Part shown: positions 1-64,000 of the stretch, in pieces | Position numbering within the stretch: position 1 is the stretch's first letter | How the letters are laid out: each line of letters opens with the position of its first letter | IMG/VR virus record: IMGVR_UViG_3300028388_001983 | Location: 1-64,000 of that record | Length of the DNA: 64,000 nt | Source: a virus | Direction: 5' to 3' (one strand) | Notes under the pieces: model-generated | Seen by the model: the letters and a program-made list of their open reading frames with translations, nothing else | What the model was told of the DNA's origin: nothing | Databases searched by the model: none | Translations under genes and position numbers: made by a program

Positions 1-1
1 A

Positions 2-334
2 TTAGATTGTTCATTATTTACTATAGAATTTCCAACATATTATTATTATGAATATTATTGTTTTTTATCTGGAAAATATAGTTATTTTAGAGAACAGTCA
101 AAAAAGACAATTTTAAAATTTCTTAGAAATAATTCTAGAGCTATTCCAGTAATTAATAAAATAAAACAAGTATTATACAAAGAAAATAGATTAAGGTTTA
201 ATCTCCAAAAATTATTAGATGTGGCAATAGATGAAAACTCTGAATTGTCTAGTATAATTAATAATCATGAAGAAACCTTTTATTATGACAAGTTTGAACT
301 CATTAGAGGAGCAGAAATTAAAATTGATGAATAA
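2..334 (+). CDS. C-terminal part of an unrecognised protein (5' end outside window)
   Basis: The frame beginning at base 2 is open for 110 codons and stops with TAA at 332-334; the start lies upstream of the window. The product is rich in Tyr, Lys and Asn, with a run of four tyrosines early on and an acidic last residue pair. I recognise no motif. The next small ORF starts inside the last codons (ATG at 327), suggesting co-transcription. The coding character rests on the uninterrupted frame and on the AT-rich codon use shared with its neighbours. Confidence 0.6.
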   Translation, partial: LDCSLFTIEFPTYYYYEYYCFLSGKYSYFREQSKKTILKFLRNNSRAIPVINKIKQVLYKENRLRFNLQKLLDVAIDENSELSSIINNHEETFYYDKFELIRGAEIKIDE

Positions 335-441
335 TATAACAGACGTAGAAATTGTACAAGCATTAAAAAAAATTCTGTTATGAAATTCCTAACGATCAAT
401 TACTTGGAGAAAGTCTTAGAGATGTAATGAGTAGGTATTAG
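327..441 (+). pseudogene. Small 37-codon gene broken by one extra A in an A8 run
   Basis: ATG at 327 opens a frame reading MNNITDVEIVQALKK and then hits a stop within a few codons. The frame one base over continues FCYEIPNDQLLGESLRDV and ends MSRY-stop at 439-441. The two halves join into one sensible 37-residue protein if the eight-A run at 365-372 had seven A. This could be a true lesion, a sequencing error, or a site of polymerase slippage. No function is recognised. It overlaps the preceding gene end by 8 nt and is followed by a terminator hairpin. Confidence 0.45.
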
Positions 442-450
442 AATATTTTT

Positions 451-474
451 GGGGGGATATTTGTATATCTCCCC
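451..474 (+). terminator. Hairpin terminator before nrdJ
   Basis: GGGGGGATAT (451-460) pairs with ATATCTCCCC (465-474) over 10 bp with one G-T wobble and a TTGT loop, followed by TTAATTT. It follows the stop of the small gene at 441. The T-tract is short, so termination may be partial. Its loop contains the -33 TTG of the next promoter. Confidence 0.55.
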
Positions 475-491
475 TTAATTTCGTATCTTTG
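461..491 (+). promoter_or_regulatory. Bacteroidota-type promoter for nrdJ
   Basis: TTG at 461-463, 20 bp spacer, TATCTTTG at 484-491. This matches the Bacteroidota sigma consensus (TTG near -33, TAnnTTTG near -7). The predicted transcript would begin roughly at 496-500, about 25 nt before the nrdJ ATG at 524. The same 20-bp spacing recurs at three other sites in the window. Confidence 0.75.
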
Positions 492-523
492 TAGGCTTTT
501 TCCCATATTAAAAAATAGTGTAT

Positions 524-2950
524 ATGAATGAAGAGATATTGAAGTGGTTTGATGGCGATGAACTCGCTGCAAAAGTGTGGTTGGATAAATATGCACTTAG
601 AGATGACAATGATAACTTATTAGAGGATCATCCTAAAAAAACTTTTATCCGTATAGCTAAAGAATTTGCAAGAATTGAAGAAAAATATCCCAATCCTATA
701 TTATATGAAGAAATACTGGAATTACTTTTAAGTAAAACTATTATTCCAGCAGGTTCTCCATTATTTGGAATAGGAAATAAATTTTCTTTATCTAGTCTTG
801 GTAATTGTTTTGTAATAGGTAATCAAGCAGATTCTTATGGTGGAATATTAAAAGATGATGAAGAATTAGTTCAATTAATGAAACGTAGAGCTGGTGTTGG
901 TTTAGATTTATCTCATTTAAGATATTATAAAGCTCCTACTACTAATTCAGCTAAAAGTTCTACTGGTACAGTTCCATTTATGGAAAGGTATTCTAACTCT
1001 ACAAGAGAAGTAGCACAAGAGGGACGTAGGGGGGCCTTAATGCTATCTTTAGATATTAGCCATCCAGATATTTTAAAATTTATTGAGGTTAAAGATGATA
1101 GAAGTAAAGTTACTGGTGCTAATGTATCTGTTAAAATTACAGATGAATTTATGAAAGCTGTAGAAAATGATGAACCTTATGAATTAAAATTTATTCCTAA
1201 GTCTACAAGTTTAGTAGATAAAAAAAGAGCTAAACAAGTAAAAAGTATTACAGTTAGTGCCAAACATATTTGGGATAAAATAGTTCATCAAGCTTGGAAA
1301 TCAGCAGAACCGGGTATTTTATTTTGGGATACTATCAAAAAAGGATCGCCAGCAGATTGTTATGAAAGTTTTCAAAGTATTACGACAAATCCTTGTGGAG
1401 AAATTCCATTAAACACTTATGATAGTTGTCGTTTACTTTCTATAAATCTTTATAAAGTTATAAAAAATCCATTTACTAAAAATGCTAGTATAGATTTTGA
1501 AAAGCTTAATAGGATTTCTTATGTAGCCCAAAAGTTAATGGATGATCTAGTAGATTTAGAACGTGAGAAAATAGAAGCTATTATACAAAAAATAGAATCT
1601 GATCCAGAACCTGAAGACATTAAACGTACAGAATTAAGTCTTTGGAGTAAAATTTTAAACAAACTTCTATTAGGTAGAAGGACTGGTTTATCTGGTATAG
1701 GATTAGCTGATATGTTAGCTTCATTAAATCTTAAATATGATGCAAATGATTCTATCTATTTTACTGGTAAGGTGTATAGAGAAATAGCTAGAAATTCTTA
1801 TATGGCTTCTCTGGATATGGCAGCAGATAGAGGATGTTTCTTAGAATTTGATTATGATGAAGAAAAACATAATCCATTTTTAAATAGAGTTATTAGTACT
1901 TTATCAGAAGATTATCAAACCTCATGGAAAGAATCTGGTCGTAGAAATATTGCTAATTTAACTATACCTCCTTCTGGAAGTATAAGTTTAATATCAGGCA
2001 TTTCTAGCGGTATAGAACCAGTTTTTAACTTAAGTTATACTAGACGTAGAAAAGTTGATAAAAATCATCCTAATGTCTCCTATGTAGACCAAAATGGTGA
2101 TACTTGGGAAGAGTATAAAGTTACTCATCCTAAACTTAAAACTTGGTTCAAAAATAATGTATTTGATATCACTTGGGAACAGTTTTTAGAAGATGATGAT
2201 TTATATCTTGATACTATTAAAGATTGTCCTTATTTTAAATCTACAACTAATGATATTAATCCACAAATAAAATTGATGTTACAAGCTGTAGCTCAAAACT
2301 GGGTAGATCATTCAATATCAGTTACTAATAATCTTCCTGAAGATACAACTGAGAAAGAAGTATCAGACATCTACTTTGAAGCTTGGAAACTTGGATTAAA
2401 AGGTTGTACTATTTATAGAGAAGGTAGTAGGTCTGGTGTATTAATAAATGAACCTAAGTTTAACTATAATACAGCCTTTAAAAGACCAAAAACTATAAAT
2501 GGGGAAGCTTATTCTACTATAGTTAAAGGTGAAAAATTTACTGTAATAGTAGGATTAATAGATAATAAAGTTTATGAAGTATTTGCTTATAAAGGTAATG
2601 GTTTATTGGGTAGTGGCCAAATAGTAAAACAAAAGAAGAGGTACTATATATTCAAAACTGAAGAAGGGGAATTTGAAATTACTAATAATCTTACAGATGA
2701 ACAAGAAGCTATTACTAGAGGATACTCATATGGTTTACGTCATGGTGGTGATGTTAAATTTGCTGTAGAACAGCTTAATAAAACTAAAGGAGATTTAACC
2801 TCATTTAGTAAAGCTATTGCTCGTGTTCTTAAAAAGTATATACCCAATCAAAATATTAATGGAGACTCTTGTCCTGAATGTCATAATAAAGAGCTTCAAT
2901 ATGCTGACGGTTGTATATTCTGTAAGAATTGTGGTTGGACTAAATGTTAA
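524..2950 (+). CDS. nrdJ: Adenosylcobalamin-dependent (class II) ribonucleotide reductase
   Basis: Reduces ribonucleotides to deoxyribonucleotides with a B12-derived radical, supplying DNA precursors during replication. I chose ATG at 524 over the in-frame GTG at 518; the protein is 808 aa. Visible residues: first redox Cys94 in LGNCFVIG, the radical/active-site motif NPCGE with Asn289, Cys291 and Glu293, and the second redox Cys302. The 11-residue gap between the last two cysteines fits class II enzymes (class Ia is wider). The C-terminal tail has CxxC pairs (CPECH, CKNCGW) as expected for the shuttle or zinc-ribbon end. It has its own promoter at 461-491. Class II needs no oxygen and no small subunit, so it works with or without oxygen, provided the host supplies cobalamin. 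Function confident. Confidence 0.93.
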   Translation: MNEEILKWFDGDELAAKVWLDKYALRDDNDNLLEDHPKKTFIRIAKEFARIEEKYPNPILYEEILELLLSKTIIPAGSPLFGIGNKFSLSSLGNCFVIGNQADSYGGILKDDEELVQLMKRRAGVGLDLSHLRYYKAPTTNSAKSSTGTVPFMERYSNSTREVAQEGRRGALMLSLDISHPDILKFIEVKDDRSKVTGANVSVKITDEFMKAVENDEPYELKFIPKSTSLVDKKRAKQVKSITVSAKHIWDKIVHQAWKSAEPGILFWDTIKKGSPADCYESFQSITTNPCGEIPLNTYDSCRLLSINLYKVIKNPFTKNASIDFEKLNRISYVAQKLMDDLVDLEREKIEAIIQKIESDPEPEDIKRTELSLWSKILNKLLLGRRTGLSGIGLADMLASLNLKYDANDSIYFTGKVYREIARNSYMASLDMAADRGCFLEFDYDEEKHNPFLNRVISTLSEDYQTSWKESGRRNIANLTIPPSGSISLISGISSGIEPVFNLSYTRRRKVDKNHPNVSYVDQNGDTWEEYKVTHPKLKTWFKNNVFDITWEQFLEDDDLYLDTIKDCPYFKSTTNDINPQIKLMLQAVAQNWVDHSISVTNNLPEDTTEKEVSDIYFEAWKLGLKGCTIYREGSRSGVLINEPKFNYNTAFKRPKTINGEAYSTIVKGEKFTVIVGLIDNKVYEVFAYKGNGLLGSGQIVKQKKRYYIFKTEEGEFEITNNLTDEQEAITRGYSYGLRHGGDVKFAVEQLNKTKGDLTSFSKAIARVLKKYIPNQNINGDSCPECHNKELQYADGCIFCKNCGWTKC

Positions 2951-2954
2951 TTAT

Positions 2955-3047
2955 ATGAGGTTAAAAATTATAGATGTAACAAATAATGATAAATTTTTAT
3001 TTATCTTATTTAATAATGAAGAGATATTTCTATATGGACTAAATTAA
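2955..3047 (+). CDS. Small 30-aa ORF after nrdJ
   Basis: ATG at 2955 lies 4 nt after the nrdJ stop and the frame ends TAA at 3045-3047, 5 nt before the next ATG at 3053. The peptide begins MRLKIIDVTNNDKF and ends in a hydrophobic stretch. The tight spacing on both sides supports a translated operon member, but no family is recognised and the length makes chance possible. Confidence 0.35.
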   Translation: MRLKIIDVTNNDKFLFILFNNEEIFLYGLN

Positions 3048-3052
3048 ATAAT

Positions 3053-3379
3053 ATGGATGAATTAGTAATTATAAATTTTAACGAAGAAGTTCATAAATAT
3101 TCTACAAAAGAAGAAAGACAAACATTTAAAAATCAAAATATAGATTCATTTGTAGACTTTGTAAAAACGAATAAATATTTTATAACTGTAAATGTTTATT
3201 GTTTTGAAAAAACCTCAAAATATTCTTCGTTCTCTTATTATATTAAACCTAGTTCTGATTTTTTAATGAAGAAGCAAATTCTTGATAAAGGAACAATTAG
3301 TTATGGAAGGTGGTTTTGGCCTCATGGTAGTTGGGGAAGGTTTTATATAGGAGAGGAGCCAGAAAGAGACAGTGATTAA
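3053..3379 (+). CDS. Hypothetical protein, 108 aa
   Basis: ATG start, TAA stop, in the nrdJ operon. The protein is lysine- and aromatic-rich with a distinctive C-terminal segment GRWFWPHGSWGRFY, then an acidic tail. No known domain is recognised, no signal peptide or membrane segment is visible. It is followed immediately by the structured RNA at 3391. Real gene likely from codon use and operon position; function unknown. Confidence 0.7.
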   Translation: MDELVIINFNEEVHKYSTKEERQTFKNQNIDSFVDFVKTNKYFITVNVYCFEKTSKYSSFSYYIKPSSDFLMKKQILDKGTISYGRWFWPHGSWGRFYIGEEPERDSD

Positions 3380-3390
3380 ATTAAACAATT

Positions 3391-3545
3391 AATCTCCCCA
3401 CAAGACCCAGGTTTATAGTGATATAAATGCTTGCTGTTAGGCTACCGTCCGTCAATAGCAGAGGCGTTGTTAAAAAGGGTTCATAGTGCAACGTGATTAC
3501 TAATGGGAGGATAGCAAACCAGGAACCCTGCGTGGGGAGATTTTT
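3391..3545 (+). ncRNA. Structured RNA with enclosing helix, three inner hairpins and a pseudoknot
   Basis: This GC-rich island has no ORF. An 11-bp perfect helix closes it: AATCTCCCCAC (3391-3401) with GTGGGGAGATT (3532-3542), followed by TTT. Inside are TTTATA/TATAAA (3412-3417/3422-3427) with a GTGA tetraloop; TGCTGTT/AATAGCA (3432-3438/3454-3460); and GCGTTG/CAACGT (3464-3469/3489-3494). The loop of the third hairpin carries AGGGTTC (3476-3482), which pairs perfectly with GAACCCT (3523-3529) near the 3' end, making a 7-bp pseudoknot. I do not recognise a named RNA class; no B12-box, tmRNA tag or RNase P signature is seen. It may be a cis element for the gene at 3554 or a processed free RNA. 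The strand is inferred from the trailing T-tract and the neighbouring genes. Confidence 0.7.
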
Positions 3546-3553
3546 ATACTAAA

Positions 3554-3703
3554 ATGAAAAAAAAATACAAGGTAAAAGAAAAATGGGCATTCCCACATGA
3601 TTTTTCGATCTATGATGTGGTTAAAGGAAGCAAATGGTATGCTTCATTTGCCTTTAAAGAAGATGCTGAGGAATATGCAATGAATAAAAACAATGAAAAA
3701 TGA
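3554..3703 (+). CDS. Small hypothetical protein, 49 aa
   Basis: ATG at 3554 starts 9 nt after the structured RNA; TGA at 3701-3703 overlaps the next start as ATGA (3700). The peptide is MKKKYKVKEKWAFPHDFS followed by a segment ending AEEYAMNKNNEK. Charged, aromatic-containing, no membrane segment. The 4-nt start/stop overlap suggests translational coupling and supports it being real. Function unknown; it is the first gene that the RNA element could control in cis. Confidence 0.65.
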   Translation: MKKKYKVKEKWAFPHDFSIYDVVKGSKWYASFAFKEDAEEYAMNKNNEK

Positions 3704-4065
3704 ACGAAATTATTGAGGGCAATACACTCATTGCTGAATTTATGGGTGGTAAAGTTGTAGATAGTATATTTATATGTAATGAATCTACTGAAACTTATGC
3801 TGAAAAATTTTTACATCGTTATAATATTGCTTTAGCATTATATGACTCATCATGGGACTGGCTTATGCCTGTAGTTGAAAAAATAAATGATCTAGGATTT
3901 AGAACAGAAATACATAATAACTCTACTTTAATATTTCATGATGTTAAATTGGATGAAATTATAAATCCTCCATATGGATATGGTGAACAAGATAAATGGA
4001 TTGACATAACTTGGAAAGCAGTAGTAGATTTTATTAAATGGTATAATGAAAACGTTAAAACTTAA
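3700..4065 (+). CDS. Small phage protein resembling the phage ABA-sandwich family
   Basis: A 121-aa protein beginning MNEIIEGNTLIAEFMGGK, with SSWDWLMPVVEKI in the middle and a C-terminal VVDFIKWYN. This layout (LIAEFMG, then WDWLMPVVEKI, then a helix with FIKWY) recalls small proteins common in phages of Bacteroidota that carry a phage ABA-sandwich domain; the molecular role of that family is unknown to me. Starts with ATGA overlapping the previous stop and overlaps the next gene by 20 nt, so it is tightly coupled. Family assignment is from memory of sequence pattern, not a search. Confidence 0.6.
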   Translation: MNEIIEGNTLIAEFMGGKVVDSIFICNESTETYAEKFLHRYNIALALYDSSWDWLMPVVEKINDLGFRTEIHNNSTLIFHDVKLDEIINPPYGYGEQDKWIDITWKAVVDFIKWYNENVKT

Positions 4066-4657
4066 TATAAAAGAATATAATATATGGTTTACTTCTGATA
4101 CACATTTTAATCATAAGAATATCATTAAATATTGTGATCGTCCATTTAATAGTGTAAGAGAAATGGATGGTACTATGATAGAAAATTGGAACAATTTGGT
4201 AGAGCCTAATGATATAGTTTTTCATGCGGGAGATTTCTGTTTTGGACAATATAAAACTTGGAAATTTTTTACTGATGCATTAAATGGTAGAATTTATTTA
4301 TCTCAAGGTAATCATGATAAAGATAATAGTATTCCAAGAAATACCTTTGAAAGAATAGAACAATTCTACAATTTACTTATTCAAGGAGATGAAGAGATTT
4401 CACAAGGTCAAAGAATTACTGTATGTCATTATCCAATGCTTTCATGGTATCACTCTCATAGAGGATCATGGCAATTATTTGGACATGTACATGGTGCATT
4501 GACTAATACAAATTTAGCAGATGATGGATTTAATTTAAATGGAAAACTTACTCCCAATCAATTAGATATAGGTGTAGATGTCCATGATTTTGAACCTATA
4601 TCATATGAACAAGTAAAATTAATAATAACAAAACAAAACTTAAGAAAGGAGGAATAA
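4046..4657 (+). CDS. Calcineurin-like metallophosphoesterase
   Basis: A 203-aa metal-dependent phosphoesterase. The ordered metal-binding motifs are visible: SDTHFNHKN (DxH) near residue 17, GDF near 62, GNHDKD near 90, CHYP near 130 and GHVHG near 150. The short length and the DTHFNH opening match compact phage and bacterial members that hydrolyse phosphomono- or diesters; the substrate cannot be read from sequence. Starts inside the preceding ORF (20-nt overlap), so probably translationally coupled. A second, unrelated-looking member of the superfamily lies at 8375-9094. Confidence 0.87.
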   Translation: MKTLKLNIKEYNIWFTSDTHFNHKNIIKYCDRPFNSVREMDGTMIENWNNLVEPNDIVFHAGDFCFGQYKTWKFFTDALNGRIYLSQGNHDKDNSIPRNTFERIEQFYNLLIQGDEEISQGQRITVCHYPMLSWYHSHRGSWQLFGHVHGALTNTNLADDGFNLNGKLTPNQLDIGVDVHDFEPISYEQVKLIITKQNLRKEE

Positions 4658-4658
4658 T

Positions 4659-4757
4659 ATGAAACCAGCAACTATTAAAGTTCGCCCATTTCAAAGAAGT
4701 AGTTATAGAGATATGACTACATCTTATAAACGTGATAAACAAGATTGGAAGTTATAA
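4659..4757 (+). CDS. Small basic protein, 32 aa, with strong Shine-Dalgarno
   Basis: ATG at 4659 is preceded by AAAGGAGG at 4645-4652 with a 6-nt gap, one of the few strong Shine-Dalgarno sites in this window; it overlaps the stop of the preceding gene. The peptide MKPATIKVRPFQRSSYRD continues with TTSYKRDKQDWKL and is rich in Arg and Lys. Its stop overlaps the next start as TAATG (4755-4759). Below usual annotation length but context supports translation. Function unknown. Confidence 0.5.
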   Translation: MKPATIKVRPFQRSSYRDMTTSYKRDKQDWKL

Positions 4758-4936
4758 TGAATAAAAAGATGAGGAAGGCCATTGTAGAAGACTTTCACTT
4801 TGTAGTAGAAGTTGAACTACGATGTCCTTATTGTAAAGAGTATCACTTAGTAATAGTAGAATCTCCATACCATGATAAGATTCATAAGTGTATATATTGT
4901 AAAAAAGAGTTTAAAACTGAAAAATTTAAGTTGTAA
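4757..4936 (+). CDS. Small zinc-ribbon protein, 59 aa
   Basis: I chose ATG at 4757 (MNKKMRKA) over an in-frame TTG at 4745; the start overlaps the preceding stop as TAATG. Two CxxC knuckles, CPYC and CIYC, about 20 residues apart indicate one bound zinc ion. No other domain fits in 59 residues. Small zinc-ribbon proteins in phages often touch nucleic acids or transcription complexes, but nothing here shows which. Followed by the promoter at 4939. Confidence 0.65.
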   Translation: MNKKMRKAIVEDFHFVVEVELRCPYCKEYHLVIVESPYHDKIHKCIYCKKEFKTEKFKL

Positions 4937-4938
4937 AT

Positions 4939-4969
4939 TTGGATAATTCAAAAATTTTTCTTATATTTG
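4939..4969 (+). promoter_or_regulatory. Bacteroidota-type promoter for the glucosaminidase gene
   Basis: TTG at 4939-4941, exactly 20 bp, TATATTTG at 4962-4969. The start codon of the GH73-like gene follows at 4996. The TTG begins 3 nt after the stop of the zinc-ribbon gene. No hairpin terminator is seen in front of it, so readthrough from the upstream operon is also possible. Confidence 0.7.
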
Positions 4970-4995
4970 TAAGCTTAACTTATAAATAAAATTTT

Positions 4996-5547
4996 ATGAA
5001 AAAGTTAATAGTTATAATTTTAGTATCATTTATAGGTACTGTCGGAGCATTTATGGGTAATCATCCTGATAAACTCCAGAGTGAGGTAGAGACAATAATT
5101 AAGCAGATAAAAAAGTTTGAAAAACTTGATAGAATTGCTGAATTAGAGAGTTCTGAACTTACCATACAGAATTTAGATGAATATATGACATTGGTGGGGA
5201 TAAGAAATAAGGATATAGTACTAAGACAAATAATATTAGAATCAGGTTGGTTGAGAAGTGGTTTAACCAGACGTTATAATAATCTTTTAGGTATGAAATA
5301 TGCAAGAATAAGACCTACACTTGCTAAAGGTACTGCATTAGGACATGCAAGATTTGATCATTGGACAGATAGTGTAAAAGATTATGTACTATGGAGAATA
5401 TACTGGGAAAATAAAGGGCATGATACTAGTAACTATTATGCTTTTCTAAAGAAGATTGGATATGCTGAAAGCAAACGATATATAGCAACTCTACAATCTA
5501 TCAAAATAGATAGAGAAGTTCACAAAATAAAACATTGGCACACATAA
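4996..5547 (+). CDS. Exported GH73-like N-acetylglucosaminidase (lysin)
   Basis: A 183-aa protein with an N-terminal hydrophobic export segment (MKKLIVIILVSFIGTVGAF). The catalytic region shows ILESGWLRSG with the proposed general acid Glu82, then RYNNLLGMKY, and a later FDHWTDSVKDYVLW: the FlgJ/GH73 arrangement that cleaves beta-1,4 bonds between GlcNAc and MurNAc in peptidoglycan. The signal sequence suggests secretion into the periplasm without a holin. Own promoter (4939-4969) and own terminator (5580-5607) make it a single-gene unit. A second wall-degrading enzyme of a different type lies in the late lysis cassette at 41142. Confidence 0.82.
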   Translation: MKKLIVIILVSFIGTVGAFMGNHPDKLQSEVETIIKQIKKFEKLDRIAELESSELTIQNLDEYMTLVGIRNKDIVLRQIILESGWLRSGLTRRYNNLLGMKYARIRPTLAKGTALGHARFDHWTDSVKDYVLWRIYWENKGHDTSNYYAFLKKIGYAESKRYIATLQSIKIDREVHKIKHWHT

Positions 5548-5579
5548 AATATTTAGTTACGTTCCGTTTTTGTTTTAGG

Positions 5580-5607
5580 GGGGGCTATTTTATAGCCCCC
5601 TTTTTTT
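5580..5607 (+). terminator. Strong intrinsic terminator after the glucosaminidase gene
   Basis: GGGGGCTAT (5580-5588), TTT loop, ATAGCCCCC (5592-5600), then seven T (5601-5607). A perfect 9-bp stem. The T-tract runs directly into the TTG of the next promoter. Confidence 0.9.
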
Positions 5608-5636
5608 GTTTTTAATTAAAATTTTTATTATCTTTG
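5606..5636 (+). promoter_or_regulatory. Bacteroidota-type promoter fused to a terminator
   Basis: TTG at 5606-5608 uses the last two T of the terminator tract; a 20-bp spacer leads to TATCTTTG at 5629-5636. The first downstream ATG is at 5641, so the transcript may have almost no leader before the small membrane protein. It should drive the DNA polymerase operon through 10059. Confidence 0.75.
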
Positions 5637-5640
5637 TATT

Positions 5641-5784
5641 ATGAAATATAAACAAACAAAAATACCACCAGACCATAAAAGTGAACCAAAATGTATTATA
5701 TTCTGGATAATACTTTTAGGATTATTAATATTTTCAGTTACTATGGGTTTATTTTTATTACTTTTAACATGGATAGGAATTTAA
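5641..5784 (+). CDS. Small single-pass membrane protein, 47 aa
   Basis: ATG at 5641, stop TAA at 5782-5784, 6 nt before the DNA polymerase start. Residues 1-18 are hydrophilic (MKYKQTKIPPDHKSEPK) and the rest is one long hydrophobic segment from CIIFWIILLG to LLLLTWIGI. The start sits only about 5 nt after the -7 box, implying a leaderless or nearly leaderless message. No family recognised. Confidence 0.55.
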   Translation: MKYKQTKIPPDHKSEPKCIIFWIILLGLLIFSVTMGLFLLLLTWIGI

Positions 5785-5790
5785 TTTAAC

Positions 5791-7764
5791 ATGATATATA
5801 TTATTACCAATAGAAAGAAGTTGTTTGATGGAATAAGAGGAATTAGATTCTCCTCTTTAGAAGTGGTTAAGAGATATTTTGGTAATAAAAAGTACATTAG
5901 CTGCGATACAGAAACAACAGGATTTGATCCTTACACAAATAGATTACTTACTGTTCAAGTAGGTGATATAGAAAATCAATTTATAATTGATTGTGATTCA
6001 GTAGATATAAGAATTTTTAAGGACTTCTTTGAGTCTGATAAAATTTTTATCTTTCAAAATGCTAAATTTGATTTAAGATTTTTTCTACATAGTGGTATTA
6101 TTATAAAAAAAGTTTTTGATACTTTCTTAGCTGAAGCTATTCTTACTACTGGTATTAAAGATGCTAGAAAAGGTTTAGATTTTTTAGCTTATAAATATGC
6201 AAATGCTAGTCTTAATAAGGATATTAGAGGAGATATTAATAAGTTTGGATTGACTCAAGAAGTTATTAAATATGCTGCAGATGATGTAAAATATTTAGAA
6301 ATTATCAAAGATGCTCAGTTAAAAGAGATTAGGAAATTTGATTTATATAATACTTTAGCTTTAGATAATAAATTTGTATTAGCTTTATCTTATATAGAAT
6401 ACTGTGGTATGTATCTTAATAAAGATAAGTGGTTAGAAAAAATTAAAAACCATGAAAATAAAGCATTAGAGTATAAAGCTAAATTAAATCAATATATTTT
6501 AGAAAGTCAGTTAACTGAGTATATAGAGAATCAATTGGATTTATTTAGTAACGAAAGAAAGTGTACTATAAATTGGGACTCTCCTCAACAAGTAATAAGA
6601 CTTTTTAAAAAATTAGGTATTACTACTATTACTAAAGATAAAAAAACTGGTTTATATAAAGATTCTGTAGAATCTCATGTTCTAAAACCACAGATGAAAG
6701 ACTTTCCACTTATTGAACTATATTTAGATTATAAAGAAGAATCTAAGGAAGTCAGTACATATGGAACAGAGTTTTTTAAATATATAAATCCTAAATCTAA
6801 TAGAATACATTCACAGTTTAACCAAGTTATAAATACTGGTAGAATGTCTTCTAATAAACCTAATATTCAAAATATTCCTGCTACTACTGAGAATAGAGCA
6901 TGTTTTACTGCTGAAGAAGATAATGTTATTATTAGTTCTGATTATAGTGCTCAAGAAACTATTGTTTTAACTAATGCTTCACAAGATAAAAACTTGATAG
7001 AGTTTTATGAAAAAGGTTTAGGAGATTTACATAGTTGGGTAGCATCATTATTATTTGAAGAATTAAAAAATTTACCACTATCTGAAATTAAAAGTAAACA
7101 TGGTGATAAAAGGCAGTTAGCTAAAGGTGCTGGTTTTGCTATACAGTATGGTGGTAATGGTAGAACTATATCAGAAAATTTATCAGTATCAGAAGAAAGA
7201 GGTGAATGGGTATATAATTCTTATATGAATGCCTTTCCTGATTTAAAAAACTATTTTGAAAAAGTTCAATCAGAGTCTCATAGAAATGGTTATATAACTT
7301 TTAATCAAATTACTAAAAGGAAATCTTTCTTTGATTTTTTAGATAGATTTAAAGACCTTGAAAAAGAAGTTAATCATCCTAATTTTTGGAATGCTTATAG
7401 AATTGAAAAAAGTAATAACTCGGATATTTTTCATGAGTATTTCAGACCAATAGTAAAAGACTATTATTTTTATAAAGGTCTTATAGACAGAAGATCATTA
7501 AATTATCCTATTCAAGGAACTTCTGCAGATATTACTAAATATGCTGCTTATTTATTCTATAAATATATTCTACAAAATAATTTATTATTTAAAGTGAAAA
7601 TAATAAATATGGTACATGATGAAATATTAGTAGAAAGTCCTGAAAGTATTTCTAAAAACATAGCTAAAGAATTATCATCATGTATGGAAAAATCTGGTGA
7701 ATTATTTTGTAAAACAATTAAATTGAAAGCTAAACCAGAGATAGAAACTTATTGGAAACATTAA
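5791..7764 (+). CDS. polA: Family A DNA polymerase with 3'-5' exonuclease
   Basis: Probable replicative polymerase, 657 aa. The N-terminal DEDDy proofreading domain is intact: Asp39 and Glu41 in CDTETTG, Asp94 in NAKFDLRFF, and Tyr161/Asp165 in YAADD. The polymerase domain has motif A SSDYSAQE (Asp384), motif B KRQLAKGAGFAIQYGG and motif C MVHDEIL. There is no 5'-nuclease domain, which is normal for phage Pol A enzymes. Helicase and primase are not in the window and presumably lie to the left. Second gene of the operon driven from 5606-5636; the next gene starts 2 nt after its stop. Confident. Confidence 0.95.
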   Translation: MIYIITNRKKLFDGIRGIRFSSLEVVKRYFGNKKYISCDTETTGFDPYTNRLLTVQVGDIENQFIIDCDSVDIRIFKDFFESDKIFIFQNAKFDLRFFLHSGIIIKKVFDTFLAEAILTTGIKDARKGLDFLAYKYANASLNKDIRGDINKFGLTQEVIKYAADDVKYLEIIKDAQLKEIRKFDLYNTLALDNKFVLALSYIEYCGMYLNKDKWLEKIKNHENKALEYKAKLNQYILESQLTEYIENQLDLFSNERKCTINWDSPQQVIRLFKKLGITTITKDKKTGLYKDSVESHVLKPQMKDFPLIELYLDYKEESKEVSTYGTEFFKYINPKSNRIHSQFNQVINTGRMSSNKPNIQNIPATTENRACFTAEEDNVIISSDYSAQETIVLTNASQDKNLIEFYEKGLGDLHSWVASLLFEELKNLPLSEIKSKHGDKRQLAKGAGFAIQYGGNGRTISENLSVSEERGEWVYNSYMNAFPDLKNYFEKVQSESHRNGYITFNQITKRKSFFDFLDRFKDLEKEVNHPNFWNAYRIEKSNNSDIFHEYFRPIVKDYYFYKGLIDRRSLNYPIQGTSADITKYAAYLFYKYILQNNLLFKVKIINMVHDEILVESPESISKNIAKELSSCMEKSGELFCKTIKLKAKPEIETYWKH

Positions 7765-7765
7765 T

Positions 7766-8095
7766 ATGAAGTGTAAAAATTGTGGATATACAAAATTTAA
7801 GAAGTTATATTATGTACACTATACAGATAAATTAGACAAGAGCAAAAATTGTTATGCTGAGGTAGTACAAGTCTGTAGAAACTGTCTAAGTTTATCAGAA
7901 ATAGGTAAACCTGAACATTATATTAAATTTAATTATTACCGTCTTCATAGTGCTTGTAAAAACTTAGAAGATTATACACTAGTAACTCCATATAATCTAG
8001 ATAAGATAGTAAGAGAATCAGAACAAGATGAAAATATAATTAATACTGAAAATAAACCTAAAAAAGATTTTATCCGTTATACATTAAAAATTTAA
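7766..8095 (+). CDS. Zinc-ribbon protein, 109 aa
   Basis: Starts 2 nt after the polymerase gene. CKNCGYTKFKKL near residue 3 and CRNCLSLSEIG near residue 37 form a four-cysteine zinc ribbon; the remainder is charged with no recognised domain and ends in a basic tail. Being in the polymerase operon suggests a nucleic-acid-related role, but this is only context. No paralogue is obvious apart from the shorter zinc-ribbon protein at 4757. Confidence 0.65.
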   Translation: MKCKNCGYTKFKKLYYVHYTDKLDKSKNCYAEVVQVCRNCLSLSEIGKPEHYIKFNYYRLHSACKNLEDYTLVTPYNLDKIVRESEQDENIINTENKPKKDFIRYTLKI

Positions 8096-8101
8096 ACAAA
8101 T

Positions 8102-8368
8102 ATGTTCAAAATAGGAGACTTAAAATTTATTAAAAGGTATGCAATATTACCAACTAGAGTATTATGCGAAGATGATGTGAGAAGATTAAAAATGTTTCAA
8201 CCCTACTTAGAAGTGTATGAGTGGATAGAAAAGAAGATAGAAATATTTGATTCTATGAGAGTTACATTTACAGAGGAAAAAATACAGCAGTGGGAAAAAG
8301 TTGATTTAATAGATTATAATTTCTATCCTAACTATTTAAGTCATATAGGACCCTCTACTAAAAATTGA
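8102..8368 (+). CDS. Hypothetical protein, 88 aa
   Basis: ATG start 6 nt after the previous stop; next gene starts 6 nt after its own stop. Begins MFKIGDLKFIKRYAILPTR, contains ERKIEIF-like charged and aromatic stretches (EWIEKKIEIF) and ends SHIGPSTKN. No signal, membrane segment or catalytic motif seen. Supported by operon spacing and codon use only. Confidence 0.6.
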   Translation: MFKIGDLKFIKRYAILPTRVLCEDDVRRLKMFQPYLEVYEWIEKKIEIFDSMRVTFTEEKIQQWEKVDLIDYNFYPNYLSHIGPSTKN

Positions 8369-8374
8369 AAATCA

Positions 8375-9094
8375 ATGATTAAAACGATTACAATACCAGA
8401 TTTACATGGCAAATCAATTTGGAAAGATGTTGATCCACATGAATATGATCAAATAATTTTTTTAGGTGACTATTTAGATGATTGGGATGTTTCTGATGAA
8501 TCTATGTTAGAAAATTTAAAAGAAGTTATTAATTTTAAAGAATTACATAAAGATAAAGTTATATTATTATTAGGTAATCATGATGTAGGTTATCTATATC
8601 CTATGTTTACTAAATTATTTAGAGCAACTAGATGTTCTGGATTTAGAAATAGTATGTATGAAGATGTTCATAAACTTTTGAATGATAATCGTTCTTTATT
8701 CCAACCTACTCACCAATTAAAAAATCATATATGGTCACATGCTGGAATTTCAGAACCTTGGTATGAAAATAGATTATTACCAGTATTAATCGGATTAGGA
8801 TTAGATCATGAAGATAATATAAATTTATCTACTAAAATTAATATCTGTTTTAAAACTGATGTTGAAGAATTATTTGATGTAGGATATATGAGAGGTGGAA
8901 ATTATCCTAATGGTGGAATATTTTGGGAAGATGCTACAGATTTAGTAAGTAGTCCTTATCCTAATATTCATCAAATAGTTGGACATACTAAGGGTAATTT
9001 CATAGGAAATGTGTATAATGATGATTTAAATAGTCATCTTACTTTTACAGATTGTCTAGATAAAAAAGTTGAATTTTATAAATTAGAGGTATAA
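8375..9094 (+). CDS. Calcineurin-like phosphatase (second metallophosphoesterase)
   Basis: A 239-aa protein with the ordered superfamily motifs IPDLHGKS (DxH, residues 8-10), FLGDYLDDW (GD), LLGNHDVGY (GNH[DE]), HIWSHAGIS (H) and IVGHTKG (GH). The order and the SHAG signature resemble Ser/Thr or bis(nucleosyl)-tetraphosphate phosphatases of phages such as lambda phosphatase, more than the compact enzyme at 4046. Substrate unknown; candidates are host phosphoproteins, nucleotide alarmones or nucleic-acid ends. Lies between two small unknown genes in the DNA polymerase operon. Confidence 0.87.
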   Translation: MIKTITIPDLHGKSIWKDVDPHEYDQIIFLGDYLDDWDVSDESMLENLKEVINFKELHKDKVILLLGNHDVGYLYPMFTKLFRATRCSGFRNSMYEDVHKLLNDNRSLFQPTHQLKNHIWSHAGISEPWYENRLLPVLIGLGLDHEDNINLSTKINICFKTDVEELFDVGYMRGGNYPNGGIFWEDATDLVSSPYPNIHQIVGHTKGNFIGNVYNDDLNSHLTFTDCLDKKVEFYKLEV

Positions 9095-9096
9095 TT

Positions 9097-9354
9097 ATGT
9101 TTAAAGAAGAAGGAGAATTTCTAACTTATTTTACAGCAGAGTTAGGTCTTGGTACTAAAAATAGGGATTTATTACACGGTAATATTGAAATACACAGTGA
9201 AGAATATCCTTATCCAATATATAAAATATCAGTAGCTACAAATAAACCCAAAGAATTTAATGAATTTTTAAATAAGTTTGATTTTAAAGTTCTACCTATG
9301 AAAAAAATTCAAGAGATAGAAGAGGAAGTTAAATCTAAATATAAAATTATATAA
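9097..9354 (+). CDS. Hypothetical protein, 85 aa
   Basis: Starts 2 nt after the phosphatase gene and ends directly before the sulfotransferase-like gene (no gap). It contains YPYPIYKISVATNKPKEF and a C-terminal charged helix (MKKIQEIEEEVKSKYK). Likely a small alpha/beta protein; no family recognised. Confidence 0.6.
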   Translation: MFKEEGEFLTYFTAELGLGTKNRDLLHGNIEIHSEEYPYPIYKISVATNKPKEFNEFLNKFDFKVLPMKKIQEIEEEVKSKYKII

Positions 9355-10059
9355 ATGATTGTACATATAGGATTTCAGAAATGTGCTTCTACATTTTTAC
9401 AAGAACAAATATTTCCAAACCTTTTAGGTATTAATTACAAAGGTATAATTGATATTACTGATCCTGATATATACAGTCGTCCTGATATAACTCCTGATAA
9501 TATTGATACCTCTGAAAAATCATTATATTCATTTGAAGCACTAGTTGGAGAAATGGGTACAGGTATAGGTAGATATGAAAGAATGGTAGGGTTAAAAAAA
9601 ATGGGAGCTAAGAAAATTATAATAGTAATACGAGATTTAAAATCCCATATAAAATCTGTATATAAAGAATTTATATATTCTGGTGGTACATTAACATACA
9701 ATGATTGGTTAAAATCTCCACATTGTAAATTTTATTATTTTCAATATCATCGAGTTATAAAACTATACCAAGATAATTTTGGTTATGAAAATGTTTTAGT
9801 TATAACACAAAATGGACTTCTTTCTAATCCTAAAGATGCTATTAATAAAATAATAAAATTTACTGGGGCTTTAGCAATTAAGGACTTTTCTCTTACTAAA
9901 GTTAATAAAGGACTATCTTATCCATTTATTAAATTGATGAGAGTTTTAAATCATTTTACATATAGTTATAGAAGAAGTTCGTCTTTCATACCTAAGTTTA
10001 TATCTTCAAATAAAGTTAGGGGAGTTCTATCCATCGTAGATAAAGTGAAAGATAAGTAG
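9355..10059 (+). CDS. Sulfotransferase-like protein
   Basis: A 234-aa protein with the two PAPS-binding signatures of sulfotransferases: an N-terminal phosphosulfate loop HIGFQKCASTFLQEQ (residues 4-18) and a 3'-phosphate-binding segment IIIVIRDLKSHIKSVYKEF around Arg93 and Ser97/Ser101. Such enzymes move a sulfuryl group from PAPS to a hydroxyl or amine of a sugar, lipid or small molecule. About 230 aa is at the short end of the family, so the acceptor-binding part may be reduced. It is the last gene of the early block; its stop codon lies at the edge of the terminator stem. The acceptor cannot be told from sequence; a surface glycan of the host is one possibility. Confidence 0.75.
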   Translation: MIVHIGFQKCASTFLQEQIFPNLLGINYKGIIDITDPDIYSRPDITPDNIDTSEKSLYSFEALVGEMGTGIGRYERMVGLKKMGAKKIIIVIRDLKSHIKSVYKEFIYSGGTLTYNDWLKSPHCKFYYFQYHRVIKLYQDNFGYENVLVITQNGLLSNPKDAINKIIKFTGALAIKDFSLTKVNKGLSYPFIKLMRVLNHFTYSYRRSSSFIPKFISSNKVRGVLSIVDKVKDK

Positions 10060-10088
10060 GTACTGGTTAATTCCAGTACCTTTTTTTT
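10059..10088 (+). terminator. Intrinsic terminator ending the plus-strand block
   Basis: GGTACTGG (10059-10066), loop TTAATT, CCAGTACC (10073-10080), then eight T (10081-10088). Perfect 8-bp stem overlapping the last base of the sulfotransferase stop codon. It lies in the 35-nt gap between convergent gene blocks; on the minus strand no T-tract follows, so it terminates plus-strand transcription. Confidence 0.92.
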
Positions 10089-10094
10089 ATACCC

Positions 10095-13000
10095 TTAGAG
10101 ATAGTCAGCTTTTTTGTAGGTTTCAAATAGTTCTAATAACCTAGCTAACTGAGTTCCACCATATGCCCATTGTGAGGTATAGTAGAAAAATGGTGATTTA
10201 TCTTGAGGTGAATTTTCTCCAAACATTAAATCTCTACCTTCATCAAAAGTATTTCCAATTGTTTTACTAGCATCTTCTAATAATTGTGACATTGGTAGTG
10301 GATTAGATACTAATCTAATAAACTCTCTAGGTGTCCATGCAAATGATAGTTCTGAATAACTTTTTGCGAATGCTTTATACATAGTCCTAGTAAATTGATT
10401 ATCTGCATATAACGGTTCTCCATCTCCATCTCCATCAGACCCTAGCATAGTAATTAAAGCATAGAATAATAGAATAGCTCTAACTTCATTAACCATAGCC
10501 TTAATTTGGCCCCTCTTCATTTCTAAAAATTCTGCTTCACTAACTTCTTTAGCTTTTGCAGGATTAGCCTCTCTCCATTTATGATATTGTAATCTAGCTA
10601 ATTTTTTATTATAAGACTTATTAGAAAATCCAAATGTTGCTACATCTAAAGCAAGTTTACCTAAATTAGGTACAAGTATCTTTCTAGCGAAATAACCTAG
10701 TCCTACACCATTTCTAACAGTCTCTACTGAACTATAAGTACTAAAATAAGCTTTATATCTACCTTGTCTTAAAGATTGAATATATCTATCGTAAGTAATA
10801 TTTCCAAAACGTTCTTTCAATACTCCAGGCATCCATGTTTTAAATTGCATCATTAAATTTAATCCAAGGTTTACATCTGATGCACCTATATCTTCTGCAG
10901 ACATATTACCAATAATATTATTCATAGTATTCTTTACAGCAGCTCTGAACATAATAAAAGCATCTTTAGTCATACCATCTATTGATATTTCTCCAGTTTC
11001 AGGATCATATGTAGTATTTTCCCATATAGTAGTATATTTAGAAGCATCTATCTCAGGTTTGTTAAGTCTTAAAAGTTTACCATTTTCATCTACTGCATAA
11101 TTTTGAGACATTGACACTAAAACGTGTTCAGTAAGTTTCTCATCAGTACCCCTTAATGGCCAAAATAAATATCTATCATCTACATATTTGATTATCTTAT
11201 TGTTAGTAATTTTAGAAACCATTACATTAGATTCATCTTCTGCATAAGCATGAAAATATGCATTTATTGCTTTGTATTTCTTTCTACTTTTTCCAACCAT
11301 ATATTTATTGGCTTGTCTACCTTGATCAATAGTAAAACTAACTCCCTTAGCAGCTTCTAATCTAGTGTTTAATTTACCTGCTATATAAGCTCCTATACCA
11401 GGAATAACAGCAAATGCTAAAGCTTTTCTAGACATATACTGTTTTAAAGTTAATAAAGCCTTTGTAGTATTATATTTCTTCGATATACTCCCCTCTCTAA
11501 ATTTTATACCATACATATAATAATCAGTAATCTGTTCAAATAGTTTATATGTAGCTGTATTTTTAGATTTAGTATTTAAAGGGTCTTTGAAATTACCTTT
11601 GATAGCTTTACCTAATGTACTAGTTACAGTTTCTCCAGCTTGTTGTACTGAAGAATCTCCCATTAAATCTTTAAATGCTAATGTTTGAGCCTCTATTTTA
11701 GACATAGCATCATAATTATATGACATCTTAGCAAATAATGTTAACACCTTACTAAGGTCTTTAGATTGTTCAGATACATCTATTCTACCATCATTATCTT
11801 TAAATGGATGTAAAAACAGTCTAGGTATTTTTTTAACTGGTTGTCCGGTGAGAGGATCAATTTGACTTATGTGAACATCTTCTTCTCTAACACTTACTAA
11901 ATCACGATATATTTCTTGAAAAGTTTTTTTAATACTGCCATTATCTACTAAATGTTCTACAGCAGACTTACGAATTTTAGGTATAAAGTTATTAGGTATA
12001 TCAGAATACTGTAAACCTAATAAATCTCTAAACTCATCTATTTTAGAAGTAAAGAAATTATAATAATTTAATAAAGCTTCATTATTTTCGATATATTTAA
12101 ATTCATCTGATTTATACTGTTGTTCATATTCCGGCTTTAACTTTAAATGTTTATAGTTAGTTCTGTTTAAATAGGCTCCTTTTTTAGTAACTAAATCCCA
12201 TCTAGATTTCCATTGTTTTAACTCTTTGTTATATTCATTTCTAAGAGATTTAGAAGATTGTATTACTGTACCATCTTCATCTAATATAGGTTCAAAATTA
12301 TTTTTATCAATTTTAAGTCTAGCTTGAAATTCTTCTAATCTCTGATTATATTCCTTTTTAAACTCTTCAAAATCTCTAAATTCATACCTCTCAATTAACC
12401 ATTCATAGTCATCATTATTAAAAGCATCTTGTCTCTCTTCCCAAAATTCCTTGGTTAGTTGAGAGTATAAATTTCCAGTTTTTTGATTAATTATTTTAGA
12501 AAATATTTGACCTTTAGATAATCCGGCCTTTTTACCCCATCTTCTAAGATCAGCATCTACTTTCTCTAATTCTTCAAAGAATGTTCTCATTTCCATAGTA
12601 ACATCATAATAAGTTTCATTCTTTAAGTCGTTAAAAGCTTGAAATATAGGATGGTCTATTTCAGACAAGTTCAAGAAATTTCTAGTAATATATTTAACAC
12701 CGTCTAAAGCAATTAAATCCCCATTCTCATCTTTATAATTATCAGGAATTCTTTCTAATATCATAGATTCCCTTTTACTACGTGCTTGTTCTCTTAAATC
12801 TGCTATACGATCATATAATGCTCGTCTTTGATTTACTAATCTTTCTGCTACTTCAGGTTCTATCAATTTTAGATTTTGAATATATTCAGAAGTATCCTCT
12901 GTTATACCTTCATATACAGCAGATTCTTCCATAAATGTAGCTATATCTATAAGAGTAAGTTTATTAGGATTAGGTTCACCATTTGAAAGAGTATCAGGTT

Positions 13001-14147
13001 CTTCTAGCTTTTTACCAAATTTTAATACTAAACCTCTTGCATCTGAAAATATTGTATCTACTTCACCTTTTACCACTGCTCGTCTTACAGACTTGCGAAT
13101 AGCTCTAATTCTAGCTCTAAGCAAATCTTTATCGTTTTGGGATAATCCTTTCTTCTGTAAAGTTTCTTCTAATGTAGATACTAAACTTAACTGTTTTTCT
13201 AACAAGTTATCTAAACCTTTAAATTTAGTCTTCTCACCAATAGGAATTTCCATTAAATGTTTAGAAGTTTGTTCTCCTATTTGTACTAAATCTAAATGAT
13301 TCTTATATTCTTTACCCTCTTTAGCTAATTGTATGTGTATCGGAATAGCTCTACTCTCATTGAATTTTCTTATACCAAAATGTTCTAATAAAATTCTTTT
13401 ATAATCTTCTATAGTAAGAGTGTAAGATTCTATCTTACCTTCAGTAGCAAGAGTATCTACCAGAGTAGCTTTTTTACCAGTACCTCTAACAGCATAACGT
13501 GAGGGTGTAGAAGTTTTATAATCGTAAATAGAAGCACTATGATCACTAAAGACTGCCAATATATCTATTGCACCACCTCTATTTTTAAAAGGGTCTAATA
13601 TCTTCTGTTCAGTAAAAATTTGAACCTCTCCATCAGGATCAATACGCTTTTGTTGTTCATATATTCTATTTAAGAAGTCTTTTGACCAATCCATTAAAGC
13701 ATTAACATCTTTAAGATTTAAACTAACACCATATTCACCATTTTGAGCATCTTGTACTATTTGATTTAATGATTTAGAGTTTTCTTTATTAGTATTAGAA
13801 TTTAATATATCTTGTAAGATTTCATGAATTGTACTACCAGCCTCTCTCTTAAGTTCATTAACAGGAGAACGAGCCATCCTTTCAGCAGCTTCTTTACCAT
13901 ACTTACGTTCAAAATTCTTCTTAGCTTTATCAGATACCCTACCTTCAATTTCAGTATCTCCTATATAATATCTATTATTAGGACTTCCATTAACTGTATC
14001 AGGTATATAAAGATTCTCATTAAAGAATTTAAAAGCTTTAATTTTATCTGTTAAAGATGATTCTTTATCAATGTTGAGTCTGAAGTTTTTATTCCTGAGT
14101 AAATCTTCTATCTCACTTATACTCTTATTTAAATCTTCGCACGCCAT
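10095..14147 (-). CDS. Giant virion/cargo protein with PD-(D/E)XK nuclease-like domain
   Basis: ATG at 14147 (MACEDLNKS) is preferred to the in-frame TTG at 14162; 1350 aa. Around residues 190-215 it shows GGAIDILAVF followed by SIYDYKTST, the GxxD...DxK core of PD-(D/E)XK (RecB/Cas4-like) nucleases. The rest is long charged helices and, near the C-terminus, small-residue-rich stretches (AFAVIPGIGAYIAGKL, ILLFYALITML) that could cross or perturb membranes. It is the last gene of the late block, 2 nt after the RNA polymerase ORF. By analogy with crAss-like phages, such giant proteins are packaged and ejected with the DNA; a nuclease role is inferred from the motif. Confidence 0.72.
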   Translation of the reverse strand: MACEDLNKSISEIEDLLRNKNFRLNIDKESSLTDKIKAFKFFNENLYIPDTVNGSPNNRYYIGDTEIEGRVSDKAKKNFERKYGKEAAERMARSPVNELKREAGSTIHEILQDILNSNTNKENSKSLNQIVQDAQNGEYGVSLNLKDVNALMDWSKDFLNRIYEQQKRIDPDGEVQIFTEQKILDPFKNRGGAIDILAVFSDHSASIYDYKTSTPSRYAVRGTGKKATLVDTLATEGKIESYTLTIEDYKRILLEHFGIRKFNESRAIPIHIQLAKEGKEYKNHLDLVQIGEQTSKHLMEIPIGEKTKFKGLDNLLEKQLSLVSTLEETLQKKGLSQNDKDLLRARIRAIRKSVRRAVVKGEVDTIFSDARGLVLKFGKKLEEPDTLSNGEPNPNKLTLIDIATFMEESAVYEGITEDTSEYIQNLKLIEPEVAERLVNQRRALYDRIADLREQARSKRESMILERIPDNYKDENGDLIALDGVKYITRNFLNLSEIDHPIFQAFNDLKNETYYDVTMEMRTFFEELEKVDADLRRWGKKAGLSKGQIFSKIINQKTGNLYSQLTKEFWEERQDAFNNDDYEWLIERYEFRDFEEFKKEYNQRLEEFQARLKIDKNNFEPILDEDGTVIQSSKSLRNEYNKELKQWKSRWDLVTKKGAYLNRTNYKHLKLKPEYEQQYKSDEFKYIENNEALLNYYNFFTSKIDEFRDLLGLQYSDIPNNFIPKIRKSAVEHLVDNGSIKKTFQEIYRDLVSVREEDVHISQIDPLTGQPVKKIPRLFLHPFKDNDGRIDVSEQSKDLSKVLTLFAKMSYNYDAMSKIEAQTLAFKDLMGDSSVQQAGETVTSTLGKAIKGNFKDPLNTKSKNTATYKLFEQITDYYMYGIKFREGSISKKYNTTKALLTLKQYMSRKALAFAVIPGIGAYIAGKLNTRLEAAKGVSFTIDQGRQANKYMVGKSRKKYKAINAYFHAYAEDESNVMVSKITNNKIIKYVDDRYLFWPLRGTDEKLTEHVLVSMSQNYAVDENGKLLRLNKPEIDASKYTTIWENTTYDPETGEISIDGMTKDAFIMFRAAVKNTMNNIIGNMSAEDIGASDVNLGLNLMMQFKTWMPGVLKERFGNITYDRYIQSLRQGRYKAYFSTYSSVETVRNGVGLGYFARKILVPNLGKLALDVATFGFSNKSYNKKLARLQYHKWREANPAKAKEVSEAEFLEMKRGQIKAMVNEVRAILLFYALITMLGSDGDGDGEPLYADNQFTRTMYKAFAKSYSELSFAWTPREFIRLVSNPLPMSQLLEDASKTIGNTFDEGRDLMFGENSPQDKSPFFYYTSQWAYGGTQLARLLELFETYKKADYL

Positions 14148-14149
14148 AA

Positions 14150-17100
14150 TTATAATCCACAATAAATTTCTAATTGACCTTCACTCATTTGTTCTATAAA
14201 ATCTAACTTCTGTTGAGTAGAAAAGAAGTCATAATTAGGGAATATTGAATCAAAATTCTCTAATAAATACTCTTGGTTTTGAATAGTAGCATTTTCTTTT
14301 GTTAACTCTTGAGAAGTTACTTCTCTACTTTGAGTAGCATTCTTATTAGTAGGTTTAGATATTAATAATCTATGATATTTTCTACCACCCATATCCTGTA
14401 AATTGTGTTTTACAGAAACTGCATCTGATCCAAAATCTCTAATAGCTCTACTTTCTAACCTATCAATAGACTCTCTATAATACTCATTTACTACTTTAGT
14501 ATTACCAATAACCTTACCAGGAAAGTTTTCCCAATTATTTAAAACACTGAAATTAGATTCCTGAGAATACATTTTAGGAGATTCTACTACTTCAGTAGAT
14601 TCTTTAAGATTAGTTAAATTGTTATTTAATATATCATAAGCAGCTTTTTTAAATGGTGTACTCTTACTAAACCAACCTTTAATCTTATTCCATAAAGCTT
14701 TCCACCAGTTCTGAGATTGTGTAGTTTCATGAATACCAACCATCTCATTAGCAATAACCTTACCAATAGCTTCTTGCTTTAACAAAGTTTCATCACCTTC
14801 ATATATTTCAGAATATTGTTTTACTACATTTTTATAAGTATCATACTTAGTAATATTCCTCAACATACCTTTGTAAAGATTATTATCTTCACCAAGCATA
14901 GCTACATACCAGTGTGCTGCTTCTTCAGGTAATTGACTAATTTTTAAGTCTTTACCATCTACTACTTCTATAGTTTTATTTATAAAATTAGCTGCAGCAA
15001 CTGCATTAGTAGGTTTACCTTTAGCATCTAGAATTTCCTTAACTCTAACTAAATCAACTCCAATAGCCTTAAAAAATTCTTCTACTGAATTATTTAAATC
15101 TTCATTGGCCTCAAGACCTTCCATAGCAAAAGACATCATTCTATCTTTTCTACTAAGAGAACTTATTTCAGCATTTATATCACTAACATCTTCTGGTATA
15201 GGAACAGTGTCATCAACTATTTGTTCTTGAGTTGTTCTAGTATCTGAATTATTAATATCTAATACAGAATAATCACTTACAGTTTCAGTAGTTTCAAAGA
15301 ATCTATAACCGTATCCTAATTTTGGAACTAACTCAAATCTAGCAAAGTCTTCTTCTACACGAGCTTTTTGATAAAGTACGATTTCTTTAGGTACATTTAT
15401 ACCTTGTCTAAATTTTTGAATAGCATCTCTTTTATTGTCCAAAAATACTACTTTAGATATATACTCTTCATCATAGGCAGCATACTTATTACTTACATCT
15501 ATAGATTTAGGAATTTTATTATTAACTAAATATGTACCCTTTCTACCAAATCTCACTACTAGATTAGTATCATTAGCATTATTCCTAATAATATCATCAA
15601 TAGCATGATGTAGTTCATCTCCTAAAGATTCATTATCTTTAGCTTTGTTTAAGAAGGTAGTTATAATATCATTTACTATAGGTTGAAAATATCTATTAGG
15701 GATTAAATGATAAAAGTTAATAGGAGAATTATGTACTCCGCCTTGAGCTATCATATAAGACATTAAATCTTTACCTAATTTACGTATATAATCTTCTTCA
15801 GACTCTAATAATTCAGCCCAAGCTTCTGTAATATTGTCCTGCTCTTCTACTGTTAATCTTTGTTGATATAGTTTTACATTATCAACTGGTACATCCATAT
15901 CTCTTCCAGTATCATAAGCTTTTATTAATGGTAATAATTCTTTTATTAGTAAATTATTTCTTAATTGATTATCAGTTTTAGCTTTTAAAATTCTAGTCGG
16001 AACAGAATTTTTACCAACTAATAAATATTCATAGTTTTCTGGACTAAGTTCTTTACCTAAAATCCAATTAGTTAATTGATTTTCAAATTTATGTAAGAAT
16101 TTATCCGCTCTTTTATCACTCATCTTAGTTCCTAAAGCAGGTTTAAGAATGGTGCCTTCTAAATAAGTTAATATTTCTTCATGTCCAGTTATAAAGAAGT
16201 TTTTAAATAGTTTAAAAGTTTCAGTATGAGTTTTTGAATATTCATTTAAATAAGAATTACTCATAAAATTATTATAATCAACACGATCAAAGAAATCAAG
16301 TTCTCCAAATTTAATTCTTCGTTGATTTAATCTTCTAACTTGAGCTCTGTTTTTACCTAAAGCAACATCAGGTCTAGTAACTTTTTGAAATTCTGATAAT
16401 ATTCTACCAAATTGAACATACATTAAAAAATTATCTAAAATTTGCATATTCATTTTAACATCTTTAGTAGTAGGCTTATAAGTTTTTTGAAGATCAGTTT
16501 TAGTAAGATGTTTATATTTTAAATCTTTAAATTTTTTATTTAAAGCTTCTACTTCTTCTGAAGTAACTTTTTTTCTATTGTTTAAATAATCATCAAAAAA
16601 TTCATACTGCATCTCAACAGTAGGAAATCCATATTTTTCAGCTACTCTTGATACTGTATCTTTAACTTTATTATCTTGATCAGCATGTTCATCTATTGAC
16701 CTCTGCTTTAAATAATCTAATATAACAGGTTGTGTAAAAAATCTTGCTAAAGTTTTAATATCAGTAGGTCCTTTTTCAACACCTGTTCTCATTAAAAAGT
16801 TAAATGCGTTAAATGTACTAGTATTGGCATTTAAATATAATATAAATGGGTCTTTAGCAACATCTACAAATGCTGTAAGAAATTCTGCATATATATCAGA
16901 AATCTTTTTACCATCTATATCATTTATATGACCAATTTTATAGTTTTGATCTTCCTCTAATTGTTGTCCTTTAAAGAAAATATTAACTGCTTTATCTACT
17001 ACTTTTAATGGGTTCTCTTGAGTGGATACATGGGATACATTAGCTGTTGCTGTCATACCTATACCAGCTTTACCACTAAAATATTCCATTGCTCTCTTAG

Positions 17101-20100
17101 CATTATACCAAAATTTAATACCATGACTCCAACTATCTGTAATGGTATCATCTAATGGACTTTTAGATCGAACCTTTAATTCATTAGCTAAAGATTGTAA
17201 TGTGTCAGCATTATTAGGCTTAATAAGGCTATCAAATCTAACTGGGTGTAATACTGCTTCATTATTAATCTCTAATAATCTATTATAAATAGAGTTAAGA
17301 GTATTAACTTCTTCAGGAGCTTTACCTAAATTATTGTTAACAAACTCTTCTTTAGTAGGTAACTCTTTGATCCTTTCTTCTAATTGAGCATCAGTTAAGT
17401 TTTCTATATCTCCTTCTTTTAAGTTAGGAAATAACTCTTTAAATTCTTCAACTTCTTGTATAGCTTTGAATTCACCTTTCTTATACTCATTGTAAGCTCT
17501 CAGTATTCCACCATATTTATAAAAATATATAGAATCAAGAGTAGTTTTATTAATTTTATCATAATAATTTTCTACTTGGAGTTTTCCATTTATAGTTTTA
17601 ATACTTCTATAATAAGTAGTAAGTTTATCCACATCAAAGTCAGAACCAGTTTTAACTACAATATCTGCTGGTAATACAATCTTAGCTCCAACATGTTGAG
17701 GTAAGAACTTTTTAACTCTAATAGCTTCTAATGAATTAAGCCCCTGAGCAGGTATTCTATTAGCAGATAATGTTAAAATTCTTGGGTCCATTGCATCAAT
17801 AGCTCCACCTTGAACCATTTTATTAAATTCTTCTAATCCACCTACTTGTTTTACATATCTAACTAAAGAATTTGGTAGAGGTATCATTACTTCCATTTCA
17901 GTCACCTTACCATCTTTGTTAGTATAAAACTTTAAGTCCTCATCATATATAGCAGAAGACTCTTGAATTAACATTTCACCAGGAACCTTATTAGATATTA
18001 CTGAGTTTCTTACAAAAGCAAATAAAACATTTTCTATTTGATTTTTATTTACTAAAGTATCTATAAGTTTAGATTCAGTATCTAAAACAATATCAATACC
18101 TTCGATAGCATTCTGAGGTAATTGTCTTCCATGAAATAAATCAATTAACTTATCTTTAAACTTACTTTTATTTTCTTCTAATATACTATATTCTTCTGTT
18201 TTACTATTATATGTTAAACCCAATTCATCTATAATTTGATTTCTAACTCTCCTAGTAATAGCATTAGTAAGCTTATCTCTTTCTTCTTTCAATGGTTTAA
18301 ACTCTTGATCTAGTTCTGAACCAAATATATCTCCAAACAGTAGTCTTACCATCTGAGTAGATTGAGTTACCTTATTTTTAAATTCATCATGAATATCTAA
18401 CTGTTCACCAAAATTATCATAATTAACAGTATTTTCCTTTTGACTACTCTCAATAGAATCTAAATTAGTTATATCTATGGGTTCACCTTTAAAAGTAGCT
18501 TTTTGAGTAGTTACAAATCCTGCATAACTTACTCCATCATTCATCATATTAAGTAGCAAGTTCATACCAGTACTACCATCTTTTAAAGTTGAAGGTAATA
18601 TAGGAGTAGTAGAAGTCTTAAAGTATTCTACAAAATCTCCTTCTTCTGACTTACCATAACCAATAGGTTTAATTGGAGGTAATTGACCTAATTCTTCAGG
18701 TTTTATAATCTCTCCATTAAACATAGGTTGTTCTGGTACAGAGGTTCTTACATGTTGTCCAAACAATTCTAAGAAGTTCCCTTCAGTAAATTCAAAGTTT
18801 TTATTAGGATTATTAATAAGTCTTATCCCTAATAACTGTTGTTCATATTGATAAGCTTTTTCTTGATCTTCTGTCCATTCTCCTTGACGTACTTTGAATC
18901 CTCTATATTCATCTAAAGTAATATGAGATTGAGCATCAGTACCTTCTATTTTATTATATTTTTTATAAATCGTACTAAGTTCAGAATTTTCAGTAACTAT
19001 ATCTTTTAATACATATAATCCTGGAGTTTTAGTATGCTGTGCATTATCCATTCTTGGATACTGAACATTTAATTGTCGTATAGTCTCATCATCATTTCTA
19101 GTATTCTTTCTAGTAGAACCAGCACCAGTAGTTCTCTTATGAAAATCTATAATATCTTTATAACCAGCTAAATCTCCATATACTAATCTCAACTGTTCAT
19201 TAGCTCCTACAAAATAATTATAAAATATTCTTTTAGCTACATTACTCATCTCTCCTGAATTAAGAACACCATCAAATTTTTCAGAGAATTCAGTAAGTAG
19301 TTCTGGACTTATATCACTTATATAATAAGTATCTGTACCTTCTCTAGCAACAAGCCCTGCACTCTCAAGATATTGAATAGTTTCATCTATATTATCTTGT
19401 ATATAAGTATCAAATGTAGAATCAATTTCTTCATGATATTGTTCAGTAAACTGCTGAGATAATTCTTCTACAGATAAATCTGGATTTGAGTTTTTAAAGT
19501 TTTCAAAAATAGTTTTTTGATCTTTCTCACTCCATATAAAATTAAATACTCTAAGAGTAGATAAATTATTTCCTACATATCTAGTATTTAAATCTTCTTT
19601 TAAGTTTTTAAAGGTTAATGCCAATTCATCTTTAAGATATTCAAGCATGCTATCTTTAATAGTTTCATTTTCTACTGTACCTCTATACTCACCTCTAGCA
19701 TTTGGTAATCTTATTGCATACTCTAATCTACGATCACCCATTCTTAAAAATGGCATAGTACCATCAAGTAAATGATTAACTAAAAAACTAGTATAATCAT
19801 ACTCTTTCATGTCTGTTACTTCAAAACCATCTCCAAAATCTTCTTTAATTCCTTTTAGAAGTATAAATTGAGTACGTTTACCTTCTAATGCAGCCTTAAC
19901 AATTTTAGAATTAGTAGAAAAAGTAGCATTACCTTTAAACTTTCTAGGTAATAAGTTTTTAAACTCTTCTATATCTATATCTTCTAATGTCTCTCCACTC
20001 TCTATTAAACTAGCTAATTTATTTAATTTATTAAAAGTATTACTAGCTCCACCATTCAATGCAATAGACCATTCTGTCTCTCCATCTTGATTAAAGTAGG

Positions 20101-20851
20101 TTAAATCTATATCATTACTTTCAAATGATCCAGCAAACTCTAACATTTCTCTAATCTCTTGATTGATCTTACCTATATTCTTATTGAACATATCATTAAG
20201 AGACATGTCTTTGTTAATATTTCTACCAAACCACTTAAAGAATTTATCTACTATAGGATCATTAAGTTGGTTTATATCTGTAATGTTAATACTAAATCCT
20301 AAATTTACTAAGTATCTAAGTTTACTATCAAGACTTAAATCTTCAAAATCAGTTTTAGTTTTGGCTTCATTGATTTTAGACATATTGATGACATAATCAC
20401 CATTACTATTAGTCCTAATCCATGAATCTTTTGCATTAGCTATCATCTTAGCATTGTTTAACCACTTTTGCCTAATAATTCTAGCTAAGGTTTCTGACAT
20501 TGCATTTATAGGAACAATAGCCCCATTCATCCTTTTTAGTAATAACATTGGAGTATTCCTATTATTACTAAACTGAGTATAGAAAGCATTTCTTAAAAGG
20601 AAACCATTATCAGAAATATTATTACTATTATATTCTAATCTATCTAACAAGTATTCCAATTCAGGGTTTTTAGTAGATAGTTGTTTAATCTTTTCCAACA
20701 TATCTTCTAAAGTAGTTAGAGTAGCTAAATCATTATTCAACAGATTCATTAACCTGTTATAATTAGAATTCATATAAGTAGCATAATCACTAATAGTCTT
20801 AACAATTTTCCCTTCATTATTTCGATGTACTACTGGTAAACTAGCTACCAA
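14150..20851 (-). CDS. Giant virion RNA polymerase, catalytic part
   Basis: 2233 aa from a TTG at 20851; no ATG exists nearby. The beta-prime-like active site is seen as NRIPAQGLNSLEAIRVKKF, then GAKIVLPADIVV and KTGSDFDVDKL (DFDVD codons at 17627-17641): it parallels NRAPTLH...DFDGD of cellular RNA polymerases and keeps all three metal-binding aspartates. About 400 residues earlier, YFKTSTTPILPS and MMNDGVSYAGFVTTQKATF resemble the other, beta-like barrel with its lysines. Near the C-terminus LPEEAAHWYVAML and EAIGKVIANE look like a degenerate zincin. In crAss-like phages this polymerase is carried in the virion and transcribes early genes. Protein-like sequence continues upstream of the TTG to 21043, so this is probably the second half of a longer polypeptide. 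Confidence 0.85.
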   Translation of the reverse strand: MVASLPVVHRNNEGKIVKTISDYATYMNSNYNRLMNLLNNDLATLTTLEDMLEKIKQLSTKNPELEYLLDRLEYNSNNISDNGFLLRNAFYTQFSNNRNTPMLLLKRMNGAIVPINAMSETLARIIRQKWLNNAKMIANAKDSWIRTNSNGDYVINMSKINEAKTKTDFEDLSLDSKLRYLVNLGFSINITDINQLNDPIVDKFFKWFGRNINKDMSLNDMFNKNIGKINQEIREMLEFAGSFESNDIDLTYFNQDGETEWSIALNGGASNTFNKLNKLASLIESGETLEDIDIEEFKNLLPRKFKGNATFSTNSKIVKAALEGKRTQFILLKGIKEDFGDGFEVTDMKEYDYTSFLVNHLLDGTMPFLRMGDRRLEYAIRLPNARGEYRGTVENETIKDSMLEYLKDELALTFKNLKEDLNTRYVGNNLSTLRVFNFIWSEKDQKTIFENFKNSNPDLSVEELSQQFTEQYHEEIDSTFDTYIQDNIDETIQYLESAGLVAREGTDTYYISDISPELLTEFSEKFDGVLNSGEMSNVAKRIFYNYFVGANEQLRLVYGDLAGYKDIIDFHKRTTGAGSTRKNTRNDDETIRQLNVQYPRMDNAQHTKTPGLYVLKDIVTENSELSTIYKKYNKIEGTDAQSHITLDEYRGFKVRQGEWTEDQEKAYQYEQQLLGIRLINNPNKNFEFTEGNFLELFGQHVRTSVPEQPMFNGEIIKPEELGQLPPIKPIGYGKSEEGDFVEYFKTSTTPILPSTLKDGSTGMNLLLNMMNDGVSYAGFVTTQKATFKGEPIDITNLDSIESSQKENTVNYDNFGEQLDIHDEFKNKVTQSTQMVRLLFGDIFGSELDQEFKPLKEERDKLTNAITRRVRNQIIDELGLTYNSKTEEYSILEENKSKFKDKLIDLFHGRQLPQNAIEGIDIVLDTESKLIDTLVNKNQIENVLFAFVRNSVISNKVPGEMLIQESSAIYDEDLKFYTNKDGKVTEMEVMIPLPNSLVRYVKQVGGLEEFNKMVQGGAIDAMDPRILTLSANRIPAQGLNSLEAIRVKKFLPQHVGAKIVLPADIVVKTGSDFDVDKLTTYYRSIKTINGKLQVENYYDKINKTTLDSIYFYKYGGILRAYNEYKKGEFKAIQEVEEFKELFPNLKEGDIENLTDAQLEERIKELPTKEEFVNNNLGKAPEEVNTLNSIYNRLLEINNEAVLHPVRFDSLIKPNNADTLQSLANELKVRSKSPLDDTITDSWSHGIKFWYNAKRAMEYFSGKAGIGMTATANVSHVSTQENPLKVVDKAVNIFFKGQQLEEDQNYKIGHINDIDGKKISDIYAEFLTAFVDVAKDPFILYLNANTSTFNAFNFLMRTGVEKGPTDIKTLARFFTQPVILDYLKQRSIDEHADQDNKVKDTVSRVAEKYGFPTVEMQYEFFDDYLNNRKKVTSEEVEALNKKFKDLKYKHLTKTDLQKTYKPTTKDVKMNMQILDNFLMYVQFGRILSEFQKVTRPDVALGKNRAQVRRLNQRRIKFGELDFFDRVDYNNFMSNSYLNEYSKTHTETFKLFKNFFITGHEEILTYLEGTILKPALGTKMSDKRADKFLHKFENQLTNWILGKELSPENYEYLLVGKNSVPTRILKAKTDNQLRNNLLIKELLPLIKAYDTGRDMDVPVDNVKLYQQRLTVEEQDNITEAWAELLESEEDYIRKLGKDLMSYMIAQGGVHNSPINFYHLIPNRYFQPIVNDIITTFLNKAKDNESLGDELHHAIDDIIRNNANDTNLVVRFGRKGTYLVNNKIPKSIDVSNKYAAYDEEYISKVVFLDNKRDAIQKFRQGINVPKEIVLYQKARVEEDFARFELVPKLGYGYRFFETTETVSDYSVLDINNSDTRTTQEQIVDDTVPIPEDVSDINAEISSLSRKDRMMSFAMEGLEANEDLNNSVEEFFKAIGVDLVRVKEILDAKGKPTNAVAAANFINKTIEVVDGKDLKISQLPEEAAHWYVAMLGEDNNLYKGMLRNITKYDTYKNVVKQYSEIYEGDETLLKQEAIGKVIANEMVGIHETTQSQNWWKALWNKIKGWFSKSTPFKKAAYDILNNNLTNLKESTEVVESPKMYSQESNFSVLNNWENFPGKVIGNTKVVNEYYRESIDRLESRAIRDFGSDAVSVKHNLQDMGGRKYHRLLISKPTNKNATQSREVTSQELTKENATIQNQEYLLENFDSIFPNYDFFSTQQKLDFIEQMSEGQLEIYCGL

Positions 20852-21043
20852 CAGTTTAATATGTGAAGGTGCTAAATCTTTTATAGAATTTTTATTAGAC
20901 TCAACTCTTGAATAACTATCACCTACAAACTCTTCCTCCTGTAAAGTAGTTTTGATATTAATATTATACTGTTTAAGAAGTACTTTATGATGAGCTACAA
21001 ATTCATCCCAGTGTGCTAATATAGTTTTAGCAGTATCTGTATT
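20852..21043 (-). other. Upstream coding continuation of the RNA polymerase frame (frame break site)
   Basis: The frame of the RNA polymerase ORF stays open upstream of its only possible start (TTG 20851) as far as a TGA at 21044-21046. The 64 residues look protein-like: NTDTAKTILAHWDEFVAHH and later DLAPSHIKLLVASLPVV. The upstream giant ORF runs in another frame and stops at 21016, overlapping by 28 nt. A 4-nt deletion (one AAAT unit at GAAATACAG) or a sequence error would explain the break. Neither ORF end looks like a natural terminus. Confidence 0.6.
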
Positions 21044-24000
21044 TCATTAAAAAATACATAGTTAATATCTTTAAGAAAATATGTACTTTCTTCAGCAGAT
21101 AAATCAGCTACTTTAGACCGAATTTTATCAAGTTTAGTAGGATATAAAGCATCAAACTTATTATTCTTAATATAATTATATAATTCTATTCTACTATCTA
21201 CCTTTCTACCGTAGAAGGTAGAGACAAAGTTTTTAATGGTTTCCCAAATTCTTTGGAATAAATTTTTCTTTTGAGATTCAGATTTAGTAAAAGAGTATTC
21301 AGGATTAATCATAAAATCCATAAAATCATCTGCTAATATCTCTTCTATTTGATCAGCAGTCAAATTATCGTTATCTAATCTCTTTCTAGTTTCTTTATAT
21401 AAAGCCTCTTTAGTTTCAGGAGATAACATTAAATCACTAACCACATGCCATGCTTCGTGATATAAAGTACCTCTATTACCTTGTGCACTTACTAATACTT
21501 TTAAACCATGAAAAAATTGTCCTGAATCTTTAGTATTATCTTTATAAGGATTATCCAATAATCTATCTGCAATAACTTCTAAAGGAATATTAGGAAACTT
21601 TTCTTCAAACCATGCTAATTCCTCAAAAAAATCTTGTTCAGTATAACGGAAAAAACTTCTATCAAATTCTCTAGACCTTGACTTTATTCTAGAGTTCCAA
21701 GTTTTACGAGCTTTTTCTACACTACCACTTATTTGAATTAATTTCTCCTGTTTATTTTTAGGGAGTTCATCAAAAGGTTTAAGGTCTGTAGTAGGTATAT
21801 TTCCAGTAGGTTGATCATATTTTTGACTTACATCATTAACATCAGTTTGTCCAAATAATGTAGCTGATGTACTAGAAGGTTTATCTTCTTCTTTTACTGG
21901 TTTAGTTTTATCCTCTTCCTCTTCAATAGTTTTATCCAACTTCTTCTTCAGCTCTTCTTGACGTTCTTTAGATAATTTACCTTTAAAAGATGAAAAATCT
22001 GCTTTCTTTTTTGAACGTTTTTTAGAATCTTCTGGACTAGGTTTCTTTCCTTGTACTTTAGCTAAGTCTTCATCAGTAATTTTTTCACCTTGACTAACTT
22101 TACTAATCATATCTTCCATAGCTACTCCTCTAGCTCCACCTTCAATAGCTTCACTAGGAAGGACAGTAGATTGATCAGTTATTTTAGTACCAGCTTTTCT
22201 AAATTGTATAGAAGGATTTAAATATTGAGTATTTTCTGGTTGAGCCATAGTAACAGGAGTGTTACCTACAGGTCTAACAGGAACTTCAAATTTATCACCA
22301 TCAAATAAATATTTATAATAACCACCATTATCTTTAGAATGGATTATCTTAAGTGGTTTATTATCCTTAAATTTAAACCATGTATAAGAAGTCTTTTTAT
22401 TTAATGACTGCTTACTAACATTATGATTCTTCTTAGCTAAGAAGTTTTTAAGTTTTTCTACCTTATCAGGATTCTCTTTAAACTCTTTAGAGTTAATACT
22501 TTCTCCAGCAAATACAAACTCTTTAATATGTTGTTTATTTACTACTCCAGCATTAGTAAAACCATGATTAAAAAATGCACTATATTGATAGTTAGTTGCT
22601 TCAGGATTATCAGCGTAGTTCATATAAATAGTATCTTCCAAATAATCACGAACTGCTTTATAATCAGGGTCTTTAAAGTTCTTACTATCAAGTACCCATC
22701 CTAGTAAATTAGTTAAATCATCTACCATTTTTAAATCTCCAAAATTCTTAGGTCTCATGACCTCTGGTCTATTTTGAAGACTTATATAAACCAAACCATT
22801 TAATACATTATATTTTCTACCAAATACATCTATTGTAGTAGGATCACCCGCTTGAGAATCAGGTACCTCAGCTATCCTAATTAAATCATGTATTAATGCA
22901 TATCTAGGACCACCAACTAAAGTTTTAGTTAAAGGTGTCCATTCTTTATTTTCTCTTACTTTAACACCAGGATTTTTCCTAGCTATTTCAAGAGTACGAC
23001 TTTCTTTTTTAAGTGTCTCTCTATACTTTATAAGTTCTTCTTTGGCTTTATTAAATCTTTCTTGAGTTACTCTCTCAACTTCTTCTGCAGTAGGAGTATA
23101 CTTATCTGTTTCTAACTCTTTACCAACTTCATTACGAAGTTTATTTAGAGTAAAAACTTCTTCATTTAATCTATCTTCAGCTATTAAACTTGTGTAAGTA
23201 ATGTAAGTACCATCCTTACCTACATTTCTACCTTCAGCATCAGTAAGACTAGCTTTACCAGTTTTTCTTTCAACTACTACAATTTTAATATCATCAGCTA
23301 CAATCTTCTTTTCATCTTCTGTTAGTTTATCAAATTGGTCTACTGTAACTAATCCTTTAGTTTTTCCAGAATAAAACTTAAGTTGTTGCTTAATAGGATT
23401 AGTATCATCCAACTTCATAACTTGATCAAATGTAAATGTCTTAAAGACATTTTGAGATTTCTTTTTAGATGTACTAAAATCTCTGGTAGTAAGTACATAA
23501 CCATACCACCTCATATTATCAGGATTATCAGATACTCTTTGATCACCTCTACTAACTAACATAGATTCTACACCATCAAAGATATGTTTAGCTCCTTCTT
23601 CATCCTCATCTTTATCGTACTTACGTTTCTCAGTAAAGTACTTATCTCTAGGACTTTCTTCAGGCTTATCTACAAGTTCTGGAGTAGAAGTCTTACGTTT
23701 TTGTACTTGAGTAGTTCCAGTATGTAAATCTATGTAATCTTTATACATACTGAAATAAGTTTTGATGGCCTCTCTTTGAAAGGCTTTAGTTTTATTGATA
23801 GAATCTTTAACTAATTTAATATCACTAGTCAGAGTTTTTAATCTTTCTTGTAACTCATCTAATTCTTCCTCAGTTAATTCAATCTTCTGTTTAACTGATT
23901 CAATATTTTTAAGTACATTTTCAAGAATCTCATCATTAGTAGATTCTTCTTTTAAAGTCTGGTACGCACTATCTACTAACTGCTCTCTTAGTATTTCAGC

Positions 24001-27000
24001 ATTTTCAGTAGAAAGAGTACCATCCTCTATATTATTATTAATGTCTTGTAAGCTATCACTTAACCCAGCGAGATTAATAAGTCTAGTACCGAAACCTTTA
24101 AGTGTAGACCTTAATCGTTTTGTATATTGTTGATTTTGTTCTATTAAATTTTGTACATTAGTAATAGTTTTACTAAGCTCTTCTTCAGATTTTTGAAGAT
24201 TTTTAACAAAATTATCTAATTCAGTTTTACTTAGTTGTCCTACCTCTTCAAGAGTTTCCCTATGATTCTCAAGATTTTCAAGACTTTGTTGGTATCTATC
24301 TTTCATACCCTCTTGAATCTCGATATCTCTCTCAATTTTTTCTATATATTCATCTATTTCTAGTGCATTTAGATAAATTCTAGCACTATCTTTAGTATTA
24401 GGTACTCTAATTTTCCTAAGTTCTTTTTTAGAAGTAGTTCTTCCTTTAGATAATAATTCACCAGATTTACGTCTTAACATATTAAGTTTATTGACGTAAG
24501 AATCTATTCTAGAATTAACTAAATTAATTCTTCTTTCATATATAGATTTTAGATTGTTTACAGCTTGTAATGCAGACTCATAATTTCTACTTTCAGAAAC
24601 TTCTTTAGCTGTCTTAGTAACTTTTACATTAGGAGATTCATAAGTCTTACCTTTATAAAAGACAGTATTATCAGCATTAAGATAATGTTTAGAAGTATGA
24701 CCTTTTTCTGTTATAACTAAATTACCTTGTTTATTAACAGAATCTACAGTAAAAATAGCAGAAGTTTTACCCTCTTCAATCTCTTCACCAAAATCTACTT
24801 CAAATTCCCCCTTATGTGTAATAGTATGTTCCCTATTATCTAAACCAGTTATATTTTCAGTCATAACTGTATTATCATAAACTTCTTTTAATTTACCAGT
24901 TAACTGTTTAGCTACAGGGTCTTTAGTAGTTTTATCTACTTGCTCTTTAATAGATTGATCTTTCTTTTTTTCAGACTCTAGAAAGTTATTGTAATTCTCT
25001 TGATAATTTTTTGGAGACATAGCCTTTTGCCATACCTCATTAGACATATCTAGTAACTCTTGATATTGTTTTATTAATTCATTGTTGTCTTCAATCTGCT
25101 CTTTTTCAGCAGCCTTCTTTTCATCTAAAGTAGAGTTTATTTTCTCTAATTCATCAATAGCCCTACTAGCATGTTCTTGATCAAAATAAGAAGATAATCC
25201 TAATCCTATAGTCTGATTATAAAACTTATCAAAGGTTTCTCTATCAGCTTTATCATGTTTAACTCCTCTAAATCTACCTTTATGGAAACCATTCATAGTA
25301 GATTGAACAATCTTATTATAACGATCAGCTTTATCAAGTAAGTCTTTTTGTAAAGCTTCTATATTATCAAATTCTGAAAATTCTAGTACTTCTTCTTGAG
25401 CCTGTTGATCTAAGTTAGCAAGGTCTTTAATATGATTTTTAGCAATATCAACACCATTAGGTTGAGTTAAGAATGGATATAAGTAATTAAAGTCTAACTG
25501 CTCTTTAAAATACTTAGCTAAAGTTTCATCTCCTATATTTTCTAAATAAGAAATTTGATCCATCTTAAGATGATCCTTAACTTCACCTTGTAAATATTCA
25601 GCAACTTTTTTATTATCTAAAACTACATTATCATTTTCATCAAGAACAGGTCTTATAACACCCTCTTCATCTTCAAATGTTTTTATTAAATTTTTAGCAT
25701 CTCTAAACCTAGTAGTAAAATTCCTATTAATTAAATTAGAGAAATTTTCTTTTGCTACATTCTCTGCTTTAGTTTCTCTAGCAACGCCTATACCACCACC
25801 TACTAAACCCAATAATGATCCTAAAAAGATAGACTTTTGCATATCAACATTAGATAATCCATCTATATAAGAATCTATAATATGATTAATTTCTCCAAAA
25901 ACACCTTTATCTTCATCAGATAATTCACTTTCTCCTGATCTTTGTTTATAGTATTCATTAATAGCATATTGAGAACCTTCTTCAAAGAATCCTTCAGAAA
26001 ATGCAGTAACTCCTAACCTTTTACTAATTTTACCAGCCTGTTGCCATTTACTAAGTTTTCCTACGTTAATGACACCATCATCAGCCATTTTACCTACATT
26101 AGACCCACGTAAACCTTTACTTAGTCTACGTCCAGCTATTCTATCTAATACAGTACCACTTCTAAACAAGTTGGCTTGCATTAGCATATTTGGACCTAAC
26201 AATACTAAGAAGTTTTTCTTCATTACTTCTGCAGCATTTTCAGCTTGTCTAGTTCTAATTTCTTCTGGAGTATATAAAGGATTACCTTGTTCATCAGTCA
26301 TGCCTCCTAAGTATTCGCCGATCTCATCAAAAGTTTGACCAGCTTCAGCAGCAGACTCAAACAAAGTGTTTACCAGTGACCCACTAAAAAAATCAATTTG
26401 ATTAGCTAATTTACTACCAGTACGAGCAGCTAGATTAGTTGCAGGTTTTATTGATTTGGCTGCAGAATTAATCCAAGGATTTGCTATATTAGCTATACGA
26501 GCTCCAAACTTAACAGCTTTCAATGCTGCACCAGGTACTAACATAGATAAAAAGAAACCTATACCATCAGCACCTTCAGTAGCCCAAAAGGAAGGGCTAA
26601 AAATTTGAGTACCTAAATTACCAGTACCCTCTCTAACATTTTTATAAACTGGTAAGACATCTTCATTTACATACTTCTCAGCATTTTCTAAAGCTGTAAT
26701 CCAAGCATTATTAAGAAGTCTATCCATAACTTCTGGATTATCTTTTATACCATCAGTTAATGCAGTGGCTCCAGCCCATGCAGCTCCACCTAGATAACCA
26801 GGAATTTTAGAAGTTTCAAATCCTACCTTACCAATAATTCTTGGTATAGTAACTCCAGCTTGTTCCCAACCTGATTGAAAATATCCTTGTCCATATTGTA
26901 AACCACCAAAGGGTTCTAAATTTTCAATAGAAGTACCCTCTGGAGTCTTTTTTAAATAGTCTGCAGAAATCCCATGATGAGTTACAGGAGCCCTCTGTAA

Positions 27001-27150
27001 ATAAGTTTCCAGAGTGGGATCACTCATATAATTAGAATCAGTAAATGCCTTATTAAGTCTTTCTTGAAAATCTTCTTCGCTTTCTATAGGGATTGGCTTA
27101 ATAGGGGTTGGCTGTAATTCATCTTGAAATTTAATCTCTTTTTTTGCCAT
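21016..27150 (-). CDS. Giant virion protein with zincin metallopeptidase motif (N-terminal part of RNA polymerase polyprotein)
   Basis: ATG at 27150 (MAKKEIKFQ) is preferred to the TTG at 27159; 2044 aa. The N-terminal quarter holds glycine/alanine-rich hydrophobic stretches (FFLSMLVPGAALKAV, SIFLGSLLGLVGGGIGVA); the middle is a long coiled-coil zone of Glu/Lys/Gln; the C-terminal part has LYHEAWHVVSDLML (HExxH at 21445-21459) and then EILADDFMDF, consistent with a gluzincin-type metallopeptidase. The final residues are out of frame with a clear continuation in the next ORF. In crAss-like phages homologous giant proteins lie inside the capsid or tail and are injected; the peptidase might process them or open the cell envelope. 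Function by motif and position. Confidence 0.75.
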   Translation of the reverse strand: MAKKEIKFQDELQPTPIKPIPIESEEDFQERLNKAFTDSNYMSDPTLETYLQRAPVTHHGISADYLKKTPEGTSIENLEPFGGLQYGQGYFQSGWEQAGVTIPRIIGKVGFETSKIPGYLGGAAWAGATALTDGIKDNPEVMDRLLNNAWITALENAEKYVNEDVLPVYKNVREGTGNLGTQIFSPSFWATEGADGIGFFLSMLVPGAALKAVKFGARIANIANPWINSAAKSIKPATNLAARTGSKLANQIDFFSGSLVNTLFESAAEAGQTFDEIGEYLGGMTDEQGNPLYTPEEIRTRQAENAAEVMKKNFLVLLGPNMLMQANLFRSGTVLDRIAGRRLSKGLRGSNVGKMADDGVINVGKLSKWQQAGKISKRLGVTAFSEGFFEEGSQYAINEYYKQRSGESELSDEDKGVFGEINHIIDSYIDGLSNVDMQKSIFLGSLLGLVGGGIGVARETKAENVAKENFSNLINRNFTTRFRDAKNLIKTFEDEEGVIRPVLDENDNVVLDNKKVAEYLQGEVKDHLKMDQISYLENIGDETLAKYFKEQLDFNYLYPFLTQPNGVDIAKNHIKDLANLDQQAQEEVLEFSEFDNIEALQKDLLDKADRYNKIVQSTMNGFHKGRFRGVKHDKADRETFDKFYNQTIGLGLSSYFDQEHASRAIDELEKINSTLDEKKAAEKEQIEDNNELIKQYQELLDMSNEVWQKAMSPKNYQENYNNFLESEKKKDQSIKEQVDKTTKDPVAKQLTGKLKEVYDNTVMTENITGLDNREHTITHKGEFEVDFGEEIEEGKTSAIFTVDSVNKQGNLVITEKGHTSKHYLNADNTVFYKGKTYESPNVKVTKTAKEVSESRNYESALQAVNNLKSIYERRINLVNSRIDSYVNKLNMLRRKSGELLSKGRTTSKKELRKIRVPNTKDSARIYLNALEIDEYIEKIERDIEIQEGMKDRYQQSLENLENHRETLEEVGQLSKTELDNFVKNLQKSEEELSKTITNVQNLIEQNQQYTKRLRSTLKGFGTRLINLAGLSDSLQDINNNIEDGTLSTENAEILREQLVDSAYQTLKEESTNDEILENVLKNIESVKQKIELTEEELDELQERLKTLTSDIKLVKDSINKTKAFQREAIKTYFSMYKDYIDLHTGTTQVQKRKTSTPELVDKPEESPRDKYFTEKRKYDKDEDEEGAKHIFDGVESMLVSRGDQRVSDNPDNMRWYGYVLTTRDFSTSKKKSQNVFKTFTFDQVMKLDDTNPIKQQLKFYSGKTKGLVTVDQFDKLTEDEKKIVADDIKIVVVERKTGKASLTDAEGRNVGKDGTYITYTSLIAEDRLNEEVFTLNKLRNEVGKELETDKYTPTAEEVERVTQERFNKAKEELIKYRETLKKESRTLEIARKNPGVKVRENKEWTPLTKTLVGGPRYALIHDLIRIAEVPDSQAGDPTTIDVFGRKYNVLNGLVYISLQNRPEVMRPKNFGDLKMVDDLTNLLGWVLDSKNFKDPDYKAVRDYLEDTIYMNYADNPEATNYQYSAFFNHGFTNAGVVNKQHIKEFVFAGESINSKEFKENPDKVEKLKNFLAKKNHNVSKQSLNKKTSYTWFKFKDNKPLKIIHSKDNGGYYKYLFDGDKFEVPVRPVGNTPVTMAQPENTQYLNPSIQFRKAGTKITDQSTVLPSEAIEGGARGVAMEDMISKVSQGEKITDEDLAKVQGKKPSPEDSKKRSKKKADFSSFKGKLSKERQEELKKKLDKTIEEEEDKTKPVKEEDKPSSTSATLFGQTDVNDVSQKYDQPTGNIPTTDLKPFDELPKNKQEKLIQISGSVEKARKTWNSRIKSRSREFDRSFFRYTEQDFFEELAWFEEKFPNIPLEVIADRLLDNPYKDNTKDSGQFFHGLKVLVSAQGNRGTLYHEAWHVVSDLMLSPETKEALYKETRKRLDNDNLTADQIEEILADDFMDFMINPEYSFTKSESQKKNLFQRIWETIKNFVSTFYGRKVDSRIELYNYIKNNKFDALYPTKLDKIRSKVADLSAEESTYFLKDINYVFFNEIQILLKLY

Positions 27151-27161
27151 AGTAATCAAAA

Positions 27162-29246
27162 TTATTGAAGACTGTTAAAATAGGATTGTCTTTGTTTGGT
27201 AGTAGATATATCTCCTTTAACACCTTGTCCAACTTGTCTAGTTGGAGATTCTATAGGTAATCCTAAAACTTGAAACATAATCTTTCTATATATATCTACT
27301 GTTTGCATTAAATTATTAAAATAAATAGGTTTACCATCAATAGGATTTATAAACCCATATTTCTTATTCTTACCTCCTCCAAAACTTTGAATCTTAGGAG
27401 CATTTCTTAAGACACTTCTACCTTGTTCACTTTTGATTAGACTATCAGGATTAATACCTTCAGATTCTAAAAATTTATCTAGTGTAATACCATCTGCAGT
27501 ACCTTCTAACTCATCATGCCATTTATTACTATAGTATGAATGTAATAAGGCTGGACTCTGCATTTCTATTGCCATATTAGTAAAAATGTTTTTTTGTCTT
27601 TGTTCATCACCAGCTACAAATTCTACAGTTTCTTCTTCACCATCTTTTTCAGTAGGTCCAGTTACAGTAAATATTACTGGTACATTTTCACCACCCGCCT
27701 TTAATGAAACTTTATAATCTCCTTGATTAAATATTTGATTTAATTTCTCAGCTTGCTTTCTACCCTCTTTAGTATCTCCTCTATGAGACCCAGCTCTAAT
27801 ACCTTTATCAGGATCATAATATACTAATGTCTCTGCTTGTCTGCCACTAAAAGTATTTTCAGTCATCTGCTCAAACTTACGTTGATCATCAGGATCAGCA
27901 CCTATTAATACTTGTTGACTAATAGCAGGTACAGAATTAGATAATGGTTTAACTACATCGTCTTTATAAGATTTTCTAATAATATCTTTATAGTTATACC
28001 ATTTTTCTGTTAATGGTTCTACTGCTTTATCGTTATGAAGTAATCTACCTTTAAAAATACCTCTTGGTGTAACACCATAATCTTCTAGAACTTTGAATAT
28101 TCTACGTTTTTCATTAGCCACTCTTCTATTTAAAGCAGAAGTCATTGCCCAATCATGCATTTCAATATCTAAATCATTTAATAGATTGGTTTGCTCTTCT
28201 TCACTTAAATTTGCAGCCTGTGGGAAAAATCTCATGATCTGATCAAGATCATCTTGTCCGTATAAATTTTCTTGTACTCTATCTAAAACCTTTTGTTGTT
28301 CTGGAGTAACTTCTGGTAATACTCTATTAGCTTCTTGACGATAAGTTATTCCTTGAGCAGTATCATCTGCTTTTAACATATTACCTATAACATCTCCTGA
28401 TTGTTCAGAAGGTGTATAATTATCTGTATCTATAGCAGTAAATTTATCAGGAACTTTACCAATCCAAGAATCACTTCCAGAACCAGCCATAGGATTTTTA
28501 ACCCGAGTATAATCATACTGATCATATAAATTACCTTCTACCCAATCTCCTAATTCATTGGCTACCATACTAGCAGCTTGAGGATTGTTTTCAAACCCTA
28601 AATCTTTTAAAAGTCCTGGTAAATAATTTTGGGTAGCATCTGCTATTAATTCTTGACGTTCTTTAGGAGTTAATCCTTTACGATAACCATATTTAAGCAT
28701 ACCATACTTATCTTGAGTTACTTCTAGATCAGTTCTTTTTTCAGCTAATTTACCATATTGTTCTTTTAATCTTTGATCTAAATGTAGTCTATTAAGATAC
28801 TCAAAATTAATATCATCCATAGACATTTGATTAAGATTACCTTGAGGTAAATCATTTACAAATAATATGTTAGGCCCAAATTTATCAAGCAACTCTTGTC
28901 TACGTTGAGACTGTTCCATATACTTACGATTCTTTTGATACCAAGGATTTTGTCGTTCTTTCATTATAGCAGTAGCTAAGTCTGGAGCAGCCAATGCTAA
29001 ATCATTATTATAAATATCTTTAATTTTATTAACTTGTTCATCAAATTCAGACAATCTTTGGTCTCTACCCTCAATATCTTGAGTAGGAATATCTCCTACT
29101 TGTGCTCCAAACTGATTTAAGGCAGCTTTGGCACTTGCAGCCTTCTGATATTCCTGTTGCATTAAATCAGAAAATCTCTGAGTATTTGCAGGATTATACG
29201 CAGAGACATACGGAGTTGCTAGTTGTAAGTTATATCTTGTTGCCAT
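27162..29246 (-). CDS. Cargo/structural virion protein, 694 aa
   Basis: Begins MATRYNLQLATPYVSAYN and continues with long Gln/Arg/Lys-rich helices (QEYQKAASAKAALNQFG, MEQSQRRQELLDKFGP). No enzymatic motif, no membrane segment. It sits between the muzzle-side proteins and the giant RNA polymerase genes, where crAss-like phages encode virion cargo proteins. The N-terminal pattern and position support a packaged protein; exact role unknown. 11 nt separate it from the start of the giant protein. Confidence 0.6.
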   Translation of the reverse strand: MATRYNLQLATPYVSAYNPANTQRFSDLMQQEYQKAASAKAALNQFGAQVGDIPTQDIEGRDQRLSEFDEQVNKIKDIYNNDLALAAPDLATAIMKERQNPWYQKNRKYMEQSQRRQELLDKFGPNILFVNDLPQGNLNQMSMDDINFEYLNRLHLDQRLKEQYGKLAEKRTDLEVTQDKYGMLKYGYRKGLTPKERQELIADATQNYLPGLLKDLGFENNPQAASMVANELGDWVEGNLYDQYDYTRVKNPMAGSGSDSWIGKVPDKFTAIDTDNYTPSEQSGDVIGNMLKADDTAQGITYRQEANRVLPEVTPEQQKVLDRVQENLYGQDDLDQIMRFFPQAANLSEEEQTNLLNDLDIEMHDWAMTSALNRRVANEKRRIFKVLEDYGVTPRGIFKGRLLHNDKAVEPLTEKWYNYKDIIRKSYKDDVVKPLSNSVPAISQQVLIGADPDDQRKFEQMTENTFSGRQAETLVYYDPDKGIRAGSHRGDTKEGRKQAEKLNQIFNQGDYKVSLKAGGENVPVIFTVTGPTEKDGEEETVEFVAGDEQRQKNIFTNMAIEMQSPALLHSYYSNKWHDELEGTADGITLDKFLESEGINPDSLIKSEQGRSVLRNAPKIQSFGGGKNKKYGFINPIDGKPIYFNNLMQTVDIYRKIMFQVLGLPIESPTRQVGQGVKGDISTTKQRQSYFNSLQ

Positions 29247-29252
29247 AATTAA

Positions 29253-31775
29253 TTATTCCCAATAATTTTTTAAAGGTTTTAACTCTATACCCTTTTTAGT
29301 TTTTACTGGTCTATAACCAGTTCTTCCACCAAGTACATTTAAAAAGTCTCTATCAGAAATACTTTTTTGTATATCAGATAAACCACCTTGCAATGCATTA
29401 GTCATGCCACTTAGATATTGACCAGTGTTATTATAAGCATCTCTATTACTCATATAATTAAGATAAGCATTCCTTAAACCAGCTTGATTAGCGGCTTGTG
29501 CATTAAACATATTAGCTCTTAATCTATTCTGAGCATTCATGTTAGCTTCGTTTTGAAAACTTCTTCCTTGTATATCTCCTAATGTTCTATTAATACCTGC
29601 AGTACCAGCACCTATTTGAGATATAGCAGCATTTCTAGACAGTCCTATATTTCTAGCTCTACGTGCTAAGGCTCTAGAAGAAGTTCTAGCTTGATTTCTT
29701 GCAGATATTCTTTCAGGAGCATAACTAACTCTTTCAGGAGCTATTCTAGATGGAGAATAAGATTCATAAGTAGGTTGATCTCTTAATAATCCAGCAAGAT
29801 TTCCTAACATTCCTACTCCAACTTGACCAGCTATATAAGGTAAATTTTCTTTAAATGAATCATATGGTACACCAGAATCAGTATTAAGTCCCATACCACT
29901 AAAGTTTAGATTTGTAGATACATTAGTTGGAATAGTGTCATTAGTAATGCCTAAACTTTGATCTAACCCTGGTCTGTTAATATCGTTAGAATCAATATTA
30001 GGAACTATATTACCTACTACTGGAGTAGATGTTCTAGTTGTACTAGGTCTAGTTCCAGCAGTATTTTGTGATATATTCCCTTCAGTAATTACATTCCCAG
30101 GTATAGGATTATTAATAGACATATCAGAATAACCTTCATTAGCTATATCTAATAAATTAGGATTACGTAATGATGGTTTTATCGCATAGTCATCGTAGAT
30201 TGGATTACTAGTTGCAGCTCCAGTCACTGCATCTACTGGTATATCATTAATGTTAACATCTTCTATAGGAGATTTTGACCAAGAAGTACCTCCTTTAGGC
30301 TGATCTCCAGACATAAATTGTTTTACTTTATTCCATTTATCATTATTAAATGATACATTAGGTGTATTAAAACTTGCCTGATCATACTGTCCTCCATTAG
30401 ATACAGCATTATATAAAGCATTGGATAAAAATGTACTTCCAAAGGGAGGTACTTTTCCACCAGTTTTCATCTTCTTTAGTCTACCACCACATTTATAAGT
30501 ATTAGTAGGTGAACCTATTTCATCAGTATAAAGTCTTTCATAATCTTTTTTAGGTAAATAATAAAATTGACCTTCTTTATCTTTTATACCAACATGAAAT
30601 CCTTTTATCTGTTGAGGTTCAACATCAGGTTGACGAGTTAGACTATTTACATAATGACCATAAGAATTCCAAACTTGATCTATATTTTTAGGAGAAACTG
30701 GTCTTCCTGCAGTAGCTAAATTAGGGAAATCTATAAAAGTTCCAGGACCTAAAGCTAACATTGAAGTTTCTATATCTCCATTATTAAGTGGACCACCATC
30801 TTCTTTTTGTATACTTATATCAGAATCTTCCATCCTTAAAGCTTCCTGCTTTTGAATAAGTTTACCCATCTCCATTTCTAAACCTCTATTAGAAATAGGA
30901 TCAAGTTTATTTAAGTCTTTACCAAGTCTAAGTTTATAATTATTCTTAATTTTTTTAGCTTTCTCAGAAAATGTTTTGCCATCCTCAGTTTTTAAAGTGT
31001 TTGAAAATACATATGGTTGAGGATTATTTTTATCAAAGTAAGCAACTTCACCATCTTCAGTAAGTGCAATAGGACTACCACCAGGATTACCCATAGCATC
31101 TACAGGTATTCCTCCTTGAGGTCCTTGATGTGATTGACCATCATATTCAATAAATCCACCCTTCTTAAGAGAAGCTGGACCACTCATTAAGTTTGCAAAG
31201 TTCATTTGAGATGCAGACCTAACTTTATTACGCTGTTCTATAGCTTGTTGTTCATCATATTGTTCACCAGCTTTTTTACCAGCTAATAATCCAAATGGTA
31301 AACCTAACAATCCTAATGAAGAAAATTTTGAAGAAGCATCTAATTGTGCCTGTGCTCTATCATTATCTCCAACAATTGCACTTCCAATTGTATGACCTAA
31401 TTGATTAGCTCCCTCTCCTAACTGCATAGCCATAGAAAGACCACCACCACCAAAGTATTGAGGTAAATTTACATTAACTCTGTTGTTAACCTTTTTTGTA
31501 GTTTTTCTTTTATTAGATTTAGTAGGTTGTTTACTAATTTTTTTAGGTGGTAAAAATAGTTTATCTTTAGGTTGTAAATAAGTACGACCTACTTTAGGAC
31601 GTTTGACTGATGGCACAGAACTCTTTTTTACAAAACTTAAATTACTATTAGGACTATAAACATTCCAGTAAGAATCATTCTTACCTTTAATGATACTTCT
31701 TTTAGGTTTACTAGTAGTCTTAAAACTCTTAGCACCTAACTTACGTCCTCTTTCAAAATTTCCTCTGTTAGCCAT
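29253..31775 (-). CDS. Virion protein with basic N-terminus, 840 aa
   Basis: The first 110 residues are strongly basic (GRKLGAKSFKTTSKPKR, KPTKSNKRKTTKKVNNR), suggesting DNA contact or disorder. A glycine-rich zone follows, and two segments read KKGGFIEYDGQSHQGPQGG and CGGRLKKMKTGGKV, which are typical of structural proteins in phages of Bacteroidota. The C-terminal quarter is helical and Ala/Arg/Asn-rich (RISARNQARTSSRALARRA). Position next to the muzzle suggests a tail-lumen or cargo protein. The 59-nt upstream gap has no promoter I can recognise. Confidence 0.6.
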   Translation of the reverse strand: MANRGNFERGRKLGAKSFKTTSKPKRSIIKGKNDSYWNVYSPNSNLSFVKKSSVPSVKRPKVGRTYLQPKDKLFLPPKKISKQPTKSNKRKTTKKVNNRVNVNLPQYFGGGGLSMAMQLGEGANQLGHTIGSAIVGDNDRAQAQLDASSKFSSLGLLGLPFGLLAGKKAGEQYDEQQAIEQRNKVRSASQMNFANLMSGPASLKKGGFIEYDGQSHQGPQGGIPVDAMGNPGGSPIALTEDGEVAYFDKNNPQPYVFSNTLKTEDGKTFSEKAKKIKNNYKLRLGKDLNKLDPISNRGLEMEMGKLIQKQEALRMEDSDISIQKEDGGPLNNGDIETSMLALGPGTFIDFPNLATAGRPVSPKNIDQVWNSYGHYVNSLTRQPDVEPQQIKGFHVGIKDKEGQFYYLPKKDYERLYTDEIGSPTNTYKCGGRLKKMKTGGKVPPFGSTFLSNALYNAVSNGGQYDQASFNTPNVSFNNDKWNKVKQFMSGDQPKGGTSWSKSPIEDVNINDIPVDAVTGAATSNPIYDDYAIKPSLRNPNLLDIANEGYSDMSINNPIPGNVITEGNISQNTAGTRPSTTRTSTPVVGNIVPNIDSNDINRPGLDQSLGITNDTIPTNVSTNLNFSGMGLNTDSGVPYDSFKENLPYIAGQVGVGMLGNLAGLLRDQPTYESYSPSRIAPERVSYAPERISARNQARTSSRALARRARNIGLSRNAAISQIGAGTAGINRTLGDIQGRSFQNEANMNAQNRLRANMFNAQAANQAGLRNAYLNYMSNRDAYNNTGQYLSGMTNALQGGLSDIQKSISDRDFLNVLGGRTGYRPVKTKKGIELKPLKNYWE

Positions 31776-31834
31776 AATTAATAATGTTTTGTAAAAATAA
31801 ATAAAATTCTGATAATAAACAAATTATTTTTCTA

Positions 31835-34800
31835 TCAATGTTTATTAGGTATGTAATGAGTTATTATATCATTTACTAATAAAGAACGATTATTACCACT
31901 ATCAAAAATAAACTTAACTACTAGGTATGAATCTCTTAGTCTGGGTTTATTAGTAGTATTATCTCTTAAAGTATTATGTTTCCAAGTTCTAAACCTCTTT
32001 TTAAAATAAGTACTGTCTTCATAAACAGGAGTAGTCTGATAACTATTATATGCTTGTAAACTATCAAACGTAATACTAAAATTCTCTACATCAGAATAAT
32101 TTAAAGCTCTAGTCATCCATTTCAAACTATCAAATCTATGAATACCTTCTTCTTTAGGATTAACTACTATATGTAATTCAGCATCAAAATCAGAACCATA
32201 TAATGTGAAAGTATCTTGATTGTGTAATTGTGTTACATAATTAGTTCCACCATCATATATACCATATATATAATCATCATTATGAATATAGTCAGCCCAA
32301 GGCATATCATAGAAACTTACAAAACTTTGAGTTAATGTATTATATACTAAAACTTCATTTGTACTAGCTCCAGTTTTTAAGTTAATCAGTATCTCATTAA
32401 ATTCTCTATCATAACCCGTTCTAACGTCCGATATGGACTTATCTCTAAAATATGATGCCATACCCTTAACCTTATCTAAAGATGGCTCATTTAAGCTCTG
32501 AATAGTATATATGGCATCATTATTATCATCATACCATAGTAAAGTTTCTGGAGTGTGAATTATACTTTGTTTATAATTAGTACCATTTTTAGTAGATATA
32601 TAATCCTTTCTAGTTAATATACCACCACTACCTAATGCAAGTAATTGACCATCAGTAGCTGTAACCACTTCTCTGTCTTCTACTGATAATACTGCCAAAG
32701 CTCTTTCTTGAAAACTTAAAAGTCTACCTTGATAATTTATAAGATCAGTTATTTCTCCATAAGCACCATCAACTTCTAACTCATTATTAAATTTAAAAGT
32801 TGCCCAAGAGTCATTAAGTTCACCATTAATTTTTCTCTCTGATGCTATCACTTTAATATCACTTTGATTAATAGCAGTGTCAGAAAAGTCTAAAGGTTCT
32901 GGAATATATGTTTTTATATTTTGAGGTCTGGAATATACTAAGTTATAATCATATAAAGGTTTTGTTTGAGTATAAAAATCTCCAGTAGTAGCATCCCATT
33001 CATGAACTCCTACAGTCTCTTTTATTCCTAATAAGTTTTCATTACTCCAATCTCCTTGTAACAACTCATAAAAACGTTCTCCATGATCTAATCCAAGATT
33101 AATTTTAGTTTCTACAGGTAGGTATAATACTTCTAGATTTGTACAACCATGTTCTGGTGTAGGTATAAAAGTTCTAATATGTTCAAATATGCCAATAATC
33201 GTATCACCGTATGCTGTCTCTTGAGATGTGTTACCAGCTACTAAACTAGAAACATCTTTATACTCTGAACATTCTATATACTGAGTGTTAACCCTATCTG
33301 AATATGTATTTCCCCCATAAGGAGTTATATCTCTTCTACGAAGTACATATAATGCTCCATCAGGAGTTCCAGTATAGTTTGCAGCAAATACATCATTAGT
33401 TCCTAAAGTACCATCTGCAGAAGTACCTTTAACTACTAAACAAGTTCCACGAGCTTGATCTCCTACTGTTGTACCATCTATACTTCTAGCACCATGAGAG
33501 TAGTTCCATACAGTACTTGTACCTAATGGAATATTGAATGCTGTAGAATCATTAATACCTTGATAACTTTGATCACTAAAAATTCTAGAATCATCTATAT
33601 CAAATTTCTGTTGGTATGGATTACTAGGACTTCCAGCAGGATCATCAAAAGTAGTTTCAGTTATATATTTTTTAATTATAATACTATCAGCAGAATAATT
33701 TGCTGGAGACGAAGTTGCACCAGGTCTATGCGCTAAAGCTCCATCATATTCAAATCTATGTGTAGCATGAAAATATTCACCAATATTTAAAAAATTACTT
33801 AAATTATAATTTAATTCTGGAGTAATATATTCTTTATAAGAATCTGATAAATTACTTGTATCAACACTTGCTGTACCTGTCATAGATTCATGGCCATTAT
33901 TATACATACATATATCTGCAGGAAATATATAGCCAGTTAAACTATTGTCATGTGGTTTTAATGATCCCATATATCCTGCATCTAATACTGTAGAATTTAA
34001 AACATCTCTATCAGCCCTAACTATTTTAAATCCTACTATATCTGCATCTATTAAATCTTGTGTAATATTAACAGTAAACCTAACATTAAAAGCAGTGGCC
34101 TCCATAGTGGTAGTACTATCATAAAAATCTATATCAGAGTAGTTAGGCATTCTGATATCAGCAATCCATTTAGGAAAAGTTTGCCTACCTTTATCATCAA
34201 AAAATACTATAGCAAATCTATAGATTTCATCTCTTTGAAAAGTTAGATTATCTGAAAAATATGGATTGTATTGAAATCCGTAAGTTCCTGCACCATCGTG
34301 TAAATATGTAGAAGGAGTTCCTGAACCACTATCTACAGTAGGACTATTACCATAACTTTGAGTATAAGTATTATGTTTACTACTTAAATCCATAGTAAAC
34401 TGTACAAATTCATATTTAATATTTGGTCCTTCTCCACCTAGAGTAGATGGAGTACCACTATTATACTGACGTTTAAGATTAGAATCAATTGTAGTTAAAG
34501 CATCAAACCCATCGTTATAAGGACAGATACAGTCATGATCTGCATCAATACCCCAATTAGTAGGATTAGCATTTATTTCTGTACTACTTATTTCAGTTTC
34601 ATTACCTTCAGAGTCTTCTATAATAGCTTCGTTAGTAGCAGAACTAAATCTATAAGCTCTTGTATCATAAACAGAAGTAGGAAGATCAATGTAATCTTCT
34701 GTTATATTTGCAGCAAATAAATAATTATTCTTAGTTTCTAAATGTTGACAAGTGAACAGGTTTTTAAGAGAATTAAATTCTTCTGCAGTATAAGAACCTA

Positions 34801-35686
34801 TACTAGTACCAGTATCTAAAATATCAATAGAATCATCTATTTTATATTCACCGACAATTCTAATCTCTGGATTAATATATGGGTCTTTATAATGAACAGC
34901 TATTAGTCTAACCCTAGTAAAAAAGTCTGAGTCTGGATTAGTTAAAGTTACTAATACACTTTTATTAACATTTGTCTCAGCATCTACACCTTTAATATTT
35001 AGATAAGAGTCATCTACTTGACCATCAGCTAATAATGTAGGTATACTAAGAGCACCAAAAGTAGTTTCAGCACCATTGATGGAATATAATACATATGTAT
35101 ATTGTATAATTCCACCAGTCAAGTTACCACCTTGTATAGGATTATTATCTGTATCAATATCTATAGCAGATTGTTCGAAGGTAGGAAATATGTTTAGATA
35201 GCTAGGATCAGAACCAGATAGATTAGTATCCAAAAGGTTACAAAATCTTAAAGGATTAGTACCATCAGTAAAGTATACTTTTTGAATATTTGTAGATTCA
35301 TATCTTCCTACAGCATCTACTATAGTATCGGCAGGAATCTCTAAATCCCCTTGATATTTTAATTCACTAGCTCCAAGTGTACCAGTAACACCTGTTGGAT
35401 CAAAATAATATATATTATCATTAGATACATTTACTCTATCTCCCCTAGCAAATAAAACTATTTTATCTCTTATATAAGTATGACCAGCATAAGAATAATA
35501 TTGAGGAAGTGCCCACTTTAAACTTGTACCTTTAATACTTTTTAAAGCTCCTGAAGTGGAACCATCTTCAGTAAGTATTCTATAATTATCTGCATGAAGA
35601 TATTTAGTATTTTCAAATTTATTCAAAGAGGTATCCTTATCCATACCTCCTATAAAAGTATTGATATGCTTAGGAAAATTGTTCAT
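31835..35686 (-). CDS. Muzzle / tail stabilisation-like protein, 1283 aa
   Basis: Opens MNNFPKHINTFIGGMDKDT, then YLHADNYRILTEDGSTSGALK: the start typical of the crAss-like protein once called stabilisation protein and now assigned to the tail muzzle in solved crAss-like structures. The rest is beta-rich, with many Asp, Thr and Tyr residues and no signal peptide. Size is in the expected range. Directly downstream (2 nt) of the tail fibre gene. Likely forms the distal part of the short tail that controls DNA release. Confidence 0.75.
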   Translation of the reverse strand: MNNFPKHINTFIGGMDKDTSLNKFENTKYLHADNYRILTEDGSTSGALKSIKGTSLKWALPQYYSYAGHTYIRDKIVLFARGDRVNVSNDNIYYFDPTGVTGTLGASELKYQGDLEIPADTIVDAVGRYESTNIQKVYFTDGTNPLRFCNLLDTNLSGSDPSYLNIFPTFEQSAIDIDTDNNPIQGGNLTGGIIQYTYVLYSINGAETTFGALSIPTLLADGQVDDSYLNIKGVDAETNVNKSVLVTLTNPDSDFFTRVRLIAVHYKDPYINPEIRIVGEYKIDDSIDILDTGTSIGSYTAEEFNSLKNLFTCQHLETKNNYLFAANITEDYIDLPTSVYDTRAYRFSSATNEAIIEDSEGNETEISSTEINANPTNWGIDADHDCICPYNDGFDALTTIDSNLKRQYNSGTPSTLGGEGPNIKYEFVQFTMDLSSKHNTYTQSYGNSPTVDSGSGTPSTYLHDGAGTYGFQYNPYFSDNLTFQRDEIYRFAIVFFDDKGRQTFPKWIADIRMPNYSDIDFYDSTTTMEATAFNVRFTVNITQDLIDADIVGFKIVRADRDVLNSTVLDAGYMGSLKPHDNSLTGYIFPADICMYNNGHESMTGTASVDTSNLSDSYKEYITPELNYNLSNFLNIGEYFHATHRFEYDGALAHRPGATSSPANYSADSIIIKKYITETTFDDPAGSPSNPYQQKFDIDDSRIFSDQSYQGINDSTAFNIPLGTSTVWNYSHGARSIDGTTVGDQARGTCLVVKGTSADGTLGTNDVFAANYTGTPDGALYVLRRRDITPYGGNTYSDRVNTQYIECSEYKDVSSLVAGNTSQETAYGDTIIGIFEHIRTFIPTPEHGCTNLEVLYLPVETKINLGLDHGERFYELLQGDWSNENLLGIKETVGVHEWDATTGDFYTQTKPLYDYNLVYSRPQNIKTYIPEPLDFSDTAINQSDIKVIASERKINGELNDSWATFKFNNELEVDGAYGEITDLINYQGRLLSFQERALAVLSVEDREVVTATDGQLLALGSGGILTRKDYISTKNGTNYKQSIIHTPETLLWYDDNNDAIYTIQSLNEPSLDKVKGMASYFRDKSISDVRTGYDREFNEILINLKTGASTNEVLVYNTLTQSFVSFYDMPWADYIHNDDYIYGIYDGGTNYVTQLHNQDTFTLYGSDFDAELHIVVNPKEEGIHRFDSLKWMTRALNYSDVENFSITFDSLQAYNSYQTTPVYEDSTYFKKRFRTWKHNTLRDNTTNKPRLRDSYLVVKFIFDSGNNRSLLVNDIITHYIPNKH

Positions 35687-35688
35687 AA

Positions 35689-38445
35689 TTAACTACCTGG
35701 TATTGGATCAGTATTTTCAAATGTAAACATTCTTATTGCCATTTCAGGAACATCATCATGTCTAGCCCAAGAATCTTTATAATAACTATAAAAAACTGCC
35801 CACTTGTTTACATCTTCTCTTATTAAACAGTGATAATTAGGTGTTCCAGAGTTTATATTTTCTCCTGTAAAAGTATCTGTTCCATCTATCTCATAAAGAG
35901 TTCCGACCTCACTCCAATTTCCTGGAGTTTCAAGTCCTGACACAGTTGATTTATAAAGTTTTATAACTGTATCATCTGCTGTAGCTCTGACCCCCATATA
36001 TATTGTACCACCAATAATATTAACTGAATAGGCTCTATTCATGCCGGAAATTAAGTCAGTAGATACTTGAGTCCATGAGTCTGCACCTAAAGAACTTCTT
36101 GAATAAAGTTCTATAGCTGTTGCACCTGAACCACTGGCTGAGTCTTGTATTACAATATAATATTTAGAATTAGCATAAAACATAACTCCAAGATTATGGC
36201 CTGTAAGATTTGTATCTGTTATAGTTCCTTGTTTTGTCCAACTTATACCATCAGAACTAGTAGCCCACATTGGTTCAGGACTATGAGTAGCTCCATCATC
36301 TTCAGCATCTCCAGTATAATACATTACATATTGAGTACCATCATAAAATATTGATCTAAACCAAGCATTAGCCGCATCATTTTCTCCAGAATATTCTCCA
36401 GATGCAGTAAGTACAGGTTCTCTACCATCGTTCCACTTTCTCCATTTACCATTATAAAATCCTTGATCTTTACGTTTGTAAGCTAAGAATACTTGATCTC
36501 TACGAGAGTAATCAGCATTATTTTTAGTAGTAAGGCCAGTAGCTGTAGTAGCATCATCTTGATCATTTACAGAACCATCTTCTGCAACAACCATTCCTTC
36601 TGTCTTATATTTTTGAGTATTACCAGCATAGTACATATAATAGTAATCATCAACTTCTATAATTTGAGGATTATATATTTGAGAACAGTCTTCAAATTCA
36701 GCATGTTGAGTACCTAAATAAATTACAGGAGAACCTGCTGATGTAGAAAATGTTGTTACAGAAGCTTGAAACTGTTCACCCTCTGCAAAAGTGCCTCCAT
36801 TATGAGTAATTTCAGCACCAGTTCCTGTGACTCTATACCATTCTCCAATTTGAAGATCACCTGAAGAATAAGTTACAGCAGTTGGATCAGTATTAGAAGT
36901 TACTGGAATTAAAGCTGCTTTCTCTTTACAATAAGATTGAGGAATAACATCTTCATAAGTATTATAACTACCATAGATAGGATATTCAAGTTCAGGTAAA
37001 CTTCTGCTTGCTATATAAGCATCTACCATTTCTTCAAAGAAGTGGGCTTCAGTAGGAACTTGTACAACATAATTAGTATCTGTAGTATTATTACCATACT
37101 GCTCAGCAGTTACGTGGAGTATATCATTACCTATCTGAACACTTGATCCATTTCCACCATTAACATTTCCACCACTAGGAGCACTTGGATCAAAACCATC
37201 AAATAATGTTCTTACAGTATTTCTATTAAATACTGCAACTCCTTCATCAACAAAATCATCTACACTTACAATACTAATTTTTAACTTAGTTGTATCATAA
37301 TTACTTCTTCTTACCCAGTATGGAACTGTTAGCCAATCTTGACCTTTAGAAGTAATCTTAATAACGTCAGGTAATACTTCATTATAAGTACTTCCAGTTT
37401 CTCCAAGGCTAACATCATGACCTTCAAGATATAAAAAACCAGAATTATTTTTATTTTCTATAATATCATTTATACTAACAGTTTCAGAACTTCCAGCCCA
37501 GTTCTCGCCATAATCTGAAGAGTACAATATAAATGGTACACTATCATCTTTATAATTTTTATCACCAGCTCTTCCAATAATAACAAACCTACCAGAACCT
37601 AAATCTTCAATTTGAGGCTCTGCTAAATATTGATCAGTGTCATCAGTATCTAAAACAGTCTTATAATCAGTATCCCATGTTTCTCCATCATCTGTAGATT
37701 TTGCTAAGAAAAATCGTACACCATCTAAAGGATTATATCCATAGTGAAATGGATATAATAAATTTCCTGAAGCATCTATAACACATTTATTTCCATAAGG
37801 TTGAGCAGCTCTATTAGTTTCTGTACCAGGAGTTTCAAAATCTACAGGAGTAGACCATGTAGTACCATTATCATCAGAGTACATAGTCTTACTTGTTAAC
37901 CATGTACTACCACCACTTAATCTAGCAAATATTAAAACTATTCTTCCTGTAGGAGTATAAAAAGCACCATAATTTCTTACATCATATCCATCTGGGTCTT
38001 CATAAATCATAGTAGCAGATGTCCAAGTTTCTCCATTATCTGAAGATTGTCTCATATATGCTCTACCCTGAAGACCAACATGATTAGTACCAAGCCTAAA
38101 TATCTCTACAAGCAATCCTGATGTAGGATGTTTTATTAGACGAGGCATTAATACGTTAGCATAGGCTGTTTCAGATGAAGGGTCCCATTTTGTTATCTGG
38201 TTATATACAGTACTTACTACTTCATCATTCGTATGGGTATGATCAAAATCAGTAACGTCAGACTGTGTATGTGTATGAGTAGATGGAGTAAAGGTAGATG
38301 GTTTATTTAATATATTAGACCAATCTACTTCTAAATTTTCATAAGTAATATTAACATCATCATCTAGTCCCGATTTACCAAGTGCTACTCTATAACCACT
38401 ACCATCAGTTACTAATGTTTGTCCAAATAATTCTTTTGCTGGCAT
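35689..38445 (-). CDS. Tail fibre/spike with two beta-propellers (sialidase-like and GH43-like)
   Basis: 918 aa. The N-terminal 75 residues end in His triads (STHTHTQSDVTDFDHTHTND), as in phage fibres that bind metal along the trimer axis. Residues about 100-330 have sialidase/BNR repeats: SSDNGETW, SDDNGTTW, STDDGETW, SSDYGENW. The C-terminal half has a five-blade-propeller pattern (YYYMYYAGN, FYDGTQYVMYYTGD, MWATSSDGISWTK) as in GH43/GH32-type glycosidases. Likely a receptor-binding fibre that recognises or trims a surface glycan. I cannot confirm catalytic residues in either propeller. Encoded between the ring and muzzle genes. Confidence 0.78.
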   Translation of the reverse strand: MPAKELFGQTLVTDGSGYRVALGKSGLDDDVNITYENLEVDWSNILNKPSTFTPSTHTHTQSDVTDFDHTHTNDEVVSTVYNQITKWDPSSETAYANVLMPRLIKHPTSGLLVEIFRLGTNHVGLQGRAYMRQSSDNGETWTSATMIYEDPDGYDVRNYGAFYTPTGRIVLIFARLSGGSTWLTSKTMYSDDNGTTWSTPVDFETPGTETNRAAQPYGNKCVIDASGNLLYPFHYGYNPLDGVRFFLAKSTDDGETWDTDYKTVLDTDDTDQYLAEPQIEDLGSGRFVIIGRAGDKNYKDDSVPFILYSSDYGENWAGSSETVSINDIIENKNNSGFLYLEGHDVSLGETGSTYNEVLPDVIKITSKGQDWLTVPYWVRRSNYDTTKLKISIVSVDDFVDEGVAVFNRNTVRTLFDGFDPSAPSGGNVNGGNGSSVQIGNDILHVTAEQYGNNTTDTNYVVQVPTEAHFFEEMVDAYIASRSLPELEYPIYGSYNTYEDVIPQSYCKEKAALIPVTSNTDPTAVTYSSGDLQIGEWYRVTGTGAEITHNGGTFAEGEQFQASVTTFSTSAGSPVIYLGTQHAEFEDCSQIYNPQIIEVDDYYYMYYAGNTQKYKTEGMVVAEDGSVNDQDDATTATGLTTKNNADYSRRDQVFLAYKRKDQGFYNGKWRKWNDGREPVLTASGEYSGENDAANAWFRSIFYDGTQYVMYYTGDAEDDGATHSPEPMWATSSDGISWTKQGTITDTNLTGHNLGVMFYANSKYYIVIQDSASGSGATAIELYSRSSLGADSWTQVSTDLISGMNRAYSVNIIGGTIYMGVRATADDTVIKLYKSTVSGLETPGNWSEVGTLYEIDGTDTFTGENINSGTPNYHCLIREDVNKWAVFYSYYKDSWARHDDVPEMAIRMFTFENTDPIPGS

Positions 38446-38457
38446 TTTATTTAAATT

Positions 38458-39279
38458 TTAATAGTATTCATTATTATTTGCATCTACATAGATATCTCCA
38501 TTAGCATCTACGAAATAATCAAAGTCAGTATCACTACTAGTAGTAGTAGTAGTACTTGTAGATGTATTTGCATATTTTTCTCTACTCCCAAGATTTCTAA
38601 AATTATTATCGTGCATATTACCATGTTGTAATAATGACATCGCACGATTCTTCATACGCTCTAACTGATCTAATGTAGGCATTTTTAATCTTGTGTGAGC
38701 AGAAGCTCCTGCAAATAAAGCCTGTTGTTGAATTTCTTGATATTTATCTTTAGATAATATATCTTTTAAGTAGAGTTTAAAAGCTAATCTTTCCGCACAA
38801 TAGTGTGTTACAGACCTAATAACTTTAGCATCATCTGGAACTTTAGGTTCTCCATTATCATCTACAGGAAATGCTTTATAAGCCATTAAAAGAGTTGTAT
38901 CTTCTATTCCGCAGTATATATAATCTTCTTTAATTTCATAAACATATTTTTCAGTATCTACATCATCAGAATTTCTAAAGTCAGTATCTGTAACAAACCT
39001 ACTAAATAAGTCTGGATTATCAGTAAAAGGTATAGAAGTATCTTCTTCTATGATTGCACCTTCTTGAATACTATAAAAATCTGGTGGAAGTATTCCTCTA
39101 AAGTCTTCAATATCTATAGTTGCATACTTTTCTTCAAAAGTTGCTGGTTCAAAAGCATATCCTATAGTATCACCTATATACTCTCTAATATCAGCCCTAT
39201 CAATTTCATCGAATCCAAACTCTTTGCGAATATTTTCGATGATATAATCTACATTAACATATTGTCTATTTACACTCAT
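38458..39279 (-). CDS. Ring (head-tail connector) protein candidate, 273 aa
   Basis: Begins MSVNRQYVNVDYIIENIRKEFGFDEID and continues with an acidic, mixed alpha/beta sequence, then LERMKNRAMSLLQHGN. The end is a serine/threonine low-complexity run followed by FDYFVDANGDIYVDANNNEYY. Its place between two similar-sized connector candidates and the tail fibre matches the ring proteins below the portal in crAss-like virions. Start overlaps the end of the previous gene by 1 nt (ATG A at 39279). Confidence 0.6.
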   Translation of the reverse strand: MSVNRQYVNVDYIIENIRKEFGFDEIDRADIREYIGDTIGYAFEPATFEEKYATIDIEDFRGILPPDFYSIQEGAIIEEDTSIPFTDNPDLFSRFVTDTDFRNSDDVDTEKYVYEIKEDYIYCGIEDTTLLMAYKAFPVDDNGEPKVPDDAKVIRSVTHYCAERLAFKLYLKDILSKDKYQEIQQQALFAGASAHTRLKMPTLDQLERMKNRAMSLLQHGNMHDNNFRNLGSREKYANTSTSTTTTTSSDTDFDYFVDANGDIYVDANNNEYY

Positions 39280-39803
39280 TATTCGTAATAAGTTATAGGT
39301 TTAATCTTATTAATCTCTGCTAACTTTCTATCCCAATATCTAACAATATCTAATTTATAATAACTCTGATATTTGACATTACAAGTTGTTTTATCCCAAA
39401 ACCAAAGTAATCTTCGTTTATTAGTGTGTTCATTTAAATGATAGATAAGTTTTTTATTTTTAATATTTTTATATTCTGATGGATCAACATCTGGATATTG
39501 TTTCTTCCACAGTGCTAAAGTTTTTTTCCAATCAGGCATCAGATGACTCTTATCTACTTCACCATCCTCATTAAGTTTTATTTTATAAGGTTTGCTTTTT
39601 ACAACTATTCCTCCTAATCTACCAGGAATAATTAATTCTACAGCCTCCTCTATTAATAAAAACATTGCCTCATCAAAGAACTCTGTTATAATTTTAGAAT
39701 ATGTAAATCTGTCTACAGGTTTATTTGCATATACTTTATAGAAATCAAATAAATCCTGTGTTTTATAATCTGCATTGTTTTTGCCAACACCTCGTTTAAA
39801 CAT
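39279..39803 (-). CDS. Ring (head-tail connector) protein candidate, 174 aa
   Basis: Starts MFKRGVGKNNADYKTQDLF; contains FFDEAMFLLIEEAVELIIPGRLGG and a basic centre KNKKLIYHLNEHTNKRR. This pattern (a helix with EEAVEL followed by IPGRLG) is a recurrent small structural protein of crAss-like and related phages. Overlaps the next gene start by 1 nt and lies 2 nt after the preceding one, so the three connector genes form a tight unit. Confidence 0.6.
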   Translation of the reverse strand: MFKRGVGKNNADYKTQDLFDFYKVYANKPVDRFTYSKIITEFFDEAMFLLIEEAVELIIPGRLGGIVVKSKPYKIKLNEDGEVDKSHLMPDWKKTLALWKKQYPDVDPSEYKNIKNKKLIYHLNEHTNKRRLLWFWDKTTCNVKYQSYYKLDIVRYWDRKLAEINKIKPITYYE

Positions 39804-39805
39804 AA

Positions 39806-40477
39806 TTATACAGTTTTATCATCAACACTATTTGCGATCTTATCTTCAGCTTGTTCTAAAATTGCTCTAAAATTACTTTTAATTAATATCTCTTTCATCA
39901 AGTCTCTCATTGATAAATCTATTGGGTAATCAGTACTAGAGTCAAAAGTAGTATCTGATAAATACTCTGCTACTTCTTTTGGGTTTTGAAATACTCCTTC
40001 TACATAAACAGTAGTACCAGTTAAATCACTTTCTGTAATATTAATTCCATACAGATAACCACCATGTATAAAAAAATATGGTTCAGTAGAATTAAATTTT
40101 AAATTTCCACTTTCTAAAGCACCTTTTTTAGTAGCAACATTATATGTTTTTGTACTAAATTCAGTATCACTAATTCTAGTAAAAGTAGCTCCATAACCTC
40201 TTCTATTGATAGTTAAAGGAATTGTAGTAGAGCTTTTTACACCACTTTTATTTCCTAGAGTAGCATTAGCTACTGTAACATTTCCAAGACTTTGTATAAA
40301 TGATTCATCAATACCAAAAGGATTTTTATCAAATCTATTCTTCAATAAAGTAGCTCTAATACTATGAATCCAGTTTTTAACTTGTCTTACAGATAAACTG
40401 TCAGTGTCTTTATAGTTAGCTCTATAAAGTTCTATAAAGTCATAAGCTAATTTATTTAATGTTATTCTATCTGCCAT
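39806..40477 (-). CDS. Ring (head-tail connector) protein candidate, 223 aa
   Basis: Begins MADRITLNKLAYDFIELYRAN and contains SLSVRQVKNWIHSIRATLLKN, a helical start typical of connector proteins of crAss-like phages, followed by beta-rich sequence with Thr/Ser. No enzyme motif. Directly follows the lysis cassette (1 nt gap) and precedes the next ring candidate by 2 nt. Role inferred from position and pattern. Confidence 0.6.
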   Translation of the reverse strand: MADRITLNKLAYDFIELYRANYKDTDSLSVRQVKNWIHSIRATLLKNRFDKNPFGIDESFIQSLGNVTVANATLGNKSGVKSSTTIPLTINRRGYGATFTRISDTEFSTKTYNVATKKGALESGNLKFNSTEPYFFIHGGYLYGINITESDLTGTTVYVEGVFQNPKEVAEYLSDTTFDSSTDYPIDLSMRDLMKEILIKSNFRAILEQAEDKIANSVDDKTV

Positions 40478-41152
40478 TTAAATTAGTATTAGAATCGCTA
40501 TAACTACAGCCTGAGTTACTCCTAGAGCTATAGCAATATTTTTTATAAGTTGTTCTCTTTCTAAAGTGTCTTTTAATTGATTATATAAATCAATAACATT
40601 ACCAGATAATTTTTTTAATCTATCTGTTTCTGCTTCTAGATTAGAATTAATTTTTTTAAGTTTTTTTATTTGATCATTGGCTAGTGTGATTTCTTGCTCA
40701 TAATAAATATGTAATTCTTCATAAGTATCGAGAGAAAGTCTTTGATTTGCTGCTTTAATAACTTCTCTATGTAAAGCTTTAACTTGATCTTCAGAAAATT
40801 CATAACTAGCTTCTACAGAATCATCTGGAAATTCTAACTGTAAATATTTATAACTAGAATCAGCAGACATATTATCTACTTCTACTAATTCATCCAATAA
40901 ATTATTTTCTAAAGCTGCTAACTCTTCTTCTATTTTTTGTATCTCTTCTCTAAGACTATCCATTTTAATACTATCAATCTGAATAGTCTCCTTTAATTGC
41001 TCATTCTCTTTTTTAGAACTGTTGTATTCATTTAATAGGTTTTCTAATCTAATATCAAATTGTTGAATTTTATCCCTATGATATTTAAAAAACGTTCCTA
41101 AAGCTAACAACCCAACAACAATTGCCACTATAACACCTAAATTAACTTTCAT
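40478..41152 (-). CDS. Membrane-anchored coiled-coil protein, spanin-like
   Basis: 224 aa. Residues 4-22 form an N-terminal membrane segment (NLGVIVAIVVGLLALGTFF); a long coiled coil of Glu/Lys/Leu follows (ENLLNEYNSSKKENEQL through EEELAALENNLL), with a second coil near the end (LKKINSNLEAETDRLKKL). A second hydrophobic segment closes the protein (IAIALGVTQAVVIAILILI). It is adjacent to endolysin and holin genes, with an 11-nt overlap with the endolysin (8 nt counted from its stop), so an inner-membrane spanin or lysis-accessory role is likely. The C-terminal membrane segment is unusual for a classical Rz protein. Confidence 0.5.
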   Translation of the reverse strand: MKVNLGVIVAIVVGLLALGTFFKYHRDKIQQFDIRLENLLNEYNSSKKENEQLKETIQIDSIKMDSLREEIQKIEEELAALENNLLDELVEVDNMSADSSYKYLQLEFPDDSVEASYEFSEDQVKALHREVIKAANQRLSLDTYEELHIYYEQEITLANDQIKKLKKINSNLEAETDRLKKLSGNVIDLYNQLKDTLEREQLIKNIAIALGVTQAVVIAILILI

Positions 41153-41579
41153 ATCCTATAAATTTTGGTTCTCTATATCCTAACACTCTGTCTTCTGGAT
41201 ATGCAGATATTTGAACCTTATTAGATTGATTGCCTCCTAAACAATAAATATATCCATTTCTCTTTGCAATAAATATTCCTACATGACCTTTCCAACTATT
41301 AGGGTCTTCTCTCCAGAATATAACTATATGTCCAGGTTTAGGATCAGATATTTTATTTTCTAATCCTAACCAACTACGAGCATCTAGTTTATTAGTATAC
41401 TCAAAACCTTCGATCTTACAAACCCAATTTATAAAAGCACCGCACCAAGCTATTTCATCATCAGCCCACTCTTGATTAATTATATCAAAATATTTATTAA
41501 TCTCAGGCTCAGACTTATCTCCAGGTATTTCTTTAATACCATACTCTTTAAGTGCTCTATTTAGGATTAGTAGTCTCAT
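41142..41579 (-). CDS. NlpC/CHAP-like cell-wall peptidase (TIGR02594-type endolysin)
   Basis: I chose ATG at 41579 (MRLLILNRALKEYG) over upstream ATG 41600 and TTG 41618; 145 aa. Cys46 in DEIAWCGAFINWV is the likely nucleophile and His99 in WKGHVGIFI the base. The following YCLGGNQSNKVQISAYP and VLGYREP match the TIGR02594/CHAP-like family of peptidoglycan amidase/endopeptidases. It overlaps the holin gene by 23 nt, the usual tight holin-endolysin pairing. No signal peptide, so export would need the holin. Confidence 0.87.
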   Translation of the reverse strand: MRLLILNRALKEYGIKEIPGDKSEPEINKYFDIINQEWADDEIAWCGAFINWVCKIEGFEYTNKLDARSWLGLENKISDPKPGHIVIFWREDPNSWKGHVGIFIAKRNGYIYCLGGNQSNKVQISAYPEDRVLGYREPKFIGYES

Positions 41580-41814
41580 CTTTTGCTTTATTTTTACCAT
41601 TAACAATATTATCAGCAATTCCTAAACCTAACAATCCAAATACTGCTGGTAAAGTATACTTATATAAACTTATTGCAGTTTCTGGAATCTCAGCTTTCCT
41701 AAGTACCAATATAAGGAAAGCAACTATTAGAGCTAATCCAAATGGTACTCCTACTACCCTTTTACTAGATAGTTTACCAGTAGCACTAAATATGCTATTT
41801 AATACATTTTTCAT
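41557..41814 (-). CDS. Holin-like membrane protein, 85 aa
   Basis: Two hydrophobic segments, VGVPFGLALIVAFLILVL and LYKYTLPAVFGLLGLGIAD, separated by a short polar turn (RKAEIPETAI) and followed by a charged tail (NGKNKAKDETTNPK). Size and two-segment layout match small holins. The endolysin gene begins inside its 3' end. It probably forms membrane lesions to release the enzyme encoded next. Confidence 0.7.
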   Translation of the reverse strand: MKNVLNSIFSATGKLSSKRVVGVPFGLALIVAFLILVLRKAEIPETAISLYKYTLPAVFGLLGLGIADNIVNGKNKAKDETTNPK

Positions 41815-41824
41815 GATTAAAATT

Positions 41825-42118
41825 TTAATTATTATCTTTTATGTAACCATCAAGCTTATTTTCTATCCTATCTAAAGTTTCAAAAAGTCTATCATTATCA
41901 GCTTGATAATCACTTTTATCTAATTTGTTACTTTGTAAATCTTGAATTTCATCTGTATGTAAATCTATTATTTTCTCATGTACTTTAACTCTATCTTTAG
42001 TACTTGTTAATATGATTACACTGTTTAATGTAAATCCAAGTAACGTTACAATTACGGGAATAAAAACTATTACTATCCATTTTTTCATCTTTATTTCCCC
42101 ATTGTTTTCTTCAGCCAT
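41825..42118 (-). CDS. Small membrane-anchored coiled-coil protein, 97 aa
   Basis: A short acidic N-terminus (MAEENNGEIKMKK) is followed by one membrane segment (WIVIVFIPVIVTLLGFTLNSVIIL) and a coiled-coil tail with heptad-like spacing (KIIDLHTDEIQDLQSNKLDK, DNDRLFETLDRIENKL). Resembles phage XhlA-type hemolysin or antiholin proteins, which are commonly next to holins. Lies 10 nt upstream of the holin gene. Role in lysis timing is inferred. Confidence 0.55.
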   Translation of the reverse strand: MAEENNGEIKMKKWIVIVFIPVIVTLLGFTLNSVIILTSTKDRVKVHEKIIDLHTDEIQDLQSNKLDKSDYQADNDRLFETLDRIENKLDGYIKDNN

Positions 42119-42137
42119 TTATATCAATTTTTTACTA

Positions 42138-42602
42138 TTAGAAATTATTTCCGTATCTTAAAGTTATACTTACAGCAAATGTAAATGCAATTCCTTTTGG
42201 AAGGAGTTGACTTTTTCCACTCATCATTTTACCAAACACTTTATCTGTTATCTCAGTATTTCCAAAATAATAGATATTGTCTATATTAGGATTTATCAAA
42301 TTATAAGTTAAATTAAATAATGCAAATCTGGTACATATATATGCAGGAAGTTTCCATTTCCAATCACTTCGTTCAAAGTCTATTATAAATGGTTGACTTA
42401 CTAATAATCCTACAGAAGCAGCATTAAAAGCATGTCCCCACTCTTTAGAACCAGAATCCATTAATGCATCACCAGTAGCATCTAATACAACATGTCCTAT
42501 ATCAAATGCCAAAGATGTAACCGACTTTTTTGTTACCCAATGTTGACCAAAAGATAACATTGGGATTAATAATAATATTAGTATAAATATTTTTAATTTC
42601 AT
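42138..42602 (-). CDS. Exported hypothetical protein, 154 aa
   Basis: N-terminal signal peptide MKLKIFILILLLIPMLSFGQ with the SFGQ cleavage region common in Bacteroidota. The mature part contains SVTSLAFDIGHVVLDATGD, KEWGHAFNAASVGLLVSQ and an aromatic-rich end. No family recognised with certainty; it could be an outer-membrane or periplasmic lysis factor (outer spanin position) or a superinfection factor. First gene of the lysis cassette, 3 nt after the preceding structural gene in reading direction. Confidence 0.55.
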   Translation of the reverse strand: MKLKIFILILLLIPMLSFGQHWVTKKSVTSLAFDIGHVVLDATGDALMDSGSKEWGHAFNAASVGLLVSQPFIIDFERSDWKWKLPAYICTRFALFNLTYNLINPNIDNIYYFGNTEITDKVFGKMMSGKSQLLPKGIAFTFAVSITLRYGNNF

Positions 42603-42605
42603 ATA

Positions 42606-42884
42606 TTATTTATATAATACAGCAGTTCCAGAAGTACTTTCAATAGAAGTAATAGCATGACCTTCTGCTACTGTAACTAACGTTCCTACAGCTAATTCAG
42701 TTCCAACAAAACTTTGCATATCTGGATCACTAGAAGTTATAGCTGCTATGGTTAAGGCAGAATTTACTATAAAACCTCTATAGTGACCAGTTTTAGTAGC
42801 TCCACTTCCTAATAAAACACTTCCACTACCTCCAGTAAGTCTAGAAAGTATATTATATATCTCTTGTAATAAGTTACTATTCAT
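42606..42884 (-). CDS. Small structural-type protein, 92 aa
   Basis: Begins MNSNLLQEIYNILSRLTGG, then a glycine/serine/alanine-rich beta-type sequence (YRGFIVNSALTIAAITSS, FVGTELAVGTLVTVAEGH). The short helix followed by a beta domain resembles small head-fibre or decoration proteins in phages of Bacteroidota. It follows the terminator at 42976-43011, so it heads the segment containing the lysis genes; no consensus promoter is found in the 150-nt gap. Role uncertain. Confidence 0.5.
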   Translation of the reverse strand: MNSNLLQEIYNILSRLTGGSGSVLLGSGATKTGHYRGFIVNSALTIAAITSSDPDMQSFVGTELAVGTLVTVAEGHAITSIESTSGTAVLYK

Positions 42885-42975
42885 TTTCTTTTAATTTTAT
42901 TAAAAATACAAAATATAATTAACATTTCCAAACAGAATTTCTAACAACAAGTATTAGAAATAATATTAATTATAT

Positions 42976-43011
42976 AAAAAAAGGAAGGAAGATCGTGTCC
43001 CCCTTCCTTTT
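42976..43011 (-). terminator. Intrinsic terminator after the 400-aa head protein gene
   Basis: On the minus strand AAAAGGAAGG (43011-43002) pairs with CCTTCCTTTT (988-979 of 42.9 kb), followed by further T to 42976. The 10-bp stem and T-tract lie 24 nt after the stop at 43035. The remaining gap to 42884 is AT-rich with no promoter match I trust. Confidence 0.85.
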
Positions 43012-43034
43012 AAATTTTAAGGTTAAAATAATTT

Positions 43035-44237
43035 TTATACAGTCAGACCTAATGCAGTATCTACATCATCACCGTTAAGTGATACTTTAGTCCTGAGTAT
43101 GATCCTAAACTTAGAAGCTGGTTTTTGTCCAGTACCTACCCAAGTAACATTCTGAGTTGTACCTTCAATTACCATAGTATCATAAGTATTACTAGAATTA
43201 GCTTCAGAACGATAATTAGTAGGCGGATATCTATCAAGATACCTTCCTGCATATTCATTCATACCGCAGTATACTTCTAATGCAGCTACCTGTGCATAAG
43301 TTCCAGAACCTATAGCAGCAGCAGTATCATAAGTAGTTTCAACAGTAGAACTGAAGTCGTCTGAATTAACAGTAAAGTTAACTAAACTAGGATAATCAGT
43401 TGCAGGATTAAAGGTTACTTCATTAGCAAACCTGTCTACACCAGTAAACTTAAGACCATAATTACCAATATCTGCAGAGGCTACAAATTCGTAAGAACTT
43501 ACAGCAGAAGCAGTAGCTCCTTTATAAGGACGGTCAAGGGTCATAATTTCATTACTAGTATCCAGAGCTGTTACCATATATACAGGATCAGCTTCAGTAG
43601 TACCAAATCTAACAAGGTCTCCTACAGAAACAACAGCATCTACATCAGTAGCAGCAGTTACATACTTGGAACCTTTAGTCACTGAAAGATTACCAGTTCC
43701 TGTATTAGCAGTTTCACTACCAGAATTTACACGCTCACACTTGATCATTTCATAAGCCTCTCTTGCAAAAGCCTTATCAAAATGTTCATCAAGAAGAGTT
43801 GCAATATTATACTCAGTAGCTGCAGTTGCTTCAGCAGAAACAGTTTTAATAAGGGGACTAGTTCCTACTACAGGAGCAGTTTGTCTTATTTCTATGTGTA
43901 AGGTATACACATTTCCTGATACAATAGTTCCAAGACTACCAGAGCTACCATTATAACCAAAATAGGTTACTTGTTGGGTATCTGCTGCATAAGTATCAGA
44001 AGTTATTGTACAATCATTAGGTACAAAGAAAGGTGAATATACTACTTGACCAGTAGAAAGCATATTAGCTATTCTAAATTTAGAGGTAGAACTAGAAGAA
44101 TCAGTCTCTTCCAAAATTCCATCTTCTCCTACAAGACCAATTGATCCAGCAGCAAAATCTTTTGCATAGGTAGTATCATCTGTACCACCATTTGCTACAT
44201 TTCCAATGTACTGATAAGTTACACTATCTTCAAACAT
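43035..44237 (-). CDS. Head-associated structural protein, 400 aa (auxiliary capsid candidate)
   Basis: Beta-rich, Thr/Ser/Val/Gly-rich sequence with no Cys cluster, coiled coil or membrane segment. Landmarks: MFEDSVTYQYIGNVANGG, STGQVVYSPFFVPNDC, FDKAFAREAYEMIKCERV, GRYLDRYPPTNYRSEANSS and a last segment LNGDDVDTALGLTV. Its gene is followed by a strong terminator and its codons are less extreme than those of neighbours, both signs of high expression. Position after the capsid and connector genes suggests a decoration, auxiliary capsid or tail-tube-like protein. Specific family not recognised. Confidence 0.55.
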   Translation of the reverse strand: MFEDSVTYQYIGNVANGGTDDTTYAKDFAAGSIGLVGEDGILEETDSSSSTSKFRIANMLSTGQVVYSPFFVPNDCTITSDTYAADTQQVTYFGYNGSSGSLGTIVSGNVYTLHIEIRQTAPVVGTSPLIKTVSAEATAATEYNIATLLDEHFDKAFAREAYEMIKCERVNSGSETANTGTGNLSVTKGSKYVTAATDVDAVVSVGDLVRFGTTEADPVYMVTALDTSNEIMTLDRPYKGATASAVSSYEFVASADIGNYGLKFTGVDRFANEVTFNPATDYPSLVNFTVNSDDFSSTVETTYDTAAAIGSGTYAQVAALEVYCGMNEYAGRYLDRYPPTNYRSEANSSNTYDTMVIEGTTQNVTWVGTGQKPASKFRIILRTKVSLNGDDVDTALGLTV

Positions 44238-44267
44238 TTTTCTATAATTTTAATTCAACAAAATAAT

Positions 44268-44975
44268 TTAATTCTCAAATTCTCTAAGCTGTACTCCTAA
44301 CTGATCTTTTATATAAATATCAGCATTTTGAGCAGCTTTTGTAATAATTTTTCTATGTACAGAGTGGTGTAAACAAGATGTTAATCCATTTGAGTTGTAA
44401 GTAGCATCTACTGTTACATCATCTATTATTGTACTAATAGTTACTCCAGGAACTATAATAGGAGTAAGTTTTTCTATATACTCCATTTTATAACTAGATA
44501 AAGTTGTACCATCGGTTATAATCACAACCTCAGCTCTACTTGTTCCTTCTAATATAAGTCTCCAAAATTCATCTGAATCTGGATTTTTATAAGGATTATC
44601 TTTATTTGCCTTATAAAAATTATAACTTATTGGAGTTATATCTATATCGCTATTAGCTCTTTCATTTAATATGAACCTAATATTACCTAGAGTAATACTA
44701 TCAGAACTATTTAAATCTACTATATAACCATTAGTATAATGACTATTTGAACTAATATTACCACTAGTAACAGACACTTTTTTGAATATGGGTGATACAG
44801 CTAATCTATTAAATTCATTAGCTTCTACTCCTTCCTCAAGTATATCATTAAGAATCTCTTCCTGAGCCCTTGATAATATAATTGATTTCTCATGAACTTC
44901 ATAACCTGGAGCATTATCACTGGCTATAGATTCATAAACTACATCAAACTCATATGCAAATTGTGCAGCATCCAT
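44268..44975 (-). CDS. Connector/ring protein candidate conserved in crAss-like phages, 235 aa
   Basis: Starts MDAAQFAYEFDVVYESIASDNAPGYE-type sequence (first 19 residues visible as MDAAQFAYEFDVVYESIAS) followed by ILSRAQEEILNDIL. This opening is a recognisable conserved signature of a crAss-like structural protein encoded after the capsid gene. The rest is alpha/beta with a long central basic-free segment. Likely one of the ring proteins under the portal. Overlaps the stop of the previous gene by one base. Confidence 0.65.
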   Translation of the reverse strand: MDAAQFAYEFDVVYESIASDNAPGYEVHEKSIILSRAQEEILNDILEEGVEANEFNRLAVSPIFKKVSVTSGNISSNSHYTNGYIVDLNSSDSITLGNIRFILNERANSDIDITPISYNFYKANKDNPYKNPDSDEFWRLILEGTSRAEVVIITDGTTLSSYKMEYIEKLTPIIVPGVTISTIIDDVTVDATYNSNGLTSCLHHSVHRKIITKAAQNADIYIKDQLGVQLREFEN

Positions 44976-45892
44976 TATTTACTAGCTGTTTGTTTTTTAG
45001 ACCTACCTTTAGGTTTACTATCCATATTAATCTGAGCCTCTATCTTTAAATAAACATCATCAGAGTTTTCTTTTAATTGTTCTAGATGCCTAACTATTTC
45101 AGGAAGTGTCCATTTAATAGTTTCTCCCGGTATTACATAACTGTTAATACCACGTTTCTCTATAGCACCCACTCGTATAGCCTTAGCGATAAAAGCTTTC
45201 ATTTCATAGTTATCATCATCCATCACTCTAATAAATTGATCAGGTTGATCTTTCATAATCTTCATCAATTCAGCGTTTAAGAATTTTTCACTAGCATCAC
45301 TAGGTACATTCTTAAGTTGCTTATTATCCATAAAGAATACATCTAAGAAGTCCTTCATCTTAGAAGGATGGTTCTGAATAGTACCATAAAAAGTAAACAT
45401 CTTCTGAGTTCTTTCAAGCTCTTTGTTTTGTTCTGTCTCTTCAAAGTCTTCTCCAATAAGAGCAAAACTATATGAAGGTCTTTGGAATCTTTGCTCCCAA
45501 CTTGGAGCAACTTGTTTCTGAACTCTTAAAACTTTAACTCTAAGCATATCTAAAGGATCACTAAGATTAAAACTCATACCTTCTTTAATAGTAGTAGGAG
45601 TTTTCATAAACTTCACCTTAAATGTATGCCAAAAGTTATCAGTCTTTTTATGAATATTCAAATCTTGTGATAACTCATCTTCAAAGAACTTTTGTTCTTC
45701 CTGACTTTCAAAAGGGTTTATTAATGCATTTCTACTGTCTTTTGGTAGAACAAATGTTACTACCGCACCTTCATACATAAAATATCCTTTATGAGCAGGA
45801 TCGTTAATCATTCTACCAGCTCTAGGAACTGGTTTTAAAATAATTTTTTGATTTTTCAAATAACCTTTGTTAATTGCTTCTTCTCTTGTCAT
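44975..45892 (-). CDS. Conserved structural protein downstream of capsid gene, 305 aa
   Basis: I chose ATG at 45892 (MTREEAINKGYLKN) rather than 45943, because the upstream ATG lies within the terminator stem of the capsid gene (45935-45941). The protein is lysine/glutamate-rich, with FMYEGAVVTFVLPKDSRN early and a C-terminal basic tail KPKGRSKKQTASK. It corresponds by position to the conserved gene directly after the major capsid gene in crAss-like phages. A TAAATTTG box lies just upstream of the ATG but without a matching TTG. Role unknown. Confidence 0.6.
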   Translation of the reverse strand: MTREEAINKGYLKNQKIILKPVPRAGRMINDPAHKGYFMYEGAVVTFVLPKDSRNALINPFESQEEQKFFEDELSQDLNIHKKTDNFWHTFKVKFMKTPTTIKEGMSFNLSDPLDMLRVKVLRVQKQVAPSWEQRFQRPSYSFALIGEDFEETEQNKELERTQKMFTFYGTIQNHPSKMKDFLDVFFMDNKQLKNVPSDASEKFLNAELMKIMKDQPDQFIRVMDDDNYEMKAFIAKAIRVGAIEKRGINSYVIPGETIKWTLPEIVRHLEQLKENSDDVYLKIEAQINMDSKPKGRSKKQTASK

Positions 45893-45919
45893 AATTTTTG
45901 CCAAATTTAAGTTAAAAGA

Positions 45920-45941
45920 GCTGGGGCGATTAAACCCCAGC
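45920..45941 (-). terminator. Terminator hairpin after the major capsid gene
   Basis: Minus strand GCTGGGG (45941-45935), loop TTTAATCG, CCCCAGC (45926-45920), followed by TCTTTT. A 7-bp GC-rich stem 13 nt after the capsid stop at 45954. It would let capsid transcripts accumulate above those of downstream genes. Confidence 0.75.
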
Positions 45942-45953
45942 ATATATTAATAA

Positions 45954-47456
45954 TTATCCAGTAGCCAAAATACTAGGTATAATTCTTCCAGTTTTCAGGG
46001 GGTTCTTAAGCATAATACCACCAATAAACATCTTAAGAACTGTATAACCATCAACTGAGGATGCAGTCATTGTAGGATCAGCATTTCTAGCCATACCGCC
46101 TGCACTGAACGGGTCACGCATACCAGGTATGTAACGGAAATACTCTTCATTATCCTTAACAGCAACCTTCATAATATTAGCTTCACCAGCAGTTGTACCA
46201 GCGTCCCAAATATCATAAATATAAGAACTTGCTAATCCACCTTCAGGGTGAGGAAGCTTATTCCTAATAGGATCGTCTTTCATAGGATCGAGAGTCACCT
46301 TAAATTTAATCCCATTTACAAATTCATAGTTAAGAAACTGACCCTCAAGGAGAGTTACATTGTTTCCACTAGTTTTGATATTATGATCTGACTGCAACCA
46401 AGAAATGTTGGTAGCTTTTTCAGACATTGATTTATGGAATTTATAAAGTCCTCTTTCTCCAGTAGAAAGAATAAACTCACGTTTATCTTCAGGAAGTTTT
46501 CCTACAGATAAGTCAAGTGCAAAATCTCCCAACATATCTGCTGAAAAATCATTATAAAACAAAGTATGACCACCATCCATTTGTTCATAAAGACCAAATC
46601 CTGAACGAATTACGTTACCAGATTCACCTTTATTACCAAAGGAGCCATCGCTAAGTTTATTAGACTTTCCATGAAGGAGTAATCTTGCTTTATCTCTCCT
46701 AAATTGTACCATGAAGTCCCATCCAAGTTTATCCAACCAACGATAATGTTGTTTACCATCTTGATCTACAAAAGCAAATGCAAGAGGTTTATTCTTACCT
46801 TGAAGGATCATATTACCAGGAACATCATAATTCTTACGTATGTAAGAAGTGTTATTCTCCATTCTAAATGGAGCAGAGTGGTGAACAGTGTTACCACGTA
46901 CAGAAAGTTCTTGTTCTACAAGACCATATTCTTCTGACCATCTTGTACCAGCAGCAAGGTCTGTTACAGGAACAAAAAGATTATCATCTCCAGTTACAAG
47001 TTCAACTCTATACCTCCAACCATCACCATCATATACTGGGTCTTCAGTTACACGAAGAGCATACTCATCAGGGTATTCTCCCACTATAACTGATGTAGCC
47101 TCAAAGTATCTTTCAGGAAACCACATATAAAAAGGTGTCCTAGTGATACCTGGCTGATCAGTTGAACTGAGAGCAGAATAACTAGCAGCTAAAGATGCTT
47201 TTACAAGAGGAATATTCCTCTCGTCTGCACCTTGAAGATACCAGTAATAAGGCCCCTCAGTATCCAAATAGTGAGTAGGGAACTGATCCATGAAGCTAAC
47301 AATATTATCAGCACCATAATTGACCTCATAAATCTTATCAATTACTTTACTAATTGCTTCAGGTTCAGTCATACCTATCCAACCCAAATGGGCTTCACGA
47401 GTAAGACCAGACCAGTATTTAGGTTCTACAGTTTGTAATTTACTAATTCTATCCAT
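45954..47456 (-). CDS. Major capsid protein (crAss-like)
   Basis: 500 aa. Diagnostic stretches for the crAss-like major capsid family: KYWSGLTREAHLGWIGMTEP near the start, YYWYLQGADERNIPLVKAS near residue 70, PFYMWFPERYFEATSVIVGE near 110, then NMILQGKNKPLAFAF and WLDKLGWDFMVQFRR. HK97-type fold is expected for the family. Codon use is less AT-biased than neighbours, fitting strong expression. Preceded by the scaffold gene (22 nt gap) and followed by a terminator. High confidence from several family blocks in the right order. Confidence 0.9.
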   Translation of the reverse strand: MDRISKLQTVEPKYWSGLTREAHLGWIGMTEPEAISKVIDKIYEVNYGADNIVSFMDQFPTHYLDTEGPYYWYLQGADERNIPLVKASLAASYSALSSTDQPGITRTPFYMWFPERYFEATSVIVGEYPDEYALRVTEDPVYDGDGWRYRVELVTGDDNLFVPVTDLAAGTRWSEEYGLVEQELSVRGNTVHHSAPFRMENNTSYIRKNYDVPGNMILQGKNKPLAFAFVDQDGKQHYRWLDKLGWDFMVQFRRDKARLLLHGKSNKLSDGSFGNKGESGNVIRSGFGLYEQMDGGHTLFYNDFSADMLGDFALDLSVGKLPEDKREFILSTGERGLYKFHKSMSEKATNISWLQSDHNIKTSGNNVTLLEGQFLNYEFVNGIKFKVTLDPMKDDPIRNKLPHPEGGLASSYIYDIWDAGTTAGEANIMKVAVKDNEEYFRYIPGMRDPFSAGGMARNADPTMTASSVDGYTVLKMFIGGIMLKNPLKTGRIIPSILATG

Positions 47457-47478
47457 CGTATATTAATTTAAAAAGTGT

Positions 47479-48675
47479 TTATATTAAGTTCTTTAACGGT
47501 CCTAAAACATCCTTATCTTTTGAACTTGGACTAGGAGTTTTACCTGAGCCTTTAAATCCTGCTTTAGAGTCTTGATTATCTATATAATCTTTGATTTTAG
47601 AAGAGACTTTAGTAGTGGCAATTTTGTTTATCTTATCCCAATTACCATCAAATACTCCTATGTCAATTAAGTATGCTAATTTTGTATCAAAATTTATTGA
47701 GTCTTCACTACGTTTAGACCATATACCATTAAGGACATTCCCTTGTTCATCTTGTTTTACAGGTTTAGTAATCATATCTTTGATTTTATTCCTAGTTCTA
47801 GGACTAATCTCTTGACCAGGAATTATCTCTTTGATATCTTTCAAAGTCTTATCTAAAGATTGAACATATTTTTTATAATTATCTTTAGCCTGTTGTTCTT
47901 GATCTGCTTGTTGTTGCTTCAAATCTTCAAGTTGCTTCTTACTAAGTTCTTTCAAACCAGTTAAAGCCTCTTTAGCATCATCAACATCATCTCCTAAATC
48001 AATACTTCTTTGAACTAATTTCTTTATTTTCTCATCTGAGAAAGTAGTAGTAGCTTTATAATGCTGACTTAAAATCTTTTTCCGCACATCTGCAGAATCT
48101 TCTTTCTCTAAATCTTCTTCTTTAAGATTTTCAATCTCTTCTACACTACCAATAAAGTTTCCAGCCTCTTCTGCTGAATAACCCATCTCTCTAAGTTGAG
48201 CATACTCTTTTGAGTATTCATCTAGGTCTGCAGAAACATCCTTCTTGACATTTTCAATTTCTGATAAGAACATTGTTTCGAGAGCTCCATCAGGACCTTC
48301 ATCTTCTAAAAGTTTTTTAAATTCCTCTTCATCAAAAGAGGAAACTAACCCCTGCTCCTTCAGGTGTTTGGCAAAGACAAGAGCAAAAGGTTCATCCGAA
48401 GAATCAGTATCATCAGAAGCAGGGGGTTTGTTTCCTTTATCTTCTGCATCTTCGTCACCAGTTTTGCCTTCATCGTCTTCATTATCACTACTATCATCAG
48501 TAGCTTCACCTTTTAAAATATTTTCTAAATCTAAATCATCATCTATTTGATCAGGATTAGTATTTTTATCTCCACCATCATTTTCATCTTTTTTAGGTGG
48601 TTCTACTGGGTTTCCCCCTGACGCCAATAGTTGATCAAAATTAAAATCAATTGCTGTCTCTTCTTTAGTTGCCAT
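47479..48675 (-). CDS. Head scaffolding-like acidic coiled-coil protein
   Basis: ATG at 48675 (MATKEETAIDFNFDQLL) is preferred to the TTG at 48684; 398 aa. The first 120 residues are extremely acidic and low-complexity (DDSSDNEDDEGKTGDEDAED); a helical central part (LKELSKKQLEDLKQQQADQ) and a basic-ended C-terminus (SGKTPSPSSKDKDVLGPL) follow. Charge distribution, size and position between portal and capsid genes fit a scaffolding protein. Its own consensus promoter lies at 48697-48727. Confidence 0.7.
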   Translation of the reverse strand: MATKEETAIDFNFDQLLASGGNPVEPPKKDENDGGDKNTNPDQIDDDLDLENILKGEATDDSSDNEDDEGKTGDEDAEDKGNKPPASDDTDSSDEPFALVFAKHLKEQGLVSSFDEEEFKKLLEDEGPDGALETMFLSEIENVKKDVSADLDEYSKEYAQLREMGYSAEEAGNFIGSVEEIENLKEEDLEKEDSADVRKKILSQHYKATTTFSDEKIKKLVQRSIDLGDDVDDAKEALTGLKELSKKQLEDLKQQQADQEQQAKDNYKKYVQSLDKTLKDIKEIIPGQEISPRTRNKIKDMITKPVKQDEQGNVLNGIWSKRSEDSINFDTKLAYLIDIGVFDGNWDKINKIATTKVSSKIKDYIDNQDSKAGFKGSGKTPSPSSKDKDVLGPLKNLI

Positions 48676-48696
48676 CTTTACCAAATTTTAATGTTA

Positions 48697-48727
48697 CAAA
48701 AATATAAATTATTTATAAATCTAACAA
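48697..48727 (-). promoter_or_regulatory. Bacteroidota-type promoter inside the late block (scaffold/capsid)
   Basis: Read on the minus strand: TTG at 48727-48725, exactly 20 bp, TATTTTTG at 48704-48697. It lies in the 85-nt gap after the portal gene and points to the scaffold and capsid genes; the scaffold ATG is at 48675. A short hairpin CTAACA/TGTTAG (48721-48737) overlaps the TTG. Confidence 0.7.
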
Positions 48728-48760
48728 ATTATGTTAGAAATTAATTCTCAGACTATAGCT

Positions 48761-51115
48761 TTATTTACTAGTAGACTTTTTCTCCTGAGCTTTATTATGT
48801 CTCCTAGTTTCTTCTAATTGATCTCTTTTAAGGTCTAGTTCCCTTTTCTGAGCTTCAATATCTTCTTCAAGCTTACGTCTTTCAAGTTCAAGCTTCTCAT
48901 CATCTATATCAGAGTCTTGTTTCATAGCCTCAACATCTAACTTAGTTAAACGTTCTAAATCAGCTTTATATCTTTCAAGGTCTAATTTAGCTTGTTCTAA
49001 TTGCATTTCAGCTTGTCTAATACTTTGTTCAGCTTTCATTTGCTCCTTAGCTTGAGCTTCTTGACGTTTTTGTATCTCTTCTTCATAAGTTTCAAACTTC
49101 CTCTGTAATGATGCTGGGTCTTTAGTTCTAAATAAATCCATAATCATTGAGAATGTACCACCATTCTGCATGAACGGTTGAGTAAGAGATTGTAAGTGTT
49201 GCATCATTTCTTGATCAGAAGAGGCAGTACTTATATAAATACCATATTCAGCTTCAATAAATTTATCATAATCAAAATCTAATACAGCTTGAGAACCATC
49301 ATCTAATATATAAGACCTCTTAAATTTTTGATCTTTCCATGCAACTTTACAAGTTTCAATCCAAGCTTCAAGAGCTTTTAATTTAACATTATCATGAATA
49401 CCGAACCACTTTTCTGTAATATGAGAAGATTTATTGACTGCCATCTGTACTCCACCTAAAGTTTCTCTATTATCTACAGCTCCTTTACGTTGAGGTGTTA
49501 TACCAGTTATATTATCAATTCTATTAGAAAGAAATTCTAATATCATAAATTGTTGTTGTATAAATCTACCCTGTTCAAGATCAAAGGTATTTTGTTGTTG
49601 TTGCATACCACCAGATAGTTTACCAAGCGCAGCACCTTTATTACCTTCATTAAATGGATCATGGATTGCCCAACCTGTCATTTCTGCATAGTATAACCAT
49701 TTATCTATAGACCAGCCTTCAGGTATCATACTAAGATCGAGCCTACCAATTTTACCTTTATCTTTAGCAGCAGCTTGTTCCATCCTATGCATAATAGCAT
49801 TGTATAAATATTGATAATTTTTACCAATATCCATAATACTTCTACCTTGTTCTTTACCAACATTATTTACTATACCTACTACACCAGGCTTACAATCAGA
49901 AATGTTTTCCATTTTTCTAAATTGTATCTCTCTTGGTTGCATTTTAACATAAATATCATCAGCAATTCTAGTAGCCTCATACCATTCAGAAATCCATTTA
50001 TATTCAACAGTTTGTCCTAATGATTCATCTGGTTCAATAGTGTCTGGAACTACTATTTTTTGTAAGTCTCCATCTTCATCAAAATATTCTATAATACCTA
50101 CTCTACGCATACCTTTCCACAAAGTTCTAGTAACTCTTACATTACCATCTTCATCAAAAGTACCACCAAAAGCAAAAGTATCATTCTTGTTAGCTTTATG
50201 TATAATATTACCAATTCCTTCTTGAGCTATATAATCTTCATAATCATGCCCATGAGTTAATTGGTTTTTCATAAACCCTTTAGCTGATTTCCAAGTATTA
50301 ATTCCTTCTTCAAGTTTTTTAATATCAGAATCTTTTAAGAACTCATGATAAGAATCTATAATTTTACCAATTGGCATATAGATATCTTCTATAATTATAT
50401 CTGAATCTTCTATACGATTAGAATGACCAGACCTAATAGTAATTATGTCTACTGGATGTGCTTTCCTAAGAATTGGTTCACCAGCTACAATATCAGCTAC
50501 ATATATCTCTTCTCCTGCAATAACTAAATCCTCGAATCCGCTACTAAATACTTCTTTAAGATTCAAAGTTCTATATCCATATTCCATCATTTGAGAGACC
50601 ATACGTTCTCTACGATCTCTATAAGTATACTTCTGCCACTTATCAATCTCACGAATTCTGGACTCTAATTCTTCTTTAGACATAGTAGGATTAGTTACCT
50701 CAGAAATAGAAAATTCTCTAAGTCTTTCACTCTGAACTCTCATTTTCTCAGAGATAGCATCACTATTAATAACTGTTACAATCGGATTAAAATATCTTCT
50801 ACGTTCTTCTCCAATTAATACCATTATATTAGGATTCAATAATGGCATGTTTCTATAGTTATCTGGTAGTTTACCATACTCAATACCAAAAGGATTAACT
50901 ATTCTTTGGATTTCTTCAGTATCTACTATATCATTCCAAAGATTATAGTTAACTACTTTATTTTTCCTTGAAGCCCTAACACCAGTATCTCTGTCAAAAT
51001 TTACCATTGATGCTCCTACATCAGCACATTTCTTAAAAAATTCTTGACTTTTTTTGGAATCAGGAACTTTCTGAGCAGGAAAAGCGTTTGCTATATCACT
51101 ACTTATAAATTTCAT
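48761..51115 (-). CDS. Portal protein
   Basis: 784 aa, directly after TerL in the late order. Recognisable portal-type segments of crAss-like phages: NYNLWNDIVDTEEIQRIVNPFG, YRNMPLLNPNIMVLIGEERRR, NITGITPQRKGAVDNRETLGG and VNKSSHITEKWFG-like stem region. The last 120 residues form a long coiled coil of Gln/Glu/Arg/Lys (EQSIRQAEMQLEQAKLDLER). It forms the dodecameric DNA channel at one vertex and docks the terminase. Starts 11 nt after the TerL stop. No signal or membrane segment. Family recognition from sequence pattern plus position. Confidence 0.85.
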   Translation of the reverse strand: MKFISSDIANAFPAQKVPDSKKSQEFFKKCADVGASMVNFDRDTGVRASRKNKVVNYNLWNDIVDTEEIQRIVNPFGIEYGKLPDNYRNMPLLNPNIMVLIGEERRRYFNPIVTVINSDAISEKMRVQSERLREFSISEVTNPTMSKEELESRIREIDKWQKYTYRDRRERMVSQMMEYGYRTLNLKEVFSSGFEDLVIAGEEIYVADIVAGEPILRKAHPVDIITIRSGHSNRIEDSDIIIEDIYMPIGKIIDSYHEFLKDSDIKKLEEGINTWKSAKGFMKNQLTHGHDYEDYIAQEGIGNIIHKANKNDTFAFGGTFDEDGNVRVTRTLWKGMRRVGIIEYFDEDGDLQKIVVPDTIEPDESLGQTVEYKWISEWYEATRIADDIYVKMQPREIQFRKMENISDCKPGVVGIVNNVGKEQGRSIMDIGKNYQYLYNAIMHRMEQAAAKDKGKIGRLDLSMIPEGWSIDKWLYYAEMTGWAIHDPFNEGNKGAALGKLSGGMQQQQNTFDLEQGRFIQQQFMILEFLSNRIDNITGITPQRKGAVDNRETLGGVQMAVNKSSHITEKWFGIHDNVKLKALEAWIETCKVAWKDQKFKRSYILDDGSQAVLDFDYDKFIEAEYGIYISTASSDQEMMQHLQSLTQPFMQNGGTFSMIMDLFRTKDPASLQRKFETYEEEIQKRQEAQAKEQMKAEQSIRQAEMQLEQAKLDLERYKADLERLTKLDVEAMKQDSDIDDEKLELERRKLEEDIEAQKRELDLKRDQLEETRRHNKAQEKKSTSK

Positions 51116-51126
51116 AAGTTATTATT

Positions 51127-54100
51127 TTAATTAAAATATAAATCTTTTAATTCTTCGTTTGCCCTAACACCTGTTCTCGCTCTTGATATTTTATGTCTAG
51201 AGAAAAATGGATCATCTGCTATACTTTTAGTTTTAGTAGACCTCTCTGTAACTTCATATTTGGCAAGCTCTAATCTAAGTATCATCACAAAGTTCATAGC
51301 AGATACACGGTCAAAGTTACCATCTGGATTCCATTTAATAGCTTCTTCTATATAACCTATTGACCTTATTTTATGTAGATTAAGTTTTTTAAGTTCTGAT
51401 TGGTTCTCCGCTTTAATTTTATCTCCTTCAGATAATTGTTCTTCTGGACTATTACTATATGCTGCAGAGAGCATCCATTTAGCTTGTTCTCTTCTACCGA
51501 GAGCATTTATTGGGTCTGTAGCATTTACTCCTTTTTGTTTATTTCCGTAAAGTCGTTCAGATTTGACCATATCCATATCTTTCAAAATCTGAGGAGTATC
51601 AGCCAACATATATAAAGCATTATGATTAGAAAAATAAGGAAATAGTCCCTTTTTATTATTCTCATATAATAGAAGGGCATTATAAAATTTACCTAATCTT
51701 AAGCATATATCATAAAACTCATTTGCCAATCTAGGTCTACCTGTATACTCAGCTACAATCTGGTCAGTAAATCTATCAAATATAAATATACTACCCAAAG
51801 AAGTTGTAGTAGAATCATCATCATCATAAGTATCAATACCACCTATATATCTTAAATAAGGTATACTACCATCGAAAGACTTAATAGGCATTTTAAATAT
51901 TTCAAGTCCACCCTTTTTATTAAGTTTATCTTTTAATGGATAATGTCTTATAGGAGTAATATCTGGATCAATTTTCCAATGAATGTCTCCATTATTATCT
52001 ATACCTAATCTACCAGTATAATGAGGAGATAAAAACTTATCTTCATTAACTCTAATATCTGCAAGATAATCCTTCAAATCTTCTGCTGGGAATAGATTAC
52101 CTTCTTTACGTAAGATAGCTTCTTGAGGAGTAATAGGACTTTCTGCTTTTTCTTGAGTAAGAGCGTTAGGATCAGAAGTACCATATTTAATAGTAATTCT
52201 CCTTTTAATAATTTGTAATAATGCTTTAATTACATCAGAATTACCATTTTTATCATAACATCTATGTCTATTCATATATTCTGGAGCAAAGAAAGCACAA
52301 TAACTATTACTACCAGTACCTTTATCATACACATTAGGAAGTTTTAATATGTTATAACCTTCAGGATTGTAGAACATTTCTTCTGCAGCCCTAAAATCTG
52401 CATCAGCAGTACCTCCAGTATTATGGGTAACAATACCGTTTCCTATATATGTATGAGTTTTACCAGCAGTTAAATTATAAATTGGTTTTATTCCAGTATA
52501 CTCTATATCTATAACTCTTTCAAATCTAAGACCTTTAATAGATTTAGACTCTTCTGATCTTTTATTAGAGTAATATTTATATAGGTTTTGTAAACTCTTC
52601 CTTTTATATTTTATTTTAGGATTTATATTTTCATAAAACCTATCTATACTAAACTTCTTACGAATTTCTAATCTAAAATAATTATTTTTATCTAAAGGAT
52701 TATTACTGTTAGAAACATCAATTTCATGTATATTAGAATGTATTCCTAATTTTTGTAATAATAATAACACTTCTAATAATAACTCTTTACAAGAACTACA
52801 TAAAGTTATTCTATTTTCACCATAATATCCATCAGCGTCAAAAAGACCCGCTAATAATTTAGTAACTGACTCTTTACTGAAACTATGAATATTATTAGGT
52901 AGACGTTTTTTATTTTTAGTCTGACCATAAATTCCTAACTCTCTTAAAGGTTTAGTAATTTCTTTAATTCTAATTTCCCTATAAATTCTATTATCTTTTG
53001 TAAGAGTTTCTTTCTCTACAACGATATTAAAGTTTTCTTTTAGGTATAAATACGTTTCTTCATCTGCTGAAGATAGTATAGGAGTTTTATTATAACCATA
53101 GCTACCATCTCCAATCAATAAACCTACTAAATAAGGATTCCAAAACTTCTTATCAGACCATATGTCTACTTTGTCTATTGTAGCAACTTGATCACCAATT
53201 TTTATTTCATCTGCTCTTTTAAAAATAGTTTTTTTAGTAAATAGTCTCTTATTATTTATCCTGGGCCTACTACCATAATTTTGTTTGCTCCATAAGATAG
53301 GATGATCAATACTACACTCAATACTTCTACCAGTATTAGTAGTAACCTTAATACATTCTTTTTTTGCAGGAGGTTGCCAATAAGTAATATTCTCTTCAGA
53401 AACTCCTACATTATTTTCATACCCTAAAATACCTTCCTCTTGTTTAATATCTTCTATATTTATTAATTCCCCTTTATTATTCCACACTTTATTTCCAGCA
53501 GTTAAACATCCCCAGGCTATCATTGTTCCGAAAGCATCATCACCATCTTGAACAGAAGGTTTAGCCACAGTCCAAGCATGTAAAAGTTCTGGAAATTTAC
53601 CCATCTCTTCCCATTTGAGTCTATTTCTAGGAAATGGAGTATGATCTGCACACCAATCGGAAACGTTTACAAACTTATTAAGAATACCATCTTTGATTAA
53701 AAACTCTTTCTCATTAGCAATATTAAATATAGTTTGATGTTTTCTAGATTCTACTGGTTCATGTCTATCACCTAGTATAAATACTTTAGCATCAATTGCT
53801 CCACCTTTATAAGAAAAACCTCTACCTCTTGTCTTTAGTATATTACAATGTTTTCCTGCAACTCCAGCCTGTTCTACATAATGAAAAAATAAATAATCTC
53901 CATCCCAAGGTTTAGGAAATTTTCTAACTTTAATTTCTTTACCAGTTGTAGGATGTTTTTCTGATAATAGTATAGGAGAATAGTTCCAATAGAAATAATT
54001 TAATCCAGTAATCCATTCTCCATCAGATTCTCTGACATAACCTTCTCTACATCTACGAGCCTCTTCTTCCCAAAATTTAGCATACTCAGACTGAGGATGA

Positions 54101-54387
54101 GAGTTTGGATGAAGATCAGTATATTTACCAGTTTTCTCGTGAGCAATTGCTGGTTGTCTAAAATAGTCTATATCTTCTAATATATGAGGATTAGTTATAT
54201 CAACCTTAACTCTACCTAAATTATCTTTTGGTAAATCTTTAGCATATAACCTATCTACAGATATTAAATTTTCAATAAGTTTAATATTGTCAACATACTC
54301 AAATAAAAGAGTTTTTTCTTCTTTAGAAAGACTCTTTAAGAGGTTTTCATCTATCTGTGTTTGATATTTATTAAAATTATATGCCAT
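51127..54387 (-). CDS. terL: Terminase large subunit interrupted by an intein
   Basis: ATG at 54387 (MAYNFNKYQTQID) is preferred to TTG at 54393; 1086 aa, of which 363 are intein, leaving a normal 723-aa extein. ATPase: Walker A-like KTRGRGFSYK (185-194), Walker B-like RLKWEEMGKFP (256-266), coupling motif rebuilt as AWG-TGGT after splicing. Nuclease: IGGIDTYDDDDS with Asp852 as the first RNase H-type ligand, then LLLYENNKKGLF. It packages and cuts phage DNA. Overlaps the upstream small-terminase candidate by 11 nt. Without protein splicing the ATPase would be inactive. Confidence 0.93.
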   Translation of the reverse strand: MAYNFNKYQTQIDENLLKSLSKEEKTLLFEYVDNIKLIENLISVDRLYAKDLPKDNLGRVKVDITNPHILEDIDYFRQPAIAHEKTGKYTDLHPNSHPQSEYAKFWEEEARRCREGYVRESDGEWITGLNYFYWNYSPILLSEKHPTTGKEIKVRKFPKPWDGDYLFFHYVEQAGVAGKHCNILKTRGRGFSYKGGAIDAKVFILGDRHEPVESRKHQTIFNIANEKEFLIKDGILNKFVNVSDWCADHTPFPRNRLKWEEMGKFPELLHAWTVAKPSVQDGDDAFGTMIAWGCLTAGNKVWNNKGELINIEDIKQEEGILGYENNVGVSEENITYWQPPAKKECIKVTTNTGRSIECSIDHPILWSKQNYGSRPRINNKRLFTKKTIFKRADEIKIGDQVATIDKVDIWSDKKFWNPYLVGLLIGDGSYGYNKTPILSSADEETYLYLKENFNIVVEKETLTKDNRIYREIRIKEITKPLRELGIYGQTKNKKRLPNNIHSFSKESVTKLLAGLFDADGYYGENRITLCSSCKELLLEVLLLLQKLGIHSNIHEIDVSNSNNPLDKNNYFRLEIRKKFSIDRFYENINPKIKYKRKSLQNLYKYYSNKRSEESKSIKGLRFERVIDIEYTGIKPIYNLTAGKTHTYIGNGIVTHNTGGTADADFRAAEEMFYNPEGYNILKLPNVYDKGTGSNSYCAFFAPEYMNRHRCYDKNGNSDVIKALLQIIKRRITIKYGTSDPNALTQEKAESPITPQEAILRKEGNLFPAEDLKDYLADIRVNEDKFLSPHYTGRLGIDNNGDIHWKIDPDITPIRHYPLKDKLNKKGGLEIFKMPIKSFDGSIPYLRYIGGIDTYDDDDSTTTSLGSIFIFDRFTDQIVAEYTGRPRLANEFYDICLRLGKFYNALLLYENNKKGLFPYFSNHNALYMLADTPQILKDMDMVKSERLYGNKQKGVNATDPINALGRREQAKWMLSAAYSNSPEEQLSEGDKIKAENQSELKKLNLHKIRSIGYIEEAIKWNPDGNFDRVSAMNFVMILRLELAKYEVTERSTKTKSIADDPFFSRHKISRARTGVRANEELKDLYFN
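52420..53508 (-). other. Intein with LAGLIDADG homing endonuclease in TerL
   Basis: 363 codons from Cys (53508-53506) to Asn (52422-52420). N-terminal splice block CLTAGNKVWNNKGEL; block B TNTGRSIECSIDHPI with the key His; two LAGLIDADG motifs, LVGLLIGDGSYG and LLAGLFDADGYYG; block F RVIDIEYTGIKPIYNLTAGK; C-terminal block GNGIVTHN followed by Thr as +1 residue. All residues needed for splicing (Cys1, block B His, penultimate His, last Asn, +1 Thr) are present, and both endonuclease motifs keep their acidic residues. Confidence 0.95.
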
Positions 54388-54937
54388 CTTCAAAAGTACT
54401 CTTTGTCATGGAGCCTCTCATAGTAGACTCTTTTCTATCTTCTTTTTTAACTTGTTCAACTGTTTTTTCAAATGACTCTATAAGCGATGGTATTTGTTTA
54501 GCTACATCTACAATCTTTTTAAGATCATAAACATGTTTTATATTACCCTGAGCATCTCTATAAGTTTCATTCGGGTCTATATTACCTAACATAGTATTAA
54601 CCTTCTCTAATAAAGACATAGTATTCTTTAACATCTTTACTGAGATAGTATCACTACGATCCCGATAAAAGTTACGAGCCTCATTAACTTTATCGTCTGC
54701 CTTCCAATTATTAGGAAGATCAATAAGAGATAATATCTCTTTTGACCTTTCCTCCTCATCAATTATATCAAAGAAATCTGATCTATGATCATCCATATAC
54801 CAAATATAAGTTAACTCTTTGATAGCTTTCTCTTTATTCTTACTCTTGTCTCTTTGCCAAAGTACCTTAAAAGGAGCAAGTTCTAAAGCTTGAGGAGAAA
54901 AGGTCAATTTATGATTTTTTAATTCAAATAAGTTCAT
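54377..54937 (-). CDS. Small terminase subunit candidate, 186 aa
   Basis: Gene directly upstream of TerL, overlapping it by 11 nt, the usual site of terS. The protein is helical and charged, with WYMDDHRSDFFDIIDEEER in the first half and a coiled C-terminal region (MSLLEKVNTMLGNIDPNET, EKTVEQVKKEDRKES). No clear helix-turn-helix is visible to me, so DNA recognition is not proven. Could alternatively be a conserved TerL partner of unknown role. Confidence 0.5.
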   Translation of the reverse strand: MNLFELKNHKLTFSPQALELAPFKVLWQRDKSKNKEKAIKELTYIWYMDDHRSDFFDIIDEEERSKEILSLIDLPNNWKADDKVNEARNFYRDRSDTISVKMLKNTMSLLEKVNTMLGNIDPNETYRDAQGNIKHVYDLKKIVDVAKQIPSLIESFEKTVEQVKKEDRKESTMRGSMTKSTFEDGI

Positions 54938-55155
54938 TCTTTAAACCTCTTCTTTATATAATCAGGAACATAAAACAATCCAAAATTAGGAATCCTTACT
55001 GACGGAAAATGCTGATTTTTAGTATCAAATTCCTCTTTCATAATCTTAGTCTGAAATATAAAAGCACTTTTTATAATTTCATCCACTTGATTCAGAGTTA
55101 ATCCATGTTCCTTAGCTATTTTCTTTCTTATATCTTTTGTTCTCTCACTAATCAT
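54934..55155 (-). CDS. IHF/HU-like DNA-bending protein, 73 aa
   Basis: Layout of a short HU/IHF subunit: N-terminal helices (RKKIAKEHGLTLNQVDEIIKSAF) and the signature FPSVRIPNFGLFYVPDYIKKR, matching the IPGFGTF...R block of HU proteins. At 73 aa it is shorter than usual (about 90), with the DNA-binding arm reduced to a few residues. crAss-like phages commonly encode IHF-like subunits near the terminase gene. Overlaps the following gene by 4 nt (ATGA). Confidence 0.72.
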   Translation of the reverse strand: MISERTKDIRKKIAKEHGLTLNQVDEIIKSAFIFQTKIMKEEFDTKNQHFPSVRIPNFGLFYVPDYIKKRFKE

Positions 55156-56099
55156 TATCTTGCTATAGAAGCCATTAAGTTTTTCTTATGTTCTTTACTT
55201 AATCCAGACTGACGTACTCTACCTACAGAACCACACTCTTTACATCTAAACGTATTATACCTACCTACCATAGTAGAATAATATCCTTCCCAAGATAAAT
55301 CTGTATTCAAACATACAGGACATGTAGGCTCAGTAGTTTCTACATATAGTGATAAATTAGGATGAGATGGAATCCAACTTCTAATTTTAAGATATGCCTC
55401 TTCAAGAAGAGTAACATCCCTTTTATTATAAATTTCCATCTCTTCTAAAGTATCATCATCTCCTTTAGTAGCAGCTCTCCAAAATTCCATACCACCAGTT
55501 TCTATTTTACCTCCAAGTCCAAGTATTTTACAAATATAATCAAGTTTATTATAAGTAAAAGCAAATTGTCTCTTTGATACATCTAAAGTATCTATAACTT
55601 GATATGGTAAAGGTCTTGGCAAACCGTGTAACAGAAATTTAGTATTCATCTTTGGAATATCATACTTCTTACCATTATGAGCAATTACTACATCAGCCTG
55701 ATTTATCAATTCCCAAAGACTTCCTGTGATCCTTTTATCGTCTTGATTTAAAGCCTCTTCAGAAGTAAGCCTGTCTGAATAAATTTTATCATCCATTAAC
55801 CATTTAGCTGACCAAGTTAATATAAACCACTCTGTTTCCAATTGCTTTGGAGAAATATTCTCTTTCCATACTCTAAATACCCATCCTGATAATGGTGCTA
55901 CTTCTAAATCATATATAAGAACGTTTGGTAACTCTTTCCTTTTTTCTTGTTTATTTAATCCCCTCTTTCGTATCCTGTACTCCCTAATATATCTATGTAC
56001 ACTTTCATGGGTTAATCCTAATTCTTCTACAGTTCTATCTTCGCCATTATTATTATAAAAGTCAATGACTTCTGAAAGTCTTTTATCTGTTACTCTCAT
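55155..56099 (-). CDS. DEDDy 3'-5' exonuclease with N-terminal HTH and C-terminal zinc ribbon
   Basis: 314 aa in three parts. Residues 1-45: helix-turn-helix-like (DRTVEELGLTHESVHRYIRE). Residues about 58-245: RNase H-fold exonuclease with Asp/Glu in LIYDLEVAPLSG, Asp in VIAHNGKKYDIPKMNT, and Tyr-x3-Asp in EIYNKRDVTLLEEAY, i.e. a full DEDDy set. Residues about 262-300: zinc ribbon with CPVC and CKEC knuckles. Could act in replication repair, recombination or processing of packaged DNA ends. It overlaps the next gene by one base and the previous one by 4 nt. Fused DNA-binding ends suggest site preference. Confidence 0.82.
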   Translation of the reverse strand: MRVTDKRLSEVIDFYNNNGEDRTVEELGLTHESVHRYIREYRIRKRGLNKQEKRKELPNVLIYDLEVAPLSGWVFRVWKENISPKQLETEWFILTWSAKWLMDDKIYSDRLTSEEALNQDDKRITGSLWELINQADVVIAHNGKKYDIPKMNTKFLLHGLPRPLPYQVIDTLDVSKRQFAFTYNKLDYICKILGLGGKIETGGMEFWRAATKGDDDTLEEMEIYNKRDVTLLEEAYLKIRSWIPSHPNLSLYVETTEPTCPVCLNTDLSWEGYYSTMVGRYNTFRCKECGSVGRVRQSGLSKEHKKNLMASIAR

Positions 56100-56311
56100 T
56101 TATTTAAATCTTGTTTAGAATAAAATTTTTCAACAGGGTCTTTTTTCGTAGCTTGGATGGTAACCTTGTATAAACCATCTACTTTCATAAATGATGCTTT
56201 AAAATTCATATTCAATTTTCTAATTGCATCATAATTAAATTTATAGTATTCAATCGCTTCTAAACGATCTTCAAACTCTCTACTTTCATCTATAAAATTA
56301 GTTTTTTCCAT
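56096..56311 (-). CDS. Hypothetical protein, 71 aa
   Basis: ATG start inside the preceding winged-helix gene (14-nt overlap); its stop overlaps the exonuclease start by 4 nt (ATGA). Sequence is charged: MEKTNFIDESREFEDRLEA, then IRKLNMNFKASFMKVDGLYK. No motif or membrane segment. Translational coupling on both sides makes it likely to be real. Confidence 0.6.
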   Translation of the reverse strand: MEKTNFIDESREFEDRLEAIEYYKFNYDAIRKLNMNFKASFMKVDGLYKVTIQATKKDPVEKFYSKQDLNK

Positions 56312-56657
56312 CTATAAAATTTATTATAATTTGTTCAGTATTAGGTAAAACCTTGTCTCTTACCAAACCTTTAGATTTTAAAAAACCTTTACGTTTTAAC
56401 GATGCCATAATATTATATACGTTATCAGTAGAAATATTTAACTTATCTGCTATCTCTACTCTAGTATCATAATCAAATATAAATCTATTTCTTTTATCCT
56501 CATTAAAATTTCTAAACTCATAATCATACATAAATAATTCAGATAAAACTTGTTTCTCTCTATTATTTAATAATGAGTATGGAGAAATAAAAGAAAATAA
56601 ATTCAACATAATTAGATACTTATTATTCTTCTCATTATGCGGAATATTTAACTTCAT
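56298..56657 (-). CDS. Winged-helix DNA-binding protein, 119 aa
   Basis: A compact winged helix-turn-helix: LLNNREKQVLSELFMYD as first helix, then TRVEIADKLNISTDNVYNIM as the HTH with recognition helix, and SLKRKGFLKSKGL leading into the wing. Resembles replication-initiator or MarR/PadR-like winged helices of phages. Situated just upstream of packaging and exonuclease genes, it could regulate the late block or load replication proteins. Starts 23 nt inside the preceding ORF. Confidence 0.7.
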   Translation of the reverse strand: MKLNIPHNEKNNKYLIMLNLFSFISPYSLLNNREKQVLSELFMYDYEFRNFNEDKRNRFIFDYDTRVEIADKLNISTDNVYNIMASLKRKGFLKSKGLVRDKVLPNTEQIIINFIDGKN

Positions 56658-56913
56658 CTTGCTCTATTTTTTCTAACTCCTTTTTACTTAACACCCAAAA
56701 TAATTTTAACTGTAATTCAGTTAAATCATCTAAATATTCATAATCTACTAAAACTGTATCATGTATTTTTTTATAATATAATTCATCATTATTATTTCTA
56801 CAACACATAAAACAGTCTCCAGTTTCAGTATAAACTACATCACCTTCTACAGGTTTAATAACCATTTGTAAGGGATTAGAATTGCCTTTGTAAAACACCA
56901 TCATACTAATCAT
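56635..56913 (-). CDS. Hypothetical protein, 92 aa
   Basis: Starts MISMMVFYKGNSNPLQMVIK and holds CFMCCRNNNDELYYKK with a CxxCC cluster, then an acidic leucine-rich end (LTELQLKLFWVLSKKELEK). The cysteine cluster could bind metal but only one cluster is present. First gene after the GH5 enzyme (12-nt gap in reading direction). Function unknown. Confidence 0.55.
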   Translation of the reverse strand: MISMMVFYKGNSNPLQMVIKPVEGDVVYTETGDCFMCCRNNNDELYYKKIHDTVLVDYEYLDDLTELQLKLFWVLSKKELEKIEQDEVKYSA

Positions 56914-56925
56914 AATTAATAAGTA

Positions 56926-59220
56926 TTATTGTACAGTATATTTTTCTAACTTAAAGTACTCTAAAATAAAGTTTTGAGTTCCATAACCTAATAAAAACTC
57001 TACAGTAGTTCCAGATGCCGTTGCTCTCGGCATTATATAAGTTTCTACTACAGTTGTAGAAGAAGTATTTAGATTATAAGTATAATTCCAACTATGATAA
57101 CCACTATATTTATGAGCTACTTGTGTTTTAGTACCACCATCAGTTTTCATAATATAAGTTACTTTATAAACATCACTTTGAGTAAGTTCAAAACTAGGAC
57201 TATTTAATCTAATATTTAACATATTATAATCACTAGTATTTATAGTAACTTTTAAATTTCCATTATCTACCGCTACACTAGCATCAGCAGTAGTACCATA
57301 TACATCTAAATCCCATTGTCCAACTGCTGCCCAAGTATTATACTCATAGATAGTTGTAGTATCATTATTATCTAAACTTGGATAACTATCATTTATAAGA
57401 TTAGTAGCCAATGGTTCATACCAACCAGATGTAGTAGCTGATCCATAATCTGGATTCATATAAGCTCCAAAATCTGTTCTATGATCCCAATAAGTCCAAG
57501 GAATATTATTATCGGCTAACCATGCTGATAACATAGTAGAATAATCTACTCTATTTGCAGAGTCTACAAATACCATAGTACCCCATTCTGTAATATTTAA
57601 AGGAACATCATGTTGTGACCTAAAGTCTAAAGCATCTTCCCAATCTTCTTCAAAAATATCATAGACAGGTTCAATTTTTGGAAATTCTGCTCCTGCATAA
57701 TCAGTTCCTCCGAAACTACCTTCATAAGGAGAATTTTGTACGGTCACCCACCAGGGATCATAATAATGAATAGTTAATGCCCACATAGTATCTGTAGGGT
57801 GTGGTTCAAAATTTCTAATACCAGAAATTTGTCCCCAGTCTATAGGCTCTACACAAATTAATCTCGATTGATCGTAAACTCTGATTGAGTCTAAACATCT
57901 ATGCCAAGTGGTATTCCAATAATTAGCACCTTCATCTCTAGGCTCATTAGCTAATTCAAACGCCATTTGCTCATTAGTATACTTACTTTCAAAATATTCT
58001 GCCATTTGTCCCCAGTGTGCAGCCAAACTATCTGCATCAGTTTGAGAATAATAATCTTCATGCCACCAATCAGGAGAAACATGATAATCAAAAATAACAA
58101 AAAGGCCATTATTAATACAAGAATCTATAATTTCACAAGCATTATCTAACGCTGCTTCTGGTAATGTTCTAGTAGTTAAACCAGTTTTCATTACTAGCCT
58201 GACACTTTCAAAACCTTTTTGAGCAATACTGTATATATATGCAGAATCTTTATAAGTTTGATTCATGTTCCAATTTCCATCACCATCTAAAACAATATTG
58301 CGAAGGTCTAAACCTTTTCCTATTAAAGCGTTTATAGATTCAGCAGTACCTTCAGCATAAGTTGTATCTGGTGGTACAGGAGGAGGATCACCTCCACCAC
58401 CTTCTCCATAGTATCTTATATAATCTTTAGCTATAGCATAATATGTACTATTTTTATATATGTTATAATTAGTACCATCTATAGATATAAAATTATAAAT
58501 GGTAGTAGTATCACTACTAGTAGTAGTAGTCCATAAATAAGAATATGTAGGACTTCCTGATTTATACAAAGTATCACTTATAGTTGTAGCATCTAAAGTT
58601 TCTTTAAATAGTGCCCAAGCATCAAGTCTACCATCTAATGAATAACTATCATTACCATTAGCCATAAATTGCCAATTTGCAGTAGAATGTGTCTCTGCAG
58701 TAGTTACATTATGAGTTGATACCGAAGTTCCATTAACATAAAATTTTACATTATCTGACCCAAGACTATTATCATAGGTTAACATAATATGAACCCATTC
58801 TCCAGTAGCAGCAGTAGTACTAGAACTTAAATAGTTTCCAAATACAGTATAAGCCCAATTATCTGAAGAATTAACATAAATTTCAAAATCACCATAATAT
58901 CTCCCAACTATTCTATGATCAGCATCTACATCATCTAAATAAACCCAACCACCTATACTAAAAGCATTTCCTGTAGAAATGGCTGATATTTCTATATAAT
59001 CACCTCCAGAACCATCTGTTTCTACATAATTACCTAAAATACCTCCAGTTCCTAAAACAGTTACAGTTCCAGAAGTTGTTCCAGAATGTCCATTACCAGA
59101 ACTATCTGCTAAACTTGAAGTTTCAAAATCCCATATTGCCTCAGCTCTATCCTGTAAAGCTTGAGAATGTAATCCCATTGAAACTATTAATAAAATTATA
59201 TTAAAAACTATTTTCTTCAT
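56926..59220 (-). CDS. Exported GH5 endoglucanase/cellulase-type enzyme with LamG and C-terminal carbohydrate-binding domain
   Basis: 764 aa. Signal peptide MKKIVFNIILLIVSMGLHSQ; LamG/concanavalin-type domain (about 28-215, beginning WDFETSSLADSSGNGHSG); Gly/Pro linker GEGGGGDPPPVPPD; GH5 TIM barrel (about 290-600); C-terminal beta-sandwich of CBM4/9 (CenC) type. All eight residues invariant in GH5 are found: Arg341, His380, Asn425, Glu426 (acid/base in ANEP), His485, Tyr487, Glu545 (nucleophile in TEWG) and Trp578. It would hydrolyse beta-1,4 glucan or a related polymer. Start overlaps the tiny ORF upstream (ATGA). Other hydrolase-like proteins lie just upstream, so these may form a surface-glycan-degrading tail apparatus, or the enzyme may be secreted. 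Confidence 0.88.
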   Translation of the reverse strand: MKKIVFNIILLIVSMGLHSQALQDRAEAIWDFETSSLADSSGNGHSGTTSGTVTVLGTGGILGNYVETDGSGGDYIEISAISTGNAFSIGGWVYLDDVDADHRIVGRYYGDFEIYVNSSDNWAYTVFGNYLSSSTTAATGEWVHIMLTYDNSLGSDNVKFYVNGTSVSTHNVTTAETHSTANWQFMANGNDSYSLDGRLDAWALFKETLDATTISDTLYKSGSPTYSYLWTTTTSSDTTTIYNFISIDGTNYNIYKNSTYYAIAKDYIRYYGEGGGGDPPPVPPDTTYAEGTAESINALIGKGLDLRNIVLDGDGNWNMNQTYKDSAYIYSIAQKGFESVRLVMKTGLTTRTLPEAALDNACEIIDSCINNGLFVIFDYHVSPDWWHEDYYSQTDADSLAAHWGQMAEYFESKYTNEQMAFELANEPRDEGANYWNTTWHRCLDSIRVYDQSRLICVEPIDWGQISGIRNFEPHPTDTMWALTIHYYDPWWVTVQNSPYEGSFGGTDYAGAEFPKIEPVYDIFEEDWEDALDFRSQHDVPLNITEWGTMVFVDSANRVDYSTMLSAWLADNNIPWTYWDHRTDFGAYMNPDYGSATTSGWYEPLATNLINDSYPSLDNNDTTTIYEYNTWAAVGQWDLDVYGTTADASVAVDNGNLKVTINTSDYNMLNIRLNSPSFELTQSDVYKVTYIMKTDGGTKTQVAHKYSGYHSWNYTYNLNTSSTTVVETYIMPRATASGTTVEFLLGYGTQNFILEYFKLEKYTVQ

Positions 59221-59282
59221 ATTATTAATTTATTTAATCCCAATACCGCTACTACAATTCCAATGATTACTTCAATTTCCAT
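59217..59282 (-). CDS. Tiny hydrophobic ORF, 21 aa
   Basis: MEIEVIIGIVVAVLGLNKLI plus one residue, a single hydrophobic helix. ATG at 59282 lies inside the previous tiny ORF (16-nt overlap); its TGA overlaps the GH5 start as ATGA. May be a membrane peptide or mainly a coupling leader for the GH5 gene. Very short, so tentative. Confidence 0.25.
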   Translation of the reverse strand: MEIEVIIGIVVAVLGLNKLII

Positions 59283-59326
59283 GATTTACTTTTTTTTGGT
59301 TTAATTCCTACTCCCGGTGATTTCAT
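59267..59326 (-). CDS. Tiny basic ORF, 19 aa
   Basis: MKSPGVGIKPKKSKSWKLK. Start overlaps the stop of the 48-aa ORF as ATGA (59326-59323) and the end overlaps the next tiny ORF. Coupling is visible, but the length gives no independent support for a product. Confidence 0.22.
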   Translation of the reverse strand: MKSPGVGIKPKKSKSWKLK

Positions 59327-59469
59327 TTGAATAATTTTTTATATTTCTTAATAACATTTTGCCTTATATTATTAACAGGATTCTTAAAAGTTACCCTGCC
59401 TTTAGAATCAACTTTACTTACTTGTCTAAACTTTTCTTTCTTTGGCTTTAATTGTTTTTCTTTTCTCAT
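59323..59469 (-). CDS. Small basic protein, 48 aa
   Basis: ATG at 59469 overlaps the stop of the 222-aa gene (ATGA); ends TGA at 59323. The peptide is strongly basic: MRKEKQLKPKKEKFRQVSK, then VTFKNPVNNIRQNVIKKYKK. No cysteines or hydrophobic segment. Could bind nucleic acid or acidic partners; unknown. Confidence 0.45.
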   Translation of the reverse strand: MRKEKQLKPKKEKFRQVSKVDSKGRVTFKNPVNNIRQNVIKKYKKLFK

Positions 59470-60134
59470 GACAAATCCTCCCTTAATAACCATCCAGCCG
59501 GATAAGCTACTGGTGAATAAACATTATAATCAATCAGACTTTCATAAACATTACCGTCTGTATATCTTACTAAATCCCCTATACGAAACGCATCATGTCC
59601 CCCCGTGGGTTGATACCATTCAATGATTTCTTCACTTGGCACGCTCTTCCAAAGAGCTGGAGTAATATCAGGTGTTTGTCCTTCTACTGTCATGTGCTCC
59701 TGTAAGCACTCATACTGAATATTATTCCAAATCCGTTTCCATCCTACATATACATATTCATTCTGAATCCATTGTAAATCATCTGCGTTATCCCTGAAAA
59801 AAGTAAATAAAGCCGGTATTTCGGAAGGTTTGTAAATGGTTTTTAAATGGGATTGACGGCAAATAAATAAATCACTCGGCTGATCTAATCCTAAATCAGG
59901 GTCATCCCATTGATAAACTTTTCCTTGTTCTAAAGTTTCATGTTCGTCGTATCTTAATATTTCTGTTGTGCCTGTTTGCTTGGATATAATCAAATCTTTT
60001 GCAGATTGTAAATCCTCATCACTTAATACTCTTTCAGGTAACATATAAGTATTATCAGGAAGTTTACGAGAATTAATACCACTATATTTCCCAAACTTAC
60101 CTTCAATATGTTCTGATAATATTATTATATTCAT
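59466..60134 (-). CDS. Virion protein with two chitin-binding-type modules, 222 aa
   Basis: After an N-terminal alpha/beta part (MNIIILSEHIEGKFGKYSG), two short aromatic modules appear in the C-terminal half: WNNIQYECLQEHMTVEGQTP...LWKSV and RYTDGNVYESLIDYNVYSPV...GWLL. The pattern of W/Y, a Y-E-C/S-L strand and a terminal W resembles CBM5/12 (ChtBD3) modules often attached to phage tail fibres. Stop overlaps the 48-aa ORF and start overlaps the 266-aa gene, both as ATGA. Probable glycan-binding accessory of the tail. Confidence 0.58.
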   Translation of the reverse strand: MNIIILSEHIEGKFGKYSGINSRKLPDNTYMLPERVLSDEDLQSAKDLIISKQTGTTEILRYDEHETLEQGKVYQWDDPDLGLDQPSDLFICRQSHLKTIYKPSEIPALFTFFRDNADDLQWIQNEYVYVGWKRIWNNIQYECLQEHMTVEGQTPDITPALWKSVPSEEIIEWYQPTGGHDAFRIGDLVRYTDGNVYESLIDYNVYSPVAYPAGWLLREDLS

Positions 60135-60931
60135 GTTAATATTCCTTTGCCATTTGAATCCATGTATGTTTCAATCGCATTCCTTATTACACCTTCAGAT
60201 GTACTTGATAATTTTTTAGCCCCAGACATGTAAAAACTAATCGTATCCAAAGCATAATAAGCACCTACTCTCAGTAAGGTAACTTGACTTGAAGGTAAAT
60301 TATCATTATCCCCAACATAAGATGTTAACAACCCATTATTCCATACTGATACATTAGTCAAATTATTAGAACTAAAAATATAATTTGTATTATTATTTGT
60401 ATTATTTATATCTTTTCTAGTATTATCATTATGATAATGCCTAATTTTATCAATGCTGTAATATCCTAATCCATACGCAGCAATACCATACTGAGGCCCA
60501 TATGAAGCTGGGTTAATACCTCCACTTAATGTTAGCAAACCATAAGAAGATTCATTTTGAGTATAATTTACCGCATCCGTAGAAGGATTATAATCCATTT
60601 TTAAATAAGCATTTGAACCATCTCCCTTAAATCCTTCATACTGAGTAAATACTGGGCTATTATATGCTATCCCATCATGACTTCTTTTAACCATGTTCTT
60701 TAATGCAGCATCTTCTGTCTCATTTGCCAACATGTAAAAAGTATCAAAAAAATCACTCAAATTATTAATATTCAATCCATCCTTTACGTCCGTTATAAGT
60801 GTACTTAATTTCGTTTGTTGGTCAGAACTCAATGGAGTAGATAAAGCGTCAAGATAGGTTTGAAGGTCGGGGTCTAATATAACGCCTCCCCCACCCCTCC
60901 TTTTTGTTAGTCCTAATCCTATTCCTATCAT
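60131..60931 (-). CDS. Tail/adhesion protein of a family common in phages of Bacteroidota, 266 aa
   Basis: Starts MIGIGLGLTKRRGGGG, then LDPDLQTYLDALSTPLSSDQ, NINNLSDFFDTFYMLANET and FTQYEGFKGDGSNAYLKMDY, followed by a LamG-like beta domain. I recognise this order from structural/adhesion proteins in phages of Bacteroidota, where a glycine-rich leader precedes a helical part and a beta-sandwich. It likely sits on the virion surface. Coupled to both neighbours by ATGA overlaps. Confidence 0.62.
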   Translation of the reverse strand: MIGIGLGLTKRRGGGGVILDPDLQTYLDALSTPLSSDQQTKLSTLITDVKDGLNINNLSDFFDTFYMLANETEDAALKNMVKRSHDGIAYNSPVFTQYEGFKGDGSNAYLKMDYNPSTDAVNYTQNESSYGLLTLSGGINPASYGPQYGIAAYGLGYYSIDKIRHYHNDNTRKDINNTNNNTNYIFSSNNLTNVSVWNNGLLTSYVGDNDNLPSSQVTLLRVGAYYALDTISFYMSGAKKLSSTSEGVIRNAIETYMDSNGKGILT

Positions 60932-61140
60932 AATTTTATTTTTTTATTTTGCCCAAGGCATATATAAAGTTGTTCATACCATTGTTCGCCACGTTCAAAT
61001 AACACTGAATAATCATCTTGTAAAGTTGTTGAGTTGACTTTCGCAAGAGTTTTCCAGGGAGAATATGAAGATGTTCCTGAATTATTATCATTCCCGTCTG
61101 GACTTACATAATAAGCTGTGACTGTATCGCTTTTATTCAT
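60928..61140 (-). pseudogene. Truncated N-terminus of a beta-helix polysaccharide-lyase-like protein, 70 aa
   Basis: The segment YYVSPDGNDNNSGTSSYSPW then KTLAKVNS and VLFERGEQWYEQL is the usual start of long right-handed beta-helix proteins of the PL9-like type. Only this cap remains; the frame ends after a short unrelated tail (YICLGQNKKIKL), with no beta-helix repeats. It still has an ATG inside the preceding gene end (8-nt overlap) and an ATGA overlap with the next gene, so it may still be translated. Looks like a remnant of a lost tailspike domain. Confidence 0.6.
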
Positions 61141-64000
61141 CTTTATTCATCCATGCGTGACTAAGAACTTGATTAGGGTCTGAAAATTCACCAGCAAGAG
61201 GGACTCCATTTTTCCCTTGTGCTTCCTGTTTCCATTGAAAAACTGCTATATCATCAATTTGCCACCATTCATCACGTTGAGCAGATTCATCTTCCCCTCC
61301 ATCATAAGGAGCCCCTAATGAATTTCCTCCGAAAAAAACATCCCCTCTGAATGTATTGATTCCCCATTGATCTGGTCTTGTCGTTCTGTAATAAGAGGAA
61401 AGAATCTCCATACCGCTGTATCTTCCATGTAATACCCCATCTACAAATACTTCCATGAATCCATCTTGATTAACTGAATTATCTGCATTATAGGTATTCA
61501 TCACATATCTAAGGGTAATATTTTGCCATTGTCCAGGTTCTAGGTAGGCCCTTCCGTTAAATTGATAGCAAAAATCGCCTGCTCCCCATTGTGTTCTTCC
61601 TGAGTTTTGATAATACATATAAAAATATAATTGACCCCTATCTGGATCACCAGTGACGGGCTTATACATTACCCTTAAAGAAGCTCCTTCATCGTATGTA
61701 GGTTGCATAGATATAGTTTTATCACCTCCAGCATGAACTCCGGCGAACATTTTTCCGCCACGGTTAAAAAGAAAACCAGGTTTATGTTTAATATTATACG
61801 TCATCCACACTTCTTCGTAAGGGCCAATAGGCATATTCCATTCATCGCCGCCGATGAGATTTGTGACACCTCCTTCAACTGTATTATATTCAAGTACCTT
61901 TGATCCATAATTACTATCAATAGTTATTGAATCAAAATATCCTACCGTATATGGCAATGGAGAAGTCTCTGGATATTTATAATATGTATTTGCCAGACTA
62001 GATACATAACTGGCATTATATTCTGAAGTTGAAGGGTCTCTATAATCAACTGATCTTCCTGTCCCCCCCGGGAAATCTTGTTGGTATTGTGATTTTGTCC
62101 ATTTCCCTGTTGAATGATCTTCCCAATCTTGTTCTAAGATGATAGTATATTGAGACTTATCTGGATTATCATATACAGGGGGTTCATATGTTGTACTTGA
62201 CCCGGATAATATTGAGCCTGGATTTGAATATAATTCAGCTACATTTGCTGAAGATAATGTTTGATTCATAATCAAAACCTCATCCAGATATGCGTTAATA
62301 TCATCCGTCCCATCTTTTTGTTGTCCAATTCGTGTGACTCCGGCCAGCGTAACGCCAGAATGAAAATCTGTTGAACTTCCTTCATAAATATTATCAACAT
62401 AAAAGTTGACGGAATCCGCATACTTATTGACAACAACATGAGACATTGCATCTGTTACAAATACAACTCCTGTATTAGATGCTGCTGTAAGCGTAGTTCC
62501 GTCTTTTGTTTCAAGATAGACGGTATTAGTAGAAAAATTAATATAAATATTAATGCTATCAGAACTAAATACTGTTGATCTTGTGTATGCGTCTTTCTCT
62601 GTTACCCAAAATGAAACTGAAAAAACTGTATCTACATCACTACCCAAATTAATTTCAAAATATCTATCTGTCCCCCACATTTGCCATGCGTAAGTTCCCG
62701 CTGCAACCGCATTCGTTGTATAGCCCAATGCTGCGCTAGCTGTCCCATTATAATTATCAAGATCATCTAACACATTATTTTCTGCCTTATAATGTGCTAA
62801 TGTTTCAACTGTGTCTGAACCGTATGAAACGAGACTCAGGCTTACATCTTGCAATTCATTATACTGCATGTCAACAACATTATTATTTCCAGATTTTGCA
62901 TATACTATTGAATCTGGAGAACTTGCAGAAGCACAAGTGAATAATATTACATTCCCATCTATGACTGGATTTGTGACTTCTTTTTCTGACGCTCCCTCAT
63001 AAGCTTTCCATGCTGCCGTATCGGGCGTTATAGATGATATTAATTGTTCATTTGCATTAATCCTTATTTTATTGTCCCCGTCTCGATTAAAACTGGCTGT
63101 ATCAATCGTAGGAGGTATCACATCTATGATTGCAGCCTCTCCAATGTAAGCACTAAGAAGATCGTTAGACGTTGCTTCTGAAATCACATCACTATATATT
63201 CTTGCTCCATCCAAATATCCTGATAATGTCAAGGTATCTGACAAATTAAGCCCAAATCTGAGAGTGTCTTGCGTCCAATTCACCGCAAGATTAGCAGTAG
63301 AATCTTCTGTTTGATCAATTCCGTTAATAATGAACCTTACATCATTTGTTGTACTATCAACTGTCAATATTACCATATTCGATCCTGCTCCGGGCACGAA
63401 TATGCTATCATTTGATGATGCTGTATCTCCTGCACATATAAAATGAAACTGTCGATTAGGAGCATCAAGCAAAAATTCTGTTGTGTCTGTTGCAAAAATT
63501 GTCCCAACGTAGTCAACCCCCCATACTTGCAAACCTACTGCAAAAGTGAATGAGTTTGAAAATGGAAAATTATTTACATCTATATAGCTTGTTGAAAAAA
63601 ATGATGCTTTATAGTTACCAGAAAGTGCAAGGGCCGTAGGGTAATAGAATCCTGATGATGCAGTTCCGTCATAACTTCCCTTTGAGTCTTGCGCATTGTT
63701 TTCAAAGTCATAAAAGGAAATTAACGAAATCAATTCTTCAACATTATTAGTTACGACTTCATTGTTAAAAGTAGCTAGAGCATTCCCGGAGAGATCTCTA
63801 ATGTAATTATCTGAAAGGGTATTGTATGACAAATTAAGCACATCACTTTGCACGATTGTATCGTTAAGACTTAAATAAATATATTGTCCGGATGCAGTTA
63901 TACTATCAATTTCTGTCGAAGAAAAATGATTTATACTTATAATGAACGCATCATCACTTACACTAGGAACATATGAGGCGTCTATTGATTCTGAAAAAGT
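61133..64000 (-). CDS. Multidomain adhesin/polysaccharide lyase (two LamG, PL14-like C-terminus), 5' end outside window
   Basis: The frame is open to the last base of the window; 955 aa visible. An apparent GTG start at 63853 is not needed because coding sequence continues upstream. From the N-terminus: an Ig-like segment (ITASGQYIYLSLNDTI, LRDLSGNALATF-like), a LamG domain (YDFENNAQDSKGSYDG), a second Ig-like segment (PPTIDTASFNRDGDNKIRIN), a second LamG (AHYKAENNVLDDLDNYNG), and a C-terminal 320-aa domain with VWMTYNIKHKPGFLFNRGG, KMFAGVHAGG and YFYMYYQNSG, resembling PL14 (alginate/glucuronan-lyase-like) folds. G+C is visibly higher than elsewhere, suggesting recent transfer. Probably a tailspike or secreted depolymerase. 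Confidence 0.72.
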   Translation of the reverse strand, partial: TFSESIDASYVPSVSDDAFIISINHFSSTEIDSITASGQYIYLSLNDTIVQSDVLNLSYNTLSDNYIRDLSGNALATFNNEVVTNNVEELISLISFYDFENNAQDSKGSYDGTASSGFYYPTALALSGNYKASFFSTSYIDVNNFPFSNSFTFAVGLQVWGVDYVGTIFATDTTEFLLDAPNRQFHFICAGDTASSNDSIFVPGAGSNMVILTVDSTTNDVRFIINGIDQTEDSTANLAVNWTQDTLRFGLNLSDTLTLSGYLDGARIYSDVISEATSNDLLSAYIGEAAIIDVIPPTIDTASFNRDGDNKIRINANEQLISSITPDTAAWKAYEGASEKEVTNPVIDGNVILFTCASASSPDSIVYAKSGNNNVVDMQYNELQDVSLSLVSYGSDTVETLAHYKAENNVLDDLDNYNGTASAALGYTTNAVAAGTYAWQMWGTDRYFEINLGSDVDTVFSVSFWVTEKDAYTRSTVFSSDSINIYINFSTNTVYLETKDGTTLTAASNTGVVFVTDAMSHVVVNKYADSVNFYVDNIYEGSSTDFHSGVTLAGVTRIGQQKDGTDDINAYLDEVLIMNQTLSSANVAELYSNPGSILSGSSTTYEPPVYDNPDKSQYTIILEQDWEDHSTGKWTKSQYQQDFPGGTGRSVDYRDPSTSEYNASYVSSLANTYYKYPETSPLPYTVGYFDSITIDSNYGSKVLEYNTVEGGVTNLIGGDEWNMPIGPYEEVWMTYNIKHKPGFLFNRGGKMFAGVHAGGDKTISMQPTYDEGASLRVMYKPVTGDPDRGQLYFYMYYQNSGRTQWGAGDFCYQFNGRAYLEPGQWQNITLRYVMNTYNADNSVNQDGFMEVFVDGVLHGRYSGMEILSSYYRTTRPDQWGINTFRGDVFFGGNSLGAPYDGGEDESAQRDEWWQIDDIAVFQWKQEAQGKNGVPLAGEFSDPNQVLSHAWMNKDE

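Follow-up and report, generated by a model that had tools for sequence, protein, structure and literature searches.

A compact structured RNA among the genes of a phage raises two questions: whether it belongs to a known class, and whether it acts on the genes beside it or elsewhere in the infected cell. The window (the whole 64,000-nt stretch of viral DNA analyzed here) carries such a pseudoknotted element, of about 150 bases, at positions 3391-3546. The initial annotation had described it as a compact RNA with a pseudoknot that fits no known class, and had offered a cis-regulator, a processed RNA or a packaged RNA as possible roles. Comparison with homologs in other phages supported the description and made cis-regulation look less likely.

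The element in the window

The window lies within a 73-kb viral record that also encodes a PHROG 11589 head protein and a PHROG 6547 portal; the phage probably belongs to the crAss-like lineage. The element has a ribonucleotide reductase (RNR) gene and a 108-aa ORF as its neighbors and ends approximately 8-12 nt before the start codon of a 49-aa ORF (ATG at 3554), a short gap that had been pointed out before. Two phosphoesterase-like genes are also found nearby, one at 4046-4657 with a match to PHROG 547 phosphoesterase and the other at 8375-9094, judged by eye only. No sigma-70 promoter was detected on the + strand near the element, in a scan that is uninformative for such phages.

Inspection of the sequence confirmed it as first described, with the perfect 11-bp closing helix and the perfect 7-bp pseudoknot at exactly the positions given in the initial annotation. 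The GTGA hairpin, the T-tract, the lack of an ORF and the raised G+C content were likewise as noted: no listed ORF of at least 40 aa covers 3391-3545 on either strand, and G+C reaches about 41% at the element versus about 18-33% in most nearby 150-nt windows. The parts of the element, named according to the family fold described below, are as follows:

3391..3546, + strand: whole RNA element, permutation type B, with its ends in helix P3 (sequence; type-C covariance model R1)
3391..3401, + strand: 5' strand of P3, the 11-bp closing helix (AATCTCCCCAC/GTGGGGAGATT); P3 is a hairpin in other members
3402..3411, + strand: J3/4, a conserved joining segment with the sequence AAGACCCAGG; its counterpart is AAGACMCAG in type A members and AAGACCCGAA in those of type C
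3412..3427, + strand: P4 hairpin TTTATA-GTGA-TATAAA (sequence); in type C members P4 is the terminal helix
3428..3433, + strand: J4/2.1, TGCTTG, likewise in Dismasvirus members
3434..3440, + strand: 3' strand of P2.1, CTG (3434-3436), and conserved TTAG; CAG/CTG is replaced by GAG/CTC in 6 members
3441..3446, + strand: 3' strand of P2, GCTACC; two-sided changes in 7/7 P2 columns
3464..3469, + strand: 5' strand of P0, GCGTTG, partner of 3489-3494; P0 covaries in the family, and its register in the window is slightly shifted
3472..3475, + strand: conserved A-rich strand ahead of P1, GAAnA in the family alignment
3476..3482, + strand: 5' strand of the pseudoknot P1, AGGGTTC (covariation)
3483..3488, + strand: ATAGTG; consensus RTAGTA in the family alignment
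3489..3494, + strand: 3' strand of P0, CAACGT (sequence; family covariation)
3509..3515, + strand: 5' strand of P2, GGaTAGC, with A3511 bulged, pairing with 3441-3446 (family covariation)
3516..3522, + strand: conserved AAAC and 5' strand of P2.1, CAG (3520-3522, pairing with 3434-3436; family alignment, covariation)
3523..3529, + strand: 3' strand of the pseudoknot P1, GAACCCT, pairing with 3476-3482 (covariation)
3532..3542, + strand: 3' strand of P3, GTGGGGAGATT, pairing with 3391-3401
3541..3545, + strand: T-tract after P3, a possible terminator tail (sequence), missed by a consensus terminator scan

In this fold P0 encloses the 5' strand of the pseudoknot. Single-sequence folding, a method blind to the pseudoknot, set the element only slightly apart from its shuffles (-48.3 kcal/mol and z -1.87, a value equaled by 7 of 200 shuffles), and the alternative hairpin that it proposed at about 3430-3468 is excluded by P2 and P2.1 of the family fold. 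The element was accepted as real because its homologs keep the pseudoknot with compensatory changes.

A phage RNA family in three circular permutations

BLASTN with the window element returned chance matches and a weak match in Bacillus phage Eldridge that later proved real. An exact scan of viral contigs with a 16-mer from the core gave 10 loci, among them five true relatives (L002, L004, L008, L010 and L011) and five chance matches (L003, L005, L006, L007 and L009). The true relatives have in common AAGGGnYC-RTAGTA ... CAAACCAGGRACCCTG ... GCTGTTAG, and the last of these motifs lies downstream of the pseudoknot in all five of them and upstream of it in the window.

Later members were found by patterned scans and by BLAST from new members, which brought the family to 33 distinct homologous cores in phages of Bacteroidota, Pseudomonadota, Bacillota and Actinomycetota. 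Among the member phages are T4-like, T5-related, Herelleviridae, Vequintavirinae, jumbo and Dismasvirus phages, together with the probably crAss-like phage of the window. These searches led to Microbacterium Dismasvirus, with 77 matching Microbacterium records, to Microbacterium jumbo phages, and to P100-like Listeria phages, with 54 Listeria records; individual inspection covered the 33 distinct cores and at most a minority of the other INPHARED records. Further members came from Vibrio, Klebsiella RaK2-type, Erwinia Hena1, Pectobacterium PM2 and T4-like Escherichia phages, from T5-related phages of Proteus, Klebsiella and Pectobacterium, and from Rhizobium, Bacillus Eldridge and Flavobacterium immuto phages. 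BLAST matches in Caulobacter CcrMagneto, Rhodococcus Tonitrus, Gordonia Doggs and MT835580 were discarded as chance. The search of 85k GTDB bacterial and archaeal genomes, done with two type-A patterns only, gave no real match, its sole match (L059, an archaeal MAG) being a chance one, and the family was found neither in plasmids nor in E. coli genomes. Hypothetical proteins are annotated over or against the RNA element at L070:2484-2585 and L047:1582-1737 and in NC_027399 and OR413349; these ORFs are probably spurious.

The family RNA, of about 85-150 nt, comes in three naturally permuted circular orders: type A is opened where P2 adjoins P0, type B in P3 and type C in P4. Type A comprises L002, L004, L008, L010, L011, L027 and L029-L032 and, among the named phages, Zooman, Dismasvirus, RHEph12, Va1, LP-048 and Eldridge; type B the window and L028; and type C L049-L058, RaK2, PM2, Hena1, G2469, PM135 and immuto. 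The covariance model R1, built from type C only, recovered the window element from the 73-kb record with E=1.8e-7 and the type B element of L028 with 5e-9. The permutations fall at the peripheral helices and the core is retained. A conserved protein-coding frame, named in the initial annotation as an observation that would count against an RNA, is ruled out by the circularly permuted order in the relatives.

Rotated to one order, the cores read P0a-GAAnA-P1a(AGGGnYn)-RTAGTA-P0b-P2a-AAAC-CAG-P1b-P3-AAGAC(M)C-P4-J-CTG-TTAG-P2b. All 33 share the pseudoknot P1 together with P2, P2.1 and P0, while P3 and P4 are variable peripheral helices. With variable loops removed, the covariation score of the 33 rotated cores was 0.600, versus 0.146±0.015 for shuffles (none of 500 reached the family score) and 0.07-0.14 for slid partners; 90.5% of the pairs were standard and 14 of 20 pairs showed two-sided changes. 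The signal remained strong when P0 was left out of the count. The compensatory changes proposed earlier as a check were thus seen, both sides of the pseudoknot and of helix pairs varying together in the homologs. Position 7 of P1 is C-G, A-U, U-A or G-C and position 6 is U-A or C-G, P2.1 alternates between CAG/CTG and GAG/CTC, and P2 covaries in all seven columns. In P0, the bases preceding GAA pair with those following AGTA, the first two pairs each in 27 of the 33 cores. Some members had been found through patterns containing P1b, CCAG or CTGTTAG, and the descriptor required partial pairing; the pairing of P2, P0 and P4 was absent from every search pattern, and most P1 variants came from members found by BLAST.

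P4 of type C differs in sequence in nearly every member, and in 8 of 10 members its pairing is spaced 7 nt from the CTG that follows and 11-12 nt from the preceding P1b (the exceptions are L055, at 9/12, and L070, with a longer P3 insert). Approximately 25 bases of the core are nearly invariant, and the invariant unpaired bases comprise GAAnA, RTAGTA, AAAC, TTAG and GACCC. GAA and AGTA flanked by P0 have what we take to be the make-up of a bulged-G (sarcin-ricin) motif.

Genomic context and comparison with known RNAs

One convincing copy per genome was present in 18 of the 18 member records searched. The element lies 1-11 nt from tRNAs in L004, L034, L049, L051-L054, L056-L058, L060, L067 and L068; the distances from its ends are 1 and 2 nt in L049, 3 nt in L067 and L068, 4 in L004, 5 in L060, 8 in L051, and 11 and 6 in L034. 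It is placed between annotated tRNA-Met and tRNA-Arg in G2469 and between annotated tRNA-Gly and tRNA-Glu in Hena1. In Dismasvirus it sits between a recombination directionality factor gene upstream and a hairpin-type terminator downstream, and in Eldridge it stands after RNR beta and before a terminator. In L002, L010 (where PolA is the neighbor) and L011 it is fitted tightly between genes, with neither a tRNA nor an obvious terminator. A tie to the RNR gene was dropped, as the RNR relatives L012-L026 are without the element. In L020, L021, L023, L025 and L026 inserts break the phage RNR gene at nearly one and the same point (about residues 285-309) and may be inteins or introns; in the window the gene runs through without a break.

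No Rfam 15 family matched the element at the gathering threshold in the window or the member loci tested, where only tRNA and tmRNA models matched, none of them at the element; relaxed E-values added only chance matches there. The tmRNA matches of about 80 nt at L029:2306-2384 (57.8 bits, just upstream of the RNA element) and L027:1703-1784 (55.6 bits) were read as minimal tmRNA-like or tRNA-like phage genes. As far as comparison with the accessible papers goes, the family appears to be new, the defining feature of no known class being recognized in it.

Like the family, ROOL and GOLLD are widespread, elaborately structured phage and prophage RNAs with no known function that are often located close to tRNA islands; however, they are nanocage-forming RNAs of at least several hundred nucleotides (PMC12286853), whereas the family is small, circularly permuted and, by the type-A patterns, not found in bacterial genomes. 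Their Rfam models did not match the element in the window or the member loci tested. The RNAs annotated in the tRNA clusters of T4 (RNA C and RNA D) and T5 (RNAI, RNAIII, RNAIV and RNA2H) are stable RNAs without an assigned function and, like the family RNA, small, about 100-170 nt. They were rejected as members: neither the T4 nor the T5 record matched the family models, even when the T5 tRNA region was searched without filters, and the core was not seen by eye. The annotated stable RNAs of T5 (L091:6285-6645, 7809-7980 and 8839-9084) stand outside the family and may be further orphan families.

The theta ribozymes, which are HDV-like, are also small pseudoknotted RNAs of Caudoviricetes phages beside tRNA genes (PMC10879173). 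The HDV topology is a nested double pseudoknot in which a P3 hairpin separates P2 from the second P1 strand, and it requires a catalytic C in J4/2; it was rejected, as only AAAC-CAG separates P2 from the 3' strand of P1 in the family. Theta ribozymes cut at the 5' end of P1, at most 5 nt from the tRNA 3' end; in the family the core is kept away from tRNAs by P4 in type C and by variable spacers, its distance to them is not fixed, and many members have no tRNA nearby. Introns also received no support: no Rfam model of a group I or group II intron matched the element in the window or the member loci tested, and the features on either side of it in annotated members are whole genes or tRNAs, each distinct from the other.

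In the P100-like Listeria phage CKA15, abundant and apparently non-coding RNAs lie near tRNA genes, and a bacterial Y RNA with Rsr has been proposed (PMC12282133). The family has a member in P100-like phages, but the CKA15 transcripts could not be mapped onto the element. The tRNA-like domain of Y RNAs (PMC12282133) was not seen in it.

Possible functions of the RNA

The reading that we favor, at a probability of roughly 0.47, is that of a discrete, stable structured RNA that would be released from a longer transcript and act in trans. The single copy, the unrelated neighbors and the release-ready ends point to such an RNA, and since a cis element would track a gene, the differing neighbors argue against one. 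The transcript would often bear tRNAs, and the RNA may be freed by the processing of these neighbors or at a terminator. Where the ends are 1-11 nt from tRNAs, ordinary tRNA maturation would release it; L002, L010 and L011 would need another route. The T4 and T5 stable RNAs, ROOL and GOLLD provide the precedent for stable RNAs in phage tRNA islands. Once released, the RNA would fold into a rigid core and might act in the infected cell on something universal among bacteria, with the ribosome, RNA polymerase, tRNA, the RNA-processing machinery or a defence aimed at these as candidate targets. The spread over phages of four host phyla suggests a partner that is universal, or none.

The chief alternative, which we regard as possible but doubtful, is that the family forms a new self-cleaving ribozyme class, carried by phages of four bacterial phyla in three natural circular permutations, and cuts phage transcripts at a site in its conserved core. 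Circular permutation of functional RNAs is rare, being listed for hammerhead, twister, 5S rRNA and group II introns, and self-cleaving ribozymes are the best-known case of natural three-way permutation (PMC10085705). Hammerhead and twister occur in every possible permutation, opened at each peripheral helix (PMC10085705), as the family is. Its size, its pseudoknot and its many invariant unpaired bases would suit a ribozyme, and theta ribozymes adjoin phage tRNAs (PMC10879173). However, one copy per genome, placed just before terminators or beside tRNAs that are processed already, makes little sense for cutting transcripts, and the type C core is held off both tRNAs by P4. No Rfam ribozyme model, hammerhead and twister included, matched the element in the window or the member loci tested, and the hammerhead core was not seen in the family.

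A structure that shields the 3' ends of upstream mRNA or tRNA precursors from exonucleases is distinctly improbable. The Dismasvirus and Eldridge members do stand at the operon end just before a terminator, and the two type B elements, those of the window and L028, carry a T-tract behind P3. Between tRNAs, however, there is nothing to protect beyond what tRNA structure already does, the conservation of loop sequences exceeds the needs of a roadblock, and type A, which opens the other way, would leave the 3' end in P2.

Still less probable is the cis-regulator, such as a riboswitch, of the downstream gene. The close approach to the start codon of the 49-aa ORF and a conserved, aptamer-like pseudoknotted core typical of riboswitches speak for it, but a riboswitch would keep one consistent downstream gene or pathway, and the downstream features vary with the phage family (tRNAs, terminators, convergent genes). 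The neighboring genes are not conserved, and therefore this option of the initial annotation now looks less likely; a scan of viral contigs for relatives of the 49-aa protein itself came back empty.

A chance structure in an A+T-rich genome, to which the modest folding z-score might have pointed, is already refuted by the comparative data, namely the compensatory changes in the 33 distinct cores with their unmatched covariation score, a descriptor without a single match in 1.27 Mb of randomised DNA, and the recovery of the window by a model trained on another permutation.

An RNA so conserved in its core, present once per genome and retained by phages that have few genes in common and infect both Gram-negative and Gram-positive bacteria, should be generally useful to a phage, and it would have to act alone or on machinery universal in bacteria. 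Natural circular permutation being rare, the family offers a new case for RNA evolution. With some of its members in T4-like phages of E. coli that are easy to work with, its function is open to direct tests.

Follow-up and report, generated by a model that had tools for sequence, protein, structure and literature searches.

The gene examined here is the final member of a block of approximately 12 kb in a virus record that is linear and 73,143 bases long, the first 64,000 of which (bases 1–64000) constitute the window, that is, the whole stretch of DNA that was analysed. The block is flanked by the gene for a SEC-C motif protein and by a 92-aa gene, and the GH5 gene is in a same-strand run that continues into the terminase, portal and capsid genes (Table 1), in agreement with the phage context that the original prediction had assigned to it. 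Its open reading frame encodes 764 residues and is uninterrupted by stops. Between the CBM5/12 motif gene and the GH5 gene, positions 59221–59465 hold several tiny open reading frames of about 20–50 codons each.

Table 1. Genes and domains at the GH5 locus and lineage markers of the phage; positions are those of the window or, where so marked, of the record.
Feature	Position	Strand	Basis or remark
Major capsid protein	45954..47456	(-)	Lineage marker; 78% identity to nearest relatives
Portal protein	48761..51115	(-)	Lineage marker
Terminase large subunit with LAGLIDADG intein	51127..54393	(-)	Lineage marker
119-aa protein	56298..56657	(-)	Conserved marker upstream of terminase in crAss-like relatives
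92-aa gene	56635..56913	(-)	Downstream boundary of the block, kept in relatives
GH5 gene, 764 aa: signal peptide, LamG, linker, GH5, CBM-like domain	56926..59220	(-)	
C-terminal beta-sandwich of GH5 protein, CBM4/16/29/86-like	56929..57378	(-)	Low-confidence model
GH5 (beta/alpha)8 catalytic domain, residues 291-613	57382..58350	(-)	Profile, alignment, model
LamG/concanavalin-like domain, residues 71-215	58576..59010	(-)	Pfam PF13385 (Laminin_G_3), E 9.9e-19
Signal peptide, residues 1-19, Gln at +1 (Q-rule)	59164..59220	(-)	Hydropathy and motif scan
222-aa protein, CBM5/12 motif	59466..60134	(-)	C-terminus as in other phage proteins (phrog_18593)
266-aa protein, no signal peptide	60131..60931	(-)	Homologue of an Elemovirus protein whose gene adjoins a tail-fibre gene
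70-aa fragment of Pel9A-like beta-helix protein	60928..61140	(-)	Pfam PF22842, E 0.005, weak
1040-aa protein: Q-rule signal peptide, two LamG, PL14-like domain	61133..64000 (record 61133-64255)	(-)	
671-aa Pel9A/PelN-like (PL9) protein	record 64338-66353	same strand	
654-aa protein	record 66355-68319	same strand	
157-aa protein	record 68465-68938	same strand	
69-aa SEC-C motif protein	record 69059-69268 (L002:15059-15268)		Beside the block

The assignment of the catalytic domain to GH5 is well past the level of chance. The Pfam Cellulase/GH5 profile (PF00150) matched residues 317–580 with an E value of 5e-34 and 118.5 bits (cut-off 23.5), and the eight catalytic residues that had been named at the outset (Arg341, His380, Asn425, Glu426, His485, Tyr487, Glu545 and Trp578) were found exactly at those positions and were invariant in an alignment with 37 bacterial GH5 homologues. 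The acid/base and nucleophile roles in the domain are predicted to fall to Glu426 and Glu545. In the AlphaFold2 model the GH5 domain had pLDDT values mostly of 85–97, the remainder of the protein being weakly modelled, and the best Foldseek matches to its (beta/alpha)8 fold were the Cel5A enzymes of Fervidobacterium and Thermotoga (E 2e-22, TM 0.88 by target length); a phmmer search of PDB sequences agreed. Chance similarity or misannotation was ruled out by the profile, the fold and the invariant residues together.

The accessory parts of the protein were also borne out. A hydropathy and motif scan identified a clear Sec signal peptide at the N-terminus, ending ...MGLHS/Q (the slash marks the predicted cleavage site), and the LamG domain was recovered by its Pfam profile. 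Sequence searches with the C-terminal 150 residues returned no match, and this region resembles CBM4/16/29/86-type modules in a single-sequence model of low confidence (pLDDT 63), consistent with the C-terminal binding domain that had been proposed.

The term “cellulase” fared less evenly, as the GH5 family part of the claim stood and the specificity did not. Substrate specificity is not readable because GH5 spans many substrates and the nearest bacterial GH5 sequences, which come from many phyla including the Bacteroidota, are only 25–29% identical to the phage domain. For this phage protein “cellulase” remains a family label, and endo-beta-1,4-glucanase activity is putative. The Thermotoga and Fervidobacterium Cel5A enzymes share the GH5 fold and the active-site residues with it, including the conserved Thr493 and Gln495, but they are single-domain hyperthermophile enzymes with 26–27% identity to the phage GH5. 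According to the titles of the structure matches, Thermotoga Cel5A was crystallised with cellobiose and with a mannotriose substrate. The structural matches also included CcsZ of C. difficile (6uje), a GH5 protein that forms one subunit of a bacterial cellulose synthase complex. In a GH5 tree, built twice, the phage sequence had a very long end branch and its placement was unsure as regards both donor and subfamily; its best matches were to Cel5A (GH5_25-like subfamily).

Relatives of the GH5 sequence in other phages were sought in several ways. None was found at E 1e-5 in 50,697 phage records, in which weak GH5 matches to Erwinia, Ochrobactrum and faecal phages appeared only at E values up to 5; the Erwinia phage cellulases matched only at E about 1. 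Two IMG/VR pattern scans also gave no relatives, such scans detecting close relatives only, so that the true number may be higher. In addition, none of 61 related records contained a GH5, although short fragments are numerous among them.

The terminase, portal and major capsid proteins have crAss-like homologues in conserved order, which places the phage in the Crassvirales. Crassvirales genomes are circular and near 97 kb, and this linear record is probably a fragment. Inteins in TerL, such as that in the terminase of this phage, have been described for some crAss-like groups (PMC10136315). Cellulophaga phage phi14:2 (Crassvirales, Steigviridae) is among the cultured relatives and, together with the low G+C and the Q-rule leaders described below, these relatives point to a Bacteroidota host. 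Many relatives carry an open reading frame of about 470–510 aa with a GroEL-like start between the small and large terminase genes (loci L004, L007, L009, L010, L014, L016, L018, L022, L031, L032 and L033), and in phi14:2 a gene annotated as GroEL lies upstream of the terminase; the corresponding place in the window showed no such frame.

Comparison with the nearest two relatives, G448 (IMGVR 3300031365_000004, a 43-kb record) and G436, whose capsid proteins are 77–78% identical to that of this phage, revealed the block to be an insertion relative to them. In both relatives a 106-aa gene is followed directly by the SEC-C gene and then by the 92-aa gene, whereas here about 12 kb separates the SEC-C and 92-aa genes. 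A bacterial contig or an assembly chimera is disfavoured by the phage genes on both flanks, ordered as in the close relatives. A tie between the SEC-C gene and the exported proteins of the block was considered and rejected, as that gene is also present in relatives that have no block.

Several block proteins besides the GH5 have features of polysaccharide-active enzymes. The 671-aa protein matched the PelN model with an E value of 8.8e-36, under that model's own cut-off, and the rhamnogalacturonan lyase of PDB 5olq with an E value of 3e-16. The 70-aa beta-helix fragment, whose gene overlaps the end of the 1040-aa gene, is probably what is left of a decayed depolymerase gene and would therefore be a sign of turnover in the block. 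Codon use differs among the block genes, with the GH5 and 157-aa genes resembling the phage core and the 222-, 266-, 1040-, 671- and 654-aa genes deviating from it; this suggests that the block may have been gained stepwise, with the GH5 as its longer-settled member.

Five of the block proteins are 230 aa or longer, and four of these (the GH5, 1040-, 671- and 654-aa proteins) had Q-rule signal peptides; of 21 large proteins encoded outside the block in the record, none had one (Fisher p 3e-4). These leaders were called by a simple hydropathy and motif scan rather than by a trained predictor, and all four begin with basic residues, followed by a hydrophobic core and, past the predicted cleavage site, a Gln. 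A Gln at this +1 position is what the Q-rule describes for signal peptidase I substrates of Bacteroidetes (PMC5837995). Five proteins of a module in G448 show the same pattern; otherwise hardly any protein of 200 aa or more in the crAss-like loci sampled has such a leader. A scan of block proteins for a type IX secretion C-terminal sorting domain gave no NCBIfam match.

The G448 module is located between the capsid and tail genes and includes a homologue of the 157-aa protein of the block (E 1.5e-9), which adjoins Q-rule signal-peptide proteins, one with a LamG domain and one with a GDSL esterase. It differs from the block in its position and in having the GDSL esterase in place of the GH5 and lyases; no GH5 was found in the 43-kb G448 record. 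We had suspected that the 1040-aa protein was homologous to the GDSL protein of G448, but the comparison was not significant. Two G448 proteins (L180:8334-8948 and L180:9985-11037) have a common signal peptide and about 45 further residues in common before they diverge (phmmer E about 1e-8), a common N-terminal part that is perhaps an anchor module. In phi14:2 a pectate-lyase-type protein, g086, is encoded between the capsid and tail genes and was identified in virions by MS/MS. In contrast to the four Q-rule proteins of the block it has no signal peptide, and the phi14:2 module is without a GH5 and is at the usual place, not upstream of the terminase as here. Based on the 157-aa gene that is common to the G448 module, and on the virion lyase held by that of phi14:2, the block looks like a relocated, variable version of a phage polysaccharide-interaction module.

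A GH5 in a phage had been regarded as unexpected, a view that is weakened by active viral GH5 enzymes known from two sources. One is gp095 of Erwinia phage S6, a GH5 that has accessory domains at its N-terminus and is encoded in a polymorphic region; it degrades carboxymethylcellulose, and infection requires host cellulose (PMC9544554). S6 belongs to another phage group with a host of another phylum, and no signal peptide of gp095 is mentioned in the available portion of that report. A GH5 endomannanase of soil viruses was likewise found by metagenomics and had its activity demonstrated, but the sections available present it as a metabolic gene for plant polymers and describe no comparable multi-enzyme block (PMC6786970). 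In a survey of 525 pig crAss-like vOTUs, the glycoside hydrolases reported were only of lysozyme-type families and GH16, with no GH5 (PMC12053484). Phage-encoded signal-peptidase-I substrates that obey the Q-rule have been noted, without known function, in phages of Porphyromonas gingivalis, which differ in inserting into host tRNA genes and whose Q-rule proteins have no enzymes assigned in the part of the report at hand (PMC10367356). Phage GH5 enzymes, polysaccharide-cutting proteins of Crassvirales and Q-rule proteins of Bacteroidota phages are thus already known singly; as far as our searches show, an inserted block that combines them is without precedent.

Of the roles suggested for the gene at the outset, namely degradation of a capsule or exopolysaccharide, release from biofilms, and metabolic cargo, the surroundings favour a depolymerase module exportable by the host, without separating the first two; this evidence lies mostly outside the coordinates that the original prediction gave. 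We lean towards the GH5 being part of an exchangeable module of polysaccharide depolymerases that would be exported by Sec and target extracellular polysaccharide, although we put this at slightly less than an even chance. The module would be synthesised late in infection along with the structural genes, and the GH5, PL9/pectate-lyase-like, LamG plus PL14-like and 654-aa proteins would exit the cytoplasm by the host Sec/signal-peptidase-I route to gather in the periplasm, from which they would be freed at lysis, if not earlier. LamG and CBM-type domains would keep the enzymes on polysaccharide while the catalytic domains cut host capsule, exopolysaccharide or biofilm matrix, and such cutting may let progeny escape and find new cells. 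The intact GH5, its enzymatic and binding neighbours, the Q-rule leaders, the insertion and the link to a structural module all argue for this proposal. Further support comes from the phi14:2 virion lyase, the S6 GH5 and the view that Crassvirales spikes digest CPS/EPS (PMC10136315).

An exported depolymerase module has points against it, too: PL9 and GH5 families act typically on plant or algal wall polymers, and the phi14:2 virion lyase has no signal peptide. The first of these leads to the main rival, that the block is metabolic or ecological cargo whose enzymes for plant or algal polysaccharides (beta-1,4-glucan or mannan, pectin, uronans) feed or release the host. The PL9 pectin-lyase-like, GH5 and PL14-like proteins do resemble a wall-degrading set, the closest GH5 homologues are bacterial enzymes, and the soil-virus GH5 has proven endomannanase activity (PMC6786970). 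However, the block sits amid structural genes, has fibre-like proteins and has a gene in common with the structural module of a relative, and it contains no transporter, SusCD, exo-glycosidase or regulator. Endo-enzymes of Bacteroidota, moreover, usually use a surface-lipoprotein route and not soluble export by signal peptidase I, which also counts against cargo, and we consider this explanation rather unlikely.

The ties to structural genes could alternatively mean that the proteins are virion-borne tailspikes or fibres, particle components that bind and cut a receptor polysaccharide, with a leader that is lost in the mature form or serves in virion anchoring. The 157-aa gene, the pectate-lyase-type protein in phi14:2 virions and the fibre-like look of the neighbours that have no signal peptide are in keeping with this. 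It is nonetheless doubtful, and less likely than cargo, as virion assembly is cytoplasmic and the phi14:2 virion lyase is leaderless, whereas four block proteins and five G448 proteins have the basic start, hydrophobic core and Q-rule site. How an exported depolymerase would reach polymer outside the cell before lysis is unexplained, since export by signal peptidase I takes a protein only as far as the periplasm and the scan gave no type IX domain. Those same two observations suit action in the periplasm during infection, where the enzymes might cut nascent exopolysaccharide or surface glycan and so remove a receptor (superinfection exclusion) or loosen the envelope; the presence of CcsZ among the structural matches is consistent with such a role. 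Binding domains for large polymers, on the other hand, seem superfluous in the periplasm, and we regard a periplasmic role as improbable.

The exported-depolymerase proposal can be extended, more tentatively, to the suggestion that some Crassvirales possibly carry a phage-encoded secretome, an exchangeable set of polysaccharide enzymes and lectins that carry Q-rule tags for Sec export. During infection or after it, these would work outside the virion, and they would be made with, but separate from, the tail fibres. If so, its action could be the clearing of matrix as a benefit common to the phage population, or receptor removal. With a nearest identity of 25–29%, the GH5 is also a candidate enzyme for a new specificity. 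Phage depolymerases are usually viewed as virion-bound spikes, and a crAss-like phage that exports a glycan-cutting set through host secretion would, if this is true, be using a different delivery strategy. Enzyme export by the host route, a directly testable idea, would then have effects on biofilm that reach past the infected cell.
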